NCBI RefSeq assembly: GCF_018882215.1
Contig: NZ_JACVOX010000002.1
Coordinates: forward strand, 310,001-374,000
Direction: 5' to 3'
Source of the DNA: Polynucleobacter sp. AP-Kaivos-20-H2
Lineage (GTDB): Bacteria; Pseudomonadota; Gammaproteobacteria; Burkholderiales; Burkholderiaceae
DNA length: 64,000 bases
In this document: positions 1 to 64,000 of the stretch, in pieces
Layout of the letters: every line of letters begins with the position of its first letter
Numbering within the stretch: the first letter of the stretch is position 1
Translations under genes and position numbers: made by a program
Notes under the pieces: model-generated
What the model saw: only the letters and a program-made list of their open reading frames with translations
The model's database searches: none
What the model was told of the DNA's origin: nothing

Positions 1-157
1 AGAGCAAGTGGAACTTCAGTTATCTCGTGATTTTTTCCCGCTACCGAAGCTCAGTATTTTGCGCAAACCAGATTCTATTTTTGACTATGAATTTGAAGAC
101 TTCGAAATCATCGGCTATGAATCCCATCCTCACATTAAAGCTCCTGTAGCTATTTAA
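1..157 (+). CDS. thyA: Thymidylate synthase, C-terminal end (partial)
   Basis: Only the last 51 codons are in the window, in frame from base 2 to a TAA at 155-157. The tail carries the thymidylate synthase signature: [19 protein letters not shown] and the family's characteristic end [10 protein letters not shown]. The enzyme makes dTMP from dUMP and releases dihydrofolate. That product is recycled by the dihydrofolate reductase gene starting only 11 bases downstream, so the two genes very probably form an operon. Confidence 0.93.
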
Positions 158-168
158 GAATCGTATTC

Positions 169-657
169 ATGACTCAACCTGCTATTTCTATGATTGTTGC
201 GCGCTCACGCAATCACGTCATTGGCCGTGATAATCAAATGCCCTGGAAGATCTCGGCTGATTTGCAGTTTTTCAAGCGCGTCACCATGGGGCACCCCGTG
301 ATTATGGGTCGCAAGACTTGGGAATCCATTGGGCGTCCCCTGCCTGGACGTCGCAATATCGTAGTAAGCCGCAATGCAGCTTATGAGGCTACTGGCGGCG
401 AATTAGTCGGATCTCTCGATGAAGCCTTGAAGAGTTTGAGTGAATTCCCACGTGTTTTTGTCATTGGTGGTGAACAACTCTTCACGCAGGCATTTCCTAA
501 AGCAGATCGACTCTATATTACGGAGATTAATATGGATGTTGATGGGGGCGATACTTTCTTTACGGTTCCAAATGAATCTGAATGGAAAGAAGTGGAGCGT
601 ACTCCTGGCTCCGAGGGCGATATTACGTTTAGCTTCATTACGCTAGAGCGAAAATAA
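169..657 (+). CDS. folA: Dihydrofolate reductase
   Basis: This 162-residue protein has the usual length for bacterial dihydrofolate reductase, which reduces dihydrofolate to tetrahydrofolate with NADPH in the cytoplasm. Visible family features are the N-terminal strand with NHVIG and MPW (substrate loop), the active-site acid at Asp31 in SADLQFF, the NADPH-binding VIMGRKTWESIG segment and the VIGGEQL glycine pair. It follows thyA by 11 bases, pairing dihydrofolate production and recycling. Its TAA stop overlaps the A-tract of a terminator hairpin that an insertion sequence has split, so termination of its transcript is probably altered. Confidence 0.97.
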   Translation: MTQPAISMIVARSRNHVIGRDNQMPWKISADLQFFKRVTMGHPVIMGRKTWESIGRPLPGRRNIVVSRNAAYEATGGELVGSLDEALKSLSEFPRVFVIGGEQLFTQAFPKADRLYITEINMDVDGGDTFFTVPNESEWKEVERTPGSEGDITFSFITLERK

Positions 658-670
658 AAAAGGACTCCGC
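656..670. terminator. Left half of a terminator split by the insertion sequence
   Basis: Six A residues followed by GGACTC and CGC form the left arm of a hairpin. Its partner (CGC, GGAGTCC, five T) lies at 2116-2130 on the far side of the insertion sequence. Removing 671-2115 and one CGC copy rebuilds the palindrome GGACTC-CGCG-GAGTCC flanked by A- and T-tracts. That is a bidirectional intrinsic terminator between the convergent genes folA and the parvulin gene. Confidence 0.8.
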
Positions 671-695
671 TGAACTGACCCACAAAAGTTGGACA
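671..695 (+). repeat. Left terminal inverted repeat of the IS
   Basis: The 25-base repeat starts TGAACTGACCCACAAAAG and is exactly complementary to 2091-2115. Host terminator arms just outside are also inverted, so the apparent repeat extends beyond the element. The CGC duplication marks the true boundary. Confidence 0.95.
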
Positions 696-723
696 TCAAA
701 TCCAACTCAAAAGGGTCAGCCTC

Positions 724-1257
724 ATGTCCAAATACAGCAAAGACTTTAAGCTAGAAGTCATTCATCACTATCTGTCAGGTAAAGAAGGATTTACCGCAAC
801 GGCAAAACGGTATGGCGTTAAATTTACCTATGTCCGCACATGGGTTCATGCCTTTAAAGCTCATGGTCAAAAAAGTCTAACCAAGACTTACACTCATCAC
901 CCCAGTGCCTTTAAGCTTGCCGTACTCAAGGTAATGGCGCAAGATCAGCTCTCCATTAATCAAGCGGCAGCCCACTTTAATATCGCCTCTCCCAGCACTA
1001 TCTCCGTATGGCAACGCCTCTACAATGAAGGCGGTATTACAGCCCTAGAACCTAAACCCAAGGGACGGCCACCCATGTCAAAACGAAGTGAGATCCAAGC
1101 ACTCCTAGCTAAACCTTCAGAGCAGCTTACGCATGAAGAACTCTTGCTGAAGTCGCACTATTTAGAGGTGGAGAACGCTTACTTAAAAAAGCTCGAAGCC
1201 TTAGCTCAGCAAAAGTACTTGGCAAACAAGAACAGGTCCAAGTCGTCACCGAGTTAA
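724..1257 (+). CDS. IS150-type OrfA (InsJ-like, DNA-binding)
   Basis: This 177-residue protein resembles InsJ of IS150. It has two successive helix-turn-helix segments (about residues 5-50 and 60-110, the second with SINQAAAHFN) and a C-terminal leucine-rich helix ending ENAYLKKLEALAQ. In the IS3 family OrfA binds the terminal repeats and supplies the N-terminal part of the fused transposase. The last helix contains the slippery A AAA AAG at 1185-1191. A -1 shift there joins it to OrfB. Confidence 0.92.
   Translation: MSKYSKDFKLEVIHHYLSGKEGFTATAKRYGVKFTYVRTWVHAFKAHGQKSLTKTYTHHPSAFKLAVLKVMAQDQLSINQAAAHFNIASPSTISVWQRLYNEGGITALEPKPKGRPPMSKRSEIQALLAKPSEQLTHEELLLKSHYLEVENAYLKKLEALAQQKYLANKNRSKSSPS
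1185..1191 (+). other. Programmed -1 frameshift site of the IS
   Basis: The heptamer A AAA AAG sits in the orfA frame exactly as X XXY YYZ. Shifting back one base enters the orfB frame, which is open from here to 2084 and gives a fused OrfAB of about 453 residues. IS150 is known to use A-rich slippery sites of this type. Confidence 0.8.
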
Positions 1258-1271
1258 GGCAGCAGTACCCT

Positions 1272-2084
1272 TTGCAAACTATCCTAGGCATTGCCAATAT
1301 GGCCAGGAGTGTCTACTACTACCAGCTAAGTGCTAGTGCTAAAGTCGACCCCTATCTGGATGCTAAGACTCAAATTGGCGCAATCTACCATCGCCACAAG
1401 GGCTGCTATGGCTATCGGCGAGTCCATTTAGAGCTGAGCAACCAACATCGTTACCTTGATCCCAAGACCGTACAAAAGCTGATGGGGCAACTAGGGCTTA
1501 AATCCCTTGTTAGACCTAAACGCTATCAGTCCTATAAAGGCGGTATTGGTAAGGTAGCACCCAACTTATTAGAGCGTAACTTTGCGGCCAGTAAACCCAA
1601 TCAGAAGTGGGTTACTGATGTGACGGAGTTCAACATCAGGGGTGAGAAGGTATACCTCTCGCCGATCTTAGATCTTTATAACCAAGAGATCGTCTCCTAT
1701 GAGATTAGCGATCGGCCACAGATTAGCAGCGTCATGCAGATGCTCCAAAGCGCATTTAAACAACTGGGACCAAAAGACAAACCCATGCTGCACTCAGATC
1801 AGGGCTGGCAATATCAAATGGGGTTTTATCAACAGGCTATAAAGAAACAAGGCATTACTCAAAGCATGTCTAGAAAAGGTAACTGCTTAGACAACGCAGT
1901 GATGGAAAACTGGTTTGGGATTATGAAAACAGAGTTCTTCTATCGGAAGAGGTTTGAAAGTATCGAATCATTTAAAACGGAGCTTAAGGAATACATCCAC
2001 TACTACAACCATGATCGGATCAAACAAAAACTAAAGGGATTGAGCCCGGTTCATTACCGAACTCAATCCCTTCTGGTAACCTAA
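1272..2084 (+). CDS. IS150-type OrfB transposase (InsK-like, DDE integrase)
   Basis: This is the catalytic part of the transposase. The retroviral-integrase-like core shows the three acidic positions: Asp in KWVTDVTEF, Asp in MLHSDQGWQY, and Glu in DNAVMENWFGIMKTE. An HTH_21-like segment (IYHRHKGCYGYRRVH) precedes it. A TTG at 1272 is only a nominal start. The frame is open upstream to the slippery site at 1185, so the working protein is most likely the frameshifted OrfAB fusion, as in other IS3-family elements. No internal stops or missing motifs are seen. Confidence 0.93.
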   Translation: MQTILGIANMARSVYYYQLSASAKVDPYLDAKTQIGAIYHRHKGCYGYRRVHLELSNQHRYLDPKTVQKLMGQLGLKSLVRPKRYQSYKGGIGKVAPNLLERNFAASKPNQKWVTDVTEFNIRGEKVYLSPILDLYNQEIVSYEISDRPQISSVMQMLQSAFKQLGPKDKPMLHSDQGWQYQMGFYQQAIKKQGITQSMSRKGNCLDNAVMENWFGIMKTEFFYRKRFESIESFKTELKEYIHYYNHDRIKQKLKGLSPVHYRTQSLLVT

Positions 2085-2090
2085 TTAAAC

Positions 2091-2115
2091 TGTCCAACTT
2101 TTGTGGGTCAGTTCA
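2091..2115 (-). repeat. Right terminal inverted repeat of the IS
   Basis: This is a perfect 25-base complement of 671-695, ending in CA. It follows the orfB stop (TAA at 2082-2084) by six bases. Confidence 0.95.
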
Positions 2116-2130
2116 CGCGGAGTCCTTTTT
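2116..2130. terminator. Right half of the split terminator
   Basis: The 3-bp target duplication CGC is followed by GGAGTCC and five T, the complement of the arm at 656-670. It lies 24 bases beyond the stop of the minus-strand parvulin gene. Confidence 0.8.
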
Positions 2131-2154
2131 CTATAGCGTAGTGCTGAAGCTTTT

Positions 2155-2997
2155 TTACTGAACAACAATCTTTGCATCTTTTGCAATCTGACCTAAGAAT
2201 TCATATTGCTTTCTTTGAGTCATACCAGCACGAATAGCTGCCTTAGCTTGCTCGAATGCTGGCGGCTTGCTTGATTTCTTATCTTCTAACTTGATTAAAT
2301 ACCAACCTTGTTGCATCTGAATTGGGGCTGGTGAAACCTGACCTTTAGAAAGAGTCATCAATACAGAAGCTAATTGTGGCGCTACTTGCCCAGGCTGAAT
2401 CCAACCTACAGCACCGCCTTGCACCTTATTTGGCGCCAAAGAAACACTCTTAGCAACCTTATCAAATGACTCCCCTTTTTTAATGCGCGCCAATGCTGCT
2501 TGTGCATCAGCTTCAGTAGCGACAGTGATATCGCTCACCTTGTATTCATTAATCATCCCTTGAGGACCTAAGGATGCAACCTCTTTGTTGTACTCAGCCT
2601 GAACATCAGCATCAGTAATTGGGTTTTTAGCCATATATGTAGACAACTCGAGATCCGCCAAATAGTTCTGACGAATCATCATCAGTTGTGTGTTGGCTTT
2701 TTCTGAATTTGCTAAACCATCTTTTTCCGCCTGCTGCGAAAGTAAGAGCACTTCAATGTACTTCTCAATCACTACTTTGCGCAATTCTGGAGAATCCTTT
2801 TGCCCTTGAGAAAGGGCAACTTTAATTCCCTGCTCCACCATGTCATTGGTAATGATGGTTCCATTAACAGAAGCTGCTGCATTAATGGGCAATCCACTCT
2901 GTTGCGCATAAGTGCCGCTAACAAGCGCGCTCGTCAATACACCTGCGGCAATCAAGCGCACTACCATTAGATTGAATACAGAGGAAAAAGGTTTCAT
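2155..2997 (-). CDS. Periplasmic parvulin-type peptidylprolyl isomerase (PpiC/SurA-like)
   Basis: The protein has 280 residues. An N-terminal hydrophobic segment ending near TYAQQS is a Sec signal peptide (about residues 1-32). A SurA-like helical N-domain (NAAASVNGTIITNDMVEQGI) is followed by a PpiC rotamase domain at about 150-250 with the family pattern KKGESFDKVAKSVS and GGAVGWIQPGQ. It should act in the periplasm, isomerising proline bonds and helping outer-membrane proteins fold. It ends about 40 bases from the IS and converges on folA, with which it once shared a terminator. It has one rotamase domain, unlike two-domain SurA. Confidence 0.88.
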   Translation of the reverse strand: MKPFSSVFNLMVVRLIAAGVLTSALVSGTYAQQSGLPINAAASVNGTIITNDMVEQGIKVALSQGQKDSPELRKVVIEKYIEVLLLSQQAEKDGLANSEKANTQLMMIRQNYLADLELSTYMAKNPITDADVQAEYNKEVASLGPQGMINEYKVSDITVATEADAQAALARIKKGESFDKVAKSVSLAPNKVQGGAVGWIQPGQVAPQLASVLMTLSKGQVSPAPIQMQQGWYLIKLEDKKSSKPPAFEQAKAAIRAGMTQRKQYEFLGQIAKDAKIVVQ

Positions 2998-3081
2998 AAG
3001 GGAGATATCTTTCTAAAATTTAACCTCAATAGTACCAGTAGGTATGGGTCAAACCTGAATAAGCCACAGTAAAATGTACCT

Positions 3082-3702
3082 ATGTGCGTTCAATATCTCA
3101 CTACCGTAAATGTTGATTGGGTAAAAACCCACTTTGACCTCGATTTACCGACATCAACCGTTCACGATGTATTTCCGACCTACCCAGGCCCCATCATCCT
3201 CAAAAGTCACAATACCGACCGTACCGCCATTGGCTTGGCACGCTTTGGCTTATTACCATCATGGGCTAAAGAAGAAACCTTCGGCAGAAAAACCTATAGC
3301 GCAAGAGCTGAAACGGTAGCCGAAAAGCCCTCTTACAAGTTCGCCTGGACCAAGCGGCATTACGCATTAGCCTTGGCGGATGCTTTTTATGAGCCTTGTT
3401 ATGAATCTGGTAAAGCAGTCCGGACTACTATCAAGCAAGCCAATCAAGAACCGATGGCCATTGCTTCTATCTGGGATACTTGGACTGAATCAGAAACTGG
3501 TGAGCTCATCGTTTCATTTTCCATGCTCACAATTAATGCCAGCAATCACCCGGTGATGCAGCGCATGCATAAACCCGAAGATGAGAAACGTACCGTAGTG
3601 CCGTTGCGACCTGAACTCTTTGATGCGTGGCTCAACGCCACACCAGAGGAAGCGCAAGCGCTATTAACAATAGACTCTATTCCCAAACTAACGCTAGCCT
3701 AA
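3082..3702 (+). CDS. SRAP (HMCES/YedK-like) abasic-site DNA-protein crosslinking protein, variant
   Basis: The 206-residue protein starts Met-Cys, and Cys2 is the residue that crosslinks to abasic sites in single-stranded DNA after Met removal, which fixes the start at 3082. Other SRAP landmarks are RFGLLPSWAK, YSARAET (73-78), FYEP with Glu104 and RMHKPEDEKRTVV with His163. The Asn normally found in the NARAET motif is Ser73 here, and the usual HDRMP segment is HKPED, so this is a divergent subgroup. Known members protect abasic sites during replication. The stop overlaps the convergent lipoprotein gene by four bases. Confidence 0.85.
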   Translation: MCVQYLTTVNVDWVKTHFDLDLPTSTVHDVFPTYPGPIILKSHNTDRTAIGLARFGLLPSWAKEETFGRKTYSARAETVAEKPSYKFAWTKRHYALALADAFYEPCYESGKAVRTTIKQANQEPMAIASIWDTWTESETGELIVSFSMLTINASNHPVMQRMHKPEDEKRTVVPLRPELFDAWLNATPEEAQALLTIDSIPKLTLA

Positions 3703-4025
3703 AAAGTAATAACGGGCTTTGTAGCTTGATAGGGGTCGGCTGATTGCGCTTCTATTGCCTCTGACTCTTCTTCACCCTGGGGTTGCTTGTAATATTTTGC
3801 ATCCGATGCGCGCTCTTTAGCTATACGAGCATCTTCTGCTCTTGGATCTACCGGACCAAACGGCCCCTCAACCGGAGACAGGGACTGCCTATTGAATTCC
3901 TGCACCTGCCCTGGAGTATATGGGGAATAAGTCGTTGACCCAGGGGGTAAGGAAGGAGTTTGAGAGCAGGCCGAAACACCCATCAATAACAGGAGTGGAC
4001 TTAGTTTCGAAAAGAATGTATTCAT
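3699..4025 (-). CDS. Small predicted lipoprotein
   Basis: I do not recognise a named family. Starting at the ATG at 4025, the protein begins MNTFFSKLSPLLLL followed by the lipobox MGVSAC, so it should be lipid-modified at Cys20 and membrane-anchored. The rest is proline-, glutamate- and alanine-rich (PGSTTYSPYTPGQ, PFGPVDPRAEDARIA), looks largely disordered and ends QATKPVITF. A start nine bases upstream at 4034 is possible but adds only MGL. It lies 31 bases downstream of msrQ on the same strand and may be cotranscribed with it. Confidence 0.75.
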   Translation of the reverse strand: MNTFFSKLSPLLLLMGVSACSQTPSLPPGSTTYSPYTPGQVQEFNRQSLSPVEGPFGPVDPRAEDARIAKERASDAKYYKQPQGEEESEAIEAQSADPYQATKPVITF

Positions 4026-4055
4026 GAGGCCCATTGTATGGCAGCAGTCATTACT

Positions 4056-4661
4056 TCATCTGGGCAAATTACTTCGACAACTCTGGAGAGCATTTTTGAC
4101 TACGGGGATACGGCAGATCAGCAATAGCAAAATAACCGCCCCATAAATCGAGACTATTCCCAAATCATTTTTACCTGCCTTATGCCACCAATAATGAACT
4201 ATTGCAGTACATGCGATTAAATACACCAGTTTATGCAACAAAGTCCAACGTCTACCCAATTGACGCACAGCCCATTGGTTTGACGTCAGCGCTAGGGGTG
4301 TTAACAATACTAAAGTTAGAAAGCCCATCGTAATGAAGGGGCGCTTTACAACATCACTCCACATGGACTGAATGTTTAAATTCTGATCCAACCAGAACCA
4401 AATCGAAAAGTGGATGCAAGCGTAGAAGAAACAAAAAAGTCCCAACATACGACGTAACTTGATCCAAGCAGTCAAACCCGTCATTAAGCGTAAGGGGGTC
4501 ATCGCCAGGGTAATACACAGAAAAACCAATGCCCAAGTACCAGTGGATCGGGTGATAAATTCAATTGGGTTAGCACCCAGGCCTTCGTGGTCGCCAAGCC
4601 AAACTAAGCGGGCTAGCGGTAACAAAGAAAGCAAGAAGACCGAAATCTTAATCAAATTCAT
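4056..4661 (-). CDS. msrQ: MsrQ, heme-binding membrane subunit of periplasmic methionine sulfoxide reductase
   Basis: This protein of about 201 residues has six predicted membrane helices of the ferric-reductase-like fold. It matches MsrQ (YedZ) through LLPLARLVWLGDHEGLGANP near the N-terminus and heme-ligand histidines in ACIHFSIW, LLHKLVY and IVHYWWH. MsrQ passes electrons from the respiratory chain to the molybdoenzyme MsrP, which repairs oxidised methionine in periplasmic proteins. I chose the ATG at 4661 because the longer reading begins at a TTG at 4697 and adds residues not expected for the family. Its usual partner msrP is not adjacent; it lies about 9.5 kb away at 14130-15092. Confidence 0.92.
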   Translation of the reverse strand: MNLIKISVFLLSLLPLARLVWLGDHEGLGANPIEFITRSTGTWALVFLCITLAMTPLRLMTGLTAWIKLRRMLGLFCFFYACIHFSIWFWLDQNLNIQSMWSDVVKRPFITMGFLTLVLLTPLALTSNQWAVRQLGRRWTLLHKLVYLIACTAIVHYWWHKAGKNDLGIVSIYGAVILLLLICRIPVVKNALQSCRSNLPR

Positions 4662-4753
4662 AAACCATATTAAACGACCCCAGAGATTCAAAATCAATGG
4701 GGTCGTTTAATCGATTGAGATGCGATCATACTTAAGCTGAACTTCCTCTAAAA

Positions 4754-6985
4754 CTAAGCCAAACTCAACCCCTCCTTGCTCAGCGGGAAGTTTCGAACTG
4801 GTCTACCAATCGCAGCAGAAATAGCATTCGCAACGGCTGGACCAACCACGCAAATCGTTGGCTCACCTACTCCACCCCAAAAATCATAAGTTGGAACTAA
4901 GACTGTTTCGATCCTTGGTGTAGACGATAACTTCAATATTGGGTAGGTATCCAGATTCTGCTGTTTGATGCGGCCTTTTTCTACAGAGATCTCTGGCAAG
5001 AAAATTGCGCCCAATGCCATCGCCACAGAACCTTCAATTTGCTCTCGGGTTAAGTAAGGATTAACGACATGTCCCGAATTTAAGGCAAACACCAAACGCG
5101 TAACCTTCACGACATTATTCTGTACAGTCACCTCAGCAACGCAAGCAGAGTAACTGGCATAGCCCATGAACTGAGCAACGCCACGATAGGTTCCTGATGG
5201 CAATGGTTTATCCCAATCCGCCTTCTTCGCGGCAGCGTTAAGAACGCCCAAATGCTTTGGATGACTTTGCATGAGCGCCTGCCTAAATTTCACAGGATCC
5301 TTACCTGCTGCCTTAGCGCACTCATCCATAAAGCATTCCATGAAGATGCCGTTTTGGTTGGTGTTTACGCCACGCCATGGGCCAACCGGCACATGAGTAT
5401 TCTTCATCACATATTCTGTTAGGAGTGTCGGGAAGGTGTAGCCCAGCTGAGCATCAGGGCCCTTCTCATAAAAGCCTTGGAGCTGACGTTCATCTTTACC
5501 ATTTTTGATAGCCTGTGGTGCTAATGTGGCATTAATCGATTGGCCGGCAACCTTAATATGCATACCCGTCAAATTGCCTGACCCATCTACACCAGCAGTC
5601 ATCTTTGCCATTGCTATCGGATGGTAGTAATCATGAGTCATATCTTCTTCACGACTCCAGATGACTTTGACCGGGACCCCTGGAAACTTTTGCGCTACTT
5701 TAGCAGCAAAGGTTGTGAAGTCTTGCGTGGAGCCGCGACGACCCAGGCCACAACCAGAATCTAATTTATACACTTCACAATTTGCGAGTGGTAAGCCAGT
5801 AGCTTCAGATAAAGCTGCGTGAGATCCCTCACCATTTTGAGTTGGCACCCAAGCCTCTGCACGATCACCCGTAATTTTGACGGTGGCATTCATAGGCTCC
5901 ATCGTGACGTGTGCACGATAAGGCGTGTAATAGATGGCCTCTACTTTTTTAGCGGCGCTATTGATGGCGGCAGGTGCATCGCCCTCCTTACGCTGCCAAA
6001 AATCACCTTCTTCATCTAAACCATCACGTAACATTTTATTGATGCCATCTTGTGACACAGTGGCAGCTTTACCCTCATCCCAGACAATGGGCAACGCATT
6101 AAGCGCTGTGTTTGCATGCCACCAGGTATCAGCTACTACCGCTACAGTACTGTCATCAATCTTGACTACACCCTTCACACCACGCATCTCTTTAATTTTG
6201 GCTTCGTCATAACTTACCAATTTGCCACCAAAGACAGGGCAAGCTTTTACAGAAGCGCAGAGCATGCCCGGAAGCTGTAAATCAACGCCATATACTTTTG
6301 ATCCATTAACCTTATTGGCAGTATCTAAACGTGCATAGGGCTGTCCAGCAACTTTCCAGTCTCGAGGATCCCGTAAGGTAATCGACTTTGGATCAGGTGG
6401 AGTCAAGGTAGATGCCAGCTCGGCCACTTTGCCGTAGGTGGTTTTGCGACCTGTTGCTTTATGAGTGATAACACCTTTATCTACGGTCAACTCTGTTACG
6501 GGCACATCCCACTGATTGGCTGCCGCCTGCATCAACATCATACGAGCTGCTGCTGCGCCACGACGCACATAATCTTCGGAGATGCGAATGCCGCGGCTAC
6601 CACCAGTCCCGTGCTCACCCCACACGCGCTTGCGCGCTAAACTTTGTCCTGGCGTGGCTGATTGAGTTTTAACCTTCTTCCAATTGCACTCGAGCTCCTC
6701 GGTAACTAATTGAGCAAGGCCTGTGCGTGTTCCTTGACCCATCTCTGATCGAGCAATTCTGATGTAGACAGTATCGTCAGGCTTAATACTGACCCAAGCG
6801 TTGACTTCAGCTTCACCTGCTTGCAGCGGTGTATTTGGATCGTATTTAGGGCCTGCTTGAGCAAATGCTAAATCAGGCAAGGCACCTATCCCCAACATAA
6901 GCCCACCACCCAACATGGTGCCCTTGACGATGAAATCACGACGAGAAGGATTTTCCAAATTCAGAGTTTGTTTTTGTGTTGTCAT
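4754..6985 (-). CDS. Molybdopterin-binding subunit of a two-component xanthine-oxidase-family hydroxylase (IorB-like)
   Basis: This is the large catalytic subunit (about 743 residues) of an isoquinoline 1-oxidoreductase-like aldehyde or N-heterocycle oxidase. The N-terminus has a Tat signal (SRRDFIVKG plus a Gly/Leu-rich stretch ending LAFAQA), so the complex acts in the periplasm. Molybdopterin-domain signatures include EMGQGTRTGLAQL, GSGCGLGRRG, HVPVGPWRGV and, near the end, GGVGEPTICVVGPAVANAI with the likely catalytic Glu. The ATG at 6985 is preferred because AAGGAG lies just upstream; the GTG at 7003 would overlap the small-subunit gene. The substrate cannot be told from sequence. No FAD subunit gene is present. 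Confidence 0.88.
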   Translation of the reverse strand: MTTQKQTLNLENPSRRDFIVKGTMLGGGLMLGIGALPDLAFAQAGPKYDPNTPLQAGEAEVNAWVSIKPDDTVYIRIARSEMGQGTRTGLAQLVTEELECNWKKVKTQSATPGQSLARKRVWGEHGTGGSRGIRISEDYVRRGAAAARMMLMQAAANQWDVPVTELTVDKGVITHKATGRKTTYGKVAELASTLTPPDPKSITLRDPRDWKVAGQPYARLDTANKVNGSKVYGVDLQLPGMLCASVKACPVFGGKLVSYDEAKIKEMRGVKGVVKIDDSTVAVVADTWWHANTALNALPIVWDEGKAATVSQDGINKMLRDGLDEEGDFWQRKEGDAPAAINSAAKKVEAIYYTPYRAHVTMEPMNATVKITGDRAEAWVPTQNGEGSHAALSEATGLPLANCEVYKLDSGCGLGRRGSTQDFTTFAAKVAQKFPGVPVKVIWSREEDMTHDYYHPIAMAKMTAGVDGSGNLTGMHIKVAGQSINATLAPQAIKNGKDERQLQGFYEKGPDAQLGYTFPTLLTEYVMKNTHVPVGPWRGVNTNQNGIFMECFMDECAKAAGKDPVKFRQALMQSHPKHLGVLNAAAKKADWDKPLPSGTYRGVAQFMGYASYSACVAEVTVQNNVVKVTRLVFALNSGHVVNPYLTREQIEGSVAMALGAIFLPEISVEKGRIKQQNLDTYPILKLSSTPRIETVLVPTYDFWGGVGEPTICVVGPAVANAISAAIGRPVRNFPLSKEGLSLA

Positions 6986-6995
6986 GTTCTTCTCC

Positions 6996-7493
6996 TTAAC
7001 CACGTGTCGCAGGAGTGGCGTTGTACTGCGCTAAAATATCCGCCAACTTCTTTTGACCGGAGGCAACATGAATTCCATCTCGAATCTTTTGGTACGTTCC
7101 ACAACGGCATAGATTGCCCATGGCATTGTCGATATCGGCATCAGTTGGCTTTGGATTTCTCTTTAAGAGAGCGGCGGCTGCCATGATTTGACCTGATTGG
7201 CAATAACCGCACTGAGGCACATCGAGTGCAACCCAAGCTTGCTGTACTGGATGCGTATTGTTTTTAGAGAGCGCTTCAATGGTGGTAATTTTGGCTTTAC
7301 CAACAGCAGATACCGGAATTGAACAGGAGCGAACTGGCTCACCATTGAGATAGACAGTACAGGCCCCACATTGCGCAACACCACAACCATATTTCGTGCC
7401 AGTGAGCCCCACCACCTCCCGAATAGCCCACAACAAGGGCATATTCGGCTCCACATCAATATTCTGAACCTGACCATTAATGTTTAACTGCAT
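6996..7493 (-). CDS. [2Fe-2S] subunit of the same molybdenum hydroxylase (IorA-like)
   Basis: The 165-residue protein has a plant-type ferredoxin domain with CGVAQCGAC and a later Cys (about residues 38-70), then the helical second [2Fe-2S] domain with CGYCQSGQ and LCRCGTYQKI. It relays electrons from the molybdenum centre to an outside acceptor. Its stop lies 10 bases before the large-subunit ATG, and that gene's ribosome site overlaps this stop, so the two are translated together. It has no signal peptide and should be exported as a folded passenger with the Tat-signal large subunit. Confidence 0.92.
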   Translation of the reverse strand: MQLNINGQVQNIDVEPNMPLLWAIREVVGLTGTKYGCGVAQCGACTVYLNGEPVRSCSIPVSAVGKAKITTIEALSKNNTHPVQQAWVALDVPQCGYCQSGQIMAAAALLKRNPKPTDADIDNAMGNLCRCGTYQKIRDGIHVASGQKKLADILAQYNATPATRG

Positions 7494-7636
7494 GTTGTCT
7501 CCTATGGTTTTCTTTTCAAAAGACTATAAATCATTCTGGACTTTTTGCGCTCGCACATAAATGTCTCGGTCTAGGGCAAAACCCTATCGAACCAGACTGT
7601 AATTTGCTATCCTGAAGCCTCAAATTAAGGATAAAT

Positions 7637-7852
7637 ATGACCGAAGAAAACCAAACCCAAAACGATGAAGATTTTGACTATGGGTGCGAGTGTGCAATGA
7701 CCTTGCTCAACGAGCCTACTGAGGATCGCCTAAATGACTTAATTGATGATTTAGATGAAGATGGCATGATCTCCACCGAAGTGGTTTATGGCCTACTAGC
7801 TACCATCCTCATGAGCATGAATGAGGAAGAGCACGAAGGTGAAGAGCACTAA
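7637..7852 (+). CDS. Small acidic protein of unknown function
   Basis: I do not recognise this 71-residue protein. It is very acidic, with runs such as NDEDFDYGCEC, IDDLDEDGM and NEEEHEGEEH, and has Cys residues at CEC and a short hydrophobic helix (VYGLLATILM). A good ribosome site (AAGGA) precedes the ATG. Its stop is directly adjacent to the stop of the convergent phhB gene. The start spacing and consistent amino-acid character make it a likely real gene. The function is unknown. Confidence 0.7.
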   Translation: MTEENQTQNDEDFDYGCECAMTLLNEPTEDRLNDLIDDLDEDGMISTEVVYGLLATILMSMNEEEHEGEEH

Positions 7853-8143
7853 TTAGCGTTGGTTTACTTGGGAAGCAAAGGTATCCATTGCCTTTGCTAA
7901 CTGAACATCTAATGCAGTTAGGGCATCCGCTGAATGGGTGGTCAACTCGACCTTCACCTTATTCCAAGAGTTCGACCAGTCGGGATGATGGCCAATGTCT
8001 TCGGCACACTGGGCGCAGAGCGTCATAAATTCAAAAGCTTGCTTAAAGTCTAGAAATACAAATTCTCGCGTAATTTTCTTGCCGCTGATATCAAGAAACC
8101 ATGAAGGAATTTCTTGCTCCAAATCGAAGTGATTAACCATCAA
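7853..8143 (-). CDS. phhB: Pterin-4a-carbinolamine dehydratase
   Basis: This 96-residue protein has the family length and the active-site signature GHHPDWSNSWNKVKVELTTH, followed by an Asp in TALDVQ. The enzyme dehydrates 4a-hydroxytetrahydrobiopterin to recycle the cofactor of aromatic amino acid hydroxylases. In bacteria without such hydroxylases it may serve other pterins, including molybdopterin-related ones. No hydroxylase gene is visible here. It follows rsuA on the same strand by 12 bases. Confidence 0.93.
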   Translation of the reverse strand: MMVNHFDLEQEIPSWFLDISGKKITREFVFLDFKQAFEFMTLCAQCAEDIGHHPDWSNSWNKVKVELTTHSADALTALDVQLAKAMDTFASQVNQR

Positions 8144-8155
8144 AATAAATTTCCT

Positions 8156-8881
8156 TTAAGTAGAGATGCTTTGAGAAAGCTGCTTTAAATCTTCTGGATA
8201 GAGCCAGCGCCATTCACCTTCCACTAAATCAGCGGGTATTTTGTATGCTCCGATTTCAGTACGGTGCAGTTTGGCAACATGATTTCCCACTGCAGCCATC
8301 ATGCGTTTTACTTGGTGATAGCGACCTTCAACAATAGTCATTGCCAGCACATGATCAGAAATGAGTTTGCATGCAGAAGCGAAGCAAGGCTTTGGATCAT
8401 CATCAAGTACAACACCATTCATAAGGTGGTCGATTTGTCTCTGAGTAATAGGCTCTGGTGTAGTGATCTCATAAACCTTGCCAATATTTTTCTTGGGAGT
8501 AGTCATCTTATGAATAAATTGACCGTCATCTGAGATCAACAGCAAGCCAGTCGTGTCATAGTCTAAGCGTCCCACACATTGCAAACCTCTTTCCACAAAG
8601 GGGCTGGGTAACAAACTGTAGACACTGGGGTGATGTGTTGTCTTGTGCGAACACTCGTAATTGGCTGGCTTGTTAAATGCGAGATAGGCTTTCTCGTGAT
8701 ATTCCCAATCCCTACCCTCAACATTAAGAATCAAATTTTCAGGGGCGATTCTTTGCTCTGGGTCTTCAGCTAAAACGCCATTTACTTTCACCAGTTCGGC
8801 ATATACCAAATCACTACAATAGCGACGGGTACCAAAGCCTTGGCTAAAAAGAATTTTTTCTAGGGGAATCGGTTTTGCCAT
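8156..8881 (-). CDS. rsuA: RsuA-family rRNA pseudouridine synthase
   Basis: The protein has 241 residues. An S4 RNA-binding domain occupies about 1-60 (PLEKILFSQGFGTRRYCSDLV), followed by the pseudouridine synthase domain with VGRLDYDTTGLLL, where the first Asp is catalytic, and the EGRYHQVKRMMAAVG segment. The length and motif order fit RsuA, which modifies U516 of 16S rRNA, though RluE- or RluF-like specificity cannot be excluded. It is upstream of phhB, probably in one transcript. Confidence 0.88.
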   Translation of the reverse strand: MAKPIPLEKILFSQGFGTRRYCSDLVYAELVKVNGVLAEDPEQRIAPENLILNVEGRDWEYHEKAYLAFNKPANYECSHKTTHHPSVYSLLPSPFVERGLQCVGRLDYDTTGLLLISDDGQFIHKMTTPKKNIGKVYEITTPEPITQRQIDHLMNGVVLDDDPKPCFASACKLISDHVLAMTIVEGRYHQVKRMMAAVGNHVAKLHRTEIGAYKIPADLVEGEWRWLYPEDLKQLSQSIST

Positions 8882-8984
8882 ATGCTGCAGAGCATACTAC
8901 AGAGGAGACTTTCATTGGATTGATCATTTGCTCCTTGTAATTCATTATCATTGAGTATTCCCGCTATTTCTAGACGCCATCACA

Positions 8985-9518
8985 ATGCTCTCCAAGCCAA
9001 AACCACGCTCTTTATTACATAATCGAGAAATTACCTTTCAAGGTTATGCAAGAGAGGATGGCCTTTGGGATATCGAGGGTCATCTGAAGGATTTCAAAAC
9101 CAATCCTTTTCAGACCACAGCAAAAACCTGGCAACCAGGCGAAGCTTTTCATGACATGTGGGTGCGCGTCACGCTTAACCAAGATTTTGTTATTCAAGCG
9201 ATTGAAGCCGTCATGGATGGGCAGCCTCATTCAGAATGCTCGACAGCCATTCCACCGATGGATGGCTTAGTTGGGGAGCGTATTGGTAAAGGCTGGCGCA
9301 GAACCATTGATACCCACCTAGGCGGCATTAAAGGGTGCACGCATTTACGTGAGCTTCTCGTCACTCTTGCTACAGCGGCCTACCAATCCATCCCCGGTGC
9401 ATTCTTTGATCCGGAAGGCAATAAACCGCCTCTTTACTTAGGCACCTGCAAATCATGGGACTTTGATGGCCCTGTTGTGATGCGTGTCTATCCCAAGTTT
9501 TATCGCTGGAAGCCTTAA
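8985..9518 (+). CDS. DUF2889-family protein
   Basis: This 177-residue protein matches the DUF2889 pattern as I remember it: an N-terminal HNREITFQGYAREDGLWDIEGHL, a central MWVRVTLNQDFVIQAIEAVMD and a C-terminal CTHLRELLVTLATAAYQSIPG. The family is common in Burkholderiales and has no established function. There is no signal peptide or membrane helix, so it should be cytoplasmic. It ends three bases from the convergent SDR gene. Confidence 0.8.
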   Translation: MLSKPKPRSLLHNREITFQGYAREDGLWDIEGHLKDFKTNPFQTTAKTWQPGEAFHDMWVRVTLNQDFVIQAIEAVMDGQPHSECSTAIPPMDGLVGERIGKGWRRTIDTHLGGIKGCTHLRELLVTLATAAYQSIPGAFFDPEGNKPPLYLGTCKSWDFDGPVVMRVYPKFYRWKP

Positions 9519-9521
9519 GTC

Positions 9522-10292
9522 TTATAAAGCACCACGATGCAAAGTAGTACCAGCAAAGGATTGTTGAACCGGCATCACCTCAAGCGCATTGATATTCATA
9601 TGGGCAGGTAAGTTGGCAGTCCAATAAATTGCTTCCGCAATATCATCTGCACTTAAAGCATGAACGCCTTCATAGACTTTTTCTGCTTTTGCATCATCAC
9701 CTTTAAATCGAACATTAGAATATTCAGTACCTGAGCTGAGACCCGGCTCCACACAAGTAACGCGCAAAGGTGTTCCGATTAAATCAGCGCGTAAATTTAA
9801 GCTAAATTGCTTTACAAATGCCTTAGTCGAACCATAGACATTACTACCGGGGTAGGGATAGAGCCCCGCTACCGATCCTATATTAATCACGTGACCACAC
9901 TTACGCTCGACCATGCCGGGAAGAAAAGCTCTGGTCATATGAACCAATCCTTTGATATTGGTATCAATCATTTGATCCCAATCGGAAATCTTTGCCTGAT
10001 AAGCTGGCTCCAAGCCTAAAGCAAGGCCAGCATTATTTACCAGAACAGTCACTTTAGAAAACTCTACCGGTAGAGTACTAGCCAGAACATCCACTTGAGC
10101 ACTATCGCAAACATCCAGTACCAAGGTAAGGAGTTTTTTCTGTTGCACGGCGGGCAAGGAGTTATTTAAAACCTCCAAGCGATCGAGCCTTCTTCCAACA
10201 GCAATCACCTGATGCCCATGAGCTAAAAAACGTCGGGCAGTTGCCTCACCAAATCCTGCAGTAGCGCCAGTAATCAATACAGTATGTTCCAT
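9522..10292 (-). CDS. Short-chain dehydrogenase/reductase (YdfG-like)
   Basis: The 256-residue protein is a classical SDR. The Rossmann glycine motif TGATAGFG is near the N-terminus, VLVNNAGLAL follows, and the catalytic Ser-Tyr-Lys triad lies in INIGSVAG and YGSTKAFVKQ. VGRRLDRL after strand two suggests NADP preference. Overall similarity is to YdfG-type 3-hydroxy acid / L-allo-threonine dehydrogenases. The true substrate is unknown. Confidence 0.88.
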   Translation of the reverse strand: MEHTVLITGATAGFGEATARRFLAHGHQVIAVGRRLDRLEVLNNSLPAVQQKKLLTLVLDVCDSAQVDVLASTLPVEFSKVTVLVNNAGLALGLEPAYQAKISDWDQMIDTNIKGLVHMTRAFLPGMVERKCGHVINIGSVAGLYPYPGSNVYGSTKAFVKQFSLNLRADLIGTPLRVTCVEPGLSSGTEYSNVRFKGDDAKAEKVYEGVHALSADDIAEAIYWTANLPAHMNINALEVMPVQQSFAGTTLHRGAL

Positions 10293-10348
10293 ACTTCCTC
10301 TTGAAATTGATAATAAATAGTCGGTTTTAATTTAATATTAATGCCTAT

Positions 10349-11146
10349 ATGGTAATCCCGCGCGCACTCATCTTTACTTTCTTTTGCATTACAACCGCCT
10401 TAGTGAGCGCCGCCGAGGAGCCCTCTTCTGCACCCATTTTAGGGCTCATCAATACTTCCCAAGAACGACTGCAAGATCACGTCCTAGAATTCTGGGGCTA
10501 TCATGAATACGAGGGGTCACAGAACAATGTCAATACCCTTAAGTTACGTTACTACAACCCCCTCAATATTGGGGATTGGCATGGGACGATGAGACTGGAT
10601 ACTGCCTATACTCAAAACACGGGGCCACAACAAACAGCGCAATCGACTAGTGCCTATTCACCAAACAATGCAATGCTCACCATTTGGGGCGGTAAAGAAG
10701 GTTGGCTAGGTAATATTGGAGCACGTATTATTGCCCCACTTAGCAATACAGGGCAATGGCTGGCAGGTCCTCAAGTAAGCACCTCCTTTAAGCCCGCTAC
10801 TAGCGGACAAAATTTACTTGCAGACATCTCGCCGCTAGCTAGATATATGATTGGCTTTAACTCAAAGGCGCAGTCTGGCACCAGTCCACCCCCACTAGCC
10901 AGCCGTCTTGAACTGTACCCAACTATAGGACTGAACTTAGGACCCAGCACTCAGCTTCGCCTCTGGGATGAAAATGGCGCTATCTATAACGCCGCAGGGG
11001 GAGGTTGGTTTGTGCCAATTGATGGAATGGTCACTCAGCGCATTAATAAAAATCTATTAATCGCTATTGGTGGAGCCAAACAAATCATCCAAACATACCA
11101 ACTCTACAGTTGGACTGTCTATGGGAAGATCTCACTCAGCTTCTAG
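10349..11146 (+). CDS. Predicted outer-membrane beta-barrel protein
   Basis: I recognise no named family. The 265-residue protein has a Sec signal peptide (about residues 1-22, ending VSAAEE) and then alternating polar/apolar strands rich in Gly, Trp, Tyr and Asn, such as LKLRYYNPLNIGDWHGTMRLDTAY. It ends YGKISLSF with a C-terminal aromatic residue, typical of outer-membrane barrels. It stands alone between divergent and convergent neighbours. A role in small-molecule passage or sensing would be speculation. Confidence 0.7.
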   Translation: MVIPRALIFTFFCITTALVSAAEEPSSAPILGLINTSQERLQDHVLEFWGYHEYEGSQNNVNTLKLRYYNPLNIGDWHGTMRLDTAYTQNTGPQQTAQSTSAYSPNNAMLTIWGGKEGWLGNIGARIIAPLSNTGQWLAGPQVSTSFKPATSGQNLLADISPLARYMIGFNSKAQSGTSPPPLASRLELYPTIGLNLGPSTQLRLWDENGAIYNAAGGGWFVPIDGMVTQRINKNLLIAIGGAKQIIQTYQLYSWTVYGKISLSF

Positions 11147-11174
11147 AGTCAGTATTTAGTACTCAGTAGATTTT

Positions 11175-11729
11175 TTAGTCTTTTAAAACTCGACTTTTAA
11201 TCAACTGCAAAATATTTTTAAATTGAGCATGCCTAGAGTTTTGCAGCCACTCGAAGACAATCATCTCAGTACTCAGCATTGCAATGCCTTGCTGTTGCAT
11301 GCGCGCTATACCAAGCATCTTATCGTTTGGCGATCTACTACCACAAGCTTCCGGTATCACGGCCACCTCAAAACTTTTTTCTCTTAAACCTAATGCAGTC
11401 TGCATTAGACAGACATGTGTTTCGCAACCAGCTAGCACTACTTGATTATTTAAAGGGTTCACTTTTTGAATCAACTCCAACAAACCATTTTTTGTTGCAT
11501 CAAATGAAAACTTTAAAAGAGTTTGATCACAACAACCGCGAATTCTCCGGTCATTGGGCCCTAAGCCTTCTGGATTTTGCTCAGTTCCAAAGATAGGAAT
11601 GTCTAAAATTCTTGTAAGCTTTGCTAAAAATAAAGCCTCATCAACTACAGATTCTCCATTATGAATACTGGGAAGAAGGCGGGTTTGATAATCAACCAGA
11701 ATCAGTACGCTAGTAGTTGGATTAAACAT
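11175..11729 (-). CDS. Isochorismatase-family cysteine hydrolase
   Basis: The 184-residue protein has the alpha/beta fold of the isochorismatase-like family: an N-terminal strand with catalytic Asp (VLILVDYQTRLL), a Lys in the middle (LKFSFDAT) and the nucleophile Cys in VLAGCETHVCLMQTAL. Such enzymes hydrolyse isochorismate, nicotinamide, carbamoylated amines or similar amides. It follows the TetR gene by 13 bases and stands back-to-back with the flavoprotein gene at 12514, so all three probably serve one small catabolic response. The substrate is not determined. Confidence 0.85.
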   Translation of the reverse strand: MFNPTTSVLILVDYQTRLLPSIHNGESVVDEALFLAKLTRILDIPIFGTEQNPEGLGPNDRRIRGCCDQTLLKFSFDATKNGLLELIQKVNPLNNQVVLAGCETHVCLMQTALGLREKSFEVAVIPEACGSRSPNDKMLGIARMQQQGIAMLSTEMIVFEWLQNSRHAQFKNILQLIKSRVLKD

Positions 11730-11742
11730 GGATTTTATAAAA

Positions 11743-12426
11743 TTAATTTTTCTTAGTAGTCTTTGGCAGACGAAGGGCTAAGCCATCTAAATAATGCATG
11801 ATTAATTCATCGGCACCTTTACCGAACATCCGAATACGACCCGTGTGATTCAAAAGTAGTACACCTACAATATGCGCAAAGATAGCCGTAACCTCTGTAT
11901 CGACTTCTTTTTTACTACACCCCAACTTACTTAATGCAAGCTCTTGAGGGCGCAAGGCATCCCTTAGTCGGGCGTTAAGCTCGACGTCCCACTCATTTGT
12001 CAGTCCACGCGGCTTCAGGCCCTGAAAAAGATAAAATCCCAAATCTAAATCACGCGGGTTATCTCTATAGAATTGGTAGAACGCTAGGGCACTTTTTTGC
12101 AAGGCAAAAAAATTATTTTTCGGAGTATCTACCGCTTTTGTAGGCGCCGCTAACTCGGAATCATTAATACAATCATTCAAACGCTCTAAAGACTCGGCGA
12201 GTAAAGCGCCATAGATCTCTTCCTTACTTGTGAAGTAGCTGTATATTGCCCCTGGGGTATATCCTGCGCGCCTGGCAATCTCTCGCATACTGACAGCCTC
12301 CAGACCAAATTCAATAAAGACCGATCTAGCCGCACTCAAAATCTGGCCACGCTTAATATCAACGAGGGCTTGCCTACGAAGATCTTGAGCTTTAGTGCTG
12401 GCGCTATTCATACAATAATTATACAT
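11743..12426 (-). CDS. TetR-family transcriptional regulator
   Basis: The 227-residue protein begins with a TetR helix-turn-helix (about residues 30-75: ILSAARSVFIEFG, VSMREIARRAGYTPGAIYSYFTSKEEIY), followed by a helical ligand domain without recognised sequence. The second Met at 12411 (MNSASTK) may be the true start. It is divergent from the flavoprotein gene, with a perfect 15-base inverted repeat in the shared promoter, and is probably autoregulating. It heads a two-gene unit with the isochorismatase gene. Confidence 0.92.
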   Translation of the reverse strand: MYNYCMNSASTKAQDLRRQALVDIKRGQILSAARSVFIEFGLEAVSMREIARRAGYTPGAIYSYFTSKEEIYGALLAESLERLNDCINDSELAAPTKAVDTPKNNFFALQKSALAFYQFYRDNPRDLDLGFYLFQGLKPRGLTNEWDVELNARLRDALRPQELALSKLGCSKKEVDTEVTAIFAHIVGVLLLNHTGRIRMFGKGADELIMHYLDGLALRLPKTTKKN

Positions 12427-12438
12427 ACGTTCATATTA

Positions 12439-12453
12439 TTGAACACTGTTCAA
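12439..12453. promoter_or_regulatory. Likely TetR operator
   Basis: TTGAACACTGTTCAA is a perfect 7-1-7 inverted repeat in the gap between the TetR gene and the flavoprotein gene. It lies 12 bases from one start and 60 from the other. Size and position fit a TetR dimer site. Binding is inferred. Confidence 0.65.
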
Positions 12454-12513
12454 TTTATGTGTATGATTCACTTTACATCCTTTTATTCAGCCAATTACAC
12501 GCTAGGTATCCCC

Positions 12514-14103
12514 ATGAATAGCAGCACCTCCCAATTTATGACTAGCAAAGACTATCAAGAATCTTTGCGCTCATTAAAACCGACTGTTTATGTTGACGGT
12601 CGATTAATAGAATCCGTTGCCGACGAGCCTTCATTGCGACCTGGGGTTCAAGCTTTAGGAGTCACTTATGACATGGTCCACGACCCGGCATTAGCACCCT
12701 TGATGTTGGCGGAATCGAATGGAGCTACAGTGCCCAGAATGCTTCACATTAATCAGTCTTCAGGAGATCTCTTAAATAAATTAGAGGCAGTACGTGTACT
12801 GTGCCAAGAGACAGGCTGTGCGCAACGCTATCTAGCACATGATGCCCTGAATGCAATTGCGCAAGTTTCTGCACGTATTGATGATGCAAAGGGTAGCAAT
12901 GAACATCGCGCAAAATTTACTGAATATCTCTCTCACGTGCAAAAAAATGACCTTGCATTAGGAATTGCAATGACGGATGCAAAAGGGGATCGATCCCGCA
13001 GGCCTCATGAGCAAGAAAATCCAGATACTTATGTGCATATTGTTTCTCAGGATGCTAAGGGGGTAGTCATCTCAGGAACAAAAGCAATTGTGACTGGCGC
13101 TCCTTATATGCATGAATTTCTGGTCATGCCAGGACGCAATATGACAAAAGAGGATGCTGATTTTGCGATTTGCTGTGCTGTCCCAGTCGACGCTAAGGGT
13201 ATTACGATTGTGGCACGCCCAGCAGGAAGGCCCGGCGATAAGGTAGAGCACGGTAAACCGATATTTTCTAGCAAGTATGGTCAATCTACTGGCGTAGTAA
13301 TTTTTGATAAAGTGTTTGTGCCTTGGGAGCGTGTTTTTTATGCTGGCGAATGGGAGCACTCTAGCGTGCTCACATATAACTATGCCACTCACCATCGCCA
13401 TAGCTGTATCGCTGCTCGAGCTGGCTTTGGAGATCTTTTAATTGGTGCAGGCGCTTTAATGTGTGAGGCGAATGGATTGGATCCAGCAACAAAATCCAAT
13501 TTACGCGATCCGATGGTTGAATTAATTAAAATTACTGAAGGCTTTTATGCCTGTGGTGTCGCTGCAAGCGTATATGGCACCCAAGATCCCTACAGCAAAT
13601 CATTCATGCCTGAACCCGTATTTTCTAATATCGGAAAACTCTTATTAGCAACGCAAATTTATGACATGCACAGGCTTGCTCATGAGGTATCTGGCGGATT
13701 AATCGTAGCCCTACCAGGACCAGATGAAGATCATAATCCTGCGACGGCAGCTACCTTAGCTGAAGTACTACGCGCGAATCCAGCTGTTCCTTACGATAAA
13801 CGTATCGAGGTCGCTCGGTTTATTGAAGATCTCACAGCATCCTATCAAGGTGGATGGTATTCGGTAATCAGCTTACATGGTGGCGGCTCCCCCGCGGCTA
13901 TGAAGCAAGAAATCTATCGCCAATACCCAATTGGAAACAAAGTGGAGCTAGTAGAGCGTCTGTTAGATCGTGGAGTTCTGACGAGCAACGAAGAACGCGC
14001 TATCACAAAAAATAAGCAGCCAGGACGCTGTTGTGACCAAGGCTGTAGCGCGCCAGGTCAAGCAGTCATGGTTCCGCTACCAGAGCCAGGAAGAAGAACT
14101 TAG
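12514..14103 (+). CDS. HpaB/AbfD-superfamily flavoprotein (4-hydroxyphenylacetate 3-monooxygenase or 4-hydroxybutyryl-CoA dehydratase-like)
   Basis: From the ATG at 12514 the protein has 529 residues, the family size. It aligns along its length with AbfD as I recall it, for example EYLSHVQKNDLALG, AMTDAKGDRS, FDKVFVPWERVF, HHRHSC and SLHGGGSPAAMKQ. AbfD holds a [4Fe-4S] cluster with three Cys and one His. Here one Cys is kept (Cys102), the His is kept (His294), and the other two positions look like Tyr106 and Ala301. The cluster is therefore probably absent and a flavin-dependent oxygenase or isomerase is more likely. The tail carries a CCDQGC motif (506-511). It is divergently controlled with TetR. 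Confidence 0.75.
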   Translation: MNSSTSQFMTSKDYQESLRSLKPTVYVDGRLIESVADEPSLRPGVQALGVTYDMVHDPALAPLMLAESNGATVPRMLHINQSSGDLLNKLEAVRVLCQETGCAQRYLAHDALNAIAQVSARIDDAKGSNEHRAKFTEYLSHVQKNDLALGIAMTDAKGDRSRRPHEQENPDTYVHIVSQDAKGVVISGTKAIVTGAPYMHEFLVMPGRNMTKEDADFAICCAVPVDAKGITIVARPAGRPGDKVEHGKPIFSSKYGQSTGVVIFDKVFVPWERVFYAGEWEHSSVLTYNYATHHRHSCIAARAGFGDLLIGAGALMCEANGLDPATKSNLRDPMVELIKITEGFYACGVAASVYGTQDPYSKSFMPEPVFSNIGKLLLATQIYDMHRLAHEVSGGLIVALPGPDEDHNPATAATLAEVLRANPAVPYDKRIEVARFIEDLTASYQGGWYSVISLHGGGSPAAMKQEIYRQYPIGNKVELVERLLDRGVLTSNEERAITKNKQPGRCCDQGCSAPGQAVMVPLPEPGRRT

Positions 14104-14129
14104 TTGCGCTGAATGCGCTTTGTTGCCTA

Positions 14130-15092
14130 CTAATAGAACTTCTTCAGGTCCATGCCCGTATACATGCTGGCTACTTGTTCGCCATAGCCATTAAACATTT
14201 GGGTTTTAATCTTCGGCGCAAACATTCCCTTGGGATCGCCAATACGACGCTCAACTGCCTGACTCCAGCGTGGGTGATCTACCTGAGGATTTACATTGGA
14301 GTAAAAACCATATTCACGAGCATCAAATTGATTCCAACTAGTCTTAGGCATTTCTTCTGTAAAACGAATTTTGACAATCGACTTGGCACTTTTAAAGCCA
14401 TACTTCCAAGGCACCACAATACGGACAGGAGCGCCATTTTGCTTAGGCAAGACCTCGCCATATAAACCAAGGGTCAGGAGTGTGAGCGGATTCATGGCCT
14501 CATCCATACGGAGACCTTCGCGATAGGGCCAATCAATGATGTTGCTTTTAATTCCCGGCATTTGCTTACGATCCGCTAAGGAAATAAATTCCACATACTT
14601 TGCTGAACTTAATGGCTCCACTTTATTAATCAGCTTAGAAAGAGAGTAGCCATCCCAAGGAATAACCATGGACCAACCTTCAACACATCGCATTCGATAA
14701 ATGCGCTCTTCAATTGGTGCCAACTTCAGAAGTGCATCAATATCGAGTGTCATTGGCTTTTTGACCAAGCCCTCAATTGAGATGGTCCATGGTCTTGTCT
14801 GCAAGGTGTCGGCATACGCTGCTGGATCAGCCTTATCAGTACCAAACTCATAAAAGTTGTTATAGCTGGTGACGTACTTCAGAGCAGTCAAATCATCCTT
14901 ATTCGCATAGGCGGGATTCAGTGTAGCGGCCAACTTTTCTGGGCTAGCAGCAAGCGCCTCCCTAGAGAACCAAGGCGCCAGCGCCATTCCAAAGCCCCCT
15001 GCAGCCGCAGTCTTAATAATATTTCGGCGGTTTTCAAATACGTCTTTTGGGGTGATATCACCTGCAAGAATGGTCTTATCAGTAAAACGCAT
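14130..15092 (-). CDS. msrP: MsrP, periplasmic methionine sulfoxide reductase catalytic subunit
   Basis: The 320-residue protein is a sulfite-oxidase-fold molybdoenzyme. It has a Tat motif at residues 22-23 (NRRNIIKTA) with a hydrophobic stretch and cleavage near ALAAS, and the molybdenum-ligating Cys136 in [39 protein letters not shown] and [19 protein letters not shown] are typical of MsrP (YedY). It repairs oxidised methionines in periplasmic proteins using electrons from MsrQ, whose gene is at 4056-4661. The BLUF gene lies 61 bases upstream on the same strand and may be cotranscribed. Confidence 0.95.
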
Positions 15093-15153
15093 GTTGCGCT
15101 CCCATAAATGTAATAAACCTATTTTGCTACCGATGGGAATTTCTTGCTTAAAA

Positions 15154-15558
15154 CTAACTTGCCCGCATTTGGTTCATCAAAGCGAGGCTATTTCTATCCA
15201 TACCGCCAACCATTTGAGCCAAGTCGGGGTAGTCTCTAACTAAAGACTCGCCGCCATCAAAGCGAAGTAGCCAATCTGGATAGCTTCTTTCGGAAATTTC
15301 TTTAATCTCCAATAATTCAATACGATGATGCCGTTTATCATCCTGGATTCTCTTCCATACCTTCATAATGTTTGTGTGCTCACCTTCAATCACCTGAGCA
15401 AACTGCTGGTTATCGTATAAGAGAATTCCGGTAACACCATTTTTTTGATTAAACGCGCGCGCCGACTCGAGCAAGCGCATTAAGCCAAGAAAAGACATAT
15501 CCGAGATAGCTTCGCTCAGATAACTCAATTCAACCAGGTCTTTTGGTTTAGGCATCAC
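15154..15558 (-). CDS. BLUF-domain blue-light sensor protein
   Basis: This short protein of 134 residues is a stand-alone BLUF domain with little else. The flavin-site residues are in place: Tyr13 in LSYLSEA, Asn37 in [14 protein letters not shown] and Gln55 in FAQVIEGE, plus a Trp in [15 protein letters not shown] proteins bind FAD and change shape in blue light. Short ones signal through protein partners. It lies between icd, from which a terminator separates it, and msrP, 61 bases downstream on the same strand. Its output partner is unknown. Confidence 0.9.
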
Positions 15559-15582
15559 TTAGAAATGGAATTGATAAATAAA

Positions 15583-15608
15583 AAAGGCAAACCCGAAGGT
15601 TTGCCTTT
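15583..15608 (-). terminator. Intrinsic terminator after icd
   Basis: An 11-bp stem (AAAGGCAAACC / GGTTTGCCTTT) with a CGAA loop is followed on the minus strand by a T-rich run. It lies between the end of icd and the start of the BLUF gene, so BLUF needs its own promoter or read-through. Confidence 0.85.
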
Positions 15609-15655
15609 AAATACTAAAGCTATTTTAAAATTTAAATACTTATCGCTTATACCTA

Positions 15656-17890
15656 TTATGCATTTGCTGCCTTTAAAGCTGCATTCAAAGTAGCGCTAGG
15701 ACGCATTACCGCTTCAAACTTCTCAGAATCAGGCATAAAGTAACCACCAATATCTACTGGTTTACCTTGAACCGTTTTGAGTTCGGCTGCAATCTTTTGC
15801 TCATTCTCAATCAAAGATTTTGCCAAGGGAGCAAAGTGCGCTTGCAGTTCCTTATCTTCCGTTTGAGCAGCCAATGCTTCAGCCCAGTACATTGCTAAGT
15901 AGAACTGGCTACCGCGGTTATCCAACTCACCAGTACGTGGTGAAGGTGACTTATTGTTATCCAATAACTTACCAGTCGCCTCATCCAAAGTGCGGGCTAA
16001 GATCTTTACCTTGTTATTACCTGTCTTATCACCGATATCCTCAAGAGATACAGCCAAAGCCATGAACTCACCAAGTGAATCCCAACGCAAGTGGTTTTCT
16101 TCTACCAATTGTTGAACGTGCTTAGGAGCTGATCCACCAGCGCCAGTTTCAAACAAGCCGCCGCCAGCCATTAAAGGCACGATGGACAACATCTTTGCAC
16201 TAGTACCTAGTTCCATAATTGGGAATAAGTCAGTGAGATAGTCACGCAAAATGTTGCCAGTCACAGAAATCGTGTCCTTGCCACGAATCACGCGCTCTAA
16301 GGTGTAACGCATTGCACGAGTCTGAGACATGATTTGAATATCCACACCCTTCAGATCGTAGTCTTTAAGGTAGGTATTGACCTTCTTGATCAATTCAGCT
16401 TCGTGTGGGCGGTACTCATCAAGCCAGAATACTGCAGGAGTATTAGAAAGACGCGCGCGATTTACAGCCAACTTGACCCAGTCACGAATTGGCGCATCTT
16501 TAACCTGGCACATACGCCAGATATCACCCTCTTCCACATTTTGCTCAAGCAATACGGTGCCATCATCGGCAACGATACGCGCCACACCAGCCTCAGGAAT
16601 TTCAAAAGTCTTATCGTGCGAGCCGTACTCTTCAGCCTGTTGGGCCATCAATCCGACGTTAGGAACCGTACCCATCGTTGTTGGATCAAAGTTGCCATGT
16701 GTCTTACAGAAATTAATCATTTCTTGATAGATGCGGGCAAAGGTACTTTCTGGAATCACTGCCTTCGTATCATGTAAACGACCATCAGCACCCCACATTT
16801 TTCCACCAGCGCGAATCATTGCAGGCATAGAAGCATCTACGATCACATCGCTTGGGGAATGAAGGTTGGTAATGCCTTTTGCAGAATCCACCATCGCCAA
16901 TGCTGGACGATGTTCGTGGCAGGCATGCAAATCTTGAATGATTTCTTCGCGCTTAGATTCTGGCAAAGTTTTAATCTTTTCGTAGAGGCTGCTCATGCCG
17001 TTATTAGCATTCACGCCCAACTCTTCAAACAGCTTGGCATGCTTTGCAAAAGCATCTTTGTAGAAAATCTTTACGGCGTGACCAAATACGATTGGGTGAG
17101 AAACCTTCATCATGGTTGCCTTGACGTGCAAGGACAGCATCATGCCGGTCTTATAAGCATCTTCGATTTCTTTCTCATAGAAGTCACATAACGCTTTTTT
17201 GCTCATGTACATGCTGTCGATGATTTCGCCAGCTAATAAAGAGACTTTTGGTTTAAGGACGATAGTCTTACCGCTCTTTGTGACCAAGTCCATCTTCACA
17301 TCACAAGCCTTAGTCAAGGTCATGGACTTCTCGCCAGCATAGAAATCGCCGCCATGCATATGAGAAACGTGAGTGCGTGACGCCTGACTCCACTCTCCCA
17401 TCGAATGTGGATTTTTACGAGCGTAACGTTTGACAGCAGGAGGAGCGCGGCGGTCAGAGTTACCTTCGCGTAATACAGGATTTACTGAGCTTCCCAAGCA
17501 TTTGGAATAGCGAGTACGAATGGATTTTTCTTCATCCGTTTTTGGATCTTCAGGAAAATCAGGAATCTTGTAGCCTTTGGATTGCAGCTCTTTAATGGCC
17601 GCGAGTAACTGAGGAATAGAGGCGCTAATATTTGGCAGCTTAATAATGTTGGTATCAGGCAATAAAGTCATTTTGCCTAGCTCAGCCAAATTGTTAGGAA
17701 CTTGCTGTTCAGGGGTCAAGCACTCAGGAAACTCAGCCAAGATGCGGGCGGCAACTGAAATATCACTCGTCACGATCTCCACGCCAGCAGGAGCTGCAAA
17801 AGTACGAATAATTGGCAGAAATGCGCGAGTAGCCAAAAGTGGCGCCTCATCTGTCAGCGTATAAATAATCTTTGATTTCTCTGAAGCCAT
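15656..17890 (-). CDS. icd: NADP-dependent isocitrate dehydrogenase, monomeric type
   Basis: The 744-residue length and sequence identify the monomeric IDH class, unrelated in length to the 45-kDa dimeric enzymes. Typical segments include [18 protein letters not shown] at the start, [19 protein letters not shown] (substrate loop), [19 protein letters not shown], and [18 protein letters not shown]. It oxidises isocitrate to 2-oxoglutarate in the citric acid cycle, producing NADPH. It is a single-gene unit with its own terminator. Confidence 0.97.
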
Positions 17891-18115
17891 GAATGTTTCC
17901 TCAATATTGAAAAAATTACAGAGTCAGGTTTTTACCCTGTCGCCCTCAAATCCACATTTTGCAAGTCGCTTTTAGCGCATCTTTTGCCAATGAGGCGAGT
18001 TTTCCATTTTAAATCATCGGGCTTGGCAAAAATGCTGGTTTTGCACCTTAAAGCACCTAATTAAGGGAATCCACCGAGACAACTTCGACTTCAAATTCAC
18101 CGTACACTGCAAGCC

Positions 18116-19312
18116 ATGACCAGCAAACATCCTTTACTCAACAAAAATCTTGTGCTGCTGATCATTTGTCAGGGGCTATTCCTCACCAATAACGTCACTT
18201 TTATCGCCATCAATGGGCTTGTGGGGCTCAGCCTTGCGCCAGCCAGCTGGATGGCCACCCTACCCGTCATGGGCTATGTTGTCGGGGGCGCCTTTTCTAC
18301 CTCCATTGTGGCCAAATCTCAAAACTACTTCGGGCGCAGAGTTTCTTTCCAGCTGGGCTTGCTAGTAGCAATGCTCTCAGCACTTCTATGCGCTTACGCC
18401 GCCACTACTAGAAACTTTTGGTTGTTGGTGCTGGGGACCTTTATTGCAGGCTATTACAGCGCCAATGGGCAGCTCTATCGCTTTGCCGCAGCAGAGCTGA
18501 CAGACCAGAGCCAACGCGATAAAGCGATTTCTTGGGTGTTAGCTGGTGGCATTCTAGGTGCAGTTATTGGACCCAATCTAGCCTCCTGGACTCGAGATCT
18601 GTTTGATACTGCCTTTCTAGGGGCCTATCTCACTCTATCCATTGCCGGGTTCATCGGCATCTTCGTGATGCAATTCATTCAGTTTCCGCAAGAGCTAAAG
18701 ACTCAGCATGCCCTTACTGATGGACGCCCACTGAAAGTCATTCTCCAACAGCCAGTCTTTATGGTTGCCATCATTGGAGCAGCATTGGGATATGGGGTCA
18801 TGAATCTACTCATGGCCGCCACACCTTTGGCAATGCAAATCTGTGGGCTACCATTTTCGGACACCGCTTTAGTTCTGGAGTGGCATGTGATTGGCATGTT
18901 TGCTCCCGGATTTTTTACAGGATCACTCATCCAACGATTTGGGGTATTAAAAGTGATGGGGACTGGGGTGTTTCTGAACTTCATCTGCATTGCAATCGCT
19001 CTTACCGGAACTAATCTCCATCAATTCTTTATCGCGTTATTTTTGCTCGGCGTTGGCTGGAACTTTTTATTTACTGGCGCCACCTCTTTAGCGATGACTG
19101 CCTATCAACCCAATGAGCGAGACAAGGCACAGGCTGCCATTAATTTCTTTGTCTTCGGAACGATGGCCTTCACTTCCTTTGGATCGGGCGCCCTAGTCAC
19201 ATCGCATGGTTGGAGCATCCTCAATTGGGGATCACTCATCCCTGTTGTAGTAAGCGGTCTTGCGATTTTCTGGCTGGCTCAGCAACGGAGAAAATCGCAA
19301 GTGACGGCCTAA
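18116..19312 (+). CDS. MFS transporter
   Basis: The 398-residue protein has about twelve hydrophobic helices spread over its whole length. The region after helix 2 reads SIVAKSQNYFGRRVSFQLG, resembling the major facilitator motif A, and GAVIGPNLASW resembles the antiporter-type motif. The substrate cannot be predicted. It starts 225 bases from the divergent icd gene, and its end overlaps the convergent gene at 19309 by four bases. Confidence 0.88.
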   Translation: MTSKHPLLNKNLVLLIICQGLFLTNNVTFIAINGLVGLSLAPASWMATLPVMGYVVGGAFSTSIVAKSQNYFGRRVSFQLGLLVAMLSALLCAYAATTRNFWLLVLGTFIAGYYSANGQLYRFAAAELTDQSQRDKAISWVLAGGILGAVIGPNLASWTRDLFDTAFLGAYLTLSIAGFIGIFVMQFIQFPQELKTQHALTDGRPLKVILQQPVFMVAIIGAALGYGVMNLLMAATPLAMQICGLPFSDTALVLEWHVIGMFAPGFFTGSLIQRFGVLKVMGTGVFLNFICIAIALTGTNLHQFFIALFLLGVGWNFLFTGATSLAMTAYQPNERDKAQAAINFFVFGTMAFTSFGSGALVTSHGWSILNWGSLIPVVVSGLAIFWLAQQRRKSQVTA

Positions 19313-20325
19313 GAGGCTTTAGCTAGCGGCAAGTTAAACAAAAGGTTTTGTGGCTTTAACTTCAGCTGCTGCTGGTCGTTCATGGCAATAGCCATATATA
19401 CCGGCTTGCCAGCCTGCGCTTGAGCTACAGCAGCCTCATCAATAAAGTCTAGGCGGAATAAACAAATTACCTTCTGCAACTCATCTGCCTCAACCAACTC
19501 TTTGTTGTAAAGCTTATTGAGTATTTCGGTAGCGGCTGCATCTAGGCCAACATGCCATGACCACTTAGGATCCGTAATTTGCTGCATGGGGGTAATGCGC
19601 GCACTAACTCCTAGAAAATGTTTTATCCATTTCTCTAAGACGCGACAAAAATGATTAATAGGCTCATGCCCAAAATTGAGCTGAACTGCTAAATCAAAAT
19701 CTTCGTTTCGAGTCCAATAGGTATCAGCATTGTCTTCGTGCAGCACATCTAGATCAGCTGAACGCATCGTCATTGACTTGCCTTTAAGCAAATCCATGAT
19801 GTTGCCCGTATCACTAGCTTGAGCATTGCGCGCAACTACCTCATCGTCCGCACCCATCACGATACCATCCTCGATAACAGTAATCTTCTGAGTTCTAAAA
19901 AAGAGCTCGCCTATGCGGGCTTCTAGTGGATGAGCATTGTTACCCAGGATATGTCTAATAAAAATTTGGGCGAGTTGAGCAATAAATAAAGGGGGTACGT
20001 CCACTCCCTCACCTTTAAATAAACTCATATAAAAGTTCTCTAGGGAGCTTGCCGCCAATAAACGCTTTCGGTAGCGCAGCCAAACGCGATAGTTCTCCTG
20101 AATATCCTCATCAGCCATCGTCGAGATTTCATCATCAACAACATCTGTACGAGGGTTGTCAGTTAAACGTTGATGGAGCGAACGTTCGATAGCGCAGGAT
20201 TCAGGAACCAGCTTGAGCTCCGGCCTCTGCATATAAGTACGCAAAAAGTCGTCTGTCACCAACAACTGATCATCGGAACCGATTGATAGGGTGCTATATG
20301 CAGAATTTGGCCAATAATTAGTCAT
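19309..20325 (-). CDS. Conserved cytoplasmic protein, DUF6352-like
   Basis: This 338-residue protein lacks a signal peptide or membrane helix. The opening YWPNSAYSTL, the segment FLRTYMQRPELKLVPESCAIERSLH and the C-terminal FRLDFIDEAAVAQAQAGKPVYMAIAMN resemble a Burkholderiales family I recall as DUF6352. The function is not known. The C-terminal part looks like a small alpha/beta domain, while the middle is helical and acidic. It lies between a transporter and an FKBP gene and shares no obvious pathway with either. Confidence 0.7.
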   Translation of the reverse strand: MTNYWPNSAYSTLSIGSDDQLLVTDDFLRTYMQRPELKLVPESCAIERSLHQRLTDNPRTDVVDDEISTMADEDIQENYRVWLRYRKRLLAASSLENFYMSLFKGEGVDVPPLFIAQLAQIFIRHILGNNAHPLEARIGELFFRTQKITVIEDGIVMGADDEVVARNAQASDTGNIMDLLKGKSMTMRSADLDVLHEDNADTYWTRNEDFDLAVQLNFGHEPINHFCRVLEKWIKHFLGVSARITPMQQITDPKWSWHVGLDAAATEILNKLYNKELVEADELQKVICLFRLDFIDEAAVAQAQAGKPVYMAIAMNDQQQLKLKPQNLLFNLPLAKAS

Positions 20326-20412
20326 ACGTTTTAGCTAAAGCATCATTACCGAAGAGATTTACAGAGCTCAGAATATACTAGCCATTCAATTTGTGTGAAA
20401 TAGGAAAACATC

Positions 20413-20760
20413 ATGAGTGAACTCAAAAAAATCGATACTGTTGTGGGCGAAGGCAAAGAAGCTGCCGCAGGCAATCATGTGGATGTGCATTACACCGGCT
20501 GGCTTTATGACGAGAAGGCTGCTGACCATAAAGGTCAAAAGTTTGATAGCTCCTTAGATCGAGGTCAACTCTTTAGCTTCCCCTTGGGTGCTGGACATGT
20601 CATCAAAGGCTGGGATGAAGGGGTAGCTGGCATGAAAATTGGTGGCAAACGTACCCTTATCATTCCTTCGGAGATGGGCTACGGTCCTCGCGGTGCGGGT
20701 GGCGTTATTCCTCCAAATGCCACACTGGTATTTGATGTGGAGCTCCACGGCGTTAACTAA
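20413..20760 (+). CDS. FKBP-type peptidylprolyl isomerase
   Basis: The 115-residue protein is a single FKBP domain: [48 protein letters not shown] and [28 protein letters not shown]. These contain the aromatic pocket residues of active prolyl isomerases. There is no signal sequence, so it acts in the cytoplasm. A strong terminator follows immediately, so it is a single-gene unit. Confidence 0.96.
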
Positions 20761-20782
20761 GACTTACGTATTTGACAGCAAA

Positions 20783-20810
20783 ACAAAAGCCACCCTAGGG
20801 TGGCTTTTGT
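20783..20810. terminator. Intrinsic terminator after the FKBP gene
   Basis: A 12-bp stem ACAAAAGCCACC / GGTGGCTTTTGT with a CTAG loop, containing an embedded T-run on both strands. It also faces the convergent lytic transglycosylase gene and may serve both. Confidence 0.85.
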
Positions 20811-20841
20811 GCATACCTTAATCAACTGATGGTCCATGAAC

Positions 20842-21834
20842 TTAGGAGCGCAAATCCTTACCGTTCAGCGTCAAGCGATTAGTCGAACGATTTTGACATA
20901 AACCAATCAGACGATTTCTTTCGGCCATCACCTTGTCTGCGTAGCCGCCATCATCCTCGGCATTTGCAGCGCCAACGTAGTATTTCAAACCATTGCGTAA
21001 TGAACCAGCTGTAGCGATGAGGTATTTCAAAATATAGGCGCCAACACGGATATTCACTTCAGGCTTAGCAGCCTCAGAAGTTCCACCAAAGATTGCATAC
21101 TTATCTTTATGTACTGAAGTCATCACCTGCATGAGGCCTTCAGCACCAGCATGACTCTTGGTGTTAGGGTTGAAGTTAGATTCCACTGAGATTACTGCCA
21201 ACAAAAGCACTGGGTCGATGTTGACCTCTTTTGCAATCAAAATCGTGTTTGAAACATACTCTTCAATCTTCGAACGATCAAGGCTGTATTTCTTCTCAAA
21301 GAAGTCAGCTACGGCACGTTGATTCTGAATCGAACCCATTAAGTTGCTATCCAAAGCCTGAGGGTCCATCTTTGATGTTGGGATGCGATCAGACAGATGA
21401 GAAATTGACTTCACCTGCATTTGCGCCACAGAAGGCATCAACAAAGCCACGGTCTGCTGCTTGGAACTAGTGAAACCAATTGAAGCAGGAGTCTTAGACT
21501 TGCCATAGATCACAGTGGCGATCTCAGTATCAGCGGCCTGGACGGCTGATACCTCATTGGACTCTTTATATTGATTGAGCATGCCAAAGCCGTTGCTCCA
21601 AACCATGTGACGCGCTTCATCAGGAACAAGGATACGGGCAAAGTCAAAAGCACCGGCATTAGTGCCGTTGCCTGAAAGCCAAAACCCAATCACCATGAAC
21701 ACAGTTAAAACGAGCAGGCCATTAATGACCCGATAGACCGGAGCCATTGCGTACGCTAGCAGCTTTTTAGCAGTCAAAGTGCTTGACTGTGCATTCTGCA
21801 TATCACTCAAATTGTTAGCTAAACATTTACTCAT
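20842..21834 (-). CDS. Membrane-anchored lytic transglycosylase (SLT domain)
   Basis: The protein has 330 residues. A cytoplasmic N-terminus is followed by one membrane helix (about residues 37-54, VINGLLVLTVFMVIGFWL), a linker, and a C-terminal SLT lysozyme-like domain at about 190-320. The catalytic Glu is in AVISVESNFNP, followed by GAEGLMQVM and the late tyrosine motif YYVGAANAEDDGGYADKV. It should cleave peptidoglycan glycan strands in the periplasm with 1,6-anhydro product formation. Substrate-cleft motifs are intact. Confidence 0.92.
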   Translation of the reverse strand: MSKCLANNLSDMQNAQSSTLTAKKLLAYAMAPVYRVINGLLVLTVFMVIGFWLSGNGTNAGAFDFARILVPDEARHMVWSNGFGMLNQYKESNEVSAVQAADTEIATVIYGKSKTPASIGFTSSKQQTVALLMPSVAQMQVKSISHLSDRIPTSKMDPQALDSNLMGSIQNQRAVADFFEKKYSLDRSKIEEYVSNTILIAKEVNIDPVLLLAVISVESNFNPNTKSHAGAEGLMQVMTSVHKDKYAIFGGTSEAAKPEVNIRVGAYILKYLIATAGSLRNGLKYYVGAANAEDDGGYADKVMAERNRLIGLCQNRSTNRLTLNGKDLRS

Positions 21835-22341
21835 TCATTGTTTGCAAGACCTCAAAAAACTAGACTAACGTTTTATGCTGCATTGCAATATCTAAAAAAC
21901 ATGGGTCATCCTAAGAAGTTTCTTATATCAAGTCAAGAATAAAGAAGTGGAAATCAATAACTTATTGATCTAGGAATCCGGGAGATCCCGTATACAGATC
22001 GCTAGAGACATATATAAGTCAATAAAATCAATAGCTTATATAAGTTAGGGGGCACTAATTTCACTCTATAAAAAATTGGCTTAAATGGGACTTTTTTGTG
22101 TTTTTGGCCAAAAATTTAACCCAAAAAATCATACATCTAGTGCTTTCATACCTGTAATTTTCTAGGGGTAGTATCAAGGCAGCGTTATTGCAAAGCAGTA
22201 TTTACAAGGCCGTCTTCAAGAAAATATGCACTTTGAATATATAAAAAATGATCAAAAGAGTTCTGATTCTTATTGGCTGTGGAGCTAGCCCAAGATAAAA
22301 ATATAGGTTCATGGGAGGTGGAGGTCATACACTAAGAGCCC
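21835..22341. other. 507-base AT-rich gap without a recognised gene
   Basis: No ORF of useful length, tRNA or terminator was seen. Two copies of TATATAAGT (22011-22019 and 22037-22045) stand near a short hairpin CGGGA-GA-TCCCG around 21979. The sequence is AT-rich and may hold the promoter of the secreted nuclease gene, or be a decayed remnant. Nothing firmer can be said. Confidence 0.5.
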
Positions 22342-23364
22342 ATGAAATTCATCCGTAACCTTCTTGCCCTTGTAGCAGTTTCAGCCTCATTAAATGCACT
22401 GGCGGCTTTTGAAGACTGCAGGGATCTATTTCCAGCTCAGCAAATACCGACGAGTCCGCAGGTGGGGCGCGACCTTTGCTTTGATAGCTTTGCCATCTAC
22501 TACTCTCCTCAGGATAAAAAGCCAATCTATACCATTGAGAAGCTTAATCGGGAGCAGCTTTCCGCCCCGCACCCGCGCAGAAGTAACCAGTTTTACGAAG
22601 AAGCCAGACTTCCCTTCTCCGAACGGGCACTACTCTCAGATTACCGTGGAAGCGGCTTTGATAGGGGTCATAACGCCCCAGCAGGCGACATGAGTAACGA
22701 ACGCTCAATGGCTCAATCTTTCTCATTGGCCAATATGATGCCGCAGGCAAGGCAAAACAATCAGGGAATCTGGGCCAAAAATGTAGAGGAGCCAACGAGG
22801 GCTTATGTCAAAAGAGCTGCTAGCGACATTTACGTATTCACGGGTTCGATTGGAAACCGCGGCAGTATTGGTAGAAGTCATGTAACGATTCCCAGCCACT
22901 TATATAAGTTGGTATACGACTCCAATAAAAATACTGCTTGGGGATATTGGATTGAAAACACCGATGAAGCAACTATGACTCCGCCAATCTCCTATCAAGA
23001 GTTGGTACAAAAGACGGGGATTGACTTTCACTTACCCGTAGGTGAAGGCAGCAATACAAACAATACATCGGTGCAGACCCATGACATCAAGGGGCAAAAG
23101 ACTCTCGTTGGCGGATGGTATCCCATATTTTTTGACGATTACTCCCCAAGCAAGCTCAATGATGTCATTAACAATATCAAGTCGGGCAAGATAGCTAGCA
23201 TTCAGATTCAATATGACCGCAATGACACTCTTGCAAAACAGATTTCCTTGCAAATTGAATCGCAGGCCAAGTTAAAGGCAAGCCTAATTCAAAGCAGTCC
23301 GCCAGAATCAGCAACTGTGACTTACGAGCGTAACCGCGTCACGCTGATTATTCGCTCAAAGTAA
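22342..23364 (+). CDS. Secreted DNA/RNA non-specific endonuclease (NUC/EndA-like)
   Basis: The 340-residue protein has a Sec signal peptide (about residues 1-22, ending LNALAA) and the beta-beta-alpha metal nuclease motif DRGHNAPAGDM, with His110 as general base. It is followed by SFSLANMMPQARQNNQGIWAKNVE with the metal-ligand Asn. It should cut nucleic acids in the periplasm or outside the cell, for nutrient scavenging, biofilm DNA turnover or DNA uptake. The C-terminal 90 residues are outside the core domain and not recognised. It overlaps the convergent gene by nine bases. Confidence 0.92.
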   Translation: MKFIRNLLALVAVSASLNALAAFEDCRDLFPAQQIPTSPQVGRDLCFDSFAIYYSPQDKKPIYTIEKLNREQLSAPHPRRSNQFYEEARLPFSERALLSDYRGSGFDRGHNAPAGDMSNERSMAQSFSLANMMPQARQNNQGIWAKNVEEPTRAYVKRAASDIYVFTGSIGNRGSIGRSHVTIPSHLYKLVYDSNKNTAWGYWIENTDEATMTPPISYQELVQKTGIDFHLPVGEGSNTNNTSVQTHDIKGQKTLVGGWYPIFFDDYSPSKLNDVINNIKSGKIASIQIQYDRNDTLAKQISLQIESQAKLKASLIQSSPPESATVTYERNRVTLIIRSK

Positions 23365-23598
23365 TTTAGATTTAGCTTGCAGGCCATGCGCCCGTTGGAT
23401 TGGTGCCAAGAGTCCACGCAAACCATTGTGGTCTAGGGTGTGCATTAATTCCAATAATTCACCAAGCTCGCCTTTGGGAAAACCTTCGCGAGCAAACCAA
23501 GCTAAATAGTTTCCTGGCAAATCAGCCAAAGCACGCCCTGCGTGCTTACCAAAAGGCATCTTCATTAAAACCAATTTTTCCAGGGACTCGGCGTTCAT
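23356..23598 (-). CDS. DUF3820-family small protein
   Basis: From the ATG at 23598 this is an 80-residue protein with the DUF3820 core MPFGKHAGRALADLPGNYLAWF, then REGFPKGELGELLELM and LDHNGL. The longer reading from 23718 would run through two Fur boxes and a promoter and lacks family similarity, so I reject it. The family is widespread and of uncertain function; one homologue has been described as a quorum-sensing-regulated virulence factor. It is divergent from the iron-regulated operon and could share its Fur control. Confidence 0.82.
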   Translation of the reverse strand: MNAESLEKLVLMKMPFGKHAGRALADLPGNYLAWFAREGFPKGELGELLELMHTLDHNGLRGLLAPIQRAHGLQAKSKLL

Positions 23599-23674
23599 TG
23601 GGGAAATCTTACAAGCAAAAAAGAATAGGCCTATAGGTTCCGCCATTTCTAAGGCAATGGTTATTTTATTTAGT

Positions 23675-23689
23675 TGAGAATCATTCTCA
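23675..23689. promoter_or_regulatory. Fur box 1
   Basis: TGAGAATCATTCTCA is a perfect 7-1-7 inverted repeat matching the Fur consensus TGATAATNATTATCA at 13 of 15 positions. It overlaps a putative -35 TTGAGA (23674-23679) that pairs with a -10 TATATT (23698-23703) reading toward the operon at 23750. Confidence 0.82.
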
Positions 23690-23702
23690 TCTAATGCTAT
23701 AT

Positions 23703-23717
23703 TGAGAACCATTCTCA
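23703..23717. promoter_or_regulatory. Fur box 2
   Basis: TGAGAACCATTCTCA is a near-perfect copy of the first box, 28 bases downstream centre to centre. It follows the putative -10. Two boxes bracketing the promoter are the usual layout for strong iron repression. Confidence 0.8.
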
Positions 23718-23749
23718 TTTAGATTGATAACCACCAACCTCAAGGGACC

Positions 23750-24664
23750 ATGAAATTGACCATTAATAGACTTCTTGCGTTTAGCCTCTTTTTATTAGCA
23801 ACGCTTCACTTTTCTTTAGCCCATGCAGGTGAAGGGGTGTTCGGCTGGATCTACACCCTAGATTTGCAGCCTAAGGGCAAGTTGGAATTTGAGCAGCGAC
23901 TACAACTAAATCAACAGCAAGCAGCAGGAACTTATGATGCATGGACTGCAAGAACGGAGTTGGAGTACGGATTAACCAATGACTTGCAAATAGCTGGTTA
24001 TATCAATTCTTACTACACCAATGCAAATCAAAATTACACCAATCCAGAAGCATGCGGAGATACCCCATCCTGCACCGGCGGTTACGGCGTTCCCTCTTCG
24101 CATGACCCATCTACAGCGTATAAGAAAAGTGGAATTGAAGGCGGATCTCTTGAGGCAATCTATCGCATTACCAATCCAGTAACATCGCCCGTGGGTGTTG
24201 GTCTTTATCTAGAACCAACATGGGGTAAAAATAAAGATGAGTTAGAGGCAAGGCTATTGCTGCAATCTAACTTTATTGATGATCGCTTAATTTTGGCAGG
24301 TAATGTTGTTGCTGCGAATGAACGCTTAAAGTTTATTGAAAACGGCAATGTTCCTGAATCAATGCTCGATTTCCTAGTGGGTGCAAGCTATCGCTTTGCA
24401 CCCAAATGGTCTGCTGGCGTAGAGGCCCGGTTTCATAACGACTATTCAGAGTTGAATTTACGCAATCAAGTGCAAAGAGCTACTTTTGTAGGCCCCAATA
24501 TGCACTATGCGGCGAAAGATTGGTGGGTCACGGGCGCATGGCGCTATCAGCTAGCAGGCGGAACCTGTATGAGTGGCGGAGAGGCTGAATGCTCTAACGC
24601 ACGTGTTTGGGATAGTCATTCAGTGAATGAATTCATTGTCAAAGTTGGCTTCCCTCTTAATTAA
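23750..24664 (+). CDS. Predicted outer-membrane protein, first gene of Fur-box operon
   Basis: The 304-residue protein has a signal peptide ending SLAHAGEG (about residue 26) and many amphipathic strands, such as GKLEFEQRLQLNQQ, WTARTELEYGLTNDLQIAGYINSYY and WSAGVEARFHNDY. It resembles transporter-like or DUF6662-type beta-barrel proteins (moderate confidence). Two Fur boxes sit just upstream, and four more genes follow with gaps of 0-24 bases, so it belongs to an iron-controlled system with an FMN-binding protein and ApbE. It may let reductant, flavin or iron through the outer membrane. That role is inferred only from context. Confidence 0.75.
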   Translation: MKLTINRLLAFSLFLLATLHFSLAHAGEGVFGWIYTLDLQPKGKLEFEQRLQLNQQQAAGTYDAWTARTELEYGLTNDLQIAGYINSYYTNANQNYTNPEACGDTPSCTGGYGVPSSHDPSTAYKKSGIEGGSLEAIYRITNPVTSPVGVGLYLEPTWGKNKDELEARLLLQSNFIDDRLILAGNVVAANERLKFIENGNVPESMLDFLVGASYRFAPKWSAGVEARFHNDYSELNLRNQVQRATFVGPNMHYAAKDWWVTGAWRYQLAGGTCMSGGEAECSNARVWDSHSVNEFIVKVGFPLN

Positions 24665-24671
24665 AAACTCA

Positions 24672-24863
24672 ATGAAAGAACTTATGGAAACCCAAAATCT
24701 ATTGGTTGCAGCTCTTACTCACTTGTTGAAGTTTCAAGCTACCCAATGTCAAGCAGCCAAGGAGAGAGCATTGATGATGTTTGAAACACTCTCCAATATC
24801 AAGGACATCAACCCCGACATCCAAACGCTTTGTAATGAAGCGAATGAATTACTTACCGCCTAA
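24672..24863 (+). CDS. Small helical protein in the Fur-box operon
   Basis: I do not recognise this 63-residue protein (or 59 residues from the ATG at 24684). It is predicted almost wholly helical (ETQNLLVAALTHLLKFQAT, AAKERALMMFETLSNI) with two Cys, no signal peptide and no membrane helix. It begins eight bases after the outer-membrane gene and ends 24 bases before the FMN-binding gene. This tight placement is the main support for it being real. It may be a cytoplasmic accessory or chaperone. Confidence 0.6.
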   Translation: MKELMETQNLLVAALTHLLKFQATQCQAAKERALMMFETLSNIKDINPDIQTLCNEANELLTA

Positions 24864-24887
24864 ATTAATTACCCGAATATCCCCCCC

Positions 24888-25460
24888 ATGATCTGGAAAC
24901 CCAACCCTTTAGCTCTTGTTGGCATAGCAATGGTTAGTGCGCCCATCATTGCTCATGCAAAAATTTATATTACTGCAGAGCAAGCCCAGAAAATTCTTTT
25001 CCCCAACAAAATACTGGCGAAGTATCCCATCATCACTACAGATGATCTGCAAGAAAAGATGCGTATCGCATCGAGCATTCGCCATCCCTTTCAGGGTGAT
25101 CGGATATGGAAGAGTGCCGATGGAAGTTGGCTAGTGATCGATGAAGTGGTGGGCAAACATGAAATGATTACTTATGCCGTTGCCTTCAAACCGAATGGCA
25201 GCATCGCAGGGATTGAAGTTCTGGAATACGTTGAGTCTTATGGTTATGAAGTGGCAGAAGCACAGTGGCGGAAACAGTTTGTAGGCAAGACAGCAAATGA
25301 CCCCATAAAACTTAATCAAGATATTCAGAATATTGGTGGCGCAACACTTTCTTGCAAACACCTCACTGATGGAATAAAGCGGGTCGCAGTTCTGTATGAC
25401 TTGGCCCTGAAGAATGCCTCTCAAAGAATCACACCAGTTCAAATGCCTAAAGCAAAATGA
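24888..25460 (+). CDS. Exported FMN-binding domain protein (flavinylation substrate)
   Basis: The 190-residue protein has an N-terminal export segment (about residues 1-25, ending IIAHAKIY) and an FMN-binding domain of the NqrC/RnfG type. The covalent FMN site is probably Thr153 in IGGATLSCKH, a variant of the usual SGAT motif; YAVAFKPNGSIAGIEVLEY is the preceding strand pair. In known systems ApbE attaches FMN to such a Thr, and the protein carries single electrons outside the cytoplasmic membrane. The apbE gene overlaps its stop by four bases (ATGA), strong evidence of the pairing. Confidence 0.85.
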   Translation: MIWKPNPLALVGIAMVSAPIIAHAKIYITAEQAQKILFPNKILAKYPIITTDDLQEKMRIASSIRHPFQGDRIWKSADGSWLVIDEVVGKHEMITYAVAFKPNGSIAGIEVLEYVESYGYEVAEAQWRKQFVGKTANDPIKLNQDIQNIGGATLSCKHLTDGIKRVAVLYDLALKNASQRITPVQMPKAK

Positions 25461-26278
25461 CTCGCTGCAAACCACTTCTTGGCACATTTGTAGAGATCTC
25501 CATAAATCAAGATGATGGGCAAGAGGCTATTAATAATGCTTTTGCAGCCATTCAAAATATTCATGACCTCATGGGATTTCATAATCCTGAAAGCGAGCTG
25601 AGCCAAATCAATCAGCACGCCCACTTAGAGGCGGTAGAAATTCACCCTTGGACTGCACAAGTCATCCGAATAGCAAAAGAAGTTCATCTTAAATCTGATG
25701 GCTTATTTAATTGTGGAATCGGCCATCGTCTAGTTGCTGCAGGATTATTGCCCCGGCATATCACTTTCTCGAATCATGATCTCGGTGGCGTTGAAGATAT
25801 TCACTTCTTAGCGCCCGACTTACTGGAGTCTTCCCGCCCGGTCTGCCTTGATCTGGGCGGAATCGCAAAAGGGTTTGCAGTAGATATGGCGGTTAGAGTT
25901 CTAATATCAGAGGGCATCACATCTGGCTCAGTTAACGCTGGTGGTGACCTACGGGTTTTTGGGAACACCTCCTTCCCAATTCAAGTTCGTCATCCAGAGA
26001 GTCCTGAGGAGTTGATTGAAATTGGTTCCTTGAAAGATGGTGCCATTGCTACAAGCAGCCTTTACTTTGCCAAAAGAGATGGCCTGAGGAGTCACATCAT
26101 GAATCCTCTGGCTCAGAATTTATCTGGGATTCATATGGAGATTGCTGGATCATTCTCCATTCTTGCAAAAGAATGTGTTTATGCAGATGCGCTTACAAAA
26201 GTTTTGGCCCTATCTAATAATGAGCATCACCCTTGCTTTAGCCATTTCTCAGCACAAGCACTGAGGATTGCCGCGTGA
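25457..26278 (+). CDS. apbE: FAD:protein FMN transferase (ApbE)
   Basis: The 273-residue protein moves FMN from FAD onto Thr residues of partner proteins. Visible are the N-terminal MTRCKPLLGTFVEI, the flavin-binding CLDLGGIAKGFAVDMAV (about 134-150), SVNAGGDLRVFG and the metal-site region ECVYADALTK. It is shorter than typical ApbE and starts directly at the domain. A stop codon immediately upstream in frame (25448-25450) rules out a hidden signal peptide, so it looks cytoplasmic although its presumed substrate is exported. It overlaps the FMN-binding gene before it and the membrane gene after it. Confidence 0.92.
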   Translation: MTRCKPLLGTFVEISINQDDGQEAINNAFAAIQNIHDLMGFHNPESELSQINQHAHLEAVEIHPWTAQVIRIAKEVHLKSDGLFNCGIGHRLVAAGLLPRHITFSNHDLGGVEDIHFLAPDLLESSRPVCLDLGGIAKGFAVDMAVRVLISEGITSGSVNAGGDLRVFGNTSFPIQVRHPESPEELIEIGSLKDGAIATSSLYFAKRDGLRSHIMNPLAQNLSGIHMEIAGSFSILAKECVYADALTKVLALSNNEHHPCFSHFSAQALRIAA

Positions 26279-26703
26279 GCCGCCTTGGGAAGATGCCTCA
26301 CTGGCAAAGAACGTTTGTCATCTGCGGCATGATGGCCTGTTCAATCACTGGCCTGATGTATCTTCTTGGGCATGAATTTCAGATACAAAGATCTACCCTT
26401 GGCACCCATAGCATTCTTGCAGCTCATGGCATAGCTGCAATGCTGGCTACCTTAGCCCTTGGATCAGTAATGCCATTCCATATCAAGGCGGGCTGTAAGT
26501 CCAGAAAGCAGTTGTGGAGTGGCTTTGGCCAACTGGGCTTTCTTGCTGCACTACTCATTTCTGGCGCCCTACTCTATTACGGCCCAGAAGAGATAAGAGA
26601 CATAACCGTTGACACTCATTGGATAACTGGATTACTTTTTTTAGTAGTTTTCATACTGCATGCTTTTAAAAAAATACGTCGGGCTAACCCCCAAGTCGAT
26701 TGA
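26275..26703 (+). CDS. Four-helix His-containing membrane protein, possible b-type cytochrome
   Basis: The 142-residue protein has four hydrophobic helices with histidines at membrane faces: LGTHSILAAHG, VMPFHIKAG, TVDTHWITG and VVFILHAFKK. The pattern resembles DUF4405 or cytochrome-b561-like electron carriers, but I cannot name the family with certainty. The GTG start shares bases with the apbE stop (GTGA); an ATG at 26293 is the alternative. As the last gene of the flavinylation operon it could pass electrons from the quinone pool to the FMN protein. Confidence 0.7.
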   Translation: MSRLGKMPHWQRTFVICGMMACSITGLMYLLGHEFQIQRSTLGTHSILAAHGIAAMLATLALGSVMPFHIKAGCKSRKQLWSGFGQLGFLAALLISGALLYYGPEEIRDITVDTHWITGLLFLVVFILHAFKKIRRANPQVD

Positions 26704-26730
26704 GCGCATGATTGCCTTTAATCAAATCCA

Positions 26731-27042
26731 CTACTTTTTACAATAGTACTTATAGAGTAAGCCCATTACTGCTACAGCAACCTCGCTAGCCAGGGAATAG
26801 TAAATTTGCTTACCTTCTCTACGTGTCTTGACTAGCTTTTCTTTGCGAAGAACCGTTAATTGCTGAGACAGGGTGGGTTGATGCAAGTCTAAAGCAGCCT
26901 CTAGCTCACTGACACATTTTTCACCCTGGCCAATTTCACATAACAGCATCATGCGATCACTATTGGATAAGACCTTCATTAATTTACAAGCATCTGCGGC
27001 TGACGCTTGCATTTTCTTTAGCTCGGATTTAGTTAGAGCCAT
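26731..27042 (-). CDS. ArsR-family repressor, BigR/SqrR-like
   Basis: The 103-residue winged-helix protein shows the ArsR pattern NSDRMMLLCEIGQGEKCVSELEAAL, then the recognition helix region HQPTLSQQLTVLRKEKLVKTRREG and the wing IYYSL. Cys residues at GEKCVSEL and near the C-terminus (YYCKK) match the two that form the tetrasulfide or disulfide switch in BigR/SqrR persulfide sensors, by position as I recall. It sits one base downstream of the persulfide dioxygenase-like gene. It should repress that operon until sulfane sulfur accumulates. Confidence 0.85.
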   Translation of the reverse strand: MALTKSELKKMQASAADACKLMKVLSNSDRMMLLCEIGQGEKCVSELEAALDLHQPTLSQQLTVLRKEKLVKTRREGKQIYYSLASEVAVAVMGLLYKYYCKK

Positions 27043-27043
27043 A

Positions 27044-27934
27044 TTAAAGAGCGTTCAAAGGGATTTTTAAGTAGGATTTACCATTGGCCTCTGGCTCAGG
27101 CAGATGGCCTGCGCGTATGTTCACCTGTATGGATGGCAGTATGAGGTTAGGCATATCTAGAGTTGCGTCACGTTTATTACGCATCTGTACAAACTGTTTC
27201 TCACTGATGCCTGTATGCACATGAATATTGGACCTCTTCTCCTCGCCAACGGTTGTGCAATACGCCACAGGACGATCCGTAGGTGGATAGTCATGGCACA
27301 TATATAACTTAGTCTCATCAGGATAAGACAGCACCTTCTGAATAGAGTCATATAAAGTCTGGGCGCTACCCCCAGGAAAGTCACAACGCGCCGTACCAAC
27401 ATCTGGCATAAATAGAGTATCCCCAACAAATAAAGCATCTCCAACTTCATAAGCCATACAAGCAGGAGTATGGCCAGGCACATAAAGCGCTTTTAGCGAG
27501 AGGGCTCCAAATGATAGGGATTCACCATCTTTTAATAGGTGATCAAACTGCGATCCATCAACAGCAAATTGCTTATCCAGATTAAAAACATCCTTAAAAA
27601 CGTTTTGCACATTAGTAATATGATCTCCAATGACAATTTTCCCGCCCAACTGACTCTGGATATAAGGCGCTGCTGTAAGATGGTCTGCATGCGCATGGGT
27701 TTCTAGAATCCAAACCAACTGCAATTGCTCACTTTGAATAAAGCCTATGACTTCATCTGCAGACCGAGTAGAGGTTCTACCGGATTTAGAGTCATAATTT
27801 AGGACTGAATCTATTACCACGCAGGAACTTTCCTTTCCCGCATAAACAACATAGGTAAAAGTCCAGGTTTCTGGATCAAAAAACGCTTTAACATCAGCAT
27901 GAGAGCTTGAATTCACAAAGGCCTTTCTTGGCAT
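27044..27934 (-). CDS. Metallo-beta-lactamase-fold persulfide dioxygenase-like protein (Blh/ETHE1 type)
   Basis: The 296-residue protein has the MBL metal motif HAHADHLTAA, a second His in VPGHTPACMAY, the Asp in LFVGDTLFMPDVG and His in YMCHDYPP. The overall arrangement (DVGTARCDFPGGSA, LYDSIQKVL) is that of Blh and ETHE1 proteins, which oxidise glutathione persulfide to sulfite in the cytoplasm. The neighbours are a BigR-like repressor and, divergently, a TSUP exporter that could remove the sulfite. Together they form a sulfide-detoxification unit known in several proteobacteria. Confidence 0.88.
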   Translation of the reverse strand: MPRKAFVNSSSHADVKAFFDPETWTFTYVVYAGKESSCVVIDSVLNYDSKSGRTSTRSADEVIGFIQSEQLQLVWILETHAHADHLTAAPYIQSQLGGKIVIGDHITNVQNVFKDVFNLDKQFAVDGSQFDHLLKDGESLSFGALSLKALYVPGHTPACMAYEVGDALFVGDTLFMPDVGTARCDFPGGSAQTLYDSIQKVLSYPDETKLYMCHDYPPTDRPVAYCTTVGEEKRSNIHVHTGISEKQFVQMRNKRDATLDMPNLILPSIQVNIRAGHLPEPEANGKSYLKIPLNAL

Positions 27935-27963
27935 TACTACATTTATTCTCGAAAAGAGTAATT

Positions 27964-27986
27964 GATATATATATTTATATATTATC
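27964..27986. promoter_or_regulatory. AT-only palindromic region, possible BigR-like operator
   Basis: The gap between the divergent MBL and TSUP genes is almost pure A/T, with overlapping ATATAT-type inverted repeats. BigR boxes are AT-rich palindromes in such positions. This is a context-based suggestion; low complexity makes the exact site uncertain. Confidence 0.4.
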
Positions 27987-28006
27987 TTAATATAAAATTA
28001 ATTTCA

Positions 28007-28825
28007 ATGGACTACTCAATCTTTATCAGCCCCGGCTTAGGTCTTATTGTGGGCTTATTAATGGGCCTTACAGGCGCTGGTGGTGGGATCCTGTCAGTTC
28101 CATTGCTGGTATTTATCCTGCATTTACCAGTAGCTGAGGCAGCTCCAATCTCCCTCGCTGCAATTGCACTCTCGGCAGGGGTTGGCGCACTACTGGGATT
28201 GAAGAACAAGATTCTTCGATATAAAGCCGCTGGATTCATGGCGATTTTTGGATTGATACTTTCTCCAATTGGATTATGGGCATCGAAGCGCATACCGAAT
28301 GCTCCGCTATTAATTCTTTTTAGCTGCACACTGTTCTACGTTTCCATTCGACTATATCGGCAAGCGCACAAAGAAATTAAAGGCATACCTGATTTCGCAG
28401 GAAAGTCTCCGCCACCATGTTTACTGGATTCCTCCAGAGGCAAGCTCTCTTGGAATGTTCCCTGCGCTAGAGCATTAATGTTTTCAGGTGGATTAGCGGG
28501 CCTACTATCGGGGCTCCTTGGTGTCGGCGGAGGTTTTGTGATTGTTCCTGCGCTCAAGCGTTATACCGACTTACCTATCAACTCAATAGTCGCGACATCA
28601 TTGGGTGTACTTGCCATTATTGCCGGGGGTGGCACCCTTTTCTCCGCCATGTCAGGAAGCCTTGACTTTGCAATTGCAGCACCTTTTGCATTGGGAGCCT
28701 TGCTTGGCTTGTTGATTGGCAGGGGCATGGGCAAAAAGCTCAGCGGTCCAAGACTGCAGCAAATTTTTTCTGTTTTGACATTTTTCGTTGCAATCAGCCT
28801 GATTCTTAAAGGACTCTCAAGCTGA
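28007..28825 (+). CDS. TSUP (TauE/SafE) family membrane exporter
   Basis: From the ATG at 28007 the protein has 272 residues with about eight hydrophobic helices in two repeats, each with a glycine-rich TSUP signature: LLMGLTGAGGGILSVPLLV and LLSGLLGVGGGFVIVPAL. Family members export sulfite, sulfoacetate or related anions. The upstream reading from 27962 adds residues encoded by the AT-rich promoter and is unlikely. It is divergent from the persulfide dioxygenase-like gene, fitting sulfite disposal. Its stop overlaps the next start by one base. Confidence 0.9.
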   Translation: MDYSIFISPGLGLIVGLLMGLTGAGGGILSVPLLVFILHLPVAEAAPISLAAIALSAGVGALLGLKNKILRYKAAGFMAIFGLILSPIGLWASKRIPNAPLLILFSCTLFYVSIRLYRQAHKEIKGIPDFAGKSPPPCLLDSSRGKLSWNVPCARALMFSGGLAGLLSGLLGVGGGFVIVPALKRYTDLPINSIVATSLGVLAIIAGGGTLFSAMSGSLDFAIAAPFALGALLGLLIGRGMGKKLSGPRLQQIFSVLTFFVAISLILKGLSS

Positions 28826-29388
28826 TGAAAAGACCTTTAGCATCCTGTATCTTTATTCTTATATTCAGCCTTTTGGGAGTTCTGCTGATGTCAATTATTA
28901 AACCAAGCAATTTTCTATCTAGCTCAATCAGCACCATTTCTGGGGTGGTCAGCAACCTCAATAACGAGTTACTAGAATATGTAAACCCAGAAAAGCCTAC
29001 TCATGACCATTCTTCGCAGTATTACAAACGCTTTTTTATTTCCAAATTTAATTTGGGTAATGCAGCGGTCGAAGCGAAGTTTTCCGCTCCCATGCGGATT
29101 GCCGATGGTGATCAGATGACCGTGTCGGGCTACCTAAAGGGCGATAGCTTTCAAGTACTTGCCTATAACAACCAAACCCAACAAGTAATCAGCAATGAAA
29201 ATTGGGTTGTATTGAGCTTGGGTGCCGTCTTCTTTCTTGCAGTGGCCATAGGCCTACTGAATAGTGAACTCGTAGCTGAAGGCGCACTCATTCCCAAACT
29301 CTTTCTTTTTGGATTTACTTTGGTTGCCCTTTATATGGGATATCGCGCTTTGCTGATTCGAGAGGCTATAAAACTCTTATCCAGCTAA
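28825..29388 (+). CDS. Membrane protein of unknown function, coupled to the TSUP gene
   Basis: I do not recognise this 187-residue protein. It has one N-terminal membrane helix (about 7-26), a soluble stretch of about 110 residues with a beta-rich part (ADGDQMTVSGYLKGDSFQVL) reminiscent of an OB-like barrel, and two C-terminal helices (about 130-147 and 155-175). The start codon overlaps the TSUP stop (TGATG), so translation is coupled, and a terminator follows. A helper role in sulfur-compound export is inferred from position only. Confidence 0.7.
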   Translation: MKRPLASCIFILIFSLLGVLLMSIIKPSNFLSSSISTISGVVSNLNNELLEYVNPEKPTHDHSSQYYKRFFISKFNLGNAAVEAKFSAPMRIADGDQMTVSGYLKGDSFQVLAYNNQTQQVISNENWVVLSLGAVFFLAVAIGLLNSELVAEGALIPKLFLFGFTLVALYMGYRALLIREAIKLLSS

Positions 29389-29391
29389 AGA

Positions 29392-29419
29392 AAAAAGCCC
29401 TTATTGCTAAGGGCTTTTT
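29392..29419. terminator. Bidirectional intrinsic terminator
   Basis: AAAAAGCCCTTA / TAAGGGCTTTTT with a four-base loop lies between the end of the TSUP operon (plus) and livF (minus). A- and T-tracts make it work on both strands. Confidence 0.9.
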
Positions 29420-29444
29420 AATTACTTTCGGCTTAGACAATTAC

Positions 29445-30173
29445 TTAGTGGCCACCAGCGCCACCCAAATAAGCAGCCTTCACAGTAGGATCGTCCTTAA
29501 GCTTGGCAGCAGGTCCGTGAGTAGCGATCTTGCCGTTCTCCAGAACATAACCGTAATCGGCTACGTTTAAAGCGGCAGCAGCAAACTGCTCAACTAGCAA
29601 CATCGTTACGCCCTGCGACTTCAAGTTAGAGATGATTCTAAATACTTCCTCAACCAAGATTGGAGCAAGACCCATAGATGGCTCATCCAAAAGAATGATC
29701 TCTGGGTTCAGCATCACAGCACGAGCCATTGCCAACATCTGCTGCTCACCGCCAGACAAAGTACCAGCCAATTGATTGCGACGTTCCTTGAGACGTGGGA
29801 ACATTTCAAGAGACTTTTCTAAGTCATGCTTGATGTCACCTTTTGGGCGGCTACCTGTGAAGCGTGGAAACGCACCAAGCAACAAGTTGTCAGTGACGGA
29901 CATGGTCGTAAACACGCGGCGGCCTTCAGGGCTGTGAGCTAAACCTAGGCGGGCGATTTTATGAGAGTCGTAACCGTCAATTTTTTCTCCGCCCAATGTC
30001 ACTTCACCGGCTGTTGGTTTGATCATGCCTGTGATAGCGCGCATGGTAGTGGTTTTGCCGGCACCGTTTGAGCCAATCAAAGTAATTACCTGTCCTTTAG
30101 GAACATCAATATTGATGCCATGGAGGACTTTAACTTTGCCGTAGCCTGCTTCAAGATTCTTAATAGATAACAT
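29445..30173 (-). CDS. livF: Branched-chain amino acid ABC transporter ATPase LivF
   Basis: The 242-residue ATPase shows the Walker A GSNGAGKTTTMRA, signature LSGGEQQMLAMARA and Walker B EIILLDEPSMGLAP. VLHGINIDVPKGQ and the EGRRVF segment are characteristic of LivF. It works with the LivMG fusion and LivH as the second ATPase of a high-affinity amino acid importer. It is the last gene of the operon, 30 bases after livMG. Confidence 0.95.
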   Translation of the reverse strand: MLSIKNLEAGYGKVKVLHGINIDVPKGQVITLIGSNGAGKTTTMRAITGMIKPTAGEVTLGGEKIDGYDSHKIARLGLAHSPEGRRVFTTMSVTDNLLLGAFPRFTGSRPKGDIKHDLEKSLEMFPRLKERRNQLAGTLSGGEQQMLAMARAVMLNPEIILLDEPSMGLAPILVEEVFRIISNLKSQGVTMLLVEQFAAAALNVADYGYVLENGKIATHGPAAKLKDDPTVKAAYLGGAGGH

Positions 30174-30203
30174 GGTATTTACCGATTCAATATGTTCTAG
30201 TGA

Positions 30204-32135
30204 TTAAGTGCCCAAGTAGGCATGAATCACCTTCTCGTCTGCCTGAACTTCAGCTGGTTTACCTTCTGCAATCTTCTGACCGAAGTCCAATACAGAAACG
30301 GTATCGCAAACTGACATCACCACATCCATGTGATGCTCAATCAGGATGAAGGTAATACCGCTATCGCGGATCTTACGAATAATGCGCAAGAGCTCTTTGA
30401 TGTCGGGCGCAGTTAAACCAGCAGCTGGCTCATCCAACAAGAGCAATTCTGGATCCAATGCCAATGCACGAGCAATCTCAAGCAAACGTTGCTTACCATA
30501 TGGCAAGTTGCGCGCTTCTTCATTCGCCAAATCATCTAGACCAACGAATTTGAGCAATGCCATGGCACGAGCATGCGCTTCAGCTTCTTCTTTCTTATAA
30601 CGTGGCAGATGTAATGCAATCTCCACCATGTTGGATTTGAAGGTGTGATGTAAGCCAACCAAAATATTTTGGATCGCCGTCACTTCACCGAAGAGCTGAA
30701 CGTTTTGGAAGGTACGTGCGATACCAGACAAGGCGATATCGGAAGAAGTTTTACCAACAACACTTTCGCCTGCGTACAACACGTTACCGGCTGTGGGCAC
30801 ATAAATACCAGTCAACACGTTCATCATCGTGCTCTTACCTGAGCCGTTAGGACCGATCAGGCCATGAATAGTGCCGCGCTTGATGCTGAGGTCAACATTG
30901 TTCAATGCCTTTAAGCCACCGAACTGCATCAATACAGAATCCACCTTCAGAAGCTCGGCACCCGTATTTTGATTGGCAACAGTACTGATGAAGCTAATAG
31001 AATCATCCACTTCTTCGTGATCACCGCCGCGAGTAGTTTTCGCCTTGCCAACCATCGCTTGGTAGAAGCTTTTCGCAAAACCAACGATACCGCTTTGCAA
31101 GTAATACACCACTAGCAAAATCATGAAGCCGAAAATACTCAAACGCCAGTCAGAAATGCTATTCAACCAGAATGAAAATGCTGCTAAGCCCACTACGCCG
31201 ATGATAGGAAGAGCTACACGCTTAGGAGTAGTGATCTTCTTAGATAAAGCCATGCCAGCACCCACAACCACCACGATTGCAATAACCGAAGCAACGATGC
31301 GGAATAGATTGATGTCGTCCAAGAGTTTTGGCAACAATACAATGATGGCAGCACCAATCAATGCGCCCAAGCGAGACTTACGTCCGCCCATAATGATGCC
31401 GAGCAAGAAGAGAACAGCCAACTCATTGTTATAAGTATTTGGTGAAATATATTGCTCTGAATAAGCGTATAAGCAACCAGCCAAACCAGCAAAGCCGGCG
31501 CTAATCACAAATGCGATCACCTTAAAGCGATAAACAGATACACCCATACAGTCACAAGCAATTGGGCTGTCACGCAATGCTTCGAATGCGCGGCCAATTT
31601 GAGACTTTACAAAACGGTCGACTACGATCAGAGAAATGATCAAAACTGCAGAAACCAACCAGAAGTACTCTGCCTTCGTCATTGGGACACCCATTAACTC
31701 TGGCTTTGGAATCTTGATGCCCAAAGGCCCTTCGGTCAACCAAGTCATCTCATTAATCAGAATCTGTGCAATCGTACCGAACGCCAAGGTCACCATCGCC
31801 AAATAAGGTCCAATTACTTTCAATGCTGGCAAAGCTAAGATGCCACCAAAGATTGCGGTAACAACAATAGCGGCTGGAATATTGACCCAGATTGGCATAC
31901 CAAAGTGGAAATACAAAACACCAGCGGTATACGAGCCAATTCCGAATAAGGCTGCATGCCCCAATGAAACCTGACCAACATAACCGACAACAATATCCAA
32001 ACCATATAACAAAATGGTGTAGATCAGAATCGTTTCAACTAAGTGAATGTAGTAAGGGTTGTGAATAAAGAGGGGCAAACAAATCAGGCCCGCAATCGCA
32101 ATCAATATAGGTAATAGAGACTTCAATTTCATCAT
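30204..32135 (-). CDS. Fused LivM permease - LivG ATPase
   Basis: This 643-residue protein joins two subunits that are usually separate. Residues about 1-350 are the membrane permease LivM, with many helices and the family segment GYVGQVSLGHAALFGIGSYTAG. After a polar linker (about 365-395), the rest is the LivG ATPase, with Walker A GPNGSGKSTMMNVL, an ARTFQNVQLF Q-loop, signature-like NLPYGKQRLLEIARAL and Walker B LLLLDEPAAGL. The reading frame is continuous without a stop at the junction. The start overlaps the livH stop by one base. Such fusions fix 1:1 stoichiometry of permease and ATPase. Confidence 0.93.
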   Translation of the reverse strand: MMKLKSLLPILIAIAGLICLPLFIHNPYYIHLVETILIYTILLYGLDIVVGYVGQVSLGHAALFGIGSYTAGVLYFHFGMPIWVNIPAAIVVTAIFGGILALPALKVIGPYLAMVTLAFGTIAQILINEMTWLTEGPLGIKIPKPELMGVPMTKAEYFWLVSAVLIISLIVVDRFVKSQIGRAFEALRDSPIACDCMGVSVYRFKVIAFVISAGFAGLAGCLYAYSEQYISPNTYNNELAVLFLLGIIMGGRKSRLGALIGAAIIVLLPKLLDDINLFRIVASVIAIVVVVGAGMALSKKITTPKRVALPIIGVVGLAAFSFWLNSISDWRLSIFGFMILLVVYYLQSGIVGFAKSFYQAMVGKAKTTRGGDHEEVDDSISFISTVANQNTGAELLKVDSVLMQFGGLKALNNVDLSIKRGTIHGLIGPNGSGKSTMMNVLTGIYVPTAGNVLYAGESVVGKTSSDIALSGIARTFQNVQLFGEVTAIQNILVGLHHTFKSNMVEIALHLPRYKKEEAEAHARAMALLKFVGLDDLANEEARNLPYGKQRLLEIARALALDPELLLLDEPAAGLTAPDIKELLRIIRKIRDSGITFILIEHHMDVVMSVCDTVSVLDFGQKIAEGKPAEVQADEKVIHAYLGT

Positions 32136-33013
32136 TAAACTTTCTTAATCGCAGATTTGCCAAAGAGACCAGATGGTTTGTACGCCAACACGAGCAATAG
32201 CAAGATCAAGCCGGGCACATCTTTGTAACCAGTAGAGATATAAAAACCGGTTGCTGTTTCTACGATACCGAGAATCAAACCACCAACAATAATGCCAAGA
32301 CCGCTAGATAAGCCGCCAATAATTGCAACTGCGAAAGCCTTCAAGCCTAGTGCGCCACCCATGGTTGCGCCAGTCAGGGTTAACGGTGCAATCAATACGC
32401 CCGCGAACGCTGCTGTTAAAGAAGAAAGTGCATAAGAGAAGGTAATGACTACGCTGGTATTAATACCCATCAAGCCAGCTGCATCACGGTCGTTTGCTGT
32501 CGCAACAACCGCTTTACCGTAAATAGTTTTGCGGTTAAAGAACTCCACCAACAACATCATCACCAACGCGCCAACGACCACTAAAATTTCCATTGGCAGA
32601 ATATTTGCACCCAAGAAACTCATTGGCTCCATTGGTAAAGGCGAAGGAAATGGCAATGCATCACGACCCCAAATATTTTCAGCCACGTTCTTAAAAATAA
32701 TACCGAGTGCGATGGTAGACATAATCCAACCAAACTCCGATTTAATCTTAATTGCAGGACGGACGCCGATGAGCTCAACGAAGCTACCTTGCAACATACC
32801 AAACAAGCAAACCACTGGAATCATCACCCAGTAATTCATGCCAAAGGTATCTACGCAAGTTAAACCTACAAGAGCACCTAACATCAGTGCTTCACCCTGA
32901 CCGAAGTTCAAGGTGCCAGATGTGGCAAATGTGAGCTGAAAGCCGAAAGCGATGACCGCGTAGATCATCCCCACCGCTATGCCGCTCGAGAGGATTTGTG
33001 CAAACATGTCCAT
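32135..33013 (-). CDS. livH: Branched-chain amino acid ABC transporter permease LivH
   Basis: The 292-residue membrane protein has about eight helices and LivH-type features: GIAVGMIYAVIAFGFQLTFATSGTLNFGQGEALMLGAL near the N-terminus and AFAVAIIGGLSSGLGIIVGGLILG later. It pairs with the LivM half of the next gene to form the channel. A strong hairpin lies between it and the upstream binding-protein gene and should lower its expression relative to that gene. Confidence 0.94.
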   Translation of the reverse strand: MDMFAQILSSGIAVGMIYAVIAFGFQLTFATSGTLNFGQGEALMLGALVGLTCVDTFGMNYWVMIPVVCLFGMLQGSFVELIGVRPAIKIKSEFGWIMSTIALGIIFKNVAENIWGRDALPFPSPLPMEPMSFLGANILPMEILVVVGALVMMLLVEFFNRKTIYGKAVVATANDRDAAGLMGINTSVVITFSYALSSLTAAFAGVLIAPLTLTGATMGGALGLKAFAVAIIGGLSSGLGIIVGGLILGIVETATGFYISTGYKDVPGLILLLLVLAYKPSGLFGKSAIKKV

Positions 33014-33065
33014 GTTATTGGCCTAAATATTCTTAAAACTGTTTTATTAACGAATCCGACATTGT

Positions 33066-33099
33066 AAGCAAAACGCCGCTTTTAGGCGGCGTTTTGCTT
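33066..33099 (-). terminator. Hairpin between livK and livH (attenuating terminator)
   Basis: A perfect 14-bp stem AAGCAAAACGCCGC / GCGGCGTTTTGCTT with a six-base loop. It sits inside the operon between the binding-protein gene and the permease genes, the usual place for a partial terminator or mRNA-stabilising hairpin that keeps binding-protein levels high. Confidence 0.8.
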
Positions 33100-33154
33100 T
33101 ATCTAATGCTGCAGTGCAAAATAAATATTTAAATTGCCTGCCCTAGAGCTTAAA

Positions 33155-34339
33155 TTACTTCTTTTTCGCTGTTGCGTCCTCAGCATTTAAGAACTGAACG
33201 CGTCCACTTTCAACTACGCCCATAACTACGTCTTTGGATTTGATAGCTTCATGATCGGTTGCAGTGAATGGCTTGTTGTAAGTAATCACAACGCCTTCAA
33301 CAGGAGGCTTCAGATCTTGCAATGCTGCCAAGATCTTTGGTCCCTCTGTGCTGTTAGCCTGCTTGATAGCGGCAGCCAACAAATAAACAGAGTCGTATCC
33401 TTGAGCAGCAGAAACCGGAGATGCAATGATGCCATTCTTAGGTTTGAAGTCTTTCAAGTAAGCTTCAACGAAAGCTTTGCGCTTTGGAGTTGTTGCAGGA
33501 CTTTGAATGAAAGTTTCCGGCATATTTGCGCCATCACCATTTTTACCAGCTGTATCAATAAAGCTAGCCATTGACAATGTCCAGCTACCAATCATTGGTT
33601 TTTTCCAACCCAACTTTGCCATACCGTTAGCAATTTGCGCTAACTCAGGTCCAATTGCGTAAGTCAAAACTACATCAGCACCAGCATTTTTTGCTTTGAG
33701 TAATTGTGAAGTCATATCAACGTCACCAATATTGAACTTTTCAGTTGCAACTGGAGTTACGCCGTAACCTTTCAATGCCTTCTCTAAGTCCTCGCGGCCT
33801 AACTGGCCGTAGTTTGTTGAGTCAGCCAAAATTGCCACTTTTTTCAAGCCGCGCTTCTCAACCGCTTCTTTAGCGATCATTGGGGCTTGAATATTGTCAG
33901 CTGCAGCATTACGGAAAACATAGTTTTCAGCAGCATTTGGAAACTGATGGGTAATCAATGTACCTGTTGCAACGTTATTGAATACTGGAATCTTTGCTTC
34001 TTGATAAAAGCGTTGTGAAGCCAATGCAACACCGGTATTGATGTAACCCAAAGTAGCAACTACTTTTTCGTTGTTAATCAATTCTTGTGCAATTTGTACG
34101 CCACGCTCGTTTTTCGCTTCATCATCGCGCTCAACCAAAACGATTTTGTTGCCGTTGATACCACCAGCAGCATTAATTTCTTTTGCAGCAAGGCGAACAC
34201 CGTCACGCATACTGACACCCATTGAAGATGAACCACCAGTAAATGGACCTGCAACACCAAGTTTGATATCGGCAGCATGAGCGCCGGTTGTAAGCATTGC
34301 AGCAGCGGCTACTGCAAAAATGTGATGACGAATGTTCAT
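33155..34339 (-). CDS. livK: Branched-chain amino acid ABC transporter substrate-binding protein (LivK-like)
   Basis: The 394-residue protein has a Sec signal peptide (about 1-22, ending TGAHAADIKLG) and the type-I periplasmic binding fold: IKLGVAGPFTGGSSSMGVSMRDGVRLAAKEINAAGGINGNKI at the start, with later NYGQLGREDLEKAL and YDSVYLLAAAIKQA. It catches the ligand in the periplasm for the LivH/LivMG/LivF importer encoded downstream. The ligand could be leucine, isoleucine or valine, or another amide-like compound, since this family is broad. Confidence 0.92.
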   Translation of the reverse strand: MNIRHHIFAVAAAAMLTTGAHAADIKLGVAGPFTGGSSSMGVSMRDGVRLAAKEINAAGGINGNKIVLVERDDEAKNERGVQIAQELINNEKVVATLGYINTGVALASQRFYQEAKIPVFNNVATGTLITHQFPNAAENYVFRNAAADNIQAPMIAKEAVEKRGLKKVAILADSTNYGQLGREDLEKALKGYGVTPVATEKFNIGDVDMTSQLLKAKNAGADVVLTYAIGPELAQIANGMAKLGWKKPMIGSWTLSMASFIDTAGKNGDGANMPETFIQSPATTPKRKAFVEAYLKDFKPKNGIIASPVSAAQGYDSVYLLAAAIKQANSTEGPKILAALQDLKPPVEGVVITYNKPFTATDHEAIKSKDVVMGVVESGRVQFLNAEDATAKKK

Positions 34340-34430
34340 AAAGTCTCCATGACTAAAAATTGCTAATTAATAAATACTTTTTTATAGGTAAAACCGAAAC
34401 GAACAGTTATCTTACTGTTAATACAAAGGC

Positions 34431-34468
34431 AAAAAAAGGGCTTTGTATTAGGGTTTTACATTAGCCCT
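34431..34468 (-). terminator. Probable terminator after the DMT-family gene
   Basis: On the minus strand AGGGCT, a 26-base loop, AGCCCT and six T follow the EamA gene stop. The stem is short and the loop long, so the call is moderate. Confidence 0.45.
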
Positions 34469-34474
34469 AGAGAC

Positions 34475-35392
34475 TTATGAAAATCGCTTTTTAAGGCCAC
34501 GCTCAATGTTTGGCCAAAAAAGGTTGATGATCAGTCCAACTATCACCAAGCCCGCCGCCAAGATCTTCCATAAGGGCAATGACTCCCCCAAAAAATAGGC
34601 TGCTGCTCCCATGCCAAAAATAGGTACCAGCAAAGGCGCAGGCGCCACCACTGCCGCTGGATGCTTAGAAAGGAGCCAGGCCCACGCTGAATAACCAAAG
34701 ATGGTGTTTCCCCAAGACTGCCAAAGAACACCAGCCCATGCCCCTACTGGGGCTGAGGTTAAGGAAATATTCATGTGCTCCCACCCACCCTCAAAAAGGA
34801 AAGAAATCGTAAATAGAGGAGGAATCGCAAAAGCACTTGCCCAAACCACATAGGCCAGCATATTAATAGAGCCCGCCCTGCGGCTAACCGTATTGGCAAC
34901 CCCCCAAGAAAAGCCAGTAAATACCACCAAGGCAAGGCCCAAGAAGGTGGTTGTGGCATCAGTGTGCAACGCAATAATTGCCAAGCCAGCCATAGCAACT
35001 AGCACCGCCAGCATTTGATAGGTGCGCAAACGCTCTTTGGCAAAAAACATCGCAAAGCCGATAGTGAAAAATACCTGGGTCTGAATCACCAGAGAAGCGA
35101 GGCCCGGGGAGATACGGCCATCGATCGCAAAATAAAGAATCCCGAACTGCCCCACGCCTACAGCCAAACCATAAATGCAAAGATTAATCCAAGATGTTTT
35201 AGGTCTTGGCACAAAGAAGACCAGAGGAAAAAATGCAAAGGTATATCTCAGTGCAGCGAATAAAAATGGTGGAAAAGCTGCAAGTGATAACTTAATCACT
35301 ACAAAGTTTGTACCCCAAACTGCCACGATGGCCAGCGCCAGTAATAAATGACTGGCTGGCAGCGAGTAAGCCTTCTGCGAAGTCTTAGGCAC
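34475..35392 (-). CDS. EamA/DMT-superfamily membrane transporter
   Basis: The 305-residue protein has ten hydrophobic helices in two EamA repeats. The first holds AIVAVWGTNFVVIKLSL and FAALRYTFAFFPLVFF; the second holds WGVANTVSRRAGSIN and PLLVPIFGMGAAAYFLGESLPLWK. Family members export amino acids or metabolites, and the best-known type is RhtA/YedA-like. Its start overlaps the end of the GMC oxidoreductase gene by eight bases, so the two are probably cotranscribed. Confidence 0.88.
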   Translation of the reverse strand: MPKTSQKAYSLPASHLLLALAIVAVWGTNFVVIKLSLAAFPPFLFAALRYTFAFFPLVFFVPRPKTSWINLCIYGLAVGVGQFGILYFAIDGRISPGLASLVIQTQVFFTIGFAMFFAKERLRTYQMLAVLVAMAGLAIIALHTDATTTFLGLALVVFTGFSWGVANTVSRRAGSINMLAYVVWASAFAIPPLFTISFLFEGGWEHMNISLTSAPVGAWAGVLWQSWGNTIFGYSAWAWLLSKHPAAVVAPAPLLVPIFGMGAAAYFLGESLPLWKILAAGLVIVGLIINLFWPNIERGLKKRFS

Positions 35393-37010
35393 GCGTCAGC
35401 AATTCCGCTACGCGCTCAGCGATCATCATTGTGGGAGCGGCAGTATTACCCGAGGTAATCGTAGGCATCGCCGAAGCGTCGACTACACGCAGATGACGAA
35501 TACTTCTCACGCGTAATTCAGAATCAAGTACTGCCATCGGATCGTTTTCACGCCCCATCTTGCATGTGCCTACCGGATGAAAGATGGTTGTACCAATATC
35601 CCCCGCCGCTTTGATTAATTCAGCGTCGGTTTGATATTGCCTCCCAGGCTTATATTCTTCTGGCATGTACGGCCCCAGCGCAGCCTGTTCCACAATCTTG
35701 CGCGTGAGACGTAAAGATTCTGCTGCTACCTTGCGATCTTCATCAGTCGACAAATAATTCGGACTAATCACTGGTGGCGCTTCGGGGTCGGTCGAGTTAA
35801 TGTGAACACTACCCCGCGAGGTAGGGCGTACATTGCAAACGCTTGCCGTAAAGGCATTAAACGAATGCAAGTCTTCACCAAACTTTTCTAATGACAATGG
35901 TTGCACGTGATATTCCACATTGGCACGCTTTTGTTCTGGAGAACTATAGGCAAATGCGCCCAACTGAGATGGCGCCATCGACATTGGGCCAGACCGCTTG
36001 AAGAGATACTCTAAGCCAATCATCATCTTTCCTAAAAGCGTATTGGCTTTAGTGTTCAAGGTCTTAATGCCATTGACCTTGTAAACCATGCGCAGTTGTA
36101 AGTGATCTTGCAAGTTCTCGCCAACACCTGGGAGATCAGCGATAACAGGGATACCTAATTGGCTTAAATGTGCGGCAGCGCCAACACCGGACCGCTCTAG
36201 AATTTGTACGCTACCAATTGCGCCTGCACTCAATAGCACCTCTCCACCCTGCTCGATAGAACATAAGGCTTCGCGGGATTGGCCATCCTTAATATACTCA
36301 ACCCCAAGACAATTTTTAGTAGCAGGATCAATTTTGAGTTTGCTCACAACAGCTTGAGTTAATACCGTGAGATTAGGACGCTTTGCAGCATCCCTTAAAA
36401 AAGCTTTCGATGTATTTAAGCGCCAACCAGCGCGTTGACTCACATCGAAGTAACCCACACCAAAGTTATCGCCACAATTGAAGTCCTCTGAAGCCGGAAT
36501 ACCTGCCTCAACTGCCGCCTCTTTAAATCGATCCATGATGGGCCAACGTAAGCGCTGCTTTGAAACAGTCCACTCACCGCCCTTACCATGCCATTCATTT
36601 GCAGCGCCGTGATAATCCTCAAATGACTTGTAACGCTTAAGGGCATTTTCCCAAGACCAAGAATCGTCACCAGTTGCCTGAACCCAAGACTCGTAGTCAC
36701 CCGCTTGACCACGCATATAAATCATGCCGTTGATGGATGAACATCCACCCAAAACACGGCCACGCGGATATAACAAAGATCGTCCGTTTAAGCCTTTTTC
36801 AGCAGCCGTTTTAAAACGCCAATCTGCCCTTGGGTTATCAATGCAATATAAGTACCCAACTGGAATATGGATCCAGATGTAGTTGTCATTTTTACCCGCC
36901 TCAATCAGCAAGACTTTCTTGTTGGGGTTTTCAGTCAAGCGCTTAGCAAGCATACAGCCAGCACTACCTGCTCCGATGATGATGTAATCGTAAGTATTTG
37001 CTTGAGCCAT
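35385..37010 (-). CDS. GMC-family FAD oxidoreductase (choline/alcohol dehydrogenase-like)
   Basis: The 541-residue protein has the N-terminal FAD dinucleotide motif IIIGAGSAGCMLAKRL, the GMC signature RGRVLGGCSSINGMIYMRG, a second signature GGEVLLSAGAIGSVQILERSGVG, and the C-terminal catalytic His-Asn region with FHPVGTCKMG and GNTAAPTMMIAERVAELL. There is no signal peptide. Such enzymes oxidise alcohols or choline; the exact substrate is unclear. It is followed by an EamA exporter gene with an eight-base overlap. Confidence 0.92.
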   Translation of the reverse strand: MAQANTYDYIIIGAGSAGCMLAKRLTENPNKKVLLIEAGKNDNYIWIHIPVGYLYCIDNPRADWRFKTAAEKGLNGRSLLYPRGRVLGGCSSINGMIYMRGQAGDYESWVQATGDDSWSWENALKRYKSFEDYHGAANEWHGKGGEWTVSKQRLRWPIMDRFKEAAVEAGIPASEDFNCGDNFGVGYFDVSQRAGWRLNTSKAFLRDAAKRPNLTVLTQAVVSKLKIDPATKNCLGVEYIKDGQSREALCSIEQGGEVLLSAGAIGSVQILERSGVGAAAHLSQLGIPVIADLPGVGENLQDHLQLRMVYKVNGIKTLNTKANTLLGKMMIGLEYLFKRSGPMSMAPSQLGAFAYSSPEQKRANVEYHVQPLSLEKFGEDLHSFNAFTASVCNVRPTSRGSVHINSTDPEAPPVISPNYLSTDEDRKVAAESLRLTRKIVEQAALGPYMPEEYKPGRQYQTDAELIKAAGDIGTTIFHPVGTCKMGRENDPMAVLDSELRVRSIRHLRVVDASAMPTITSGNTAAPTMMIAERVAELLTRA

Positions 37011-37108
37011 CTTTTTATTTAAATTTATTTGTCACGCTCTCATTATTTACCAATACAAAACTTCAGGTATTTCTTGGCATTTTTGTTGATTTGTTATAAA
37101 ATCATATT

Positions 37109-37126
37109 TGATCTAATATTAGATCA
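37109..37126. promoter_or_regulatory. Perfect palindrome over the toxin start, likely autorepression operator
   Basis: TGATCTAATATTAGATCA is an 18-base perfect palindrome whose last A is the A of the toxin ATG. A -10-like TATAAAAT lies just upstream (37095-37102). This is where type II toxin-antitoxin repressors bind. The intact HTH protein at 37469 is the probable binder. Confidence 0.7.
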
Positions 37127-37428
37127 TGAGAACCACCTTTAAAAAAGCATTTGCCCAATTTGTAAAAAAGGCCTCCAGGCCTCTGCAGTTAGCAATTGAA
37201 ATGAAAGTCGCTGAAGTTTGCGATAACCCGAGGATAGGTTAACAAAAGCTAGGAGATCTTCAGGGGGTATTTGTTTATAAATTTCGCTTTAATGCACAGG
37301 AATATTTGATGGCTTACCAGTTTGATCATTTTGCTGATGAAATAAAAATAACCTGGATTGAGTTTTGCCAAATTGGATCTCATGAAAATTTTTATACCCA
37401 GTTAAAAAAATCTATTCGACTCAAATGA
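37126..37428 (+). pseudogene. RelE/ParE-like toxin gene broken by one in-frame stop
   Basis: Reading from ATG 37126, 38 codons are followed by TAA at 37240-37242, then the frame stays open to TGA at 37426-37428. The two parts joined make a 100-residue RelE/ParE-like toxin: FKKAFAQFVKKASRPLQ, EVCDNPRIG, then QKLGDLQGVFVYKFRFN, EYLMAYQF and IGSHENFYTQLKKSIR. In homologues I recall, a Glu occupies the stop position (IGE-K-GDL), so a single G-to-T change GAA to TAA would explain it. There is no frameshift or other decay. The HTH partner gene follows 40 bases downstream. Confidence 0.82.
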
Positions 37429-37468
37429 CGACTTCAATCTACCTCAATAGAGAAAGTGAGTACTACAT

Positions 37469-37786
37469 ATGACTCAATCCATGACAGCAGAGGATCTATA
37501 TGCTCACGTGCAAAAAATGCCCTCAAAAGAACGGATTAAATTTTTCTCATTAATTGCTATCAATGCCTTTCAGGAAAATGACTATACGCATGAGCAAGTA
37601 TTTGGACACCTCCGAAATGCGACGTTCTCAGCAGAAGAGGCGGCAGAGTTTTTAGAAATCTCACTTCCCACCTTGCGAAGGTACGTTCAGGCTGGCAGAT
37701 TAAAGCCTACATCACTCATTGGAAGAAGCCAGCTATTTTCTAGTGCCGATCTGAAACTACTAAAGCAGAAAATCAGCAAAGCATAG
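37469..37786 (+). CDS. HTH antitoxin partner of the broken toxin
   Basis: The 105-residue protein has an N-terminal helical half (AEDLYAHVQKMPSKERIKFFSLIA, HEQVFGHLRNATF) and a C-terminal excisionase/MerR-like helix-turn-helix: FSAEEAAEFLEISLPTLRRYV, QAGRLKPTSLIGRSQLFSSADL. Genes of this shape follow RelE/ParE-type toxin genes in many proteobacteria and act as antitoxin and repressor. It is intact although the toxin gene is not. It could still repress the palindromic operator or neutralise related toxins. Confidence 0.75.
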   Translation: MTQSMTAEDLYAHVQKMPSKERIKFFSLIAINAFQENDYTHEQVFGHLRNATFSAEEAAEFLEISLPTLRRYVQAGRLKPTSLIGRSQLFSSADLKLLKQKISKA

Positions 37787-37817
37787 CTAAAGTCCAATAC
37801 CCGTCTAAAATAGCGAT

Positions 37818-38345
37818 ATGCATATTAATGAGAAGAATCGCACTCCCAAGCTAGCTGACCCTGATGATGGGCCTAGCAAGTCCGAGTTAAAGCGCCAAAT
37901 GACTGAACGCCAGAAATTGGCAGAAGTGTTGGCCGCCCTCAGTAGTGAAGCCTTGAAGACCATTCCCCTTGATGAAGCAATCAAGGCTGCTGTTGCAGAG
38001 ACTAACAAGATTAAGAGTTTTGAAGCGATTCGCCGTCATAAGCAATATCTTGGCAAACTCATGCGCTTCTTAGACGACGAAGAATTAGATGCGATCCAGA
38101 AGCGCCTGGATGCGATTCAAGGTGTGAGTAAAGCCGAGACTGCAAAACTGCATTTCTTAGAAAGCTATCGCGACAGACTGATTGCGAATGATGAAGCTTT
38201 CACTAAGATGATTGAGCAATATCCCGATATGGATATTCAGAATATGCGCACCTTAATTCGGAATGCGCGTCGTGAGAAAGAACAAAACAAGCCGCCTAAG
38301 GCCTACCGCGAAATTTTCCGCGTTCTTAAAGACATGGGTCTTTAA
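37818..38345 (+). CDS. darP: DarP (YjgA), 50S ribosomal assembly factor
   Basis: The 175-residue protein is charged and helical, as expected for DarP/DUF615. Visible family segments are PSKSELKRQMTERQKLAEVLAAL, RHKQYLGKLMRFLDDEELDAI and the C-terminal RTLIRNARREKEQNKPPKAYREIFRVLK. In E. coli the protein binds late 50S intermediates and helps mature the peptidyl transferase centre. Its end overlaps the convergent acyltransferase gene by four bases. Confidence 0.92.
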   Translation: MHINEKNRTPKLADPDDGPSKSELKRQMTERQKLAEVLAALSSEALKTIPLDEAIKAAVAETNKIKSFEAIRRHKQYLGKLMRFLDDEELDAIQKRLDAIQGVSKAETAKLHFLESYRDRLIANDEAFTKMIEQYPDMDIQNMRTLIRNARREKEQNKPPKAYREIFRVLKDMGL

Positions 38346-39430
38346 AGCTTGATCTTACGCGCCGGCACTTCTACCCAGCGATAGAGATAAGTTGCTGTCA
38401 CCCAGCTAGCTACTATAGCAACCAACATCAAGGCAAGCGCCATGACACCATCATGGAAGGCGCTCATTCCCCAGGCGATATACACCGTATTTGCTAGCAA
38501 GACAAACGAAAAATGAATTAGGAACGCGCAGTATGATCTTCTGCTCCCCCAGAGAATGACATTGACCAACTTATGCTTTCTAGATTGATGTTGAGGACGC
38601 CTCTGATCTTGTTTTTGATCTTTGTAAGCCGAGTCTCCCCAAAGGATGAGGGCAATGGCGACTATGTAGGCCAATATATTTCTGAGCCAAATTTGGTGAA
38701 AGCTTGAAACCACAATGACTACACCAATCCCTACAAACATGATTTTGGCAAATCGATTTACCCTAGGGTCAGGATAGTTCTTGCAAAGCTGCGCCAGCAC
38801 CCCAAGCCCATAAGCCCCTATAAAGTAAATGAAGTAGTTTTCATAAGCGCCAGAGCGATTAAAAAATAGTAAGGATGCTACGCAGAGCACTAACAACATC
38901 CATATCAAAGAACGAAAACCGGGAAACATTCCCAACATGATTGCCAGAATGGCATAAAGCTGCCAATCAATCGCCACATACCAAACGCCAGCAGAAATCG
39001 AATCTAAACCTAAGATCCCTTGTAGAAAAAATAAATGAGCTAAGAATTGCCCTAGGGTTTCTGATTCCCCAACAAACTCATCCCGAACCCAAAAACGCGC
39101 TATCCAAGCACAAGCTATCGTGAGAATGAGCGCCACCACATAGGGTGCAAATAATCGTAAGTAACGATTAAAAATTACTTTCAATACATTGCGGGCATTC
39201 TTCAGATCAGTAGAACGGGTCAGTGATTGGGCCGCCAAATAGCCGCCCATCACTAAAAAGATTTGTACTGCGTAACGACCATACTCAAACAACCAAGTTA
39301 TGACCCCGGGGAGTAGCAAACGCGCATCTTCTGCAATTTGCCCATAACTCGAGAAATGATGCAGGATGATGATTAAGGCTGCAAAGGTCTTTAAAAAATC
39401 GACGAGAAGAAAATGGTTTTTGGACTGCAA
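38342..39430 (-). CDS. Acyltransferase-3 family membrane protein (OafA/YrhL-like)
   Basis: The 362-residue protein has about ten membrane helices. The acyltransferase-3 signature FLKTFAALIIILHHFSSYG carries the catalytic His of the N-terminal helix, and the RYAVQIFLVMGGYLAAQSL motif follows. Such proteins O-acetylate surface polysaccharides, peptidoglycan or lipids across the inner membrane. The gene stands alone here, far from the polysaccharide cluster at 54-61 kb, so its target is unknown. Confidence 0.9.
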   Translation of the reverse strand: MQSKNHFLLVDFLKTFAALIIILHHFSSYGQIAEDARLLLPGVITWLFEYGRYAVQIFLVMGGYLAAQSLTRSTDLKNARNVLKVIFNRYLRLFAPYVVALILTIACAWIARFWVRDEFVGESETLGQFLAHLFFLQGILGLDSISAGVWYVAIDWQLYAILAIMLGMFPGFRSLIWMLLVLCVASLLFFNRSGAYENYFIYFIGAYGLGVLAQLCKNYPDPRVNRFAKIMFVGIGVVIVVSSFHQIWLRNILAYIVAIALILWGDSAYKDQKQDQRRPQHQSRKHKLVNVILWGSRRSYCAFLIHFSFVLLANTVYIAWGMSAFHDGVMALALMLVAIVASWVTATYLYRWVEVPARKIKL

Positions 39431-39470
39431 TGAGAATATTTAGTAAAGAGTTGATTAGGGACTGCTGGAA

Positions 39471-40070
39471 CTACTTCAAAGAAGCAGCATATGCAGCCAA
39501 GGCATCAATATCGTCATCGCTGAGGCCACGTGCCGCACTTCCCATTGTGCCATCCATATCAATTCGCGCACCAGATCGAATATTCTTCAGTTGAGTAACG
39601 AGGTATTCCTTGGATTGCCCAGCCAATCGTGCAATGTGTTTCTGACCTTGAAACTGCGGACCATGACAGGAGTTGCAATACTGGGTACTAGAGATTTGTT
39701 GCCCTTTGGTAATTTGATCGGCGTTACCTGATTTTGCAGGCGGCGCAGGCAAGCTAGCATAGTAAGCAGCAATATCGCGCATGTCCTGGTCGCTTAAGCC
39801 GGCCGCAAGCGCTGCCATTGCCCCACCATTACGCTGTTGCCCCCTAAACTGAATCAGTTGATACGTTATTGAGAGAGGCGGTTGTGCAGCAAGATTCGGA
39901 ATCTCTGGAGAGATGCCAATGCCATTTTCACCATGACAAGCAAAGCAGCTTTGTGCTTTGACTTTGCCTGCAGCAGCATCAGGTGGCGCAGCAGCTGCAT
40001 TCAATGACAGAAAAGAGAGATTAAAAAAGGCCACCACGAGGATGGCCTTAGTGCTGATTACCAATTTCAT
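39471..40070 (-). CDS. Di-heme cytochrome c (c4-like), electron acceptor of the adjacent dehydrogenase
   Basis: The 199-residue protein has a signal peptide (about 1-27, ending NAAAAPP) and two heme sites: CFACH at 42-46 and CNSCH at 132-136, each in a typical small cytochrome domain with a later Met (NGGAMAAL and DMDGTMGSA regions). It should sit in the periplasm. The start overlaps the stop of the PQQ-type dehydrogenase gene by four bases, so it most likely takes that enzyme's electrons to the respiratory chain. Confidence 0.93.
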   Translation of the reverse strand: MKLVISTKAILVVAFFNLSFLSLNAAAAPPDAAAGKVKAQSCFACHGENGIGISPEIPNLAAQPPLSITYQLIQFRGQQRNGGAMAALAAGLSDQDMRDIAAYYASLPAPPAKSGNADQITKGQQISSTQYCNSCHGPQFQGQKHIARLAGQSKEYLVTQLKNIRSGARIDMDGTMGSAARGLSDDDIDALAAYAASLK

Positions 40071-41302
40071 TTACCGTATGACACGCGGAAGATTGCACCA
40101 GTCTCATCATCGGATACCAACATCGATCCATCTTTGAGAACTTGCACATCCACTGGGCGACCCCAGAAGTTTTCACCCTCAACCCAGCCAGTAATAAATG
40201 GCTCTAGTTTGACTGGTTTGTTCTTACCATCCAACACTACGCGTACCACTTGATAGCCGGATTTCTTCGTTTTATTCCAAGAGCCATGCTCAGCAATAAA
40301 GATGTTGCCTTTGTATTCTACTGGGAACATATTGCCGTTATAAAAACGCATACCCAATGCAGCAACGTGAGCACCCAGTTTCATTTCTGGCTTATCAAAC
40401 TCATCGCATGAACGCCCCTTACCGAACTCAGGATCCAAAAAGTCGCCTTGATGACAGAATGGATAGCCGAAGTTCATACCTTTATGAGCCAAGCGATTTA
40501 AGGTGTCGTTTGGCAGGCTCTCATCTACCCAATCACGGCCATTGTTGGTAAACCAAAGTTCTTTAGTACCTTTTTGGAAATCCATGCCAACGCTATTACG
40601 AACACCAGTAGCCACGTATTCCAAAATATTCGTTTTCAAGTTCAAGCGCACTATCGCAGCATGAGTAGATGGCGGTACAACAATATTAGCTGGCGTACCG
40701 ATCTGGAAATACAAATACTGTCCATCAGGGCTTAATGTCATGAACTTCCAACCATGCGGCTCATCTTTAGGGAGCGCATCGAATACCACCACTGGTGCTG
40801 GTGGGTTATCTAAGTTCTTTTCAATATTGTCGTAGCGAATAATGCGTGAAAGTTCGGCAACATAAAGTGAACCGTTTGCAAATGCAACGCCATTCGGGCG
40901 ATGCAAGCCTTTAGCAATTGTCTTTACTTCACGCTTGCCATCTTTCGTTACCACTGCATAAACGTTGCCAGTAAAGCGAGTGCCTACATAAACCGTACCA
41001 CTTGGAGATTCTGTCATTGAACGGCCATTAGGCATGCCAGAGGCCCACAACTCAACCTTAAAACCAGCCGGTACCTTGAGCTTGCTTACAGGAATTTCAT
41101 CCGCAGGCATAGCAGAGATACCAGGAGGATTAGGTGCCAATGAAGGGTTCATACCATCAGGCGTTCTACCTTGTGCCCAGGTTGGTGGAATGCCGCTAGC
41201 TGGTGCAGCAGCCGGAGCCTGTGCGCCAGCAATACTAACGACTGCCATGCCGGCAGCAAACATTAGCGCGTGAAGAGCGCTGTTCTTCATGTTGTGTTTC
41301 AT
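40067..41302 (-). CDS. PQQ-dependent glucose/sorbosone dehydrogenase-family protein, periplasmic
   Basis: The 411-residue protein has a signal peptide (about 1-28, ending SIAGAQAPAA) and the six-bladed propeller of the soluble GSDH family. Segments include PAGFKVELWASGMPNGRSM, LHRPNGVAFANGSLYVAEL, PDGQYLYFQIGTPANIV, RDWVDESLPNDTLNRL and IAEHGSWNKTKKSGYQVV. Members oxidise aldoses or sorbosone with PQQ and pass electrons to a cytochrome, here the co-translated di-heme cytochrome. No PQQ synthesis genes are in the window. A TonB-dependent receptor gene lies just upstream on the same strand. Confidence 0.87.
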   Translation of the reverse strand: MKHNMKNSALHALMFAAGMAVVSIAGAQAPAAAPASGIPPTWAQGRTPDGMNPSLAPNPPGISAMPADEIPVSKLKVPAGFKVELWASGMPNGRSMTESPSGTVYVGTRFTGNVYAVVTKDGKREVKTIAKGLHRPNGVAFANGSLYVAELSRIIRYDNIEKNLDNPPAPVVVFDALPKDEPHGWKFMTLSPDGQYLYFQIGTPANIVVPPSTHAAIVRLNLKTNILEYVATGVRNSVGMDFQKGTKELWFTNNGRDWVDESLPNDTLNRLAHKGMNFGYPFCHQGDFLDPEFGKGRSCDEFDKPEMKLGAHVAALGMRFYNGNMFPVEYKGNIFIAEHGSWNKTKKSGYQVVRVVLDGKNKPVKLEPFITGWVEGENFWGRPVDVQVLKDGSMLVSDDETGAIFRVSYGK

Positions 41303-41410
41303 TCTGGATCTCCCGTGATTTTGTTTATTTTATTAATAAAGCAATGCTATAGCATTTTTGTGCATCTAATTTAACCTATTCAATCTATTGCAGCGCAACA
41401 AATCAATTAC

Positions 41411-43573
41411 TTAAAACTGAAGGCGCGCACCCACTGTAATTGCTTGCGGCATACCCGCCTGATAGGCGGATGCTTGAGAGGCAATGTTGAAGGTAACGTA
41501 CTGACGATTGAATAAGTTCACCACCGAAGCAAAGATAGAGGCCTGCGGTGTAAGTTCATAGTTCGCCTTGAGGCCTACAAGTGCATAAGCCGGCACCGGT
41601 AAAGATCCAGTAGACATCCACGAGTTGCCAACATACCGAACCGTTGTCGTCAAACTTGCACGAGGTACTGGGTAATAGGTCACCCCAGCATTAGCCATAT
41701 TTTGCGGCACCCCACCCACTTGAGTATTAATCGGGTCACTAGTAGCGCTCCACGTTAATACCGTTCTCGTATAGGTATAACCGCCATCAATGGCCCATTG
41801 AGTATTCACATCATGGTGGTATTGCAATTCAATTCCGCGACTTAATAGATTTTGCTGGTTCGTATAGTAACTAACATTGGTATAGCCGCTACCACCCACA
41901 TTACCGACACAACCAGAAATGCCTGAAGCGCTACACAAGCCACTGGCAAATGCCGCATTAGCACTGGTTATTTTGTAACTCGTGATTGCATTCGTAATGT
42001 AATTGTTAAATGCAGTGAGCTGAGCAAAACCACTCTTCCAGCGATAGTCTGTACCAAGCTCATAGCCAGTCATGGTCTCAGGTGTGAGATTGGGATTGGC
42101 CAGAGAATAACCACTGACCGAGTTGCCGTAACTGCGCAAGGTGTTATTCATGCTTGGCGCATGAAACGCCTGGTATGCAGCACCCCTAAAGTCCAATTGC
42201 TCTGTAGCCTTATAGAGCAGCCCCAAAGAGGGGCTGAGCTGGGTTTTGCTTTTGTTGGGTACTGACTGATATGTAGCAGATGAGCCAGTATTGGCGTTGT
42301 AGTAAGTAGGCGTTTGGCTATTCCATGAATCCACTCGAGCACCCAAAGTAGTCTCTAGTGGAATGGCTGTCGCATTTGACTTTAATTGCCCCAATAAGCC
42401 ATAAAAATTTTGCTGACCCTGCGCGTAGTTCACAGAAGTTGCTGCACCTGTAGCTGCCAAATTATTAGTTTGATTCGATGCAGAGATATTTCTGGCATCT
42501 ACACCAAGAATGTATTGATCAATCCCCGCCGCTTTTAGATCGTGTGTGTATTGCGCTGATGCACCTAAAGTTGAATAAGGATCGGTGTAGTTTGCATTGA
42601 TATAAGGCTTATAAGGCGCCGCACTCAAATTATTTGCAGTTTGCTTGTAGAAGTTGGTAGCCTGGTAGTACACATTAACTTGGGCTTTTTTATCGACATC
42701 TAAATTGGTAGTTGATCCAGCAGCGACATCTGCTGTCTGTATTAAATTGGGGGCGATGGCATAGTTATTGCTCAGATCAGCCATCGTTCCATAGCCCAAC
42801 CTCAAAAATCCATTGGTATCTTGCGTCGGCTTAAAGTAATTTTGGAGACGGACATTAGAATTCTTAACGGCATCAGTACCCATGCCATTTTTAATATTGC
42901 TTGGTGAGCCCGGGGATATCGTAGCGTAGTTCTGAAAGCCTTCGCTAGCGAAGTAGTCTGCCGAGAAACGCATCTGCATCGCATCCGAAACAATTAAGTC
43001 TTTTGAAGCTGCGACATTGCCTGTAGCAAATGATCCATAACTGGCAGAGACATCTTGACTGCTATTTTTAGGCATCTTGGTGTTGATGTTAATCACGCCG
43101 CCCATGCCATAATTTCCCCACAAGCTAGAAACTCCGCCACGCACAAACTCTACTGACTCAATCGATGACATGGGAACCAAATTCCACTGCACCGTTCCAT
43201 AAAAGGCATCGTTCGCCGGTAATCCATCTACCAAGACAAGAGTGCGGCCGTAACCTAAGCCGCGCACATTGATGCTCTGACCTGTTGGATCCTTTTGATA
43301 GTAGGGCACATCATTTAGAAAAACCCCGGGCACATTCTTAAGAACTTGATCAATGGTTTGATCGGGTGAGGACTCTAGAACTTCCTTCGTCAGAATAGTT
43401 GTGTTTAAAGACATTTGATCAAGCGGAGTGCCTGAACGCGTAGCATTGACGACAACATCGCTGAGTTTTTGATCGTAATCTGGTGGCGGAGCAACTTGTG
43501 CGTTTGCTCCGCCCTGCGGAATGAGCGAAATAAGCGTCAAAATACAAAAACTAGACAGTGCCCCTTGACGCAT
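41411..43573 (-). CDS. TonB-dependent outer-membrane receptor
   Basis: The 720-residue protein has a signal peptide (about 1-25, ending GGANAQ), a plug domain at about 35-165 (SDVVVNATRSGTPLDQMSLNT, INVRGLGYGRTLVLVDGLPA, VEFVRGGVSSLWGNYGMGGVINI), and a 22-strand-type barrel ending GARLQF with C-terminal Phe. A TonB-box-like stretch is near SDVVVNA. It imports a large or scarce ligand. Neighbours on the same strand are a PQQ-type dehydrogenase 108 bases downstream and a 58-residue ORF 21 bases upstream. No Fur box or cobalamin riboswitch was noticed upstream. Confidence 0.93.
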   Translation of the reverse strand: MRQGALSSFCILTLISLIPQGGANAQVAPPPDYDQKLSDVVVNATRSGTPLDQMSLNTTILTKEVLESSPDQTIDQVLKNVPGVFLNDVPYYQKDPTGQSINVRGLGYGRTLVLVDGLPANDAFYGTVQWNLVPMSSIESVEFVRGGVSSLWGNYGMGGVININTKMPKNSSQDVSASYGSFATGNVAASKDLIVSDAMQMRFSADYFASEGFQNYATISPGSPSNIKNGMGTDAVKNSNVRLQNYFKPTQDTNGFLRLGYGTMADLSNNYAIAPNLIQTADVAAGSTTNLDVDKKAQVNVYYQATNFYKQTANNLSAAPYKPYINANYTDPYSTLGASAQYTHDLKAAGIDQYILGVDARNISASNQTNNLAATGAATSVNYAQGQQNFYGLLGQLKSNATAIPLETTLGARVDSWNSQTPTYYNANTGSSATYQSVPNKSKTQLSPSLGLLYKATEQLDFRGAAYQAFHAPSMNNTLRSYGNSVSGYSLANPNLTPETMTGYELGTDYRWKSGFAQLTAFNNYITNAITSYKITSANAAFASGLCSASGISGCVGNVGGSGYTNVSYYTNQQNLLSRGIELQYHHDVNTQWAIDGGYTYTRTVLTWSATSDPINTQVGGVPQNMANAGVTYYPVPRASLTTTVRYVGNSWMSTGSLPVPAYALVGLKANYELTPQASIFASVVNLFNRQYVTFNIASQASAYQAGMPQAITVGARLQF

Positions 43574-43594
43574 ATCAGATACCCAAGCAAGCGA

Positions 43595-43771
43595 CTACTT
43601 AGACTTCGCCTTACCCATCAGAGAAGCTAGTAAGGGATTGGCGCTTGCTAGTTCTTTTTTTGATTTCACCTTCTCATCTGCGCCCAGCTTTGGAGTCTTA
43701 GCGGCATTTTTCATTCCCTGCGCAGTTTTCAAAGCTAAATTCTTATATAGATCGGTTTTTTTCATTGTCAT
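43595..43771 (-). CDS. Small basic ORF upstream of the TonB receptor
   Basis: I do not recognise this 58-residue reading frame. It starts MTMKKTDLYKNLALK, is Lys/Ala-rich (KNAAKTPKLGADEKVKSKK) and ends LASLMGKAKSK. Met3 is an alternative start. It has no signal or membrane helix. It ends 21 bases before the receptor's ATG on the same strand and fills most of a 245-base gap, and its composition looks like protein rather than noise. It may be a small expressed protein or a translated leader. Confidence 0.5.
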   Translation of the reverse strand: MTMKKTDLYKNLALKTAQGMKNAAKTPKLGADEKVKSKKELASANPLLASLMGKAKSK

Positions 43772-43802
43772 GACGAAAACTCTTTTCTCTGCAGTGCTCG
43801 AT

Positions 43803-43825
43803 TAAATAATTTACTGAATTATTTA
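43803..43825. other. AT-rich inverted repeat
   Basis: TAAATAATT and AATTATTTA, nine bases each and perfectly complementary, flank a five-base spacer and overlap the end of the HdeD-like gene. It could be a weak hairpin ending that gene's transcript or an operator for the unit that reads into the small ORF and receptor gene. The sequence alone does not decide. Confidence 0.4.
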
Positions 43826-44397
43826 GTAAGTGAGCGTGCTGCTAAACCCATAAACAATAATGACCAGCCCTGCAATAACAACTCAATTGCAATCAACATG
43901 CCTGGTAGCCAAAGGCTAGTCGCTGGATAGCCGTTCATAATCAATACACCCATCAGGATGGAGATTGCTGAAGACAAGACCAACCAAAACCATTCACGAA
44001 AATGACGATGCTGAAATGCTGAGATCAAGCGCAGCAGACCAGTCACAAAAAAGATTGCCGCTAGCCATAAAGTGATTGCCTCAAGCGCTGGGATTGGAAA
44101 TGCCCAAGTAAAGATTGCAGCTGCAATGTAAAGAGCGGCTAAAACGAGTTGCACCCCAACACTTTTCCAGCCTTGTGATTTCAAAGCATGAGCGCCTTGC
44201 AAGATGCCGCCAGCAAATAAGAAAATTCCCAAGATATTTACTGAGATAAAAGAAAACAAGGTTTGACCTGCGATGCCAATCATGCCCAATACGATAAATA
44301 AAATCCCAAGACCAATTAAAGCACCAGGAATTTTGGCGGCTGCGCCCAATACTTTTGTACGGAGCTCTTGAATCTGCGCGTTTGATAGTTCGGCCAT
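43819..44397 (-). CDS. HdeD-family (DUF308) membrane protein
   Basis: The 192-residue protein has six hydrophobic helices arranged as three DUF308 repeats with conserved glycines (ALIGLGILFIVLGMIGI, FLFAGGILQGAHALKSQGWKS, LLSGAI-like LSSAISILMGVLIMNGYP). HdeD in E. coli is linked to acid resistance; other members have no defined task. It lies downstream of the lactonase-like gene on the same strand. Confidence 0.87.
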   Translation of the reverse strand: MAELSNAQIQELRTKVLGAAAKIPGALIGLGILFIVLGMIGIAGQTLFSFISVNILGIFLFAGGILQGAHALKSQGWKSVGVQLVLAALYIAAAIFTWAFPIPALEAITLWLAAIFFVTGLLRLISAFQHRHFREWFWLVLSSAISILMGVLIMNGYPATSLWLPGMLIAIELLLQGWSLLFMGLAARSLTK

Positions 44398-44455
44398 AAA
44401 GGTACCCTCTTTTCTAAATGAATACTATTAATAAAATCTACTTAATACTAACGAA

Positions 44456-45271
44456 TTACAAAGCGTCCTGAACAGAGTCTATAAATTGACGCACTGTGTT
44501 GTTAAAGGCTGCTGGCTGCTCAATATTCGATAAGTGTGCTGCTTCCTCTAATATCACCATTTTGGAGTGATCTATTAAGCGATGCAAAACAATGCCTTGA
44601 TCAACAGTGCAGGCTGGATCATCTCGCCCTGATAGCACTAGGGTAGGAGCATTAATCTTTAGCAACATTGTACTTTGCGCCATATCACGCACAGCACTAC
44701 CGCAAGCCACATAGCCATCCACACTGGTGCCCAAAATCATTTGACGCACCTTTTCGATTTCCTGAGGAGCGCGCTCAATAAATGGTGCAGTAAACCAGCG
44801 CTTAATCGTGCCATCCACCAATCCAGCGATACCTTGCGAGCGCGCAATTTCAAAACGCTCCTCCCACAAACTACGTGGAGGCATTTCTGAGGCGGTATTA
44901 CAAAGTGACAACGAGAGGATTCGATCAGGGAAGCGAGCGCCTAGTTGCTGACCAATCATGCCACCAATGGATAAACCCATAAAGTGCGCTTTCTGAATAC
45001 CAAGAGCATCTAGCAATCCGATAGCATCGTCTGCCAATTGTGCAATGGTGTAAGGGCCAGCACTAAGACCGGAGCCACCATGCCCTCTTTTGTCATAGCG
45101 CAATACACGATAGCGATCCGCTAATGCTGGAACATTACCATCCCACATACTGCTATTAGCCATCAAACTATTGGCTACCAATAAAACAGGCCCGTCTTTT
45201 GGGCCATCAAAATGATAGGCAATATCAACGCCATTTACCTTAATAATTTTCTGTTCCTGCATTTGAGTCAT
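44456..45271 (-). CDS. Alpha/beta hydrolase, 3-oxoadipate enol-lactonase-like
   Basis: The 271-residue hydrolase has the nucleophile elbow GLSIGGMIGQ, an Asp in LVLSGRDDPAC and a His in EEAAHLSNIEQP. The start (KVNGVDIAYHFDGPKDGPVLLVANSLMANSSMW) and the RYDKRGHGGSG segment are typical of PcaD-type enol-lactonases of the beta-ketoadipate pathway. No other pca gene is adjacent, so the pathway link is only suggested by similarity. The divergent neighbour is a Bug-type binding protein. Confidence 0.82.
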   Translation of the reverse strand: MTQMQEQKIIKVNGVDIAYHFDGPKDGPVLLVANSLMANSSMWDGNVPALADRYRVLRYDKRGHGGSGLSAGPYTIAQLADDAIGLLDALGIQKAHFMGLSIGGMIGQQLGARFPDRILSLSLCNTASEMPPRSLWEERFEIARSQGIAGLVDGTIKRWFTAPFIERAPQEIEKVRQMILGTSVDGYVACGSAVRDMAQSTMLLKINAPTLVLSGRDDPACTVDQGIVLHRLIDHSKMVILEEAAHLSNIEQPAAFNNTVRQFIDSVQDAL

Positions 45272-45372
45272 TTATCTCCACCCTATCTCAAGTTCGGTTT
45301 ATCTTCTATTTATCTATTTGTCAGAGCATGTTAGATTATCCAACGAAACTATAAAAATACTAAGGAGACAAG

Positions 45373-46368
45373 ATGTTGACAATAATCAAGCGAGGGCAAT
45401 CTACCCATAAGCTTAATAGCCTTATCCTGGCGTTTTGCCTTACTTTTGGGGTGAGCCTTGCCTACGCACAAAGCTACCCTAATCGTACGGTGAAAATGAT
45501 TGTTCCCCTAACTACCGGCTCTGGCGCCGATATCGCAGGCCGGGTTGTAGCGAAAAGCCTCACTGAAACTTGGAAACAACCCGTCATTATTGAAAACCGG
45601 CCTGGTGCTGGGGGGCTCATTGGCACTGGAGTAGTTGTGAACTCTGATCCTGATGGATATACCTTATTAGTTCAATCAGCCTCCTATGCTGCGAATCCCG
45701 CAATCTACAAGAAGCTTCCATATGATCCACTGAAGAGTTTGGTTGATGTCGCCATTTTGGGTCAAACACCCTATGTCATGATTACTGCAGCAGATAGCCC
45801 CTATCAAACCATTCGCGACCTTGTCATCGCGGCAAAATCTAAGCCGAATGAAATTACTTTTGCTTCTGCTGGTGTTGGCAGCTCAACTCACCTTGCTGCC
45901 GAGTATTTCAATCAAATGATGGGCATCAAACTCATTCACGTTCCATACAAAGGATCACCCGAAGCGATTCAGGACACCATGTCCGGACGCACTGCTTTTT
46001 ATATGGCTCCTTTAGATACCGCCATTGGTCAACTCAAAGGCGGGAAACTGCGTGCCTTGGGAGTCACCAGCAAGACGCGTAATGCTACGGTTCCTGACAT
46101 TCCAAGTGTTGCTGAGCAGGGCTATACTAATTTTGAAATTGGTTTGTGGTTTGGGGTATGGGCACCTGCAGCCACTCCGCCAGCCATTGTGAAAAAGATT
46201 AATCAAGATATCAATCAAGCAATGCAAGACCCCGATGTCAAAGCCGCTTATGAAAGTAAAGGTATCAAGGCAACCCCAATGAGCCCCGCGGAGTTTACAA
46301 AGTTTGTGCGCGAAGAAATGGGCAAATACCAAAAGATCGCTAAAGAAGCAGCAATTGAACCTCAGTAA
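45373..46368 (+). CDS. Bug-family tripartite tricarboxylate transporter solute-binding protein
   Basis: The 331-residue protein has a signal peptide (about 1-32, ending LAYAQSYP) and the Bug family start YPNRTVKMIVPLTTGSGADIAGR, with ENRPGAGGLIGTGVVVNSDPDGYTLL and THLAAEYFNQMMGIKLIHVPYKG. It catches small carboxylates in the periplasm. Its membrane partners are not encoded here, as is common for this family in Burkholderiales. AGGAGA precedes the ATG. The next gene begins inside its 3' end and may degrade the imported compound. Confidence 0.93.
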   Translation: MLTIIKRGQSTHKLNSLILAFCLTFGVSLAYAQSYPNRTVKMIVPLTTGSGADIAGRVVAKSLTETWKQPVIIENRPGAGGLIGTGVVVNSDPDGYTLLVQSASYAANPAIYKKLPYDPLKSLVDVAILGQTPYVMITAADSPYQTIRDLVIAAKSKPNEITFASAGVGSSTHLAAEYFNQMMGIKLIHVPYKGSPEAIQDTMSGRTAFYMAPLDTAIGQLKGGKLRALGVTSKTRNATVPDIPSVAEQGYTNFEIGLWFGVWAPAATPPAIVKKINQDINQAMQDPDVKAAYESKGIKATPMSPAEFTKFVREEMGKYQKIAKEAAIEPQ

Positions 46369-47266
46369 TTCGGCGCCTCTGTGTCAGGCTCCTAGCACTG
46401 AAGTACGCTCACCCTTGACCAAATTTCCGTCAGGGGCCGTTGACTGTCATGCTCATATATGTGGGCCTGCCACGCAGTTTCCATATGCACAAGAGCGCAT
46501 ATATACACCGCCTGATGCCACCCTTGAAAGCTATCAAGCACTTTTAAAAATGCTAGGGGTGGATCGAGCTGTTTTAGTGCAACCAAGTGTGTATGGCATA
46601 GATAACAGAGCGATGATTGCTGCACTTAAATCCAACCCCCAACAATTTAGAGGTGTTGCGGTTATCTCTAGCGACCCCAATGAAGTAAGTGAGCAAGAAC
46701 TCGCTGACTTGCATGCAGCCGGGGTAAGAGGACTGCGTTGTAATATTGTCGATATCGCCGATAAATCTGCCGGCCTCCCCATTGAGCAGTTGCGAAGCCT
46801 AGCTAAACGTATTCAACCATTTGGTTGGCATCTAGAGCTATTAATGCACGTGAATGAATATCCCGACCTCGCTAAAACCTTTGAGAATTTTCCGGTAGAT
46901 TTAGTATTTGGCCACTTTGGCTATACCCATGCAAAGCATGGTATTTCTGATAAAGGATTTCAGGGGCTATTAGATTTAATGAAACATCAGCGTGCCTGGG
47001 TCAAAATGACAGGTCCTTATCGCATCTCGGATGGAAATATTCCTTATGTGGATATGCGCCCATTTAACGATGCTGTCATTGGGGCTAATCCCAATCGCTT
47101 GATCTGGGGAAGCGATTGGCCACATGTCATGGTCAAGAAGCAAATGCCCCACGATGCCGATCTATGTGAACTCCTTGGTTCTTGGGTTCAAGACACTGGC
47201 CTCAGAAATTCGATCTTGGTCGATAACCCCTGTATCCTTTATGACTTTCCAGCCCCTAAAAGCTAG
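46304..47266 (+). CDS. Amidohydrolase-2 family protein, 2-pyrone-4,6-dicarboxylate lactonase-like
   Basis: The protein has a TIM-barrel metal hydrolase core: VDCHAHICGP with the first His pair, LVQPSVYGIDNRAM, RGLRCNIVDI, LELLMHVNEYP, FGHFGYTHAKHG and WGSDWPHVMVKK with the catalytic Asp. This resembles LigI, which opens pyrone dicarboxylate in lignin-monomer breakdown, but other lactones are possible. The ATG at 46304 lies 65 bases inside the binding-protein gene. A TTG at 46355 after AAAGAAG is an alternative start. Either way translation is coupled, linking uptake and hydrolysis. Confidence 0.82.
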   Translation: MCAKKWANTKRSLKKQQLNLSNSAPLCQAPSTEVRSPLTKFPSGAVDCHAHICGPATQFPYAQERIYTPPDATLESYQALLKMLGVDRAVLVQPSVYGIDNRAMIAALKSNPQQFRGVAVISSDPNEVSEQELADLHAAGVRGLRCNIVDIADKSAGLPIEQLRSLAKRIQPFGWHLELLMHVNEYPDLAKTFENFPVDLVFGHFGYTHAKHGISDKGFQGLLDLMKHQRAWVKMTGPYRISDGNIPYVDMRPFNDAVIGANPNRLIWGSDWPHVMVKKQMPHDADLCELLGSWVQDTGLRNSILVDNPCILYDFPAPKS

Positions 47267-47331
47267 AAGACCTAAATCTCATAGAGAGAGGTCCACATTC
47301 ATGAATTTAGTAAAAGAGATTAGAAATCATT

Positions 47332-47556
47332 ATGAATAACACCCTCACCGTTATCTTAGGCATTGTTGCCATACTTCTACCTTTGGTTGTAGGGCGTCTT
47401 TTCTGGAAACGCTTTGATCATTACTTTGGCCGAAATGATGAGGCTTATATGGATACTCTAGAGTACTTCCTCAAGAAAATCGGCTCTACCGTCTTGGTTG
47501 CCTTTGTCATCCTCTGGATTGGCATAAGTCTGGTATTTAACGGCAGCGCTTCATAA
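47332..47556 (+). CDS. Small two-helix membrane protein
   Basis: I do not recognise this 74-residue protein. It has a helix at about 5-22 (VILGIVAILLPLVVGRLF), a charged middle (KRFDHYFGRNDEAYMD) and a second helix at about 50-68. It begins at an ATGA overlap with a 12-codon mini-ORF (47301-47339) and ends three bases before the next membrane gene, so the two are likely translated as a pair. Confidence 0.6.
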   Translation: MNNTLTVILGIVAILLPLVVGRLFWKRFDHYFGRNDEAYMDTLEYFLKKIGSTVLVAFVILWIGISLVFNGSAS

Positions 47557-47559
47557 ATA

Positions 47560-47931
47560 ATGAGCGATCAATTTAAGACAATCTTTCTCAAGGCAAAGCT
47601 CAACTTTGCGATCTTAGCTTCTATTCTGATCATTGCTATTTTGGGGAAATTTACCAACCCAGAACTCACCAATAGTATTTTTGTAACCGCAGATCAGTTG
47701 GTATCCGAGCTTTATCTAGTGTTTGTCGCAATTACCTTGGGGGCTTTTATTCCCAATTTCAGACTGGTGGCTTTTGGATCCATTGCCGCCTTTATAGGTG
47801 CAGCTATATTGATTCACTTGGGCATCTTTACCTACCTCACAATTGAGTACTTGTTTGCTGTATTAATTGTGGTTCTTGGATTTGCATCTATCGCCAACCT
47901 ATACAGACACTATCGGGAATACGGGCTCTAA
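47560..47931 (+). CDS. Four-helix membrane protein of unknown function
   Basis: The 123-residue protein has four hydrophobic helices (about 15-30, 44-65, 68-85, 92-110) and ends RHYREYGL. No family is recognised. It follows the 74-residue membrane protein by three bases and is followed by a clear terminator, so the pair forms a small unit behind the amidohydrolase gene. Confidence 0.65.
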   Translation: MSDQFKTIFLKAKLNFAILASILIIAILGKFTNPELTNSIFVTADQLVSELYLVFVAITLGAFIPNFRLVAFGSIAAFIGAAILIHLGIFTYLTIEYLFAVLIVVLGFASIANLYRHYREYGL

Positions 47932-47962
47932 TTCAATAGCGCTTATACCATTTCAATAAAAC

Positions 47963-47990
47963 AAAAAGCCCCAAATATCTGGGGCTTTTT
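47963..47990. terminator. Bidirectional intrinsic terminator
   Basis: AAAAAGCCCCA / TGGGGCTTTTT with a six-base loop lies between the membrane-protein pair (plus) and the serine hydrolase gene (minus). It can serve both. Confidence 0.9.
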
Positions 47991-48011
47991 ATATTTAAAG
48001 AGGAGCCCGAA

Positions 48012-49289
48012 TTACTTCTCTAAAGCTCCATAAATGACTGCGTTGAGTTGCTCGCGATGCACCTTACGAATTTCTCCAGGAGCAACACCCATCATCACGA
48101 CTACCATCTGCTCTTTTGGGTCTACCCAGAAAATAGTTCCGTAAGCGCCATTCCAGGTGAAGTCGCCAACGTTACCGTTAATGGCTGATAGGCCTCTGTC
48201 AGTGCGAACCGCTACACCTAAACCAAATCCATAACCCATGCGACCTGGTTCAGTACCGCTCACATTGTTTTTAATATCTTTATTGAGATGGTTTGAAGTC
48301 ATGAACGCAACAGTCTGTGGGCCAAGCACGCGCTTGCCTTCTAAGCTGCCACCATTTAGCAACATTTGCCCAAAACGAATGTAATCGCCCGCAGTGGAAT
48401 AGGCGCATGAGCCACCACAATCAAACTTCACTTTCTGCGTATGAATATCTACCTTCTGTGGCTTCCCGGTTAATGGATCGATTGGTAATGGTTGCGCTAA
48501 ACGAGGGCGATCTTTCTCAGCAAGATCAAAGGTTGTATTTGGCATTCCTACCTTACTCCAAATGCGCTCTTGCATGATCGTGCCCAATGATTTGCTGGCA
48601 ATTTTTTCTTCAATAATTCCCAAGACGTCTAAACCAAAGCCATAATCCCAAGCAGTACCTGGCTCATACAACAATGGTGCGCCAGCTAATTTATCAATAA
48701 ATTCTTGAGCAGTATATTGAGCTGCTGCTGGTGCAGAGCCAGCGGGATACATCTTGTGCACTGGGGTAGCGCCGCGCCCACCATAAGTAAGGCCGTTGGT
48801 GTGGCGCATGAGGTCTTGCACAGTGATCGGATTTTTTGCTGGCACGAGATTGAGCTTTCCATCAGCATCGACTTGGCCGACTTTCATATCCTTAAACTGT
48901 GGCAACCAATTTGAGATGGGTGCATTCAAAGGAAGTTTGCCTTCCTCATAAAAAGTTAAGGCGCTAACTGAGGACATCACTTTGGTCATCGATGCCAAAT
49001 TGAAAATGGCGTCTGTAGTCATGGGCTTGTTATTTGCCTTATCTAAATATCCATAAGGCTTAAAAATCGTGAGCTTGCCATTTTTAGAGACCGCCAGAAC
49101 AGCGCCAGCCATATTATTGGTGGCAATTTGATCGGCAAAAAACGCATCGATTCGCTTAAGACCTTCTTGGCTAAATCCCTGCCCTGGGGTGGCGCTCAAG
49201 GGCAATGGCGCTTTTGAGGTATCGATTGCAAATAGGGTTGTGCTGGCTAATAAACCAGCAATCAGGCTAATTGCCCTTAATTTCTTCAT
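48012..49289 (-). CDS. Exported serine hydrolase, class C beta-lactamase/EstB-like
   Basis: The 425-residue protein has a signal peptide (about 1-21) and a penicillin-binding-protein-type fold. The nucleophile motif SxxK is Ser100-Met-Thr-Lys103 in NLASMTKVMSS. LMRHTNGLTYGG and LYEPGTAWDYGFGLDVLGII are typical of the beta-lactamase/esterase branch. Such proteins are esterases, D-aminopeptidases or cell-wall enzymes; true beta-lactam resistance is not implied. It is a single-gene unit facing the cysI gene with a 178-base gap. Confidence 0.88.
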   Translation of the reverse strand: MKKLRAISLIAGLLASTTLFAIDTSKAPLPLSATPGQGFSQEGLKRIDAFFADQIATNNMAGAVLAVSKNGKLTIFKPYGYLDKANNKPMTTDAIFNLASMTKVMSSVSALTFYEEGKLPLNAPISNWLPQFKDMKVGQVDADGKLNLVPAKNPITVQDLMRHTNGLTYGGRGATPVHKMYPAGSAPAAAQYTAQEFIDKLAGAPLLYEPGTAWDYGFGLDVLGIIEEKIASKSLGTIMQERIWSKVGMPNTTFDLAEKDRPRLAQPLPIDPLTGKPQKVDIHTQKVKFDCGGSCAYSTAGDYIRFGQMLLNGGSLEGKRVLGPQTVAFMTSNHLNKDIKNNVSGTEPGRMGYGFGLGVAVRTDRGLSAINGNVGDFTWNGAYGTIFWVDPKEQMVVVMMGVAPGEIRKVHREQLNAVIYGALEK

Positions 49290-49467
49290 TTTGTGTCTCC
49301 GAGATTGTTTATTGGAATTAATTCCTGGGGCTTTTTATCCCTCTGAGGCTATTGAAGCAGACTTTTCAGAAAGGGATCAGATTAAGCCTCTTTATATGAA
49401 TTTAGATATATAGGATCGATTTTTGAGTATTTGAAGGAATATTAAAAATCCATGACAATCCAAGGCT

Positions 49468-51159
49468 ATGTATAAATACGACTCAATTGACCAAACCCTT
49501 GTAGATCAACGGGTTGCCCAATTCCGCGACCAAGTTGCTCGACGCTTAGACGGCACTCTTGCAGAAGAAGAATTCCGCCCCCTACGGTTACAAAACGGTC
49601 TCTATCACCAACGTCATGCTTACATGTTGCGCGTTGCGATTCCCTACGGTTTATTTAGCGCCAAGCAATTGCGCACGATGGCGCTCATCTCTGAAAAGTA
49701 TGACCGTGGCTATGGCCACTTCACAACACGTCAGAACATTCAGTACAACTGGGTCACATTAGAAGACACTCCCGATATCTTGGCTGAGCTTGCCAAAGTA
49801 GAAATGCATGCGATTCAAACATCAGGGAACTGCATTCGTAATATTACGAGTGACGCTTTTGCTGGTGTGGCTGCTGATGAATACGTAGATACTCGTCCGA
49901 TTTGTGAACTCTTACGTCAATGGTCAACTCTTCATCCTGAGTTTGCGCACTTACCGCGCAAATTTAAGTTTGCAGTCAATGGTGCCAAAGAAGATCGCAC
50001 TGTGTTGCTTTGCCATGATGTAGGTATTGAGCTCAAGAAAAATGCAGCTGGTGAATTGACTGCTGACATTTACGCAGGTGGTGGTATGGGTCGCACTCCA
50101 ATCTTAGGTTCATTGATTAAGCAAGACTTGCCTTGGAATGTACTACCGAGTTATCTGACTGCGCTACTGCGTGTGTACAACCGCTTTGGTCGTAGAGACA
50201 ATCTCTATAAGGCCCGTATCAAGATTTTGGTAAAGGCTTTAGGCCCAGAAGAGTTTGCCCGTCAAGTTGAAAGTGAATGGGCTCACATCAAAAATGGTGA
50301 TGACAACTTCACGCAAGCTGAATGGGAGCGCGTTGCTAAGCACTTTACGAAACCAGCATACAAAACCTTATCTGCATTAACCGATGAGCAAATCATCAAT
50401 ATGGCACCCGAAGCTGAGAAAGCAGCATTTACTCGTTGGTTAGAGCGCAATGTCAAACCACATCAAGTTCCGGGATACGCCAGCGTAATTCTGTCATTAA
50501 AGCCACATGGCACTGTTGCGCCCGGTGATGCCACTAATGCGCAAATGAATGCCATTGCTGACCTTTCCGATCAATACAGCTTTGGTGAGCTGCGCGCCAC
50601 TCACGAGCAAAACTTAGTATTGGCTGACGTAGAACAAGCAAAGCTTTATGAGCTCTGGCAAGAAGCGAAAAAACAAAAAGTTGCTTTACCTAACGTTGGC
50701 TTACTGACGGACATCATTGCTTGCCCTGGCGGTGATTTCTGCTCATTAGCAAATGCCAAGTCCTTGCCAATTGCTAAAGCTATTCAAGAGCGCTTTGACG
50801 ACTTAGATTACTTATTTGATTTAGGCGATATCAGCCTCAACATCTCGGGTTGCATCAACTCTTGTGGTCACCATCACGTTGGCAATATCGGCGTACTCGG
50901 CGTCGATAAAGATGGTGAAGAGTGGTATCAAATCACTTTGGGTGGCGAACAAGGAAACGATGCCTCAATTGGTAAAGTGATTGGACCTTCTTTCTATGCC
51001 GATGAAATTCCCGATGTCATTACCAATGTAATCAATACTTATGTTGCACAGCGCACTGGTGATGAGCCATTCATTGAAACTTATCGTCGTATTGGAGTGA
51101 CCCCTTTCAAGGAGGCGACCTACAAAAATGCCAAGAAGAAAGAGAAGGAGGCATCATGA
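49468..51159 (+). CDS. cysI: Assimilatory sulfite reductase hemoprotein (nitrite/sulfite reductase family)
   Basis: The 563-residue protein has both siroheme/[4Fe-4S] Cys pairs: Cys419 and Cys425 in ACPGGDFCSL and Cys462 and Cys466 in SGCINSCGHHHVG. Ferredoxin-type substrate-binding halves contain RGYGHFTTRQNIQYNW and TSGNCIRNITSDAF. It reduces sulfite to sulfide with six electrons in the cytoplasm. A nitrite-reducing role cannot be excluded by sequence, but the following DUF934 gene and siroheme genes are the normal company of sulfite reductase in Burkholderiales. Confidence 0.92.
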   Translation: MYKYDSIDQTLVDQRVAQFRDQVARRLDGTLAEEEFRPLRLQNGLYHQRHAYMLRVAIPYGLFSAKQLRTMALISEKYDRGYGHFTTRQNIQYNWVTLEDTPDILAELAKVEMHAIQTSGNCIRNITSDAFAGVAADEYVDTRPICELLRQWSTLHPEFAHLPRKFKFAVNGAKEDRTVLLCHDVGIELKKNAAGELTADIYAGGGMGRTPILGSLIKQDLPWNVLPSYLTALLRVYNRFGRRDNLYKARIKILVKALGPEEFARQVESEWAHIKNGDDNFTQAEWERVAKHFTKPAYKTLSALTDEQIINMAPEAEKAAFTRWLERNVKPHQVPGYASVILSLKPHGTVAPGDATNAQMNAIADLSDQYSFGELRATHEQNLVLADVEQAKLYELWQEAKKQKVALPNVGLLTDIIACPGGDFCSLANAKSLPIAKAIQERFDDLDYLFDLGDISLNISGCINSCGHHHVGNIGVLGVDKDGEEWYQITLGGEQGNDASIGKVIGPSFYADEIPDVITNVINTYVAQRTGDEPFIETYRRIGVTPFKEATYKNAKKKEKEAS

Positions 51160-51737
51160 GCCAAGTGAATGTCAGCCCAAATACTATTGCTGCTCATGAG
51201 AACGTCCTGCACTTTCCTAAGGGACAAAAACCCTGCTTAACCCCCAATGAGTGGCTGATTTGGAGTGGCAGCCAAGATGAAGGTGGTCTGCCTGATTTAG
51301 AGCATGGCAAAAAGAATGTACTCGTGCCATTTAGCTGGTGGATCACTCACCATAAAGAAGCGGATGTAGCGAAACTTGCTAGCAATGGTCAAATCGGCGT
51401 TTGGTTTGCTGCGGACGAGGACATTTTGAAGCATGCGGAAATCATAGAACAAGGAAAAAAGGTTTGGCCTTTAGTGGCTGCACACTTCCCCATCTTTAGA
51501 GATGGTCGAAGCTTTAGTACTGCCGCCCTATTACGTGATCGCTTTCAGTGGACCGGTGAAATCCGTGCCATTGGGGACGTATTGATTGATCAGCTCTTAC
51601 AAGGTGCGCGCGTTGGCTTTGATAGCTTCGCGCTGCGCCCTGATCAAAATACGGATGTGGCTTTAAAGCAATTTGACCTATTTAGCGTAACCACTCAAAA
51701 CAGTTGGCGTGATAAACGAGCTTCATTGAGTCTTTAA
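51156..51737 (+). CDS. DUF934 protein, sulfite-reduction accessory
   Basis: The 193-residue protein matches the DUF934 layout: LTPNEWLIWSG, NVLVPFSWWITH, IGVWFAADEDI, then the conserved FPIFRDGRSFSTAALLRDRFQWTGEIRAIGDVLIDQL. It almost always neighbours cysI in this group and is annotated as an oxidoreductase linked to sulfite reduction. Its biochemical task is not established. Its ATG overlaps the cysI stop by four bases. Confidence 0.92.
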   Translation: MSQVNVSPNTIAAHENVLHFPKGQKPCLTPNEWLIWSGSQDEGGLPDLEHGKKNVLVPFSWWITHHKEADVAKLASNGQIGVWFAADEDILKHAEIIEQGKKVWPLVAAHFPIFRDGRSFSTAALLRDRFQWTGEIRAIGDVLIDQLLQGARVGFDSFALRPDQNTDVALKQFDLFSVTTQNSWRDKRASLSL

Positions 51738-51771
51738 GTGACCGCCCCCAACCGAGATATCAATACAGATC

Positions 51772-52638
51772 ATGACAGCGCCACTAAATTCCACAAACCC
51801 TAAGACGGGGAAGGTGTATTTAGTCGGCGCGGGTCCTGGCGCTGCTGATCTGATTACCGTGCGTGGCGCCAAGCTTCTCGCACGGGCTGATATTGTGTTT
51901 CATGATGCTTTGGTTGAGCAAGAGATGCTTGCTCTTTGTCCAGATGCTGTTTTGGTTCCAGTGGGCAAACGTTGTGGCAAGCTTTCTTCAGCTCAAGAGT
52001 TCATTAATAAGCGTTTAATCGATGCCGCTCAGAAATACCAAACTGTTGTGCGCCTTAAGGGCGGTGATCCCATGCTGTTCGGGCGTGCTGATGAAGAATT
52101 GCAAGCGCTGAAGTTAGCAGACATCTCAGTTGAAGTTGTTCCGGGAATTACCGCTGCTCTAGCAGGTGCAGCGAGCATCCAGCAATCCTTGACTCTGCGA
52201 GGCGTCTCGCGGAGTGTGGCATTTATTACCCTTGCACAGGGCTCTGAGAATCTGGTTGCCGGTCAGCCAATGTCAAATCCTAACGCCGACACCTTGGTTT
52301 ATTACATGGGCCGCAAAGATGCTGCAAAAATTGCTTTGCAATTGATTGAGCACAACGCTCATCATGGCGCCAATACTCCAGTACAAATTTTGGAAGCAGT
52401 TAGTACCTCACGTGAGCGTCAGTGGATTGGTACGCTAGCTGAATTGGCAGCAGGCAAAGCCAATACTTGGTTTGATAGCGGCTCACCTGCGCTACTTGTG
52501 ATTGGCCAAGCGCTCGAACCAAAAATACTGCATTCGACACTACATGCAACCCTTCCAGAACTACAGAGCAGCAGCCCCGAAGTCAATGATGGCTTGCAAG
52601 ATAGCGGGACTCTCTCCCACAGCAGACGTCGCGCTTAA
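51772..52638 (+). CDS. cobA: Uroporphyrinogen-III C-methyltransferase (SUMT)
   Basis: The 288-residue protein makes precorrin-2 from uroporphyrinogen III for siroheme, the cofactor of the cysI product. Signatures are KVYLVGAGPGAADLITVRGAKLLARADIVFHDALV, VRLKGGDPMLFGRADEE and VVPGITAALAGAASIQQSLTLRG. It has only the methyltransferase part, not the CysG dehydrogenase/chelatase part. The last 26 codons run antisense to the end of cbiX, and this tail (QSSSPEVNDGLQDS) looks unconserved. Confidence 0.95.
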   Translation: MTAPLNSTNPKTGKVYLVGAGPGAADLITVRGAKLLARADIVFHDALVEQEMLALCPDAVLVPVGKRCGKLSSAQEFINKRLIDAAQKYQTVVRLKGGDPMLFGRADEELQALKLADISVEVVPGITAALAGAASIQQSLTLRGVSRSVAFITLAQGSENLVAGQPMSNPNADTLVYYMGRKDAAKIALQLIEHNAHHGANTPVQILEAVSTSRERQWIGTLAELAAGKANTWFDSGSPALLVIGQALEPKILHSTLHATLPELQSSSPEVNDGLQDSGTLSHSRRRA

Positions 52639-52923
52639 TTTCAGCGCTGGATAGCGCTTCTGACAGTCCTGCAATAACACTGGGAAATCATTTCTGAGGT
52701 GACCGCCTTGACCAAAGAAAACTGGAACAATCACAATTTCTTGGGCACCCTTTTGAGCCAATGGCCCAACAGCCTCCTCCAAAGAAGGCTGCATCATTTC
52801 TAAAAAGGCTAATTCCACAGCTGTGTTTGGGTGCTGAGCGCGCCATAAAGTAGCTAGACGATCAAAGGGCTCACGCCAGCGGACATCGCGGGCACCGTGC
52901 CCAAACAAGATAATGGCTTTCAT
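52561..52923 (-). CDS. cbiX: CbiX-type sirohydrochlorin chelatase (short form)
   Basis: The 120-residue protein is a single-domain CbiX. It begins KAIILFGHGARDVRWREPFDRL with the metal-site His in FGHG, and has VPVFFGQGGHLRNDFP with the second His. It inserts Fe (siroheme) or Co into sirohydrochlorin. With SUMT on the other strand it supplies sulfite reductase with cofactor; a precorrin-2 dehydrogenase must be encoded elsewhere. Its 3' end overlaps cobA by 78 bases in opposite orientation. Confidence 0.92.
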   Translation of the reverse strand: MKAIILFGHGARDVRWREPFDRLATLWRAQHPNTAVELAFLEMMQPSLEEAVGPLAQKGAQEIVIVPVFFGQGGHLRNDFPVLLQDCQKRYPALKLSATSAVGESPAILQAIIDFGAAAL

Positions 52924-53009
52924 AGACTTTGTCTTTGCTTTTGTAATTTTCCTAAACTGCTATAAGCTTACTCTTATTAGTCCATTATTGAGCGACACAT
53001 AATTCCGCT

Positions 53010-54029
53010 ATGACAAATTTACTGAGTCAAACCTGGTTCATCATTTTAATGAGTGTCACCTTAATCGGTGCAGTCCTTTCTGCCGTCCATCATGCGGAGG
53101 TGGTGGCCCATAAGACTGGGGAGCCCTTTGGCACTTTAGTACTCTCGATTAGCGTCACCATTATTGAGGTCTCACTCATCATCTCCATGATGCTCACAGG
53201 CCATGAGGGTTCTGAGTTCATTGCTAGAGATGCCGTTTTCGCAACGGTCATGATTGTGATTAATGGGGTCATTGGTATGTGCATCTTTATTGGCGGCCTA
53301 AAACATCATGAGATGACTTTCCGCAACGAAGGTACCAACTCTGCGCTAGGTGTACTTGCAGCCTTGGCTACTTTTATTCTGGTCATGCCGATCGTTACTG
53401 TCAGCACCCCAGGGCCAGACTTCACTAAAAGCCAGCTCGCCTTTGCAGGCATCGCTTCTTTCGCACTTTATATTGCCTTCCTATTCTTTCAAACGGTTAC
53501 TCATCGCGATTACTACCTACCTCAATCCGAAGCCGACAAAACGAATAGTGATGCCCATGCTGATAAACCAAGCAACCTTAAAACCCTTATTAGCTGTGCA
53601 CTTTTATTAGTCTCACTGGTTGCTGTAGTTGGACTTGCTGAAGCCTTGAGTCCCGCTATTGAATCTGGCGTTAAAGCCATGGGCGCTCCTAAAACGATTG
53701 TGGGTATTGCAATTGCTCTTTTGGTTCTTTTGCCAGAAGGCTATGCAGCCGTACGCGCAGCCCGTGCCAATCGCTTACAAAGCAGTTTAAATTTAGCGCT
53801 TGGCTCAGCGCTTGCCAGTATTGGTTTAACTATCCCCACGGTAGCTGCTATTGCGATCTTCTTTCATCTGGACTTGAGTCTTGGGATTAGCTCCCTCAAT
53901 ATCGTACTTCTGTACCTCTCACTGTTCATTGGAGGACTCACACTTGCCATTGGAAGAACCACTCTGCTGCAGGGCGTTCTTCACCTCTTTATCTTCTTTG
54001 AGTACCTCTTTTTGAGCTTGGTCCCCTAA
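53010..54029 (+). CDS. chaA: Calcium/proton antiporter, ChaA-like
   Basis: The 339-residue membrane protein has about eleven helices in two cation/Ca exchanger repeats. The acidic alpha motifs are visible in SITIIEVSLIISMMLTG-like SVTIIEVSLIISMM with GHEGSEFIARDAVFATVMIVINGVIG, and in IALLVLLPEGYAAVRAARANRLQSSLNLALGSALASIGLTIP. It exports Ca or Na in exchange for protons. It is a single gene with a terminator behind it. Confidence 0.92.
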   Translation: MTNLLSQTWFIILMSVTLIGAVLSAVHHAEVVAHKTGEPFGTLVLSISVTIIEVSLIISMMLTGHEGSEFIARDAVFATVMIVINGVIGMCIFIGGLKHHEMTFRNEGTNSALGVLAALATFILVMPIVTVSTPGPDFTKSQLAFAGIASFALYIAFLFFQTVTHRDYYLPQSEADKTNSDAHADKPSNLKTLISCALLLVSLVAVVGLAEALSPAIESGVKAMGAPKTIVGIAIALLVLLPEGYAAVRAARANRLQSSLNLALGSALASIGLTIPTVAAIAIFFHLDLSLGISSLNIVLLYLSLFIGGLTLAIGRTTLLQGVLHLFIFFEYLFLSLVP

Positions 54030-54093
54030 GCCATGGGGCACAGGTAGATAAAAGGTCAGTAAGCAGCTATTTTTGCGTATCCCCCAAGCTTTC

Positions 54094-54116
54094 GGGGTGG
54101 CGGTCACCCCCATTTT
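54094..54116 (+). terminator. Intrinsic terminator after chaA
   Basis: GGGGTG, loop GCGGT, CACCCC, then CATTTTT, 64 bases after the chaA stop. This GC-rich stem is followed by a T-run. Confidence 0.7.
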
Positions 54117-54244
54117 TGGGTCTGGCTTTTATGTCAATTGACCCCATAAACCCCATATAATTAGGTCCTTACTGACCAATTGCTATCAGATCTATTACAA
54201 AAAGAATTTCTAGCAAATCCTGAAGCTAGAATTTGCCCTACCCC

Positions 54245-54550
54245 ATGAAAAAAGCCCTAAAACGCCATATCCTCAGCTCTCTAAAACATGGTTTGGCTTT
54301 TTTAGACAAAAATCCCGCTTTGCGACGTCAGGTGTATTTCTTCATCTGCAAATATGGCATGTATAACTTTTTGAAAAAGTTTTATGCCAGTCGTTTACAA
54401 CAGGTATCTTCCAATCAGTTTTCACCACTCATGGTCGGACCGGTAGTTGTTTTGGATATTTCTGAAGAACAACTTTCAAAACGTGCGCAATTGATTTATG
54501 GTCAACTTAAATCATCTCCTGCATCCCCATCTGAATCGAAGGCTGCTTGA
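54245..54550 (+). CDS. Small protein at the head of the polysaccharide cluster
   Basis: I recognise no family in this protein of about 101 residues (ATG at 54245; the TTG at 54233 is less likely). It has basic amphipathic helices near the start (KKALKRHILSSLKHGLAFL, RRQVYFFICKYGMYNFLKKFY), then MVGPVVVLDISEEQLSKRAQLIY and a Ser/Pro-rich tail. Its TGA overlaps the ATG of the glycosyltransferase gene (TGATG), so it is translated with it. It may be a membrane-surface adaptor for the enzyme. Confidence 0.65.
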   Translation: MKKALKRHILSSLKHGLAFLDKNPALRRQVYFFICKYGMYNFLKKFYASRLQQVSSNQFSPLMVGPVVVLDISEEQLSKRAQLIYGQLKSSPASPSESKAA

Positions 54551-57105
54551 TGCGGATTGTTATCGACTTACAGGGTGCGCAAAGTAATAGTCGCTTTAGA
54601 GGGATTGGTCGCTACTCCACCTCTTTGGCACAAGCCATCATTCGTAATCGCGGCGAACATGAAGTCATCCTAGTTTTAAATGGCTTATTCCCCGATGCAA
54701 CACAATTTATCAAAAGTCAGTTTGCCGACTTATTGCCTCCAGAAAATATTCGCATTTGGTATGCGCCGGGTCCAGTCATGGAGTGCCAAGCAGGAACTGA
54801 CTTACGTCGAGAAGGCGCTGAGCTAGTTCGAGAAGCCTTTATTGCTAGCCTACAGCCTGATATTGTGCATATCAGCAGCCTATTTGAAGGCTTTGGCGAC
54901 AATACCGTTACGAGCGTTAGCAGATTTGATCATGACACTCCGGTTAGCATTTCTTTTTATGATCTGATCCCTTTTTTAAATCCCAAAGAATACTTAGAGG
55001 TAGATCGCTTTTACGCCACTTACTACATGCGTAAGTTGGAGTACCTCAAACGGGCGGCACTACTACTCAGCATTTCTGAGTTCTCCAGATCAGAAGGATT
55101 GGAACACTTAGATTTTTCTCCTGAGCAAATTCTTAATATCTCTTCTGCTGCTGAGCCATTCTTTAGTGATGCCGCACCTGCTACTGATCCTGTAGTACTC
55201 AATGAAAAATTTGGTATTACCCGTCCCTTTGTTCTCTATACTGGCGGCGCCGATCCTCGTAAGAATCTCACGCGATTGCTTGAGGCTTATGCCCAAATCC
55301 CAGTAGCACTTCGTCAGCAACACCAATTAGTTTTAGCTGGTCGCATTGATCGTGCAGAGCATCTGAGTCTTCTCAAGGGGATTAAGGTCTCAGGGATGGC
55401 TTCAGATGAGGTGATTTTTACTGAGTACATCAGCGATGATGAACTTCAAACTCTGTATTACAGCTGTAAATTGTTTGTATTCCCATCTTGGCACGAAGGA
55501 TTTGGCTTGCCTGCCCTTGAGGCCATGAAATGTGGTGCAGCCGTGATTTCTTCAAACACCTCCAGCTTGCCTGAAGTGGTTAACCTGGAAGAGGCTTTAT
55601 TTGATCCACTTTCAACCCAATCTATTAGCGCTAAGTTGGTTGAGTTTTTATCCAAGCCTGAATTAATTGAGCGCATGAAGGCGCATGCCAAAATTCAGGC
55701 GCCATTGTTTTCTTGGGATGTTAGCGCGCAAAAAGCCATTGCTGGATTTGAGGCCTTATTGGCCAAACATGAAGCAGATGGCATTCGCTCCACGAAACAA
55801 GAGCCTGATGCCATTCTTCAGCGCTTAATTACCGACCTGAGCCAACTTACATTTGACGGTAAACGCTACAAGGACGCAGATTTACTCCAATTCTCAGCCT
55901 GTCTTGCGCAGAACTTTCCAGTAAAGCCACGCAAGAAGCAAATTTTTATTGATATTTCTGAGTTGGTGAAGCGTGATGCTAAAACGGGTATCCAACGAGT
56001 CGTGCGCTCACTTTTAACAGAGATGCTTCTCAACCCCCCTGCCAGTTACGATGTTCATCCCATCTACGCTAATCAGCTAAGCTTAGGCTATCGCTATGCC
56101 AATCGCTTTAAGAAGAAATTCTTTGCAAGCGATGAAGATAAGCGCAGCATGGGTGAGGGCAATACTAGTAATCAAGAAGATCCCGTGATTGAAACTCAGC
56201 CGGGAGATATTTTCTTGGGCATCGACTTGCAGGCTGATATCGTTCAAGCTCAGAAGCAGTACCTCTCTGCCATTAAATTAAGCGGCACTAAGGTGTACTT
56301 CGTGGTGTATGACCTTTTGCCAATTCGCTTTCCAAATGCATTCCCGAGCGCAGCAGAATTTAATCACCGTCAATGGTTACTAGAGATCAGCAAATTTGAT
56401 GGAATTATTTGTATCTCAAAAGCAGTAGCCGATGATTATCGCGATTGGGCTAAGACTAATATTCCCGATTTACCAAAGCAGTTTGATGTTGCCTGGTTCC
56501 ATCTAGGTGCGGATATTGAAAACTCTGTTCCCACCACTGGCTTGCCTAACAACTCTAAAGATGTCATTGCAAAAATCAGTGCTCAACCCAGCTTTGTCAT
56601 GATTGGCACCTTGGAACCGCGAAAAGGTTATGGCCAAACATTGCCCGCCTTTGAAAATTTATGGGCTAAAGACGCTCAAGTCAATTTGGTCATCATCGGC
56701 AAAAAAGGCTGGATGGTTGATGACTTAGTAAGTCACATCGAAAATCATCCTGAGCTTAATAAACGACTTTTCTGGCTAGATAGCATTAGTGATGAGTACC
56801 TGGATCAAATCTATTCAGCAAGTACTTGCTTGATTGCTGCTTCCGATGGCGAAGGCTTTGGACTGCCTTTAATCGAAGCCGCCAGAAGACATGTGCCCAT
56901 TATTGCTAGGGATATTCCAGTCTTTAGGGAAGTGGCTAGAGAGCATGCCTTTTATTACACAGCGGCAAAGCCAGAGGAAATGACCCAGGCTATTGAAGCT
57001 TGGCTTGATTTGTACGCCAAGGGTCAGCACCCACAATCCAAAGCAATGCCTTGGCTGACCTGGAAAGAAAGTGCCCAGTCTGTCCTGAAAACCTTATTAA
57101 ACTAG
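54550..57105 (+). CDS. Two-domain GT4 glycosyltransferase (WbdA-like polysaccharide polymerase)
   Basis: The 851-residue protein has two GT4 (GT-B fold) modules. The first, about 1-410, begins MRIVIDLQGAQSNSRFRGIGRYS and has LYTGGADPRKNLTRLLEAY and WHEGFGLPALEAMKCGAAVISS with the E-x7-E pair. The second, about 465-851, has IFIDISELVKRDAKTGIQRVVRSLL, MIGTLEPRKGYGQTLPAF and SDGEGFGLPLIEAARRHVPIIA. Such fused enzymes build the repeating units of ABC-transported O-antigens, as WbdA does for mannans. The Wzm and Wzt genes follow directly, so it most likely makes the backbone they export. Confidence 0.9.
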   Translation: MRIVIDLQGAQSNSRFRGIGRYSTSLAQAIIRNRGEHEVILVLNGLFPDATQFIKSQFADLLPPENIRIWYAPGPVMECQAGTDLRREGAELVREAFIASLQPDIVHISSLFEGFGDNTVTSVSRFDHDTPVSISFYDLIPFLNPKEYLEVDRFYATYYMRKLEYLKRAALLLSISEFSRSEGLEHLDFSPEQILNISSAAEPFFSDAAPATDPVVLNEKFGITRPFVLYTGGADPRKNLTRLLEAYAQIPVALRQQHQLVLAGRIDRAEHLSLLKGIKVSGMASDEVIFTEYISDDELQTLYYSCKLFVFPSWHEGFGLPALEAMKCGAAVISSNTSSLPEVVNLEEALFDPLSTQSISAKLVEFLSKPELIERMKAHAKIQAPLFSWDVSAQKAIAGFEALLAKHEADGIRSTKQEPDAILQRLITDLSQLTFDGKRYKDADLLQFSACLAQNFPVKPRKKQIFIDISELVKRDAKTGIQRVVRSLLTEMLLNPPASYDVHPIYANQLSLGYRYANRFKKKFFASDEDKRSMGEGNTSNQEDPVIETQPGDIFLGIDLQADIVQAQKQYLSAIKLSGTKVYFVVYDLLPIRFPNAFPSAAEFNHRQWLLEISKFDGIICISKAVADDYRDWAKTNIPDLPKQFDVAWFHLGADIENSVPTTGLPNNSKDVIAKISAQPSFVMIGTLEPRKGYGQTLPAFENLWAKDAQVNLVIIGKKGWMVDDLVSHIENHPELNKRLFWLDSISDEYLDQIYSASTCLIAASDGEGFGLPLIEAARRHVPIIARDIPVFREVAREHAFYYTAAKPEEMTQAIEAWLDLYAKGQHPQSKAMPWLTWKESAQSVLKTLLN

Positions 57106-57110
57106 GGCTA

Positions 57111-57962
57111 ATGTTAAACAACAAATCCTTCTCTAACGGTCGATCACCTGGCTTGCTAGCTTCCATTGCCTCTCTTTGGCAATATCGCGCATTCATCTTA
57201 GGCAGCACCAAGCGTGAATTTCAGACAAAGTATAAAAACTCTTTATTAGGCTTTGCTTGGCCCATCATTAACCCTCTTGCATTGATTTTGGTTTACACAC
57301 TGGTGTTCTCCAAAGTGATGGGCGCTCGCTTGCCAAGTGCTGCTGGAGAAGGTGGTTCTGGAATTTACTCTTACAGCATCTATTTATGTATTGGGGTGAT
57401 TGTTTGGACGCTGTTTGCCGAGCTCACCTCACGCGCCCAAGTTGTGTTTTTGGAGAATGCCAATCTTCTGAAAAAACTCAACTTTCCGCGCCTATGTTTG
57501 CCGGTCATTGTGATTTTTAATGCAGGCCTGAACTTCCTGATTATTTTTTCATTGTTTACTATTTTTCTGGTGGTGACTAATAACTTTCCTGGCTATTGTT
57601 TCTTTGCGGTGATCCCGCTTCTGGCGATTCTGATCGCATTTGCTATTGGCCTAGGCATGACACTAGGTGTGCTCAATGTCTTCTTCAGGGATATTGGCTA
57701 TTTTTATAGCGTTGCCTTGCAGTTTTGGTTTTGGCTCACACCGATTGTGTATTCAGTTAATGTACTACCGGAAAAAATTCGCTTTTTGGTAGCCTTTAAC
57801 CCACTGACTAATTTATTAGTAGCCTTTCAAGGTATTTTCATTAACCATCAGATGCCCGATTGGTCTAGCCTCTGGTTGATTTGTGTCTTAGCGATATTGC
57901 TAAACATCAATGGTTTTCGCTTATTCAGAAAGCGTTCCGGGGAAATGGTGGATCTTCTCTAA
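57111..57962 (+). CDS. wzm: Polysaccharide ABC transporter permease Wzm
   Basis: From the ATG at 57111 the protein has 283 residues with about six helices of the ABC-2 type. Typical are RAFILGSTKREFQTKYKNSLLGFAWPIINPLALILVYTLVF near the start and LGVLNVFFRDIGYFYSVALQFWFWLTPIVYS later. It forms the channel for lipid-linked O-antigen or capsule across the inner membrane. The alternative start 60 bases upstream would overlap the glycosyltransferase gene by 55 bases. The stop overlaps the wzt ATG (TAATG). Confidence 0.94.
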   Translation: MLNNKSFSNGRSPGLLASIASLWQYRAFILGSTKREFQTKYKNSLLGFAWPIINPLALILVYTLVFSKVMGARLPSAAGEGGSGIYSYSIYLCIGVIVWTLFAELTSRAQVVFLENANLLKKLNFPRLCLPVIVIFNAGLNFLIIFSLFTIFLVVTNNFPGYCFFAVIPLLAILIAFAIGLGMTLGVLNVFFRDIGYFYSVALQFWFWLTPIVYSVNVLPEKIRFLVAFNPLTNLLVAFQGIFINHQMPDWSSLWLICVLAILLNINGFRLFRKRSGEMVDLL

Positions 57963-59176
57963 TGTCGCAGATCATCGTTCAAAACCTTGGTAAGGCCTAT
58001 AAGCGCTACCCTTCTAAGTGGTCACGCCTAGCAGAATGGATTATTCCGTTTAGTAAAGACCGTCATAGCCTCAATTGGGTTTTGCAAGATTTGAATTTCA
58101 TCGTCAATCCCGGTGAAGCCGTTGGCATTATTGGTGTTAATGGTGCTGGCAAAAGCACCTTACTCAAAATGATCTCTGGGACATCTCAACCTACTACTGG
58201 CTCAGTAGAGATGAGCGGCAAAGTGGCTGCCCTCCTGGAACTTGGTATCGGCTTTCATCCAGACTTCACTGGTAGGCAGAACGCCTACATGGCTGGACAG
58301 TTGCTCGGTTACAGCGTTGATCAAATTACCGCCTTGATGCCGGCCATCGAAGAGTTTGCCGAGATTGATGAATACATCGATCAACCAGTACGCTTTTATT
58401 CCAGCGGCATGCAAATGCGTTTGGCCTTTAGCGTAGCGACCGCTGAACGCGCTGATGTATTGATCGTTGATGAGGCTTTATCGGTGGGTGACACCTACTT
58501 TACCCACAAGTGCTTTGACCGTATTCGAGAATTCCGCAAGCTAGGAACCACATTGTTAATCGTGTCTCATGACAAGATGGCAATCCAATCAATTTGCGAT
58601 CGCGCCATCTTGCTCAATCAAGGTAAGGTAGCTATCGAAGGCCAACCAGAAATGGTGATGGACTATTACAATGCCTTACTTGCTGATCGTGAAAACCAAA
58701 ACGTTCGCCAAGAAGTGACCCAATCCGGAAAAGTGAAAACAACTTCCGGAAGTGGCGAAGCAACTATCTTGGACGTAGCGCTGCTGAATTCAGAAGGTAA
58801 ACGTATTGAAGTAGTCCAAGTTGCTCAAGACATTACCTTATCAACTAAGGTGCGCTGCAATCAAGATATTGATGAGCTTGTTCTGGGCTATATGTTTAAG
58901 GATCGTTTGGGATTACCGGTATACGGCACCAATACCTTCCATTTGAATAAAACCCTTAAAGACCTTAAAGCTGGCGCTGAAATTGAATTTAATTTTCAAT
59001 TTACCGCTAACTTTGGTCCAGGAACCTATTCGCTTGCATTATCTTTGCATGCATCTGACAATCACATTGCAAGTAACTACGAGTGGCGTGACCATGCACT
59101 GGTATTTACAGTCATTAATAGCAAAGAACATTTTGAAGGGGTGGCGTGGTTACCACCTACAGTGAATATTAAATAG
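57962..59176 (+). CDS. wzt: Polysaccharide ABC transporter ATPase Wzt with C-terminal carbohydrate-binding domain
   Basis: The 404-residue protein has the ATPase at about 1-240: Walker A GVNGAGKSTLLKMI, signature YSSGMQMRLAFSVATAERADVLIVDEALSVGD with Walker B, and H-loop SHDKMAIQ. Residues about 270-404 form a Wzt_C-type beta-sandwich (ILDVALLNSEGKRIEVVQ, LVLGYMFKDRLGLPVYGTNT, FNFQFTANFGPGTYSLALSLH). In E. coli O8/O9a this domain binds the methylated chain end so that only finished polymers are exported. A methyltransferase gene follows ten bases later, consistent with that scheme. Confidence 0.93.
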   Translation: MSQIIVQNLGKAYKRYPSKWSRLAEWIIPFSKDRHSLNWVLQDLNFIVNPGEAVGIIGVNGAGKSTLLKMISGTSQPTTGSVEMSGKVAALLELGIGFHPDFTGRQNAYMAGQLLGYSVDQITALMPAIEEFAEIDEYIDQPVRFYSSGMQMRLAFSVATAERADVLIVDEALSVGDTYFTHKCFDRIREFRKLGTTLLIVSHDKMAIQSICDRAILLNQGKVAIEGQPEMVMDYYNALLADRENQNVRQEVTQSGKVKTTSGSGEATILDVALLNSEGKRIEVVQVAQDITLSTKVRCNQDIDELVLGYMFKDRLGLPVYGTNTFHLNKTLKDLKAGAEIEFNFQFTANFGPGTYSLALSLHASDNHIASNYEWRDHALVFTVINSKEHFEGVAWLPPTVNIK

Positions 59177-59185
59177 CAAGAACAC

Positions 59186-60043
59186 ATGAGCCCAGATCAA
59201 AACAGTTTTTATAAAGCATTTGAAGATCAGCATCGCGGCTCACGTGAGCTCATCAAGTCTCGTTTAGCAGTCTACCTACCATTTATCAAAAAGGTTCAAG
59301 AAGTCCACCCCAATGCAACCGCTCTCGACTTAGGATGCGGTCGCGGCGAATGGCTTGAGCTTCTGCAAGACAATCAATTAAGCGCTTCTGGTATTGATCA
59401 AGATGATGGCATGCTTTCTGCGTGCAGAAGTCGCGGCCTGAATGTGCAGACGAGTGATGCAATCGCCCACCTTAAATCCCTCCCCAATGACAGCCTAAGT
59501 ATTGTTTCAGGCTTTCATATTGCAGAACATTTATCTTTGGAAGATTTACAGACTCTGATCAAAGAGGCATTACGTATACTCAAGCCTGCAGGACTCTTAA
59601 TTTTGGAGGCACCAAATACCGAGAATTTGGTGGTTGGCACCTCCAGTTTTTATTTAGATCCGACCCATCAGCGCCCACTACCCTCTGCCTTGCTAAGCTT
59701 TTTAGCTAGTCACCTTGGTTTTGCAAGGGTAAAAACACTGGGCGTCCAGGAATCGATTCCCTTGAGGGAAGAGCATGGGCCTGTCAGCCTGTTTGCCGTT
59801 CTCTCTGGCGTAAGTCCTGACTATGCTGTGATTGCGCAGAAAGCGGCAGAACCAAAACTGATGCAAGCTTTTGAAATCGTATTCAGCCAAGAATATGGCC
59901 TCACTTTAGAAATGCTAGCAAATCGCTACCAAGAGCGTTTCGATGCGATGGAGCGTAAGACACAATTGTTGGAGGCGCGCCTAAGCCGTATCTGGAAATT
60001 ACTAGAGCCCTTTAAGTGGGCCAAATCCCTTTTCAAAAAATAA
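59186..60043 (+). CDS. SAM-dependent methyltransferase with C-terminal coiled coil, possible chain terminator
   Basis: The 285-residue protein has a class I methyltransferase domain: motif I ALDLGCGRGEWLELL, SGIDQDDGML, SGFHIAEHL and ALRILKPAGLLILEAPNTEN. The last 50 residues (MLANRYQERFDAMERKTQLLEARLSRIWKLLE) are a likely short coiled coil followed by a basic, aromatic end that could touch the membrane. This recalls WbdD-type terminators that methylate chain ends and measure length by a coiled coil, although no kinase part is present. It lies directly after wzt. Confidence 0.85.
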   Translation: MSPDQNSFYKAFEDQHRGSRELIKSRLAVYLPFIKKVQEVHPNATALDLGCGRGEWLELLQDNQLSASGIDQDDGMLSACRSRGLNVQTSDAIAHLKSLPNDSLSIVSGFHIAEHLSLEDLQTLIKEALRILKPAGLLILEAPNTENLVVGTSSFYLDPTHQRPLPSALLSFLASHLGFARVKTLGVQESIPLREEHGPVSLFAVLSGVSPDYAVIAQKAAEPKLMQAFEIVFSQEYGLTLEMLANRYQERFDAMERKTQLLEARLSRIWKLLEPFKWAKSLFKK

Positions 60044-60085
60044 TCAGCAATACTTTAGTAATCCATTCATAAAGCTTAATCAACT

Positions 60086-60973
60086 ATGAGTACAAATCTG
60101 TCGCGTGGTCTAGTCACCAGCATCCCAGAGCGCTATGTCCAGTTTGCTCTTTTTAATCTCAAGAAGATTTATGGTGAATTAGGCTGTCAGCTTCCCATTG
60201 AAATCTGGGAAGTGGGCAATGAACTCAGTCTAGAATCAAAAGAAAAGATTAGCGCCATTACAGACAAGATTATTTGGCGCAATGTTTCTGAATTCACTAA
60301 TAACCTTGCCCACTGGAAAGGTTTTCAGGTAAAGGCTTTTATTGTTGCCATCAGCTCATTTAATGAGGTGATGTTATTTGATGCCGACGGCATTTTCCAT
60401 CAAAATCCAGAAGATTTATTTGGCGATACTGGCTACCAAGATACTGGCTTTTATATGTTTAGAGACCTCAAGCGCTGGGTTTTTGAATTTAATTGGTACG
60501 ACAAGTTAATGTATCAACTAGGCTTACGTAAGCCCTTCAAGGGCAATAAGTTTCGTAACTATGCTTTTTATAAAGAGCGTCAGGCTTGGTTGCGTCGCTG
60601 CTTAAATCATCAGAAACCAGCAAACTTTCCGATTGAGTGGAACTATATTTGGATTGATGGTATTCCATCAGAACCCGTGATTGAAACTTATGTCGATAGC
60701 GGCGTTGTAGCCATCAATCGCAGCAAGCATCCAGAGGCAATTAAATGCCTGATGGAGCTCAATGATAATCATCCCGATACCTATAAATATGTGTGGGGAG
60801 ACAAAGAGACGTTTTGGATCTCGGCCTTAATGGCCAATGAGCCATTCACGGTAAATCCGAAGTGGGCCTACGAAGAGGCTTCAGATAATAGCGAGGGCTG
60901 GAAGACCAAGAAGAGCCTGATTTGCCAAGAGTGGAACGGCAAGCTTTTCTTTACTCAAAAGGGTGTGGTGTAA
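60086..60973 (+). CDS. Glycosyltransferase with DxD motif, resembling GT71/MNN1 alpha-mannosyltransferases
   Basis: The 295-residue protein has features of the family known mainly from fungal alpha-1,3-mannosyltransferases: an N-terminal GLVTSIPERYVQFALFNLKKIY, FIVAISSFNEVMLFDADGIFHQNPEDLF with DxD at Asp99-Asp101, VDSGVVAINRSKH and WGDKETFWISALMANEPF. The match is by pattern memory, so the family name is moderate. The substrate is unknown. It ends the plus-strand polysaccharide cluster and could add a side-chain sugar to the exported polymer. Confidence 0.7.
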   Translation: MSTNLSRGLVTSIPERYVQFALFNLKKIYGELGCQLPIEIWEVGNELSLESKEKISAITDKIIWRNVSEFTNNLAHWKGFQVKAFIVAISSFNEVMLFDADGIFHQNPEDLFGDTGYQDTGFYMFRDLKRWVFEFNWYDKLMYQLGLRKPFKGNKFRNYAFYKERQAWLRRCLNHQKPANFPIEWNYIWIDGIPSEPVIETYVDSGVVAINRSKHPEAIKCLMELNDNHPDTYKYVWGDKETFWISALMANEPFTVNPKWAYEEASDNSEGWKTKKSLICQEWNGKLFFTQKGVV

Positions 60974-61001
60974 CCAGCACCGCAGTACTGGCGCCAATAA
61001 C

Positions 61002-62222
61002 TTACTTATCGAGCTTTTGCACTAGTAGCTTTGATCTCTCAAGATTACCAAGACTGGATGGGTGCTTATCCAATTCATGAACATAGAACTTTGGTTTGAG
61101 ATTTTCATTCTTATCAGCCAAAGTCATATCAATCATCTGAATTCCCGACTTCTTGAGTTCAGCCAAAATCTTGTCATTGTTGTAGCTGCCTACAAACCAA
61201 GCATCATCGGCCTTAATAAAGCCTACAACTAATTGCTCACCGCGTTGTTTTGCTTCTTGCTGAATGGTTCGTAGAGCACCTAGATAAAGCTGAATTTGTT
61301 TATCTTGATCATTAATTACCAGCAAACTATCCTGAATCAAATTAAACACTTTTGATGAGGTAATTAATCCCCGCAACGCTTTTGGAGAATGCTCTACCCA
61401 TCCAAATGATCTGCAATAGCCATCCCGTTTGACCAGGCCCGATTCTTCCAGTCTGTACTTAGGCGAACCCAGAGTAAAGAAATCAGCGCAGGCAACCCTA
61501 CTAGCGTGCCAAGGCGCAGTGAGGACAAAATTTAGATTGGCCTTGGTGTCCAGGTCGCTTTGCAATACAGCAAGACTTTGATGAATACCCCAACCATGGA
61601 TACCGTAGTTCTTAACCTGTAGCGGGGCCCACTTTGAGGCTCCTAGATGTTGGCTATTCATTAAATCACCAACGTAATACGCCATTGTTTGATTATCAGC
61701 CACACCTTCACCAAACGTAAAAGAGTCGCCCAAAAAATTAATTCTATGACTCTGTTTATCTCCATACCTTGGCGTCACCCTAAAGCCATCTGGGCCGATG
61801 GTAAAAAAAGTGTCATAGAGAACATCGCCGTTAGATGCTACCTTTTTGGCTGTAAAGATGCCTGGTTTAGGCTGACTGCCAAACTCACCCAAATGCCAAT
61901 ATGCAGGAGTGTTATAGGTCTGAGCACTATCAAAGTAGGCAAAAACGGTTTTATCTTTAGCCGTATTAATTCCTGAATCAGGCTTTTTAGCCATTATGGC
62001 TGGCAAGTATCCCAATGCACTTTCAGCAATCGCAAGGGTAATGACCAATGAAATAAGCACGACAACTGTATTACGAAGAAACGAAAAAAGGATGGCAATC
62101 ACAACCAAGCCAAAACTTGCACCCCATAAAAAGCTCGCCACACTACGTTGCGTATAAGAATTAAAAAATAAATAAGCGGCCAAGGCCGCCAAGATTACAG
62201 TAGGAATAAGTTTTTTGATCAT
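61002..62222 (-). CDS. Membrane-anchored SGNH/GDSL-type protein
   Basis: The protein (about 406 residues from the ATG at 62222) has three short N-terminal membrane helices (about 5-70) and a periplasmic SGNH-like domain. The nucleophile block is NFLGDSFTFGEGV, an Asn/Gly block follows in NYGIHGWGIHQSL, and the late Asp-His pair is in ELDKHPSSLGN. It may be an esterase or acyl- or carbamoyl-modifying enzyme for surface glycans. It follows the carbamoyltransferase gene by 18 bases, so both probably act on the same product. The TTG at 62240 is an alternative start. Confidence 0.75.
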   Translation of the reverse strand: MIKKLIPTVILAALAAYLFFNSYTQRSVASFLWGASFGLVVIAILFSFLRNTVVVLISLVITLAIAESALGYLPAIMAKKPDSGINTAKDKTVFAYFDSAQTYNTPAYWHLGEFGSQPKPGIFTAKKVASNGDVLYDTFFTIGPDGFRVTPRYGDKQSHRINFLGDSFTFGEGVADNQTMAYYVGDLMNSQHLGASKWAPLQVKNYGIHGWGIHQSLAVLQSDLDTKANLNFVLTAPWHASRVACADFFTLGSPKYRLEESGLVKRDGYCRSFGWVEHSPKALRGLITSSKVFNLIQDSLLVINDQDKQIQLYLGALRTIQQEAKQRGEQLVVGFIKADDAWFVGSYNNDKILAELKKSGIQMIDMTLADKNENLKPKFYVHELDKHPSSLGNLERSKLLVQKLDK

Positions 62223-62240
62223 ATCTCTGACGCGAAGCAA

Positions 62241-64000
62241 TTAATCCAGTTCATACGCATTCTTGTAATCCAACTTGAGTGCAGGATCTTGCTCTTCTTT
62301 GCTCATAATGGAATTACCAACCACCAAGAATTCAATCTCCGTTCCCATTAAGCATCGGAACGCATCTTCTGGTGTGCATACAATTGGCTCACCACGAACA
62401 TTGAAGGAGGTATTAACCACTACTGGGCAACCCGTTAACTCTTTAAAGCGACTTACTAGCGCGTGGTATTTAGGATTAGTTTCTTTATGAATTGTCTGCA
62501 CACGTGCTGAATAATCCACATGCGTTACTGCAGGGATTTGCGAGCGAGGAATATTGAGCTTTTCAATACCGAAGAGTTTGTTCTGCTCCTCAGTCATTGC
62601 TAGACGCTTTGACTCATTAACATCTGCAACCAACAGCATATAAGGACTGTCAGTATTGATATCAAACCACTCAGATACGTCTTCACGCAATACGCTTGGT
62701 GCAAAAGGACGGAATGATTCGCGGTACTTCACCTTAAGATTCAGCAACTTCTGAGCAGAGGGTGAGCGAGCGTTAGCCAGGATGGATCGCCCGCCCAATG
62801 AACGCGGACCAAACTCCATACGACCCTGATGCCAGCCTACCGCCTTATCAGCAGCAAGGGCTTGAGCGGTCAACTCAATAATTTCTTGATCAGAATGAAT
62901 GGTAAATTTAGCGCCTACTGATGCAAGGCGTTTTTCGATATCTGATTGTTCATATTGCGGGCCCAAGTAAGAACCCTTCATGCCGTCTTGCAATTTGGGA
63001 TCAACATGACGCGGTTGCTTAAGCATCAAATAATATGCACCCAAAGCAGCGCCAACAGCTCCACCGGCATCGCCTGCAGCAGGCTGAATCCAAATATTGT
63101 CAAAAATGTTTTCTCGTAACAGTTTGCCGTTAGCAACGCAATTGAGCGCTACGCCACCTGCAAGGCACAAGTTTTTCATGCCAGTAGATTTACGAATGCT
63201 GCGAGCAAGCTTAATAACCACTTCCTCAGTAACGGCCTGAATTGAAGCGGCCAAATCCATCTCTCGCTGAGTTAATTCGGACTCTTCAGAGCGACGCGGC
63301 CCACCAAATAATTTATCGAACTTCGCATTGGTCATTGTCAAACCAGTGCAATAGTTGAAGTAGCTCATGTCTAATGCAAATGAACCATCCTCCTTAATAT
63401 CAATGAGGTTATCTTTAATTAATTGCGCATACTTTGGCTCGCCGTAAGGAGCTAAGCCCATGACCTTGTACTCACCCGAGTTCACCTTAAAGCCAGTGTA
63501 GTAAGTTATCGCTGAGTAGAGTAAACCTAAAGAATGTGGGAAATGAATTTCTTTGTGTACCTGCAGGTCAGCACCTCTGCCAATCGCAAGAGATGTTGTA
63601 GTCCATTCACCCACTCCATCCATTGTCAGAATTGCTGCCTCTTCAAATGGCGACGGGAAGAAAGCGCTAGCCGCATGACTTAAGTGATGCTCTGAAAACA
63701 ATAAGCGCTCGGTCCAATCAATATTTTTTCCCCAGATTGCTTTGAGGGCATCAGCAATCATGGTTTTTTGAAATAACTTATCTTTTAGCCAAACTGGCAG
63801 TGACGTTGCAAAGGACTGGAACCCCACTGGGGCATAAGCCAAATAGGTTTCTAGCAAACGCTCAAACTTCAGAAATGGTTTGTCATAGAAGACTACATAA
63901 TCAATATCTTCAGGCTTGCAGCCCACCTCACTCAAACAATATTCAATCGCATGATTCGGAAAATCTTGATCGTGCTTTTTGCGCGTAAATCGCTCTTCCT
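62241..64000 (-). CDS. Carbamoyltransferase (NodU/CmcH family), 5' end outside the window
   Basis: At least 586 codons are present. The frame continues unbroken to the window edge, with EERFTRKKHDQDFPNHAIEYC before the TTG at 63935, so that TTG is not the start. Family motifs are SEHHLSHAASAFFPSPF, TMDGVGEWTTTSLAIG, YKVMGLAPYGEPKYA, LCLAGGVALNCVANGK, WHQGRMEFGPRSLGGRSIL and VVNTSFNVRGEPIVCTPEDAFRC. It transfers a carbamoyl group from carbamoyl phosphate to hydroxyls on sugars or antibiotics. Next to the polysaccharide cluster, surface-glycan decoration is the likely use. Confidence 0.92.
   Translation of the reverse strand, partial: EERFTRKKHDQDFPNHAIEYCLSEVGCKPEDIDYVVFYDKPFLKFERLLETYLAYAPVGFQSFATSLPVWLKDKLFQKTMIADALKAIWGKNIDWTERLLFSEHHLSHAASAFFPSPFEEAAILTMDGVGEWTTTSLAIGRGADLQVHKEIHFPHSLGLLYSAITYYTGFKVNSGEYKVMGLAPYGEPKYAQLIKDNLIDIKEDGSFALDMSYFNYCTGLTMTNAKFDKLFGGPRRSEESELTQREMDLAASIQAVTEEVVIKLARSIRKSTGMKNLCLAGGVALNCVANGKLLRENIFDNIWIQPAAGDAGGAVGAALGAYYLMLKQPRHVDPKLQDGMKGSYLGPQYEQSDIEKRLASVGAKFTIHSDQEIIELTAQALAADKAVGWHQGRMEFGPRSLGGRSILANARSPSAQKLLNLKVKYRESFRPFAPSVLREDVSEWFDINTDSPYMLLVADVNESKRLAMTEEQNKLFGIEKLNIPRSQIPAVTHVDYSARVQTIHKETNPKYHALVSRFKELTGCPVVVNTSFNVRGEPIVCTPEDAFRCLMGTEIEFLVVGNSIMSKEEQDPALKLDYKNAYELD

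Follow-up and report, generated by a model that had tools for sequence, protein, structure and literature searches.

An IS3-family element in the loop of a bidirectional terminator of Polynucleobacter, and inverted-repeat targets among its relatives

In the genome of Polynucleobacter sp. AP-Kaivos-20-H2, a 1445-bp IS3-family element splits the bidirectional terminator of folA and a convergent parvulin gene exactly in its loop. Did the structure of this site attract the element, or is the site a random gap? Here we show, by comparing sequences, that loop-centred insertion holds for most of the scored relatives of this element, in several phyla, and that the hairpins pre-exist at empty sites. 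Taken together, these data make it very probable that an IS3 element of a putative IS150-like lineage inserts in the middle of a short inverted repeat, preferably the loop of an intrinsic terminator (usually a bidirectional one), with a duplication of 3-4 bp.

The split terminator and the element within it

The coordinates of all features, numbered within the window (the whole 64,000-nucleotide stretch of DNA that was analysed), are summarized in Table 1. Excision of the element together with one CGC copy gives AAAAAGGACTCCGCGGAGTCCTTTTT, a perfect 26-bp palindrome as read from the sequence. As RNA, the restored 38-nt site forms an 11-bp stem with the loop CGCG (-14.7 kcal/mol), none of 200 shuffles folds as well (z -5.6), and the site has a hairpin score of 14.5, where the cut-off used in our survey is 9. 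The preliminary description, which had placed the element in the loop of this terminator, is thereby confirmed.

Table 1. Features of the folA-parvulin locus and of the inserted element, with positions in the window.
Feature	Position	Strand	Remarks
folA (dihydrofolate reductase)	169..657	+	reads toward the insertion site; PF00186, E 9.1e-56
Split terminator, left half	656..667		A-tract 656-661, stem arm GGACTC 662-667
Target duplication CGC, left copy	668..670		in the hairpin loop
IS3-family (IS150-like) element	671..2115	+	1445 bp; 3-bp duplication CGC
Left terminal inverted repeat	671..695	+	25 bp, 25/25 matches
Left-end hairpin	671..724	+	5' arm is the left terminal repeat
orfA, helix-turn-helix protein	724..1257	+	HTH_28, HTH_Tnp_1
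AAAAAAG heptamer, presumed -1 frameshift site for OrfAB	1185..1191	+	position read; role presumed from the IS3 family
orfB, DDE integrase-type transposase	1272..2084	+	rve E 2.4e-25, rve_2, HTH_21
Antisense terminator-like hairpin in the 3' end of orfB	2033..2073	-	18 pairs, tail AGTTTTTGTT; faces parvulin-side transcription
Right terminal inverted repeat	2091..2115	+	25 bp, perfect partner of the left repeat
Target duplication CGC, right copy	2116..2118		read from sequence
Split terminator, right half	2119..2130		GGAGTCC 2119-2125, T-tract (TTTTT) 2126-2130
PPIC-type parvulin gene	2155..2997	-	convergent, reads toward the site from the right; Rotamase, E 3.5e-16

Membership in the IS3 family is indicated by two overlapping frames (OrfA with the helix-turn-helix domain HTH_Tnp_1, OrfB with the DDE domain rve), by the ends TGAAC...GTTCA (TG...CA), and by the 3-bp CGC duplication, the family range being 3-5 bp. 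The putative slippery run AAAAAAG sits within orfA close to its end, and the open frame of orfB, which comprises 315 aa, starts further upstream than position 1272. In a quick OrfB tree, from which the IS407 and IS51 reference proteins were left out, six outgroup rows stood apart with a support of 86, and IS150 fell inside the set. A promoter scan of positions 560-2300 found none, compared with 2.1 expected.

In the genus, 46 other genomes have an unsplit hairpin at this locus. Among the 47 loci at which folA and the convergent parvulin gene were found, 46 carry the unsplit hairpin and one a remnant-bearing hairpin, and the empty site proposed as a check in the preliminary description was thus found. 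Three further genomes have an insertion in this terminator: one holds a copy with 78% identity, another a copy that points the opposite way, and the third a short remnant, so that this one hairpin has been struck repeatedly (4 genomes, two orientations). In genome G101 the folA insertion was read from one side, the right flank being unseen; contig C3 was considered as its other end and rejected, as it holds a different terminator.

Target sites of related elements

Relatives with 45-100% transposase identity were surveyed in Polynucleobacter, Acinetobacter, Enterobacteriaceae, Bacillota, and Bacteroidota, and a site was counted as a hairpin loop if it reached at least 9 on our own hairpin score. 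Two loci with doubtful ends (L129 and L202) and 51 matches without two ends or flanks were left out; L384 was left unscored, as were L376-L379, because annotation places the latter at the same yfbM-nuoN site as L375. The cut-off was reached at 86 of 108 unique sites, including all three scorable copies in the window's own genome, and at 65 of the 77 sites bearing a target duplication, compared with 1.7% of 10,800 draws of random positions in the same loci. The suggestion that the target is structured, as in IS1397, rather than a random gap, is upheld by these counts, which answer the proposed check of other copies for split hairpins. When flanks were mispaired, excluding the uptake-sequence group, 11% of 8,556 pairs reached the score; the matching figure for true sites without that group is 71/93. 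With the group kept, 19 of 110 sites exceed the 99th percentile of the mispaired-flank null, which is then uninformative because the flanks of that group all match one another. IS3-group controls, nearly all of them from the same order, lay in hairpin loops in 0 of 18 cases (13 of 31 control rows having been dropped for want of ends or a flank).

The position within the hairpin is equally regular. Among the 65 duplication-bearing hairpin sites, the left and right distances of the duplication are equal in 22 and off by one in another 22, and the loop measures 2-8 nt in 63. Stem sequences vary from one insertion site to another. Of 111 targets, 68 were labelled terminator type, 15 sites are GCCGTCTGAA inverted pairs (the uptake-sequence group), and 13 are REP-like repeats, five of which reach the score. 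The 22 of 108 sites that fall below 9 include eight that share a long-loop REP-like repeat, and a counter-example to loop targeting is L020, where the duplication is present and the stem absent. Some of the sites below 9 have no duplication and may be recombinants.

Several other readings of these patterns were weighed. Insertion could be widespread, with only those copies persisting that landed in harmless spots, namely terminators between convergent genes. By a simple ORF rule the neighbouring genes are indeed convergent at 50 of 92 sites (divergent at 5), but harmlessness leaves both the centring on small loops and the repeated strikes on one hairpin unexplained, and none of the 18 controls, nearly all from the same order, lies in a hairpin loop; we consider survivorship quite improbable. 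The palindromic flanks might instead belong to the element or be made by it, given that they prolong the terminal inverted repeats outward. The hairpins that 46 relatives have unsplit at the folA orthologue and that E. coli K-12 has at sseA, together with the differences in stem sequence between sites, reduce the likelihood of this account to almost nil. A transcription complex or RNA hairpin, with polymerase paused at the terminator, would be a natural target in place of DNA symmetry if one considers that most targets are of the terminator type; however, no orientation bias relative to tandem neighbour genes was detected in a small test (co-oriented at 12 of 29 hairpin sites, p 0.46), and relatives also use REP-like and uptake-sequence palindromes, which may or may not act as terminators. 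This explanation appears improbable. In a related comparison, no clear bias was seen for the T-run on the right to be longer than the A-run on the left (28 vs 44, with 39 equal, p 0.08).

A composition or bendability signal, in which the transposase reads an A-tract, a short GC-rich core, and a T-tract, and the hairpin is a by-product, is unlikely. A- and T-tracts are the strongest common letters in the aligned sites, and in intergenic background 43 of 51 windows of this kind are hairpins and 7 decoys, as against 23 and 2 at insertion sites (p 0.71). Hairpin and composition are difficult to separate here because such windows in intergenic DNA are nearly always hairpins. On the other hand, relatives strike the loops of palindromes of other composition (GCCGTCTGAA pairs, REP-like repeats, and the palindromic units of IS1397), and when flanks of this same composition are mispaired, the 11% given above attain the score. 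A first decoy test, with 204,633 bases as background (10 hairpin, 8 intermediate, and 22 decoy windows vs 23, 1, and 2 at insertion sites), was dropped. Under a slightly wider rule, and with intergenic and coding DNA separated, the difference remains solely with coding DNA included (p 7e-5), a result that we do not use as support because it is confounded by the selective loss of insertions within genes.

Hairpins carried by the elements and a proposed mechanism

Judging from predicted folds, most of the elements carry hairpins near both ends. At the left end z is -2 or lower in 109 of 111 elements, a level that the right 60 nt attain in 5 of 111, and the antisense hairpin in orfB reaches the same level in 102 of 111, compared with 8 of 111 for mid-element sequence. 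Pairing in the antisense hairpin is maintained through sequence changes (783 of 826 cells paired vs a shuffled mean of 680, sd 5). The left-end hairpin is argued from single-sequence folds compared with letter shuffles, because an RNAalifold consensus of 57 left-end rows gave zero pairs. In the window copy, the left-end fold has z -5.2 for positions 640-735, and the first 60 nt fold with -20.9 kcal/mol. The 3' arm of this hairpin, GGGTCAG, shares bases with the presumed ribosome site and ends directly at the ATG of orfA. A T-tract accompanies the left-end hairpin in most members; the window copy has none there (longest T-run 1), and a terminator scan of the region gave 2 sites vs 1.7 in shuffles, no excess.

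The element's own hairpins may replace the terminator broken by insertion, and it is therefore not safe to infer read-through. The preliminary description had held that folA and the parvulin gene lost their shared terminator: the splitting stands, while simple loss is weakened by the 18-pair antisense hairpin (2073-2033) of the element, directed at the parvulin side, and by its left-end hairpin, directed at folA.

We propose that the transposase of this copy-and-paste element would recognise the two-fold symmetry of its target, either as palindromic duplex or as extruded hairpin, and would handle it much like the head-to-head repeats of the element's own circle junction. After insertion, incoming transcripts of the upstream gene would be stopped or muted by the left-end hairpin, and those of the convergent gene would be stopped by the antisense hairpin in orfB, such that the element might be shielded from traffic at its chosen site while partly replacing the terminator that it split. 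The targeting of terminators would direct transposition to predictable places downstream of genes, where it probably does almost no harm.

More tentatively, and with slightly less than even confidence, these elements can be viewed as a cross-phylum IS3 lineage built for life inside terminators, which homes by symmetry, splits its target, and swaps in its own pair of hairpins. The bidirectional terminator of the host would be exchanged for a left-end hairpin directed at the upstream gene and, inside orfB, an antisense terminator directed at the convergent gene; deleted remnants, mostly palindromes of 51-53 bp, would leave enlarged terminator hairpins; and the targeting of REP sequences (IS1397), uptake sequences (the GCCGTCTGAA group), and hok (IS150) would be later departures. 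In this way, terminators could be split, replaced, and rebuilt in the course of evolution.

Comparison with known systems

Outside the IS3 family, IS1272/TnSha1 (IS1182 family, staphylococci) is described in PMC4923244 as targeting hairpins with little primary sequence requirement, often terminators, which are struck repeatedly and in both orientations. These elements belong to an unrelated family and insert bluntly, deleting part of the hairpin without a duplication; in the window, CGC is duplicated and both hairpin arms are complete. Group IIC introns, as portrayed in PMC7923331, insert adjoining terminator stem-loops or attC hairpins, but are RNA-based retroelements that enter after the stem-loop (at some attC sites, into it) and are not loop-centred. 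In full-text literature with few subscription journals, no IS3-family targeting of intrinsic terminators appeared among the matches listed.

Within the family, IS150 and ISKpn8 resemble the window element in OrfB (53-56% identical) and in an antisense hairpin near the right end, but have neither a hairpin-loop target nor a left-end hairpin (six records), and targeting is therefore not a trait of the whole group; five IS150 records, at four different sites, adjoin hok-type genes. ISEcB1, from E. coli B strains, is the element named in the best 20 of 3,396 E. coli records matching the window element, and its OrfB is 55% identical. It differs in its host and in the T-tract that follows its left-end hairpin. 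Both of its scored sites are terminator-type hairpins (21.4 and 10.8). In BL21 it occupies the loop of the sseA terminator, a hairpin that K-12 has in unbroken form; for the yfbM-nuoN insertion no empty site was found in K-12, which has other genes there. With a filled and an empty site both known, ISEcB1 makes hairpin recognition by the transposase testable.

The closest precedent is the REP targeting reported in PMC1525189 for IS1397 of E. coli and ISKpn1 of Klebsiella. IS1397 shares with the window element both the IS3 family and insertion in palindrome loops: the two copies examined (L380 and L381) lie in the loops of palindromic units, score 15.5 and 12.3, and carry left-end and antisense hairpins, one having a 4-bp duplication and the other none by script. 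The targets of IS1397 and ISKpn1, however, are a repeated REP family, whereas that of the window element is an orthologous intrinsic terminator and those of its relatives are unrelated terminator sequences. IS3 targeting of palindrome loops was thus already known for REP sequences; here, loop targeting appears to be general in a lineage that spans several phyla and strikes mainly ordinary terminators.

The folA element and its target in related genomes

The hairpin-splitting insertion proposed in the preliminary description, with CGC in the loop, was read accurately, as direct inspection and folding of the restored site agree. CGC is present as a 3-bp duplication on both sides of the element, and each flank supplies one half of AAAAAGGACTCCGCGGAGTCCTTTTT, a perfect palindrome whose loop contains the duplicated bases. 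For the restored 38-nt site the predicted fold has -14.7 kcal/mol (z -5.6; equally good shuffles, 0/200). Named close relatives of the elements in this genome are from Polynucleobacter.

Features of the window copy, and loci of the REP-like kinds of related element
Feature	Position or loci	Strand	Remarks
folA	169-657		one side of element
IS3-family element, complete	671-2115		1445 bp, perfect 25-bp terminal repeats
OrfA	724-1257
OrfB	end at 2084
Antisense hairpin	2073-2033		18 pairs, then AGTTTTTGTT
PPIC-type parvulin gene	2155-2997	minus	convergent, other side of element
First REP-like kind	L164, L170, L175, L181		genome G240
Second REP-like kind	L223, L227, L230, L233, L235, L236; L224, L228, L231		genomes G548; G506

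The stretch 3' of folA was inspected at 88 loci of the genus, drawn from 180 genomes with folA, mostly taking the closest folA first. A convergent parvulin gene comes next at 47 of these and was not found after folA at 38, while an element end stands in place of the hairpin at three (own genome, G075, and G101). A hairpin with a score of at least 9 lies between the genes at all 47 loci, 46 being unsplit and one (locus L054) made larger by a remnant. The empty site anticipated in the preliminary description is thus present in related genomes, and the target hairpin is therefore older than the insertion.

Four genomes carry an element or a remnant in the folA hairpin, and we infer separate insertions because each of the other occupants differs from the window copy. 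In G075 the duplication is CTA (CGC in the own genome) and the element is 78% identical to that of the window along its length; the G101 element runs the other way, with 98% identity across the 127 bp visible up to the contig end; and the hairpin arms of G185 enclose a remnant of 30 bp whose ends are element-like.

Insertion sites of related elements

Related elements were gathered by DNA and by OrfB, and element ends were located by script. Matches occurred in 56 of 186 genus genomes (by DNA, E<=0.001, fragments counted) and, at E<=1e-60, in 8/300 genomes of the order, 9/99 in the genus of an Acinetobacter genome, and 10/149 in the family of a Kluyvera genome; the own genome, the best 80 of 480 species-collection loci, and 21 genomes behind those loci were also sampled. 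This yielded 110 unique sites with both flanks and 51 matches without an end or a flank; removal of two doubtful rows left 108 sites, including one IS150 and one ISEcB1 copy, and three later sites brought the set to 111. Hairpins were scored by comparing left with right flank, kept unjoined.

Scores of at least 9 were reached at 86 of the 108 unique sites, versus 1.7% of 10,800 positions drawn at random from these loci, and at two of the three later sites (88/111 overall). When the 15 uptake-sequence sites are left out of both set and null, the comparison is 71/93 versus 11% of 8,556 mispaired flank pairs. Among the own-genome copies, three are flanked on both sides and have scores of 14.5, 12.9, and 9.9, contig-end fragments of other copies being unscorable. 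Pieces of related elements lie at or near contig ends of this assembly (L004-L007, L011, L013-L015, L017), and since several contigs end in such pieces, the genome probably holds more copies than those scored.

Target duplications accompany 77 sites, 65 of which reach the score; their stem distances left and right are equal in 22 and one apart in 22, placing the duplication centrally. Without duplication (uptake-sequence group excluded), 14/24 do so, a lower rate that is expected if some of these sites are recombinants.

None of 18 IS3-group controls (insF-like; IS3B of K-12 and genomes of the window's order; usable ends missing in 13/31 rows) reaches the score, nor do any of the seven with duplication. 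Likewise, E. coli IS150 (five records, four sites) and ISKpn8 (one record) give 0/6, the highest being 5.0. Genes of hok-type toxin-antitoxin systems adjoin all five IS150 records (L189, L367, L368, L369, L370), an address unlike the rest of the lineage. Two IS1397 copies score 15.5 and 12.3, in surroundings that we take to be palindromic units. ISEcB1 in BL21 splits a terminator-type hairpin after sseA that is intact in K-12 MG1655, and a second ISEcB1 site, in the yfbM / nuoN interval, scores 10.8.

Kinds of target and remnants

Terminator-type sites (score >=9, accompanied by four or more A or T in a row) hold 68 of 111 elements, inverted GCCGTCTGAA pairs 15, REP-like repeats 13 (assigned by eye; five reach the score), A/T-tract sites with a weak stem 7, and none of these kinds 8. 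T-runs of at least 4 on the right and A-runs of at least 4 on the left each occur in 84/111, the reverse arrangement in 3 and 4. The GCCGTCTGAA motif is presumably the Neisseria uptake sequence; a related element of 1.24 kb has 15 copies (L165, L166, L171, L172, L176, L177, L179, L180, L182-L188; genomes G313 and G474) between inverted pairs of the motif, and so seems to be addressed to DNA-uptake-sequence hairpins. Two further relatives, the G240 kind and the G548 and G506 kind, occupy repeated GTCCCC...GGGGAC-like palindromes; the latter has a long loop (~17 nt by reading), with 8/9 sites under the cut-off.

Neighbouring genes, callable at 92 sites by a simple ORF rule, are convergent at 50, tandem at 37, and divergent at 5; at tandem hairpin sites no orientation bias relative to genes was detected (co-oriented 12/29, p 0.46). 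On a quickly built tree with 68 representatives and six rows as outgroup (26/71 inner branches below 80), the terminator label is scattered throughout, also among rows from Bacillota, Bacteroidota, Acinetobacter, and Enterobacteriaceae, with REP, uptake-sequence, and IS150 rows nested inside, which suggests terminators as the older kind of target.

Remnants that retain both element ends, as palindromes of 40-53 bp, were found at ten places in 9/186 genus genomes (L357-L366; seven are 53 bp long, the others 52, 51, and 40). Eight lie in hairpins of score >=9, whose stem they lengthen and do not break; the five with a 3-4 bp duplication may be mobile.

Hairpins near element ends and possible mechanism

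The first 60 nt fold with z<=-2 against letter shuffles in 109/111 elements (median -5.1), the last 60 nt in 5/111. The 5' arm of this left-end hairpin is the left repeat and its 3' arm adjoins the orfA start; in 86/111 elements the 12 nt before the first ATG past position 38 contain four or more T in a row. The window copy has no such T-run, and its left-end hairpin could do no more than mask the presumed ribosome site. An antisense hairpin lies 26-110 nt from the right end in 102/111 elements, versus 8/111 mid-element; across 59 representatives 783/826 cells are paired (shuffled mean 680, sd 5, the shuffles ignoring relatedness). The final orfB codons (GLSP...QS) also form this strong hairpin in the window copy and relatives, letters varying while pairing is kept. 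By its predicted pairing, the orfB 3' end is coding sequence under RNA-structure constraint. In the six IS150 and ISKpn8 records the antisense hairpin is retained (z -2.9 to -4.0) and the left-end one is absent (z 0.1 to 0.5), so these elements lack hairpin targeting and the left-end hairpin alike; L383 scores 9.6 though it has neither end hairpin.

At the level of sequence, these data show loop-centred targeting, pre-existing hairpins, hairpins near the ends, and no detected transcription polarity. Base composition could also mark such sites within the genus: intergenic windows of A-tract / GC / T-tract make-up comprise 43 hairpins and 7 decoys, against 23 and 2 at insertion sites (p 0.71), and the two are inseparable there because such windows are nearly always hairpins. 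Relatives in REP-like and uptake-sequence palindromes, together with IS1397, favour structure. The transposase probably recognises the symmetry of its target; the IS3 circle junction consists of two head-to-head repeats around ~3 bp, the same geometry as that of the target. Judged from sequence, the element's own hairpins may replace the terminator that it splits.

Among the papers listed in the literature search, none dealt with IS3-family targeting of terminators or with the paired hairpins, and neither topic occurs in the portions retrieved of PMC6211511, PMC9208149, PMC8450116, PMC10433421, and PMC6382973. Among known systems, as described in the available excerpts, REP sequences are insertion targets of IS1397, ISKpn1, and other IS (PMC1525189), hairpins, terminators among them, are targeted through blunt deletion by IS1272, an IS1182-family element (PMC4923244), and stem-loops of terminators or attC sites are where group IIC introns insert (PMC7923331).
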